A stretch of 12,750 nt of DNA, from the NCBI GenBank assembly GCA_015522765.1, contig WALR01000060.1, positions 1 to 12,750 of the forward strand. The letters run 5' to 3'. This DNA comes from Candidatus Woesearchaeota archaeon. Lineage in GTDB: Archaea; Nanobdellota; Nanobdellia; Woesearchaeales; WALR01. The notes below the pieces were generated by a model, which was given only the letters and a program-made list of their open reading frames with translations, ran no database searches and was not told the DNA's origin. This document shows, piece by piece, positions 1 to 12,750 of this stretch. Within the stretch, counting starts at the first letter, position 1; each line of letters opens with the position of its first letter. The translations under genes were made by a program, and so were the position numbers.

Positions 1-943
1 ACCCCCTTACTTTAAGTGCGAGTACAACACCCTTATTCTTAATTGCAGATTTTAAAACAGAGGACTCTGTTGACACAAAAACACCAGTGACATCCTCTGA
101 GCCGTCAAAAGAACTGATTATTTTAATCCTCTTTGCAGTATCAACTAGGGAAAGCTGCCTCTCAACCTCATACTTTATAATCCTTGGTATTAACCTAAGG
201 TCCTGGGCGCCCTTTATCTCGACGCGGCTCCCCCCCTTCACAGAAACATTAAGGTCCTGCCTTATAGTCCCAAGCCCCCTCTTAACATTCAAAGAACGGA
301 GCAGCGTCCCGAGGTGAAGAGCAACCTCCCCGACCTCGTGTGGATCACCCATAAGGGGGTCAGTGGCAACCTCTATAAGAGGGACCCCAAGCCTTGAAAG
401 CTCGTATTCATCATACGCACTGCCCCTTGCAATTATCTTAGCAGCATCCTCTTCCAGACAGATTGTGGGGATGGTTATGGTCTTGCCCTTCTCTGTCCTG
501 ACAGAACCGTTTAACGCAACCACCATTGTGCGCTGAAATCCTGATGTGTTGCTGCCGTCAATGACAATCTTCCTCATAACCCTTACCTCGTCGACTATTC
601 GCCCCTTTACAAGGGAGGCGAACTGCAGGGCGGTCCTAAGTGCATCAGTGTTTATCCCATGCGGAGGCTCCTCATCGAGCTCAACAAGGCAGGAGCCGGA
701 GGCATAATAAACAAAGCTCTTCGACCTTTCATGTTCAAAAAGAGCCGCTTTGTCAGTCCTTCCTGACTCTCCTGCCGTTACTCTTAGCATTCTCTCTGCC
801 CTGAATCCACGCTTATCAGCCATATCAGACGAGCAGCCGCAGAATAACTTTCCTGTGTTGAGCTGCTGGTGTATCTCTATGCCAACCTTAAGCCCCACCC
901 TCGAGTAATCGGCAATATCCTTGACCCTGTTCTCTCTTCCCAA
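1..943 (-). CDS. gatE: Glu-tRNA(Gln) amidotransferase subunit E, N-terminal part (runs off left edge)
   Basis: GatE pairs with the asparaginase-like GatD to convert Glu-tRNA(Gln) to Gln-tRNA(Gln) in the cytoplasm of archaea. About 314 codons are present, roughly half of the usual length of about 600. Visible: the GatB/GatE opening block VGLKVGIEIHQQLNT (about residues 16-30) followed by KLFCGC; VYYASGSCLVELDEEPPHG; RKIVIDGSNTSGFQR; PLIEVATDP; and QDLNVSVKGGSRVEIKGAQ near residues 230-245. The segment near the left edge (FDGSEDVTGVFVSTES) fits the start of the AspRS-like insertion that distinguishes GatE from bacterial GatB. The start is TTG at 943-941: a stop (TAA) lies immediately upstream in frame, and AGGTGG (rc of 950-955) sits 6 nt before it. 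Family knowledge plus clear motifs make the call firm; only the missing C-terminus is unknown. Confidence 0.93.
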   Translation of the reverse strand, partial: MGRENRVKDIADYSRVGLKVGIEIHQQLNTGKLFCGCSSDMADKRGFRAERMLRVTAGESGRTDKAALFEHERSKSFVYYASGSCLVELDEEPPHGINTDALRTALQFASLVKGRIVDEVRVMRKIVIDGSNTSGFQRTMVVALNGSVRTEKGKTITIPTICLEEDAAKIIARGSAYDEYELSRLGVPLIEVATDPLMGDPHEVGEVALHLGTLLRSLNVKRGLGTIRQDLNVSVKGGSRVEIKGAQDLRLIPRIIKYEVERQLSLVDTAKRIKIISSFDGSEDVTGVFVSTESSVLKSAIKNKGVVLALKVRG

Positions 944-949
944 TTAAAC

Positions 950-988
950 CACCTAATGCAAAAGGAACAGGATGCTTTTATTTTTTTC
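950..988 (-). promoter_or_regulatory. gatE promoter (TATA box) and Shine-Dalgarno
   Basis: On the minus strand an A/T-rich box, GAAAAAAATAAAA (rc of 976-988), lies about 38 bp upstream of the TTG start. The AGGTGG ribosome site is rc of 950-955. This predicts a leader of roughly 10-15 nt. It implies gatE is transcribed separately from the tRNA-Val and hairpin array upstream. Confidence 0.5.
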
Positions 989-991
989 CCT

Positions 992-1013
992 ATAAGGGCC
1001 TAAACGCCCTTAT
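992..1013. repeat. Hairpin 1, unit C
   Basis: Perfect inverted repeat: arms ATAAGGGC and GCCCTTAT with a 6-nt loop. It is identical to the unit B copy at 1102-1123. Confidence 0.75.
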
Positions 1014-1026
1014 CAACCCCGAAAGT

Positions 1027-1048
1027 GGGATTAACAAAAGTTAATCCC
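1027..1048. repeat. Hairpin 2, unit C
   Basis: Perfect 9-bp inverted repeat, GGGATTAAC / GTTAATCCC, around an AAAA loop. The A left unpaired in units A and B is paired to T here. Confidence 0.75.
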
Positions 1049-1080
1049 CCAAAGAAAAAGGAACAACAAAAGGAAAAGAA

Positions 1081-1097
1081 TGGGGCTGCCCTGATTC
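1081..1097 (-). repeat. Degenerate copy of the tRNA-Val 3' end (unit C boundary)
   Basis: TGGGGCTGCCCTGATTC on the plus strand aligns without gaps to the tRNA 3' end at 1318-1334 with about five mismatches. Like the true tRNA end it is preceded by AAGAA. It marks the start of unit C in tRNA-transcription order. Confidence 0.55.
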
Positions 1098-1101
1098 CCA
1101 C

Positions 1102-1123
1102 ATAAGGGCCTAAACGCCCTTAT
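1102..1123. repeat. Hairpin 1, unit B
   Basis: Identical to the hairpin at 992-1013. The identity continues through the flank TCAACCCCGAA to 1133, giving 32 bases in total. Confidence 0.75.
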
Positions 1124-1140
1124 CAACCCCGAATAGAAAA

Positions 1141-1169
1141 GGCGGGATTAACCTAACGGTTAACCCACC
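1141..1169. repeat. Hairpin 2, unit B
   Basis: GGG-A-TTAACC / GGTTAA-CCC with a TAAC loop (1154-1157) and one bulged A at 1147. An outer GG/CC (1141-1142 with 1168-1169) may extend the stem. Read on the plus strand the loop fits the UMAC tetraloop class. Confidence 0.7.
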
Positions 1170-1197
1170 TGAGACAGAAGTAGCAAAAGAATAAGTA

Positions 1198-1212
1198 TGG
1201 GCCCGGCCAGAT
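1198..1212 (-). repeat. Exact 15-base copy of the tRNA-Val 3' end (unit B boundary)
   Basis: TGGGCCCGGCCAGAT on the plus strand is identical to 1318-1332, which is the discriminator, the acceptor 3' strand and part of the T arm of tRNA-Val. The copy sits 120 bp downstream of the real tRNA end in transcription direction. It is too short to be a tRNA. Confidence 0.85.
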
Positions 1213-1218
1213 CCCGAA

Positions 1219-1238
1219 ATAAGGGTTAACACACTTAT
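1219..1238. repeat. Hairpin 1, unit A (diverged)
   Basis: Arms ATAAGGGT / ACACTTAT. One internal mismatch appears (G against A). The innermost pair is T-A where units B and C have C-G, a paired change that keeps the stem. Confidence 0.6.
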
Positions 1239-1251
1239 CAACCCGTAAGGC

Positions 1252-1272
1252 GGGATTAGCTAACGCTAACCC
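1252..1272. repeat. Hairpin 2, unit A
   Basis: GGG-A-TTAGC / GCTAA-CCC around a TAAC loop, with a bulged A at 1255 as in unit B. The fourth pair of the inner stem is G-C here and A-T in units B and C, a compensatory difference. Confidence 0.7.
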
Positions 1273-1317
1273 ACCTATAAAAGAGCAATGATGAAGAGTG
1301 ATAAGGAGAATAAAGAA

Positions 1318-1391
1318 TGGGCCCGGCCAGATTCGAACTGGCGACCTCCGCCGTGTGAAGGCGACGTCATAACCGACTAGACCACAGGCCC
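1318..1391 (-). tRNA. tRNA-Val (anticodon CAC)
   Basis: A 74-nt cloverleaf can be folded by eye. The acceptor GGGCCUG pairs with CGGGCCC (one U-G wobble), with discriminator A. The D stem GUC/GAC encloses AGUCGGUUA. The anticodon stem UCGCC/GGCGG closes the loop UUCACAC, so positions 34-36 read CAC and decode GUG (Val). The T arm GCCAG/CUGGC carries the UUCGAAU loop. No intron is seen. The CCA end is not encoded (TTC follows the discriminator), so a CCA-adding enzyme is needed. An alternative loop register giving UCA or UUC would break the anticodon stem and was not adopted. Its 3' end is repeated in the downstream array at 1198 and, degenerately, at 1081. Confidence 0.93.
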
Positions 1392-1412
1392 CTATGCTTT
1401 AGGGATTATTGC

Positions 1413-1428
1413 GCTTATTTATACTTTT
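1413..1428 (-). promoter_or_regulatory. TATA box of tRNA-Val
   Basis: The minus-strand sequence AAAGTATAAATAAGC (rc of about 1413-1427) is centred about 29 bp upstream of the mature tRNA 5' end. That is the expected archaeal TATA distance for a transcript starting at or just before the tRNA. Confidence 0.65.
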
Positions 1429-1465
1429 TTATTCTTGGCATATTAGCCGGCAGTATAATAACTAA

Positions 1466-1481
1466 CGAAACATTTTTTAAG
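1466..1481 (+). promoter_or_regulatory. Promoter of the 1502-3130 operon
   Basis: GAAACATTTTTTAAG has a purine-rich BRE-like start and a T/A core centred about 26 bp upstream of the ATG at 1502. No Shine-Dalgarno precedes that ATG, so a leaderless mRNA is predicted. Confidence 0.5.
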
Positions 1482-1501
1482 ATTCGCATATTCCTTTAAG
1501 C

Positions 1502-2122
1502 ATGGTGAGCAAAAAGAAGTTCAGGAAGAGGCCTTCAGAGAAGTTTTCGACAAAGAAAAACTTCTGGAGCACAAAGAACATCATGTCCATCTTCTTCGTG
1601 TTAATAATGGCTACGAGCATAGCAGGCATAGTGGCTAATTACGGAGGCAATCACAACACTGTGAAATACAAGGACTACAAGTTTACCCTTAAAAACGGGG
1701 AATGGCTAACGAAAATAAACGGGCAGAAGATGGCATTTCTTTATTCGCCGTCTGATGTGGACAATATAAACGACAGCGGCGCATCTGCACTACTGAGTTC
1801 GCTTCCAATGTTTACGATTACCTATGACCCAGACTCCATGTTCAAAGAGGAAGCAGCACTCCTCCAGTTCCACTACCAGGACATCCTCTCAATGAGGAAT
1901 GTTTATGTTATGCCTGCGCTTACATTTAATGCGTCGACCACCCTGCCTGTTGTCACATGCGCAAATGCCACGCCGAGCGTCCCTGTAGTGTACATAACCT
2001 CAGGCAACTATTCAAGGATACGCGTGGATGGGAACTGTATTATTATAGAGGGCGTCTCTGCCGACGGCATCGTAAGAGAGGGTGAGAGGATTCTCTACGG
2101 CATACTAAGAGTTATTGATTAG
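1502..2122 (+). CDS. Single-pass membrane-anchored protein, paralogue of the next gene
   Basis: The family is not recognised. The 206-residue protein has a very basic N-terminal tail (residues 1-26, rich in K/R), one hydrophobic helix (about 28-46), then an extracytoplasmic domain of about 155 residues. Two cysteines, C153 (VTCANA) and C179 (DGNCIIIEG), are both in the outside domain and could form a disulfide (inference). Several N-x-S/T sites follow the membrane helix. The outside domain shares an ordered motif series with the downstream protein: F-T-L-x-x-G-x-W-x-T-x-I, then I-T-Y-D-P, then a Cys, then P-V-V-Y-I, D-G-N-C-I-I-I-E-G and G-I-V-x-x-x-E-R-x-L-Y. It is the first gene of a three-gene operon. 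The ATG lies about 26 bp from a TATA box with no SD, consistent with leaderless translation. Confidence 0.85.
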   Translation: MVSKKKFRKRPSEKFSTKKNFWSTKNIMSIFFVLIMATSIAGIVANYGGNHNTVKYKDYKFTLKNGEWLTKINGQKMAFLYSPSDVDNINDSGASALLSSLPMFTITYDPDSMFKEEAALLQFHYQDILSMRNVYVMPALTFNASTTLPVVTCANATPSVPVVYITSGNYSRIRVDGNCIIIEGVSADGIVREGERILYGILRVID

Positions 2123-2133
2123 GAGGGGAACAA

Positions 2134-2901
2134 ATGGGCGGAAAGAAGAGGGACTCAAAAGAGGGCAGAAAGAGCGGAGATGTGAAGAACCCGGAGATAC
2201 TCTCTGTGAAGCTTCCCGGTGATAAGAACAGCGCAAAGGCAAAGGAAGCCCAGAGGAAAAGCACAATTTATGTCCTCATTATTCTGGCAGCTGTGATACT
2301 CTCAATTGCAGGAGTCGCAGTATTTAACAGGAACTATCACCCCACCCCGAAGACTATTGGCGATTTAATAGGAGAAACTGTTAACAGGGGGCTTAACACA
2401 AGCACGAGGTTTGTTTATAACGGCTTCGGTTTTGTGAGGTCCGACGGCCTGTGGTATACGGAGATAAAGGAAGGAAAAAATGTGTATACAATCCCCCTCC
2501 ACTTCTCGCCCAGGGAGCTAGGCGATGTAAGACTGATAGGGGATGTGCCCATCTGGACAAAATGGGTGTCTCTCGCGACGAACTTCACATATATAACCTT
2601 TGACCCCGGGGGATCACAACTGCAGTATGTTGCTCTTGCAAACTCAGAGCTGGTGAGCAACCTTGTTCAGGCGCTCTCGGTAAAGCCCGTAATTGCCTGC
2701 ACAAACCGTAATGTGGAAGTGTGTAAAACAGTCCCGCAGGTAAACTGCACGAACAGGAGGGGGCCAGTCATTTATCTTAAGATAGACTCTCCAAATAAGA
2801 TATGGCAGGATTCCAACTGCCTCATTATTCAGGGTAACGCTACAGGAATAGTTAAGTCAGTGGAAAGACTTATATATCAATGGTACGGTATAATGCCTTA
2901 G
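2134..2901 (+). CDS. Single-pass membrane-anchored protein, Cys-rich paralogue
   Basis: The family is not recognised. The 255-residue protein has a long charged cytoplasmic tail (about 1-42), a transmembrane helix (about 44-64) and an outside domain resembling the preceding gene product: GFGFVRSDGLWYTEI (97-111), YITFDP (153-158), PVIYLKI (211-217) and DSNCLIIQG (226-234), ending GIVKSVERLIY. It carries four outside cysteines (189, 197, 205, 229) against two in its neighbour; C189 and C229 correspond to that protein's pair. A strong SD, AGGAGGGG (2121-2128), overlaps the upstream stop and sits 5 nt before the ATG, so the two are translationally linked. The arrangement suggests an ancient tandem duplication whose products may act together at the cell surface (inference). 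Confidence 0.87.
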   Translation: MGGKKRDSKEGRKSGDVKNPEILSVKLPGDKNSAKAKEAQRKSTIYVLIILAAVILSIAGVAVFNRNYHPTPKTIGDLIGETVNRGLNTSTRFVYNGFGFVRSDGLWYTEIKEGKNVYTIPLHFSPRELGDVRLIGDVPIWTKWVSLATNFTYITFDPGGSQLQYVALANSELVSNLVQALSVKPVIACTNRNVEVCKTVPQVNCTNRRGPVIYLKIDSPNKIWQDSNCLIIQGNATGIVKSVERLIYQWYGIMP

Positions 2902-2911
2902 GTGGCGTCTT

Positions 2912-3130
2912 ATGGGCTATTCTGTTAAGAGGAGGATATGGTTTTCTCTGATAATGCTGATTCTCTTCCTTAACCTTTTCATTGTCTCATACCTTTATAA
3001 CATTAGGGGAAATCCAATAATAGAAATAGGGATAGGCAGTTTCTGGGTAAACTCCCTGATGATGCTCCTCTCAGTTATTGCCATGTTAAAGAGCTTCTTC
3101 ATAATTCTTCAGTCAGGAACGACGCGTTAG
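2912..3130 (+). CDS. Small two-helix membrane protein
   Basis: No family recognised. The 72-residue protein has a short basic start (MGYSVKRR), a hydrophobic helix (about 9-30), a short linker with IRGNP, and a second helix (about 42-66), ending QSGTTR. The SD GGTGG (2901-2905) overlaps the stop of the upstream gene and sits 6 nt before the ATG, so it is the third cistron of the operon. Its last 32 bp overlap the 3' end of the convergent gene on the minus strand. A role as a membrane partner of the two anchored paralogues is only a contextual guess. Confidence 0.75.
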   Translation: MGYSVKRRIWFSLIMLILFLNLFIVSYLYNIRGNPIIEIGIGSFWVNSLMMLLSVIAMLKSFFIILQSGTTR

Positions 3131-3491
3131 GAGTGACCTCTGTCAATTTCTCATTTGTGCTGTCCCATGATACAAACCTGATTCCGACGCCCGCACCTAT
3201 AAGCGCTGAGATAACTGCCATGTGCTCCTCCCCTGTTCCGCTGCTTATGTTAAGCGCGACCTCTGCGTCGGCTATCCTGTTCTTAAGAGCATCCCTTATC
3301 TCTGCCGAGAGTTCCTTTGGAGGCTTCCTTAGGTCAAAGGACAGCAGCTCTGCAGAGCCCTCATTAAACTTTTCCTTCCCGAAATCATTCGTGATGATAA
3401 CTACCTTCTCCCACTTATAAGCCCTTATTATGCTGTAGACTGTGCGCCATGTTCCCTTTCCTGTTGATAGTAAAGCCACAAGAGTTGTCAT
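3099..3491 (-). CDS. Stand-alone CARF-like / Rossmann-like protein
   Basis: A 130-residue soluble protein. It opens with a hydrophobic strand and Gly/Thr turn, TLVALLSTGKGTW (3-15), a helix, then a second strand KVVIITNDF (29-37). Later comes ALNISSGTGEEHMAV (79-93) followed by GAGVGIRFVSW. The strand-turn-helix at the start and the N-x-S/T-G-T-x-E/K motif before a helix recall CARF domains (Csm6/Csx1/DUF1887-like sensors of cyclic oligoadenylate), where a GTK motif occupies this place. No nuclease or DNA-binding domain is attached and no CRISPR genes are nearby, so a ring-nuclease-like or regulatory role is possible but unproven. Start choice: GTG at 3500 and ATG at 3497 are in frame, but AGGTG (rc of 3498-3502) is spaced 6 nt from the ATG at 3491, which is preferred. 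The gene overlaps the convergent small membrane gene by 32 bp. Confidence 0.7.
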   Translation of the reverse strand: MTTLVALLSTGKGTWRTVYSIIRAYKWEKVVIITNDFGKEKFNEGSAELLSFDLRKPPKELSAEIRDALKNRIADAEVALNISSGTGEEHMAVISALIGAGVGIRFVSWDSTNEKLTEVTPNASFLTEEL

Positions 3492-3519
3492 AACCATCAC
3501 CTGGACATTCCCGTATTGC

Positions 3520-3533
3520 CTGTATAAATAACA
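3520..3533 (-). promoter_or_regulatory. TATA box of the CARF-like gene
   Basis: TGTTATTTATACA (rc of 3521-3533) is centred about 35 bp upstream of the preferred ATG at 3491. This leaves room for a short leader carrying the AGGTG ribosome site. Confidence 0.5.
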
Positions 3534-3553
3534 GGAATAACAAATGAATCATC

Positions 3554-3638
3554 ATTTATATAAGTTGCTGTTGAATCAGGCAGGGTTTCCGCATATACAT
3601 ATTAATCCGGAATAAGGCTTCTTCGATAGATTTAATAA
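3554..3638 (+). promoter_or_regulatory. Candidate promoters of the M50 protease gene
   Basis: Two plus-strand TATA-like boxes lie in the divergent spacer. GATTTAATAAT (about 3629-3639) is about 27 bp upstream of the ATG at 3661, matching a leaderless transcript. ATTTATATAAG (3554-3564) is a better box but would give a leader of about 75 nt. No SD precedes the ATG, which favours the nearer box. Confidence 0.4.
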
Positions 3639-3660
3639 TGAAGGGAGCCCCCTCCCCTTT

Positions 3661-4227
3661 ATGGGAGTGGTTTCAGCACACGAATTACTAGACATAGTAG
3701 TCATGACCCTGTTTGTAGGGTTCATATTCAAGGATATGGTGGTGCCCAAGGAGAGGTTCTCCCACACGCCTTTGTACAGCCAGAGGGACGCATTTATATT
3801 CTCAATACTTGTGACTGCCCCTGCAATAATATTCCATGAGATGGCGCATAAATTTGTCGCCTTAGCCCTCGGTTTAAGCGCTACCTTCCATGCAGCCTAT
3901 CTCTGGCTTTTTTTCGGAGTTGCCCTTAAGATAGTAGGCTTCCCTTTCATATTCTTTGTGCCGGGATATGTGAGCCACTCGGCGGCAGCCCCTCCCTTGT
4001 ATCTGGCAATGGTCGCTGTTGCAGGGCCCCTAATGAACCTGCTCATATTTTTAGCAAGCGCTTACATACTTAAAAAAACCCGCTGGAAGCGCAGCCAGGA
4101 GAAAATTGTGACCGCACTTGTGCTTACAAAAAAGATAAACCTCTTCCTGTTCATATTCAACATGATACCTATCTCTCCCTTTGATGGGGGGCATTTCTTT
4201 ATTTACCTTCTCAAAGCTATATTTTGA
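3661..4227 (+). CDS. Site-2-protease-type intramembrane metalloprotease (M50 family)
   Basis: A 188-residue, strongly hydrophobic protein. The zinc-binding HExxH is seen as HEMAH at residues 59-63, within a predicted helix. The third ligand is D175 in the NMIPISPFDGGH block, the classic S2P N-x-x-P-x-x-x-x-D-G motif. The AGPLMN turn (121-126) between them is also typical of the family. Enzymes of this type cut substrates within or next to the membrane, for example membrane-tethered regulators; the substrate here is unknown. The protein is short: it has no PDZ or CBS domain and ends 13 residues after the DGG, so it is a near-minimal catalytic core with about five hydrophobic segments. The start at 3661 is the first ATG in this frame after the spacer; an ATG at 3638 is out of frame. 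It stands 50 bp upstream of pyrG, which has its own promoter. Confidence 0.87.
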   Translation: MGVVSAHELLDIVVMTLFVGFIFKDMVVPKERFSHTPLYSQRDAFIFSILVTAPAIIFHEMAHKFVALALGLSATFHAAYLWLFFGVALKIVGFPFIFFVPGYVSHSAAAPPLYLAMVAVAGPLMNLLIFLASAYILKKTRWKRSQEKIVTALVLTKKINLFLFIFNMIPISPFDGGHFFIYLLKAIF

Positions 4228-4234
4228 ATAAAAC

Positions 4235-4274
4235 AAAAATATTAATAATGCAAATTAAAGATTGAAGGTGGGGG
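4235..4274 (+). promoter_or_regulatory. pyrG promoter and Shine-Dalgarno
   Basis: AAAATATTAATAATG (4236-4250) is a TATA-like box about 36 bp upstream of the pyrG ATG. The SD GGTGGGGG (4267-4274) lies 3 nt before the ATG at 4278. The leader would be very short, about 10 nt. Confidence 0.5.
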
Positions 4275-4277
4275 CAA

Positions 4278-6023
4278 ATGAGTAACTCGATAAAGAAAAA
4301 GGAAGATAAAGAAAAAACAGAGGATGTTCTGAAGGCTTTAAGCAAGAAGTCATACGAGCATGAATTTTACACTCCCCTGCCGCCAGGCTACGAGGCGGGA
4401 AGGACAAAGTTCATAATAATAACCGGGAGTGTGATGTCAGGTCTCGGGAAAGGGATATTCTCTGCCAGCCTCGCAAGGGTGCTTGAGGATTACGGGCTCA
4501 GGGCTAGCCCCATGAAGTTCGACGGCTACCTGAATGTTGATGCAGGAACACTTAACCCCTACAGACACGGAGAGGTATTCGTCCTTGACTCAGGGCTCGA
4601 GTGCGACATGGACCTGGGAACATACGAAAGATTCCTCGATAAAAACCTGGGTGATGAAAACTACCTCACCGGCGGAAAGATATTCACAAGGGTGCTTTCA
4701 ATGGAGAGGAAGGGGAAGTACCTCGGCAGGGATGTCCAGTTCATTCCACATGTTACAGGGGAGATAAAGAGGTTTGTGAGAACCCTCGCCCTTAACACAA
4801 AGGCAGATGTCGTGCTCATAGAAGTAGGTGGAACCGTCGGCGACATAGAGAACCAGTACTTCATAGAGGCTATGAGGCAGCTTGCCTACGAGGAGGGAAG
4901 GGACAACACCTGCTTTGTAAACCTCACCTACATCCTTGAGCCAAGGTTTCTCGGGGAGCAGAAGAGCAAGGCAGCCCAGCTTGGCATACGGCGGTTGATG
5001 GGCCTGGGGGTTCAGCCGGACATAATCGCGTGCAGAGCCACAAATCCCGTGAGCGAGAAGGTCAGGGAGAAGATAAGCATATACTCAAATGTCCCGTTCA
5101 AGAATGTTCTAAGCATGCACGACAGGGAGAGTATATACTATGTTCCAGACATGATAAGGGAGGCGAAGCTCGACAGGGTAGTGCTTGAGACACTTAACAT
5201 AACAAATGCAAGGGAAGACAAAAAGAGAAGAGAAATGTGGGCGTCTTTTGTGGAGAGATTGAAGAACAGAAAGAGGGAAATCACGATTGGGATAACAGGA
5301 AAGTACACAGGGGTGAGGGACAGCTATGCGTCAATACTGAAGGCGCTTGAGCATGCCGGTGCAAGCCTCAGGACCAAGGTGAATGTTAAGTGGATAGAAA
5401 CAACAGAGATAGAGAGAAAACCGGAAATCCTCGAGGAGAAGATGAGTGGCGTTGATGCAATAGTGGTCCCTGGAGGATTCGGAAAGAGGGGTTCTGACGG
5501 AAAGATAATGTGCGTTAGGTATGCGAGGGAAAACCGTATCCCCTTCCTCGGGTTGTGCTTCGGCTTCCAAATGGCAATAGTCGAGTTCGCGAGGGATGTC
5601 TGTGGATTAGATGGTGCGAACTCCACAGAGCTGGACAAAGAAACACCCTATCCTGTAATCGACCTCCTGCCTGAGCAGAAGAAAATAGAGGGCCTTGGCG
5701 GGAACATGCGCCTCGGAGGGTTTGATGTGAGCGTCTCTAAGAATACACTCGCGTTTAAGCTTTACAAAGACACGACTATAAGGGAGAGGTTCAGGCACAG
5801 GTACGAGTGCAATCCCAAATACATAAAGCTCCTTGAGGAGAAAGGACTTGTGTTCAGCGGCAGGTCGCCTAAGCATGAGATAATGCAGATACTGGAGCTG
5901 CCGGACCATCCATTCTTCATCGCAACCCAGTTCCACCCCGAATTCACATCGCGCCCATTAAGGCCGAACCCCCTCTTCAAGGGAATTGTTGAGGCGGCAA
6001 TCAGCCGCAAAGAAAAGAAATAG
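4278..6023 (+). CDS. pyrG: CTP synthase (glutamine-hydrolysing)
   Basis: Makes CTP from UTP, ATP and glutamine, the last step of pyrimidine nucleotide synthesis. The 581-residue protein is longer than the usual 530-545 because of a charged N-terminal extension (about 1-42). The synthetase (amidoligase) domain follows: a P-loop-like KFIIITGSVMSGLGKG (44-59), YLNVDAGTLNPYRHGEVFV (84-102), the metal-site region IEVGGTVGDIENQYF (181-195) and the UTP-contact region EQKSKAAQ (227-234). The class I glutamine amidotransferase domain starts near residue 335 (ITIGITGKYTG), with the oxyanion strand VVPGGFGKRG (396-405), nucleophile C427 in LGLCFGFQ, and H553/E555 in QFHPEF. Odd points: MKFDGYLNVD replaces the usual K-x-D-P-Y, and K-S-K-A-A-Q replaces the near-invariant K-T-K-P-T-Q, keeping both lysines and the glutamine. 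All catalytic-triad residues are present, so an active but divergent enzyme is expected. Confidence 0.96.
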   Translation: MSNSIKKKEDKEKTEDVLKALSKKSYEHEFYTPLPPGYEAGRTKFIIITGSVMSGLGKGIFSASLARVLEDYGLRASPMKFDGYLNVDAGTLNPYRHGEVFVLDSGLECDMDLGTYERFLDKNLGDENYLTGGKIFTRVLSMERKGKYLGRDVQFIPHVTGEIKRFVRTLALNTKADVVLIEVGGTVGDIENQYFIEAMRQLAYEEGRDNTCFVNLTYILEPRFLGEQKSKAAQLGIRRLMGLGVQPDIIACRATNPVSEKVREKISIYSNVPFKNVLSMHDRESIYYVPDMIREAKLDRVVLETLNITNAREDKKRREMWASFVERLKNRKREITIGITGKYTGVRDSYASILKALEHAGASLRTKVNVKWIETTEIERKPEILEEKMSGVDAIVVPGGFGKRGSDGKIMCVRYARENRIPFLGLCFGFQMAIVEFARDVCGLDGANSTELDKETPYPVIDLLPEQKKIEGLGGNMRLGGFDVSVSKNTLAFKLYKDTTIRERFRHRYECNPKYIKLLEEKGLVFSGRSPKHEIMQILELPDHPFFIATQFHPEFTSRPLRPNPLFKGIVEAAISRKEKK

Positions 6024-6045
6024 TGCTTTTATTCATTCAATCTAC

Positions 6046-6828
6046 TTACTCGACGCTTACCTTGAACTCCTCTCCGCCTGCTTTGATAAGAGAGGCGTCT
6101 CCGGCCAATACGAGCCTGTTCTTCCCGTCTTCATACTCTGACTTGATATTCCCCATAAAATTCTTTATCGTGAAGTCGTCTTCTCTGAGCTTTATTGCTA
6201 GGTTGTCCCCTATGCTTAAATGCCCGCTTGCCTTTCCGCTAAGAGCGCTAAGATAGGCATCGTCAACCTCAACATTGAGGCTCTTCAGCCCTCTCGTGCT
6301 AATCATAACCTCATCAGACCTGTCAAAGGATATGTCTGCGTTTTCAGAGCTGTAATGCCTTGCATGCCCCTCTAGAGAAAGCTTAAGCCCCGTCCATTCA
6401 AGTTTCCCTGAGAATCCGTTAAGCACTATGGAATTCTGGTTGGAGAGGGACACATCCCTTCCCTGCGCCCTTATACTCACATCGCTGCCGCCCAGCTTAA
6501 CAGTAACATCCTCCATGTTAAGGGAGAAGGAGGGCATCACAACATCGACATTGACCTTAAGGCTTCTTCTGCCGCCTACTGATGATGCATCATTGAGCTT
6601 TCTTACTATGCTGGCAGGAGTGCTTGAGGGCTGCCCTATCATCCTGCTGATGTCTTTCACCGCGTCCCCCACAAAATTGTACACCCCTGTTCTTGAGATG
6701 CCCTTCAGGTGTATCTTGGGGTAGAGGGTGAATATGGCAATTACAACTGCCAATAACACTAATCCCTTAATAATGGCTGAGAAAGAGAAAATCTTCCCCC
6801 TCTTTCCTTTCAATAGCTCATTGTCCAT
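6046..6828 (-). CDS. Membrane-anchored, beta-strand-rich protein of unknown function
   Basis: No family recognised with confidence. The 260-residue protein has a short basic cytoplasmic start (MDNELLKGKRGK), a signal-anchor helix (about 14-36), a linker of about 50 residues containing a predicted amphipathic stretch (VGDAVKDISRMIG), and then residues 88-260 of alternating short hydrophobic strands and Gly/Asp/Asn turns (for example VTVKLGGSDVSIRAQG, SIVLNGFSGKLEW and LKLSLEGHARHYSSENADI). Such a pattern resembles stacked-strand jelly-roll domains of the LptA/LptC/AsmA sort, but that is only a fold-level impression. An AGGAGA ribosome site (rc of 6832-6837) sits 3 nt before the ATG. It converges on pyrG with 22 bp between the stops. 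A 9-bp inverted repeat sits between its TATA box and start. Confidence 0.83.
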   Translation of the reverse strand: MDNELLKGKRGKIFSFSAIIKGLVLLAVVIAIFTLYPKIHLKGISRTGVYNFVGDAVKDISRMIGQPSSTPASIVRKLNDASSVGGRRSLKVNVDVVMPSFSLNMEDVTVKLGGSDVSIRAQGRDVSLSNQNSIVLNGFSGKLEWTGLKLSLEGHARHYSSENADISFDRSDEVMISTRGLKSLNVEVDDAYLSALSGKASGHLSIGDNLAIKLREDDFTIKNFMGNIKSEYEDGKNRLVLAGDASLIKAGGEEFKVSVE

Positions 6829-6852
6829 TCTTCTCCTGCCTTCCCATTAATC

Positions 6853-6901
6853 ACTCTTAAAGGGTGTTAGCCATTTACTAGGATTTAAGAGTATTTAAAT
6901 T
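6853..6901 (-). promoter_or_regulatory. Promoter with overlapping 9-bp inverted repeat
   Basis: A TATA box, AAATTTAAATAC (rc of about 6891-6902), lies about 68 bp upstream of the start at 6828. Perfect inverted arms ACTCTTAAA (6853-6861) and TTTAAGAGT (6884-6892), spaced by 22 bp, begin at the TATA box and cover the predicted start site. They could be an operator for a dimeric regulator or a 5'-leader hairpin. Confidence 0.45.
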
Positions 6902-6934
6902 TTACTTAAAAGCATTAGAATGCATGAACTTATC

Positions 6935-8035
6935 CTAAACATAAATCGGCGAGAGGCTGGTTTCTATAATCTGGAATGCCTCTGCAAGGTCCTCCCTGTT
7001 CGTCCTCTTTGAAAGCTTCATCCTTGCAATTGCCTTTGCAAGCCTAATCGCTGAGACAGCAAGCAGGGGAGACACCTCTCTTGTTATTCCCCTCTCCTCA
7101 TCACTGAGCCTCTCAACGAAAGAGGCAACTTCATCCTTGAGGCTGCCTGAGAACTCGGGCTTTATCCTAAGCGCTGAGAGCACATATGCATTGATAAACC
7201 TTGATACATCAATGTCCTCTGCGGACAGCCCCTCAAAGAATGGGCGCCCCCTGGTGCGAACCACAAAGATAAGGTGGAATATGTCTGTCAGCTGCCTCCC
7301 GCAGATAAGCCCTCTCTTTATATCGCTCTCCTCGCATAAAGCAAGAAATGAGAAGCTCGACTCCACGACAAGCTTCCGCCCCTTCTTTTCAAAAATGAAT
7401 TTTTTGCTGTTATTTGCCTTCTTAAGATACACCCATTCATTCCTCTTAATCCTGCAGATGTCATTAATTATCAGCAGGCCGTCATTAGCCCTGCCAAGGA
7501 GACCCTCCTTAACACCCTCCCTGCTAAACGAGGGCAGAAGGGAGCCGCCCTCTGAATATGAAGTGGCAGAGGGAAAGAGGGACTCTGCAGATTTGGAAAG
7601 CTCTGCTCTTATAGCCGCAGGGGCGGCAATAAGAATGTTTAGGTTATCAGAGAATAACTGGGCGAGTAGGGCCTTCCTCACAGGCAGCAGGGCAGAAATA
7701 GACGGCTTAACATACCTTGCTATAAGCCAGGGCTTGTATGACACCTTTGAGAAGAGTCTTCTTCCCATCTCCTCCTCAACCAGGTGGTTGACCCTTTTTA
7801 TGAAATTTGTAATCCTGGGGCGCTCCTTTCCGTTTAGAACCCCTGGGTGAATAATAGGGAGCTCGGACACCATATCAATATCATCTGCCAGCCTAAACCT
7901 TCCGGTAGAGATGAACGCCTTCTTCCTCCTCACAAGAGTCCTCAATAGCTTAAGGTCATCACTGCTGACAACATCCTTAAGCAGGGAGAGCGCGGCGCGC
8001 TCCTCTCCCTTTAACACCCTTAAAGCGCCTAGCAT
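6935..8035 (-). CDS. Degenerate MCM paralogue lacking ATPase motifs
   Basis: A 366-residue protein whose residues 100-366 follow the replicative helicase MCM AAA+ module in order: KPWLIARYVKPSISALLPVRKALLAQLF (MCM: SIAP-S-I-x-G-x-x-x-V-K-K-A), NILIAAP (Walker A region, 133-139), GLLIINDICRI (Walker B region, 186-196), SFSFLALCEES (sensor 1), IFHLIFVVR (arginine-finger strand, 252-260), and a C-terminal lid matching MCM: SAIRLAKAIARMKLSKRTNREDLAEAF (328-354). The key residues are replaced: Walker A glycines and lysine become A-A-P-A-A-I-R-A, Walker B D-E becomes N191-D192, the sensor-1 Asn becomes E235, and the SRF arginine becomes I252. The N-terminal 100 residues are too short for the usual MCM OB/zinc domain. 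It cannot be expected to hydrolyse ATP; a structural or regulatory partner role is inferred. SD AAGGTGG is 5 nt before the ATG. Fold identity rests on reading motifs, not on a search. Confidence 0.72.
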   Translation of the reverse strand: MLGALRVLKGEERAALSLLKDVVSSDDLKLLRTLVRRKKAFISTGRFRLADDIDMVSELPIIHPGVLNGKERPRITNFIKRVNHLVEEEMGRRLFSKVSYKPWLIARYVKPSISALLPVRKALLAQLFSDNLNILIAAPAAIRAELSKSAESLFPSATSYSEGGSLLPSFSREGVKEGLLGRANDGLLIINDICRIKRNEWVYLKKANNSKKFIFEKKGRKLVVESSFSFLALCEESDIKRGLICGRQLTDIFHLIFVVRTRGRPFFEGLSAEDIDVSRFINAYVLSALRIKPEFSGSLKDEVASFVERLSDEERGITREVSPLLAVSAIRLAKAIARMKLSKRTNREDLAEAFQIIETSLSPIYV

Positions 8036-8064
8036 TTATCCACCTTGCCATAATATTGCCCTAT

Positions 8065-8080
8065 CCTTTTAATTATTTTT
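8065..8080 (-). promoter_or_regulatory. TATA box of the MCM-like gene
   Basis: AAAAATAATTAAAAGG (rc of 8065-8080) is centred about 37 bp upstream of the ATG at 8035, giving a leader of about 10 nt that includes the GGTGG ribosome site (rc of 8040-8044). It lies in the 85-bp spacer after the subtilase stop, so the gene need not rely on read-through. Confidence 0.45.
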
Positions 8081-8120
8081 GTTTTGTGCAAGACTTTCGT
8101 CAGAGAATGCGGATTTAATA

Positions 8121-11100
8121 TCAGGGGATAAGCGGGGGAGGCAGATTTGCATTCCAGTTACGGCCGTCGCAGGTGTAGCTGCTAATAGAAGTTCCCTTCT
8201 TATCAGAGGTGCACTTCACCCATCTTCCATGTGAACAAACATACTGAAAGTAGGGTCGGAAGCCGTTTCTAATGCACCTTCCTGCAGAGTCAACGCAGTC
8301 GCTGGGGGAGTCACAACATGAAGAAGCGTTGTATATGCTTTTGTCTTCCCTTTGGTAATAGACGCGAAATCTGCCGGCAGGGCAGGGAGCAGTGATGCAT
8401 GGCTTGTTGCAACCCTCATCAGAGGCAAGATTAATGCAGTTGGAAGCAGCAAGCTCCGCCCTTATTGTCTTATTTGGTGCAGAGTAATAAATCCCGCCGT
8501 CGTTCAGGCAGCCGTGGTTGTTCTTAGTTGAGAGTTTTCTATTAATTGAAGCCTCCAAGAGGACAATATCCCCTCTATCTGAGGCGGCGGCATCCTTAGG
8601 GGGAGAACTGATGTTTTCTGATACACGAATAGAATTATTAAATAGATTATTGCCCCTGCCAGCAACAAGGATTCCGAATCCATAAAGAGACCTGTAAACA
8701 CGGTTTAAAGAAATCGTCGAGTGATTGGAATAAAGAGAGATGCCTGATATGCTCTCTCCTGCATAGGGAGAACCAATTGTGTTGTTGGTAACCGTTGCAT
8801 TGGTCGTGTTATAAACAGCGATGCCCAGCGAGAAGTTGGTTATATTGCAGTTCTCTACTTTAACATTGTTCGCAAGGACAGTTATCCCTGTGCTGTTAAC
8901 TCTGTCAAGCCCCCTTAACGCGTGGCCGTTGCAGTTAAACTCCACGTCCTGCTTGGCTATTACAAAGCCCGAGTCGCAGACAATATCGCTGTTAAGAGAT
9001 ACACTTGAATTTATTACGCCGCATCTCGGTCTCTCCCTATTAATTCCTGCAGGGCGGTAAAGCCCTGTATGTCCGGGTCCGCCCTGAAACATTGGCCAAT
9101 CCATTGTTAGCTCATTGTATCTTCTTTTTGTGTCCCACACATAAATCTCTCCGTCTTTCAGCATGAGCACTGGTGTGGATGCAACAACCTCTGTCTTTCC
9201 GTCTCCGTCAATATCACCGAGGGCGACTCCCGAGTTACATACCCCATTAATCAACTTTGGGAAGCCCTTAACTAACCCGCCAGTCCTGTTAAACGCGTAA
9301 ACATACCCATCCAATGTTGTTGTCAGGACATCAGGGTAGGCGTCCCCATCAACATCACCTATTGTCGGCTGGACGAGGCTGACCCCAATCATGGGCCTGG
9401 ACCAGATTAACCCGCCGCTGCTATTAAGAAGGGTAAGGTAGCTAATTCGCTTGGGCCAGTCTATTAGGCTGGACGCTATCTCGGGCTTCCCGTCATTGTC
9501 AATATCCCCTACAGCTATCCCGTTTATAAACGAGCTTTTCTCTGAATAAAAATTCCACATCGTTGTTCCATTATAATAAACGAAACGAACAATGCTGGCC
9601 CCTACGCTGTTTGCGAACCCTATCTCAAGTGTTCCATCCCCATTGAGGTCTGCCAACACAGGAGAAGAAATGGGGAAGTAGGCATAACTAAGGTCGTAAT
9701 TAGCAGGAATAATCAACTTTTTTTCTTCGACGGTTCCGTTCATGCTCAAAATGTAAAGGTAGGTGGATGTGAAGGCCCTATGCTTCTTATCTTCCTTAAA
9801 CTGCGTAACCAGTGCAACAATGTCCTTGTTTCCGTCATTGTCCACATCGCCAACCACGGGGGAGCCGCTAAGATAAGCATGGCCCCCTACTGAAACATTA
9901 TACTCGTACTTTCTACTCCCTCTAATTATAACTATCCTAGGGGGCATCGGGACATTTGAATGCATATTCGTCCTCCAGGGATTAACATTAAAGATTGCAT
10001 CTGATTTATTATCATGATCGATGCTTTCAAGCACAGCATATGATCGTGCGGCATCCATGTGAAGAGAGAGGTTATTATCACCGTTTATGGGCCATCCTTT
10101 AACCCTGCTGGAGTTGTAATACCAGGCATTAAAACAAGAGAGGTTAACGCTCTGATTCCGTTCAAAATCAAATCCGGAAACCACTGCCTCACTTGTTTTA
10201 TCCCCATATATGTCCCCTGCTGAAACCCCTGGCTCAGGAATGTTCCCGTAATAAGCCCCGACTACCTCTGGGGGCCATCCCTTCCGCAATGTCCCGTTCT
10301 CATCATAAACATAAGCCCCGCTGGCTGTTACTATGACCTCTTCCCTGCCGTCGCCATCAAGGTCCGCGATTGTAGGGGTGATAGGAAATCCTAATCCCTG
10401 ATACTGTACCAGGTCTGAATGAAGCTTGACAGGCCAGCCCTTGTGATAATTCCTTTTATCCTGGAACAACAACCTCTTCATATCATGTGCTTCTTTATCA
10501 TTCTGTGTATATTCAACTAACTTCAAGGTGTAAACCCCATCTCCAAGTCCGCTGGTATTCCAGTAGGCGAGCTCTCCTTTCACGCTTTTATTCCCGGATG
10601 CAATCTTTATCCATCGCGAGGGGTAGGAGCCGTACCCATAATATATGCTGTAACTTCCATGAGTAGCGCCTTCTATAACAACATCTCTGTTAATCCTGGC
10701 GCCCTGCGCAGGAGAGGTTATCAGGGGGCCTTCAAGACTGGACTTCGAGAGGTGGAGACTCTTGTTAACATCCACCCTGCCGGTGCCAATGTACCTGAGT
10801 GTGTTTAGGGGAGTGCTCCCCTTCTGGATTATTTTCTTAACATCTGAAGGAGACAGCGAAGGGTCCTTTGAGAGTATTAGGGCCGCGAGCCCTGCAACAT
10901 AAGGAGTTGCCATTGATGTTCCCTGAAGGTACATATATCCCGATGGGTCGCTTAATATGCCCTTCCTAGGAACAGTGCTCAGTATCGTTGCATCATCTGT
11001 TATGCTGTCCCCTCCCGGGGCTGCGACATCCACCCATAAACCGTAATTTGAATAAAATGACCTTTCATCCTCTTTATTCGTTGAGGCGACTGAGATTACA

Positions 11101-12359
11101 TATGGAAGAGCGGCAGGATAGGACCATTCTGTATCCTTGCTTATGGAGTTTCCTGCGGCAGCTACAAGAACGACATTTCTGCTGCGGGCGTACTCTAAGG
11201 CTTCTTCTATCAGCTTCGAATCCCTGCCTCCAAAGCTCATACTGATTACTTTTGCCCCCTTATCAGCGGCGTAATGAATTGCCCTGCTTACATCATCGTT
11301 CTCGAGGGTGCCATAGAAATAATCGCCGTACTTTATCCCGAATCCTGCTCTAACAGGCATAATCCTGCAGCCGGGGCAGACACCTATAACTCCGAGATGG
11401 TTGTTTCCTGTGGCAGCGGCTATCCCAGCGCAGTGAGTGCCGTGCCCAACATAGTCCTCAGGCTTATTATCAGGGGTGGTGTAGTCTTCATCGCTGAGGA
11501 ACTTCATCTCCTTTGGATAATCATCCTTGTTGACATCGACGAAGTCATACCCTGTGCCTTCAGGGCATCCGTCTGAGCACTTGCCCATCATGTTATTGGA
11601 AAGGTCCTCATGGGTGTAGTCCACCCCTGTATCGACTATGGCAATTATTGTATTCTTATCTCCGTAAGCGATATCCCAGCCTGCCTCTGCATGTGTAACC
11701 TTATGCGGCCATTGATGGCCGTAAAGGGCATCATTTGGCTTAAAGGATGTCCTGTAGAGGTAATTCGGCTCGGCATAAATAACGCTTCTCTCTGATGAGA
11801 GATCCTTTACTATGTCATTTACCTCTCCTTTCCTGAAGCTCAGGAGGAGGGTTCCTGAGAGTCTCTTCTTGTTTGCACCGCCCCTCCTGTTCACGCTTGT
11901 TGCTGGCTGCTTGAATATTCTTTGCGCCTTCTTAACATCATACTTCTTCAGTATCGATGTGAGGGAGGGGTCCTCTGAATAAAGCGAAGGTGTGCTCATA
12001 ACTAATGCCTTTAATCCCCTTGCAATGGTGCTTCTTTCTTTTATCTCTGCGCCCGGCTTAAGCTTTACAACGACCTCGTGCGGGACAAATTCAGGGAGAT
12101 GCCCTGTATTCATTGGCCGGGCCTGCTTAACAGGTATGCTGCGCCTCGTAATTACAGGCTGGCTCTTTGGCTGCAAGCCCTTAAGAAGGTTCAATCCCTG
12201 CGCAGGGAGGTTGTAGTGGGCTGACGGCTGCACGGCCGCCTTACCTGTAAGGGGCTTCTCGCTACACCCTGATAGGATAAGCAATGCCAGAAGGAGCGCT
12301 ATAACTGAGAAGTAGCCCATGTAAAAACTCTTCTTTCCTTTAATTTCGTCTGATTGCAC
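8121..12359 (-). CDS. Giant surface subtilisin-like protease with beta-propeller and beta-helix domains
   Basis: 1412 residues. Order: K-rich n-region and hydrophobic helix (about 14-31) ending in lipobox-like L-S-G-C32; linker; I9/fervidolysin-like prodomain (about 92-205, from PHEVVVKLKPG to VIYAEPNYLY); S8 catalytic domain (about 215-535) with D243 (AIVDTGVDYTHED), H308 (GHGTHCAG), oxyanion N404 (AAAGNS) and nucleophile S482 (GTSMATPYVAG); an Ig-like strand domain (547-618); eight FG-GAP/calcium-type D-x-D-G-D-G-like loops near 667, 717, 780, 838, 904, 952, 1002 and 1049, interleaved with KGWP motifs, so a seven- or eight-bladed propeller; DWPMFQGGPGHTG (1087-1099); a NosD-like right-handed beta-helix (about 1112-1245, NCNGHALRG); and a tail with twelve cysteines (1284-1397). 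Many N-x-S/T sites. GTG at 12359 is 27 bp from a TATA box (leaderless); ATG at 12320 is an alternative but would drop the basic n-region. The catalytic residues are intact. Confidence 0.94.
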   Translation of the reverse strand: MQSDEIKGKKSFYMGYFSVIALLLALLILSGCSEKPLTGKAAVQPSAHYNLPAQGLNLLKGLQPKSQPVITRRSIPVKQARPMNTGHLPEFVPHEVVVKLKPGAEIKERSTIARGLKALVMSTPSLYSEDPSLTSILKKYDVKKAQRIFKQPATSVNRRGGANKKRLSGTLLLSFRKGEVNDIVKDLSSERSVIYAEPNYLYRTSFKPNDALYGHQWPHKVTHAEAGWDIAYGDKNTIIAIVDTGVDYTHEDLSNNMMGKCSDGCPEGTGYDFVDVNKDDYPKEMKFLSDEDYTTPDNKPEDYVGHGTHCAGIAAATGNNHLGVIGVCPGCRIMPVRAGFGIKYGDYFYGTLENDDVSRAIHYAADKGAKVISMSFGGRDSKLIEEALEYARSRNVVLVAAAGNSISKDTEWSYPAALPYVISVASTNKEDERSFYSNYGLWVDVAAPGGDSITDDATILSTVPRKGILSDPSGYMYLQGTSMATPYVAGLAALILSKDPSLSPSDVKKIIQKGSTPLNTLRYIGTGRVDVNKSLHLSKSSLEGPLITSPAQGARINRDVVIEGATHGSYSIYYGYGSYPSRWIKIASGNKSVKGELAYWNTSGLGDGVYTLKLVEYTQNDKEAHDMKRLLFQDKRNYHKGWPVKLHSDLVQYQGLGFPITPTIADLDGDGREEVIVTASGAYVYDENGTLRKGWPPEVVGAYYGNIPEPGVSAGDIYGDKTSEAVVSGFDFERNQSVNLSCFNAWYYNSSRVKGWPINGDNNLSLHMDAARSYAVLESIDHDNKSDAIFNVNPWRTNMHSNVPMPPRIVIIRGSRKYEYNVSVGGHAYLSGSPVVGDVDNDGNKDIVALVTQFKEDKKHRAFTSTYLYILSMNGTVEEKKLIIPANYDLSYAYFPISSPVLADLNGDGTLEIGFANSVGASIVRFVYYNGTTMWNFYSEKSSFINGIAVGDIDNDGKPEIASSLIDWPKRISYLTLLNSSGGLIWSRPMIGVSLVQPTIGDVDGDAYPDVLTTTLDGYVYAFNRTGGLVKGFPKLINGVCNSGVALGDIDGDGKTEVVASTPVLMLKDGEIYVWDTKRRYNELTMDWPMFQGGPGHTGLYRPAGINRERPRCGVINSSVSLNSDIVCDSGFVIAKQDVEFNCNGHALRGLDRVNSTGITVLANNVKVENCNITNFSLGIAVYNTTNATVTNNTIGSPYAGESISGISLYSNHSTISLNRVYRSLYGFGILVAGRGNNLFNNSIRVSENISSPPKDAAASDRGDIVLLEASINRKLSTKNNHGCLNDGGIYYSAPNKTIRAELAASNCINLASDEGCNKPCITAPCPAGRFRVYYQREDKSIYNASSCCDSPSDCVDSAGRCIRNGFRPYFQYVCSHGRWVKCTSDKKGTSISSYTCDGRNWNANLPPPLIP

Positions 12360-12380
12360 AGATAATCTTCTGGATGTTTA

Positions 12381-12393
12381 TTATTTAAATCTT
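12381..12393 (-). promoter_or_regulatory. TATA box of the subtilase gene
   Basis: GATTTAAATAA (rc of about 12382-12392) is centred about 27 bp upstream of the GTG at 12359. No ribosome site lies between them, so a leaderless transcript starting at the GTG is predicted. This supports GTG over the internal ATG at 12320. Confidence 0.55.
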
Positions 12394-12596
12394 GCTGTTG
12401 GTGTGGGAAGAGGCAAATGTCATTTAATATTGCGGTTCTTGTTATACAAAGCGAGGACGAAGTCCGAGAGTGCGGCGTGGCTCGAGTAATTTTCATGGGC
12501 GTTCATTCATATAAGCGAATATGATACATCAAGGACATATATCCATGGAGAGTTTTCGTTTAGCCAGATTGTAGTAATCGAGTGGTGATAACAGAA

Positions 12597-12637
12597 AGCT
12601 TTATATATGACCTATAGATTATGGTATTGAAGGTAAC
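12597..12637 (+). promoter_or_regulatory. Promoter and ribosome site ahead of the 21-codon ORF
   Basis: AAGCTTTATATATG (12597-12610) is a good archaeal TATA box, predicting a start near 12630. GAAGGT (12629-12634) follows and lies 7 nt before the ATG at 12642. Confidence 0.45.
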
Positions 12638-12641
12638 TAAA

Positions 12642-12707
12642 ATGTTAATGAAAATATCCAATGAGGCCAAGGCGTCTGGAGACGCTGGTCGTATTCATCA
12701 TTGGTAG
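12642..12707 (+). CDS. Possible 21-residue peptide (MLMKISNEAKASGDAGRIHH then W)
   Basis: ATG at 12642, TAG at 12705-12707. It is preceded at the right distances by a TATA box and a GAAGGT ribosome site, which is its main support. The short peptide has no recognisable domain. It may be a real small protein, a leader peptide for a gene beyond the window, or the stub of a gene broken soon after its start. A stem GCGTC/GACGC (12671-12684) lies within it. Confidence 0.3.
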   Translation: MLMKISNEAKASGDAGRIHHW

Positions 12708-12750
12708 TTTATACTCTATTCTTCCTATTTATGATTTCTTAAATTCAAAT

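Follow-up and report, generated by a model that had tools for sequence, protein, structure and literature searches.

Copies of a short MCM-type AAA+ family of archaea appear to have lost their motor repeatedly, and the dead copies have probably been kept as maintained pseudoenzymes; one of them, the protein studied here, would act as a nucleotide-independent scaffold. It is encoded in the window, i.e., the whole stretch of 12,750 nucleotides of a Candidatus Woesearchaeota contig that was analyzed.

Descent of the window protein from a short MCM-type family

In an order-wide search of 287 genomes, the homologues of the window protein were full-length and mostly about 390 to 430 aa in size. The best of them, in genome G011, aligned with residues 7 to 361 of the window protein at 29% identity (E value, 2.5e-32), and canonical MCMs (670 to 700 aa) aligned at the lid only. 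According to the same search, the short gene is present in 83 of the 286 other genomes of the order. Pfam MCM and MCM_lid were matched in all 24 short-family members scanned. A scan of GTDB species genomes for the family retained 79 loci (L033 to L111), nearly all of which carry the names Woesearchaeota or Nanoarchaeota, the rest being a few Nanohalarchaeota, one Aenigmatarchaeota, and some archaea under other names. The members are annotated at the source as ATP-binding protein, AAA family ATPase, hypothetical protein, or DNA replicative helicase MCM subunit.

A profile built from 24 relatives matched the window gene in its own genome with 133 bits over profile positions 11 to 391; the next match was a MoxR-type gene on contig C138 (E value, 1.5e-7), and a second copy of the short family was not found in this genome by the profile search. 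The median identity of the window protein to its relatives is 24%, compared with 46% among the relatives themselves. Homology over the full length including the N-terminal domain, an MCM-type AAA+ core, a pre-sensor-1 hairpin, and an MCM lid show the window protein to be a descendant of a short (about 390 aa), OB-less MCM-type AAA+ family that occurs mainly in Woesearchaeota. The residues that characterize the active ATPases of this family, specifically all four motifs and the sensor-2 Arg, are gone, and on its sequence we file the protein as a dead descendant of the family and not as an ATPase. The initial annotation had proposed that the usual N-terminal OB/zinc half was swapped out in this protein; instead, the protein descends from a separate OB-less family of about 390 aa. 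Its identification as a replicative MCM was rejected, there being no MCM_OB (PF17207) among the matches listed for the protein and no ATPase motifs left. No description of the short OB-less family was found in the open-access papers searched.

Retention of the fold and loss of the ATPase residues

The features of the window gene are listed in Table 1. The protein was predicted with confidence to fold into an MCM AAA+ module plus lid, in accordance with what the initial annotation had read from the C-terminal part. The extension of the homology into the N-terminal domain is supported by the best homologue matches, most of those listed beginning at residues 2 to 13. In the predicted model of a relative, this domain displays the order H-H-H-E-E-long H (pLDDT, 85), a predicted fold that is winged-helix-like at best, and no confident structural match to this model was obtained. 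The identity of the window protein drops most in the catalytic core (25% to the family versus 65% among the relatives themselves) and less in the lid (29% versus 44%) and the N-terminal domain (20% versus 31%).

Table 1. Features of the window gene and its product
Feature	Position in window	Strand	Basis
MCM-fold protein with lost ATPase motifs, 366 aa	6935..8035	-	ORF; PF17855 match; family profile, 133 bits; predicted fold
N-terminal domain, about residues 1-100, common to the ~390-aa family	7736..8035	-	Alignment with family
Walker A position: A-PAAIRA (residues 138-144) for GDPGTGKT	7604..7624	-	Family alignment
Walker B position: IINDIC (residues 189-194) for CIDELN	7454..7471	-	Family alignment
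Pre-sensor-1 beta-hairpin, residues 207-227	7355..7417	-	Alignment; predicted strands E212-217, E220-225
Sensor-1 position: ALCEE (residues 232-236), Asn gone	7328..7342	-	Family alignment
Arginine-finger position: LTDIFHL (residues 249-255), Ile252 for Arg	7271..7291	-	Family alignment
Sensor-2 position: Leu324 for Arg	7064..7066	-	Arg in 203/203 family rows
MCM AAA-lid, residues 280-361, best conserved part	6953..7198	-	Pfam match; identity by region

The family alignment confirmed that Walker A, Walker B, the sensor-1 Asn, and the arginine finger are all replaced, as had been claimed from the letters of this stretch, and the loss of the sensor-2 Arg goes beyond these four motifs. About 10 family residues are absent just past the sensor-1 position. 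In 221 family rows, 88 columns are conserved at a level of 90% or more; the window protein keeps 34 of these and loses 54. Note that this set of rows is biased toward intact copies. The rows, all of at least 370 aa, came from the top 120 of 726 proteins, the top 80 of 81 genome stretches, and the top 29 order relatives; all four motifs are present in 221 of 221 rows, and the genome stretches were found via patterns, one of them Walker B.

The pre-sensor-1 hairpin of the window protein keeps Lys217, a lysine that all 203 rows have in common, and carries a net charge of +4 (mean of active relatives, 1.18; standard deviation, 1.03). By our reading of the alignment, Lys217 corresponds to the lysine of the SsoMCM pre-sensor-1 hairpin, a motif whose most likely purpose, according to a review, is DNA binding (PMC4619765). 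In six other dead copies, described below, the hairpins are likewise net basic (+1 to +4; active mean in that comparison, 1.09), and net basic hairpins are weak evidence for nucleic-acid binding. Because the Lys column of these six copies holds no Lys (Arg in two), binding of nucleic acid by the hairpin is a guess.

Recurrence of motif-dead copies

The short genes of all 83 other genomes were fetched, and their motifs were checked one by one. In 74 genomes, the gene is unbroken and has all four motifs. Three genes are broken, with motifs visible in the pieces (G103, one TAG; G178, a frameshift; G098, split), the gene in G217 runs off a contig end, and that in G121 is a short fragment. The remaining four are open frames without a P-loop, i.e., G048 (402 aa), G017 (367 aa), G116 (283 aa), and G147 (322 aa), the last two being cut by contig starts. 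A dead-copy profile run against 336 genomes of the order added at least two further dead copies, G095 (372 aa) and G123 (390 aa). The six motif-dead open ORFs found besides that of the window are filed as loci L174, L176, L180, L181, L187, and L188. In loci L144, L165, L179, and L110, the family gene is disrupted (stop, frameshift, or split), reflecting either decay or assembly error. One further candidate (G172:C3, locus L189, 586 aa) was rejected since its MCM motifs are intact; it has zinc-ribbon-like cysteines, its genome contains two MCM_OB matches, and it is possibly a second MCM.

None of the seven dead copies, including that of the window, has a recognizable P-loop or Walker B Asp-Glu pair. 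The remaining motifs vary among them: L176 retains the finger Arg and the Walker B Glu, and L180 retains the sensor-1 Asn, with a Lys at the P-loop Lys column. The core identity of the other dead copies to active ones is 24 to 35%. A search for orthologues with the same substitutions had been suggested as a check; it was borne out in part, as motif-dead open ORFs exist in six other genomes, but the substitutions differ.

The seven copies are distributed over five GTDB families, namely, f1 (window), f60 (G116 and G147), f49, f18 (G017 and G095), and f75. Because intact copies (G059 and G074) occur in f60 and f75 as well, at least three independent losses of the motor are required, a minimum that traces f1, f49, and f18 back to a single loss, as is possible in principle. 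With the G116-G147 pair set aside, the dead copies have a mean identity of 22 to 31% to active copies and of 18 to 24% to other dead ones; since they are closer to active copies, five losses are likelier than three, an argument that is weak on such long branches. As judged from these sequences, the motor was lost in at least three lineages and probably in five.

Coding constraint in the window gene and in other dead copies

The initial annotation had taken the intact ORF as a sign of selection rather than decay, a view strengthened by the coding constraint seen in the ORF, in codon usage, and in a decay simulation. The window gene has no stop in 366 codons, and its GC3 of 0.572 lies within the range of its neighbors (0.51 to 0.62; intergenic GC, 0.32). 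Measured against a base-matched null, its codon usage scores a z value of 10.1, compared with 11.4 for the adjacent pyrG (CTP synthase) and 4.2 to 14.6 over nine genes. When neutral decay by point mutation was simulated to comparable divergence for the genes of six relatives, stops appeared in 180 of 180 runs (mean, 14.1; minimum, 6), the first at a median of 97% identity, and GC3 sank to 0.36. The seven dead copies show no stop or frameshift in their readable stretch, which is shortened by contig starts in two of them. G116 and G147 belong to the same genus and are both dead and both open at a mutual identity of 37%, and this pair comes closest to testing for selection once the motor was lost.

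Retention in the window protein favors hydrophobic positions, of which it keeps 22 of 39 conserved ones compared with 12 of 49 others (Fisher P = 0.004; with a second alignment, P = 0.017). The eight most divergent intact rows do not show this bias; among four other dead copies, three show the same direction without significance and one the reverse.

The faster divergence of the window protein is largely gene specific: the ArvA, OapB, and OapC proteins of the same genome have median identities of 69, 57, and 60% to their relatives (72, 68, and 62% among the relatives). Note that the 57% of OapB falls below the relatives' 5th percentile of 60%, so the other genes of this genome are not all quite normal. 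Searches of 352 order genomes and of 378 genomes sampled from the class yielded no relative of the window gene above 29% identity, and the branch of this gene in the tree, with 7.1 changes per site, has no reliable placement. The broken copies in G103, G178, and G098 and the fragment in G121 indicate that the gene can decay in the order, unless they are assembly errors.

Gene neighborhood and the ArvA-OapB-OapC system

The window gene is located between the gene of an S8 subtilase (8121 to 12359) and that of a 260-aa protein (6046 to 6828), all on the minus strand. The commonest neighbors of its relatives are an ArvA-type GTPase, OapB (PF09846), and OapC (PF09845). Some or all of these are found downstream on the same strand within the next five genes in 21 of 76 loci, corresponding to 8 of 34 clusters at 60% identity; 51 of the 76 usable loci have none of them downstream, and 4 have no downstream gene at all, with 3 of the 79 loci (L082, L095, and L101) having been dropped from the neighbor clustering. 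The family gene lies upstream of ArvA-OapB-OapC in, for example, L046, L053, and L110. The arrangement is also seen in L046 and L049, which match G092 and G011, the latter being the genome with the best match to the window protein. In the window's own genome, ArvA, OapB, and OapC are on a contig other than that of the window gene, and the flanks examined for four of the dead copies showed none of the three.

ArvA, ArvB (DUF2073), and ArvC (DUF2072) are reported as a Haloferax volcanii operon for the formation of extracellular vesicles, with ArvA homologues occurring in DPANN (PMC10927574). The Pfam names of OapB and OapC refer to "origin-associated" proteins. Taken from the active relatives, the neighborhood suggests the hypothesis that the family works around the ArvA-OapB-OapC GTPase system.

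Other genes recur near the family gene. Clusters c4 (about 190 aa) and c7 (about 235 aa, PIN-like by reading) are found at 13 and 11 loci, respectively, mostly divergent and upstream of it (L038, L041, L068, L184, and others), with no Pfam family above the cutoff for either. The dead gene of G017 retains a divergent c4 neighbor (50% identity), and c4 adjoins active copies elsewhere. A 766-aa gene that resembles B-family DNA polymerases, a label given from reading the sequence and not from a search, lies 5' of the family gene on the same strand in L040, L042, L043, L045, L051, L054, and L098. The subtilase next to the window gene (1,412 aa) has FG-GAP repeats and a NosD-like part, and members of its cluster (c10) accompany the family gene at 7 other loci; no family is known for the 260-aa neighbor.

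Elsewhere in the window, a stand-alone 133-aa protein (3099 to 3500, minus strand) gave a weak CARF-domain match (PADLOC PDLC01794; E value, 7.8e-5) and no credible match in Pfam or NCBIfam. Two adjacent, co-oriented paralogues of unknown family (1502 to 2122 and 2134 to 2901, plus strand; 26% identity; E value, 1e-13) both have an N-terminal hydrophobic stretch. A GatE-like gene, so labeled by reading (2 to 943, minus strand), is cut by the window edge, and a tRNA-Val(cac) is located at 1318 to 1391 on the minus strand.

Canonical MCM in the host genomes

Of 274 order genomes, 253 have an MCM_OB match. A second, intact mcm gene had been looked to as a check on the window protein; the 85%-complete assembly contains no MCM_OB match at an E value of 10. 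Overall, MCM_OB is absent from 3 of the 7 dead-copy genomes (the window's own, G000, as well as G116 and G147) versus 18 of 267 others, a contrast with a Fisher P value of 0.011, or 0.064 when the two genomes of the same genus are counted once. Since these three assemblies are 71 to 85% complete, the missing MCM_OB is a lead only. Four of the six other dead-copy genomes have MCM_OB (G017, G048, G095, and G123). The genomes without it number 21, of which 20 are listed; these 20 include 6 of the 83 other genomes with the short gene.

Relation to known MCM proteins

The initial annotation knew of no described archaeal counterpart, but the literature on Methanopyrus kandleri describes an inactive MCM homologue that carries natural internal deletions and whose Walker A is not conserved (PMC3972481, PMC2933578). 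As described there, this protein, mkaMCM2 (PDB 3f8t), shares with the window protein the MCM fold and the loss of Walker A. It has the A, B, and C subdomains of replicative MCMs, whereas the window protein has no MCM_OB match and another N-terminal domain of about 100 aa, called different in kind via the model of a relative's domain. In animals, MEI-218/MCMDC2 proteins are reported to have MCM-related AAA+ domains with Walker A and B lost, the AAA+ domain of MEI-218 being separate from the MCM N-terminal half (PMC5070785, PMC6553819). These proteins, which we liken to the window protein by description, differ from it in being meiotic recombination factors that work with MCM8/REC.

Replicative archaeal MCMs resemble the window protein in the fold of the AAA+ core and lid but are 670 to 716 aa long, and Walker A is present in all 10 canonical genes fetched (once as GDPGAAK; a scripted Walker B pattern matched 7 of the 10). 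The short family is like the window copy in N-terminal domain, size, fold, and lid, but most of its members have intact motifs (74 of 83 genomes), whereas the window copy and six others do not. The novelty thus is the recurrent loss of the motor in another, short MCM-type family, dead MCMs themselves being already known.

Discussion

We consider it probable that short-family copies have repeatedly become motor-dead and been kept as maintained pseudoenzymes. At least three lineages, and probably five, have lost the P-loop and the Asp-Glu pair of Walker B, with a gene that is still open over all of its readable length. The window copy has none of the residues that bind, hydrolyze, or sense ATP but keeps the fold, lid, and N-terminal domain. 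It would be a basic scaffold that works without nucleotide and carries the structural half of the family's job. Partners would be contacted via the N-terminal domain and the lid, and nucleic acid possibly via the pre-sensor-1 hairpin. The motor step would be either dispensable in the hosts of dead copies or provided by another protein.

The dead copies might instead be genes on their way out, i.e., young pseudogenes that have yet to meet a stop. We regard this as unlikely, although the window copy is extremely divergent, has lost 54 of 88 conserved positions, and has outright broken counterparts in 3 of the 83 other genomes as well as one fragment. In simulation, the first stop came as early as a median of 97% identity, and yet all seven dead copies lack a stop or frameshift in the readable stretch, with the congeneric pair G116 and G147 both open at 37% identity; the window gene matches its neighbors in codon usage and GC3, and its protein has a confidently predicted fold.

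A role at the replicative MCM ring of its own cell, as raised in the initial annotation, is about equally improbable; the window protein would serve there as a non-catalytic subunit, a loader, or an inhibitor. Its MCM fold fits such a role, as do the precedent of MEI-218/MCMDC2, which according to the published accounts have lost the Walker motifs and are thought to modulate an active MCM8 (PMC5070785, PMC6553819), and the small share, 6 of 83, of the other genomes with the short gene that appear among the 20 listed without MCM_OB. However, the protein is without the OB/zinc tier for joining an MCM ring, and, with assemblies 71 to 85% complete, MCM_OB is absent from 3 of 7 dead-copy genomes versus 18 of 267 others. 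It is very improbable that the window copy is an active, if atypical, NTPase whose site has been rebuilt: Asp192 lies one position off the Walker B Asp column, but the P-loop Lys/Thr, the sensor-1 Asn, the Arg finger, and the sensor-2 Arg are all missing from it.

Within the preferred reading of maintained, motor-dead copies, a tentative and rather doubtful extension would make the family a second, OB-less MCM machine of Woesearchaeota that serves the ArvA-OapB-OapC (vesicle-forming or origin-associated) GTPase system and not fork unwinding, with an essential role that is structural, so that the ATP motor was repeatedly shed and the scaffold kept. A comparison of active and dead copies would show which parts are indispensable to the family's job, and the linkage to ArvA-OapB-OapC may provide the first testable hint of the function of the family.
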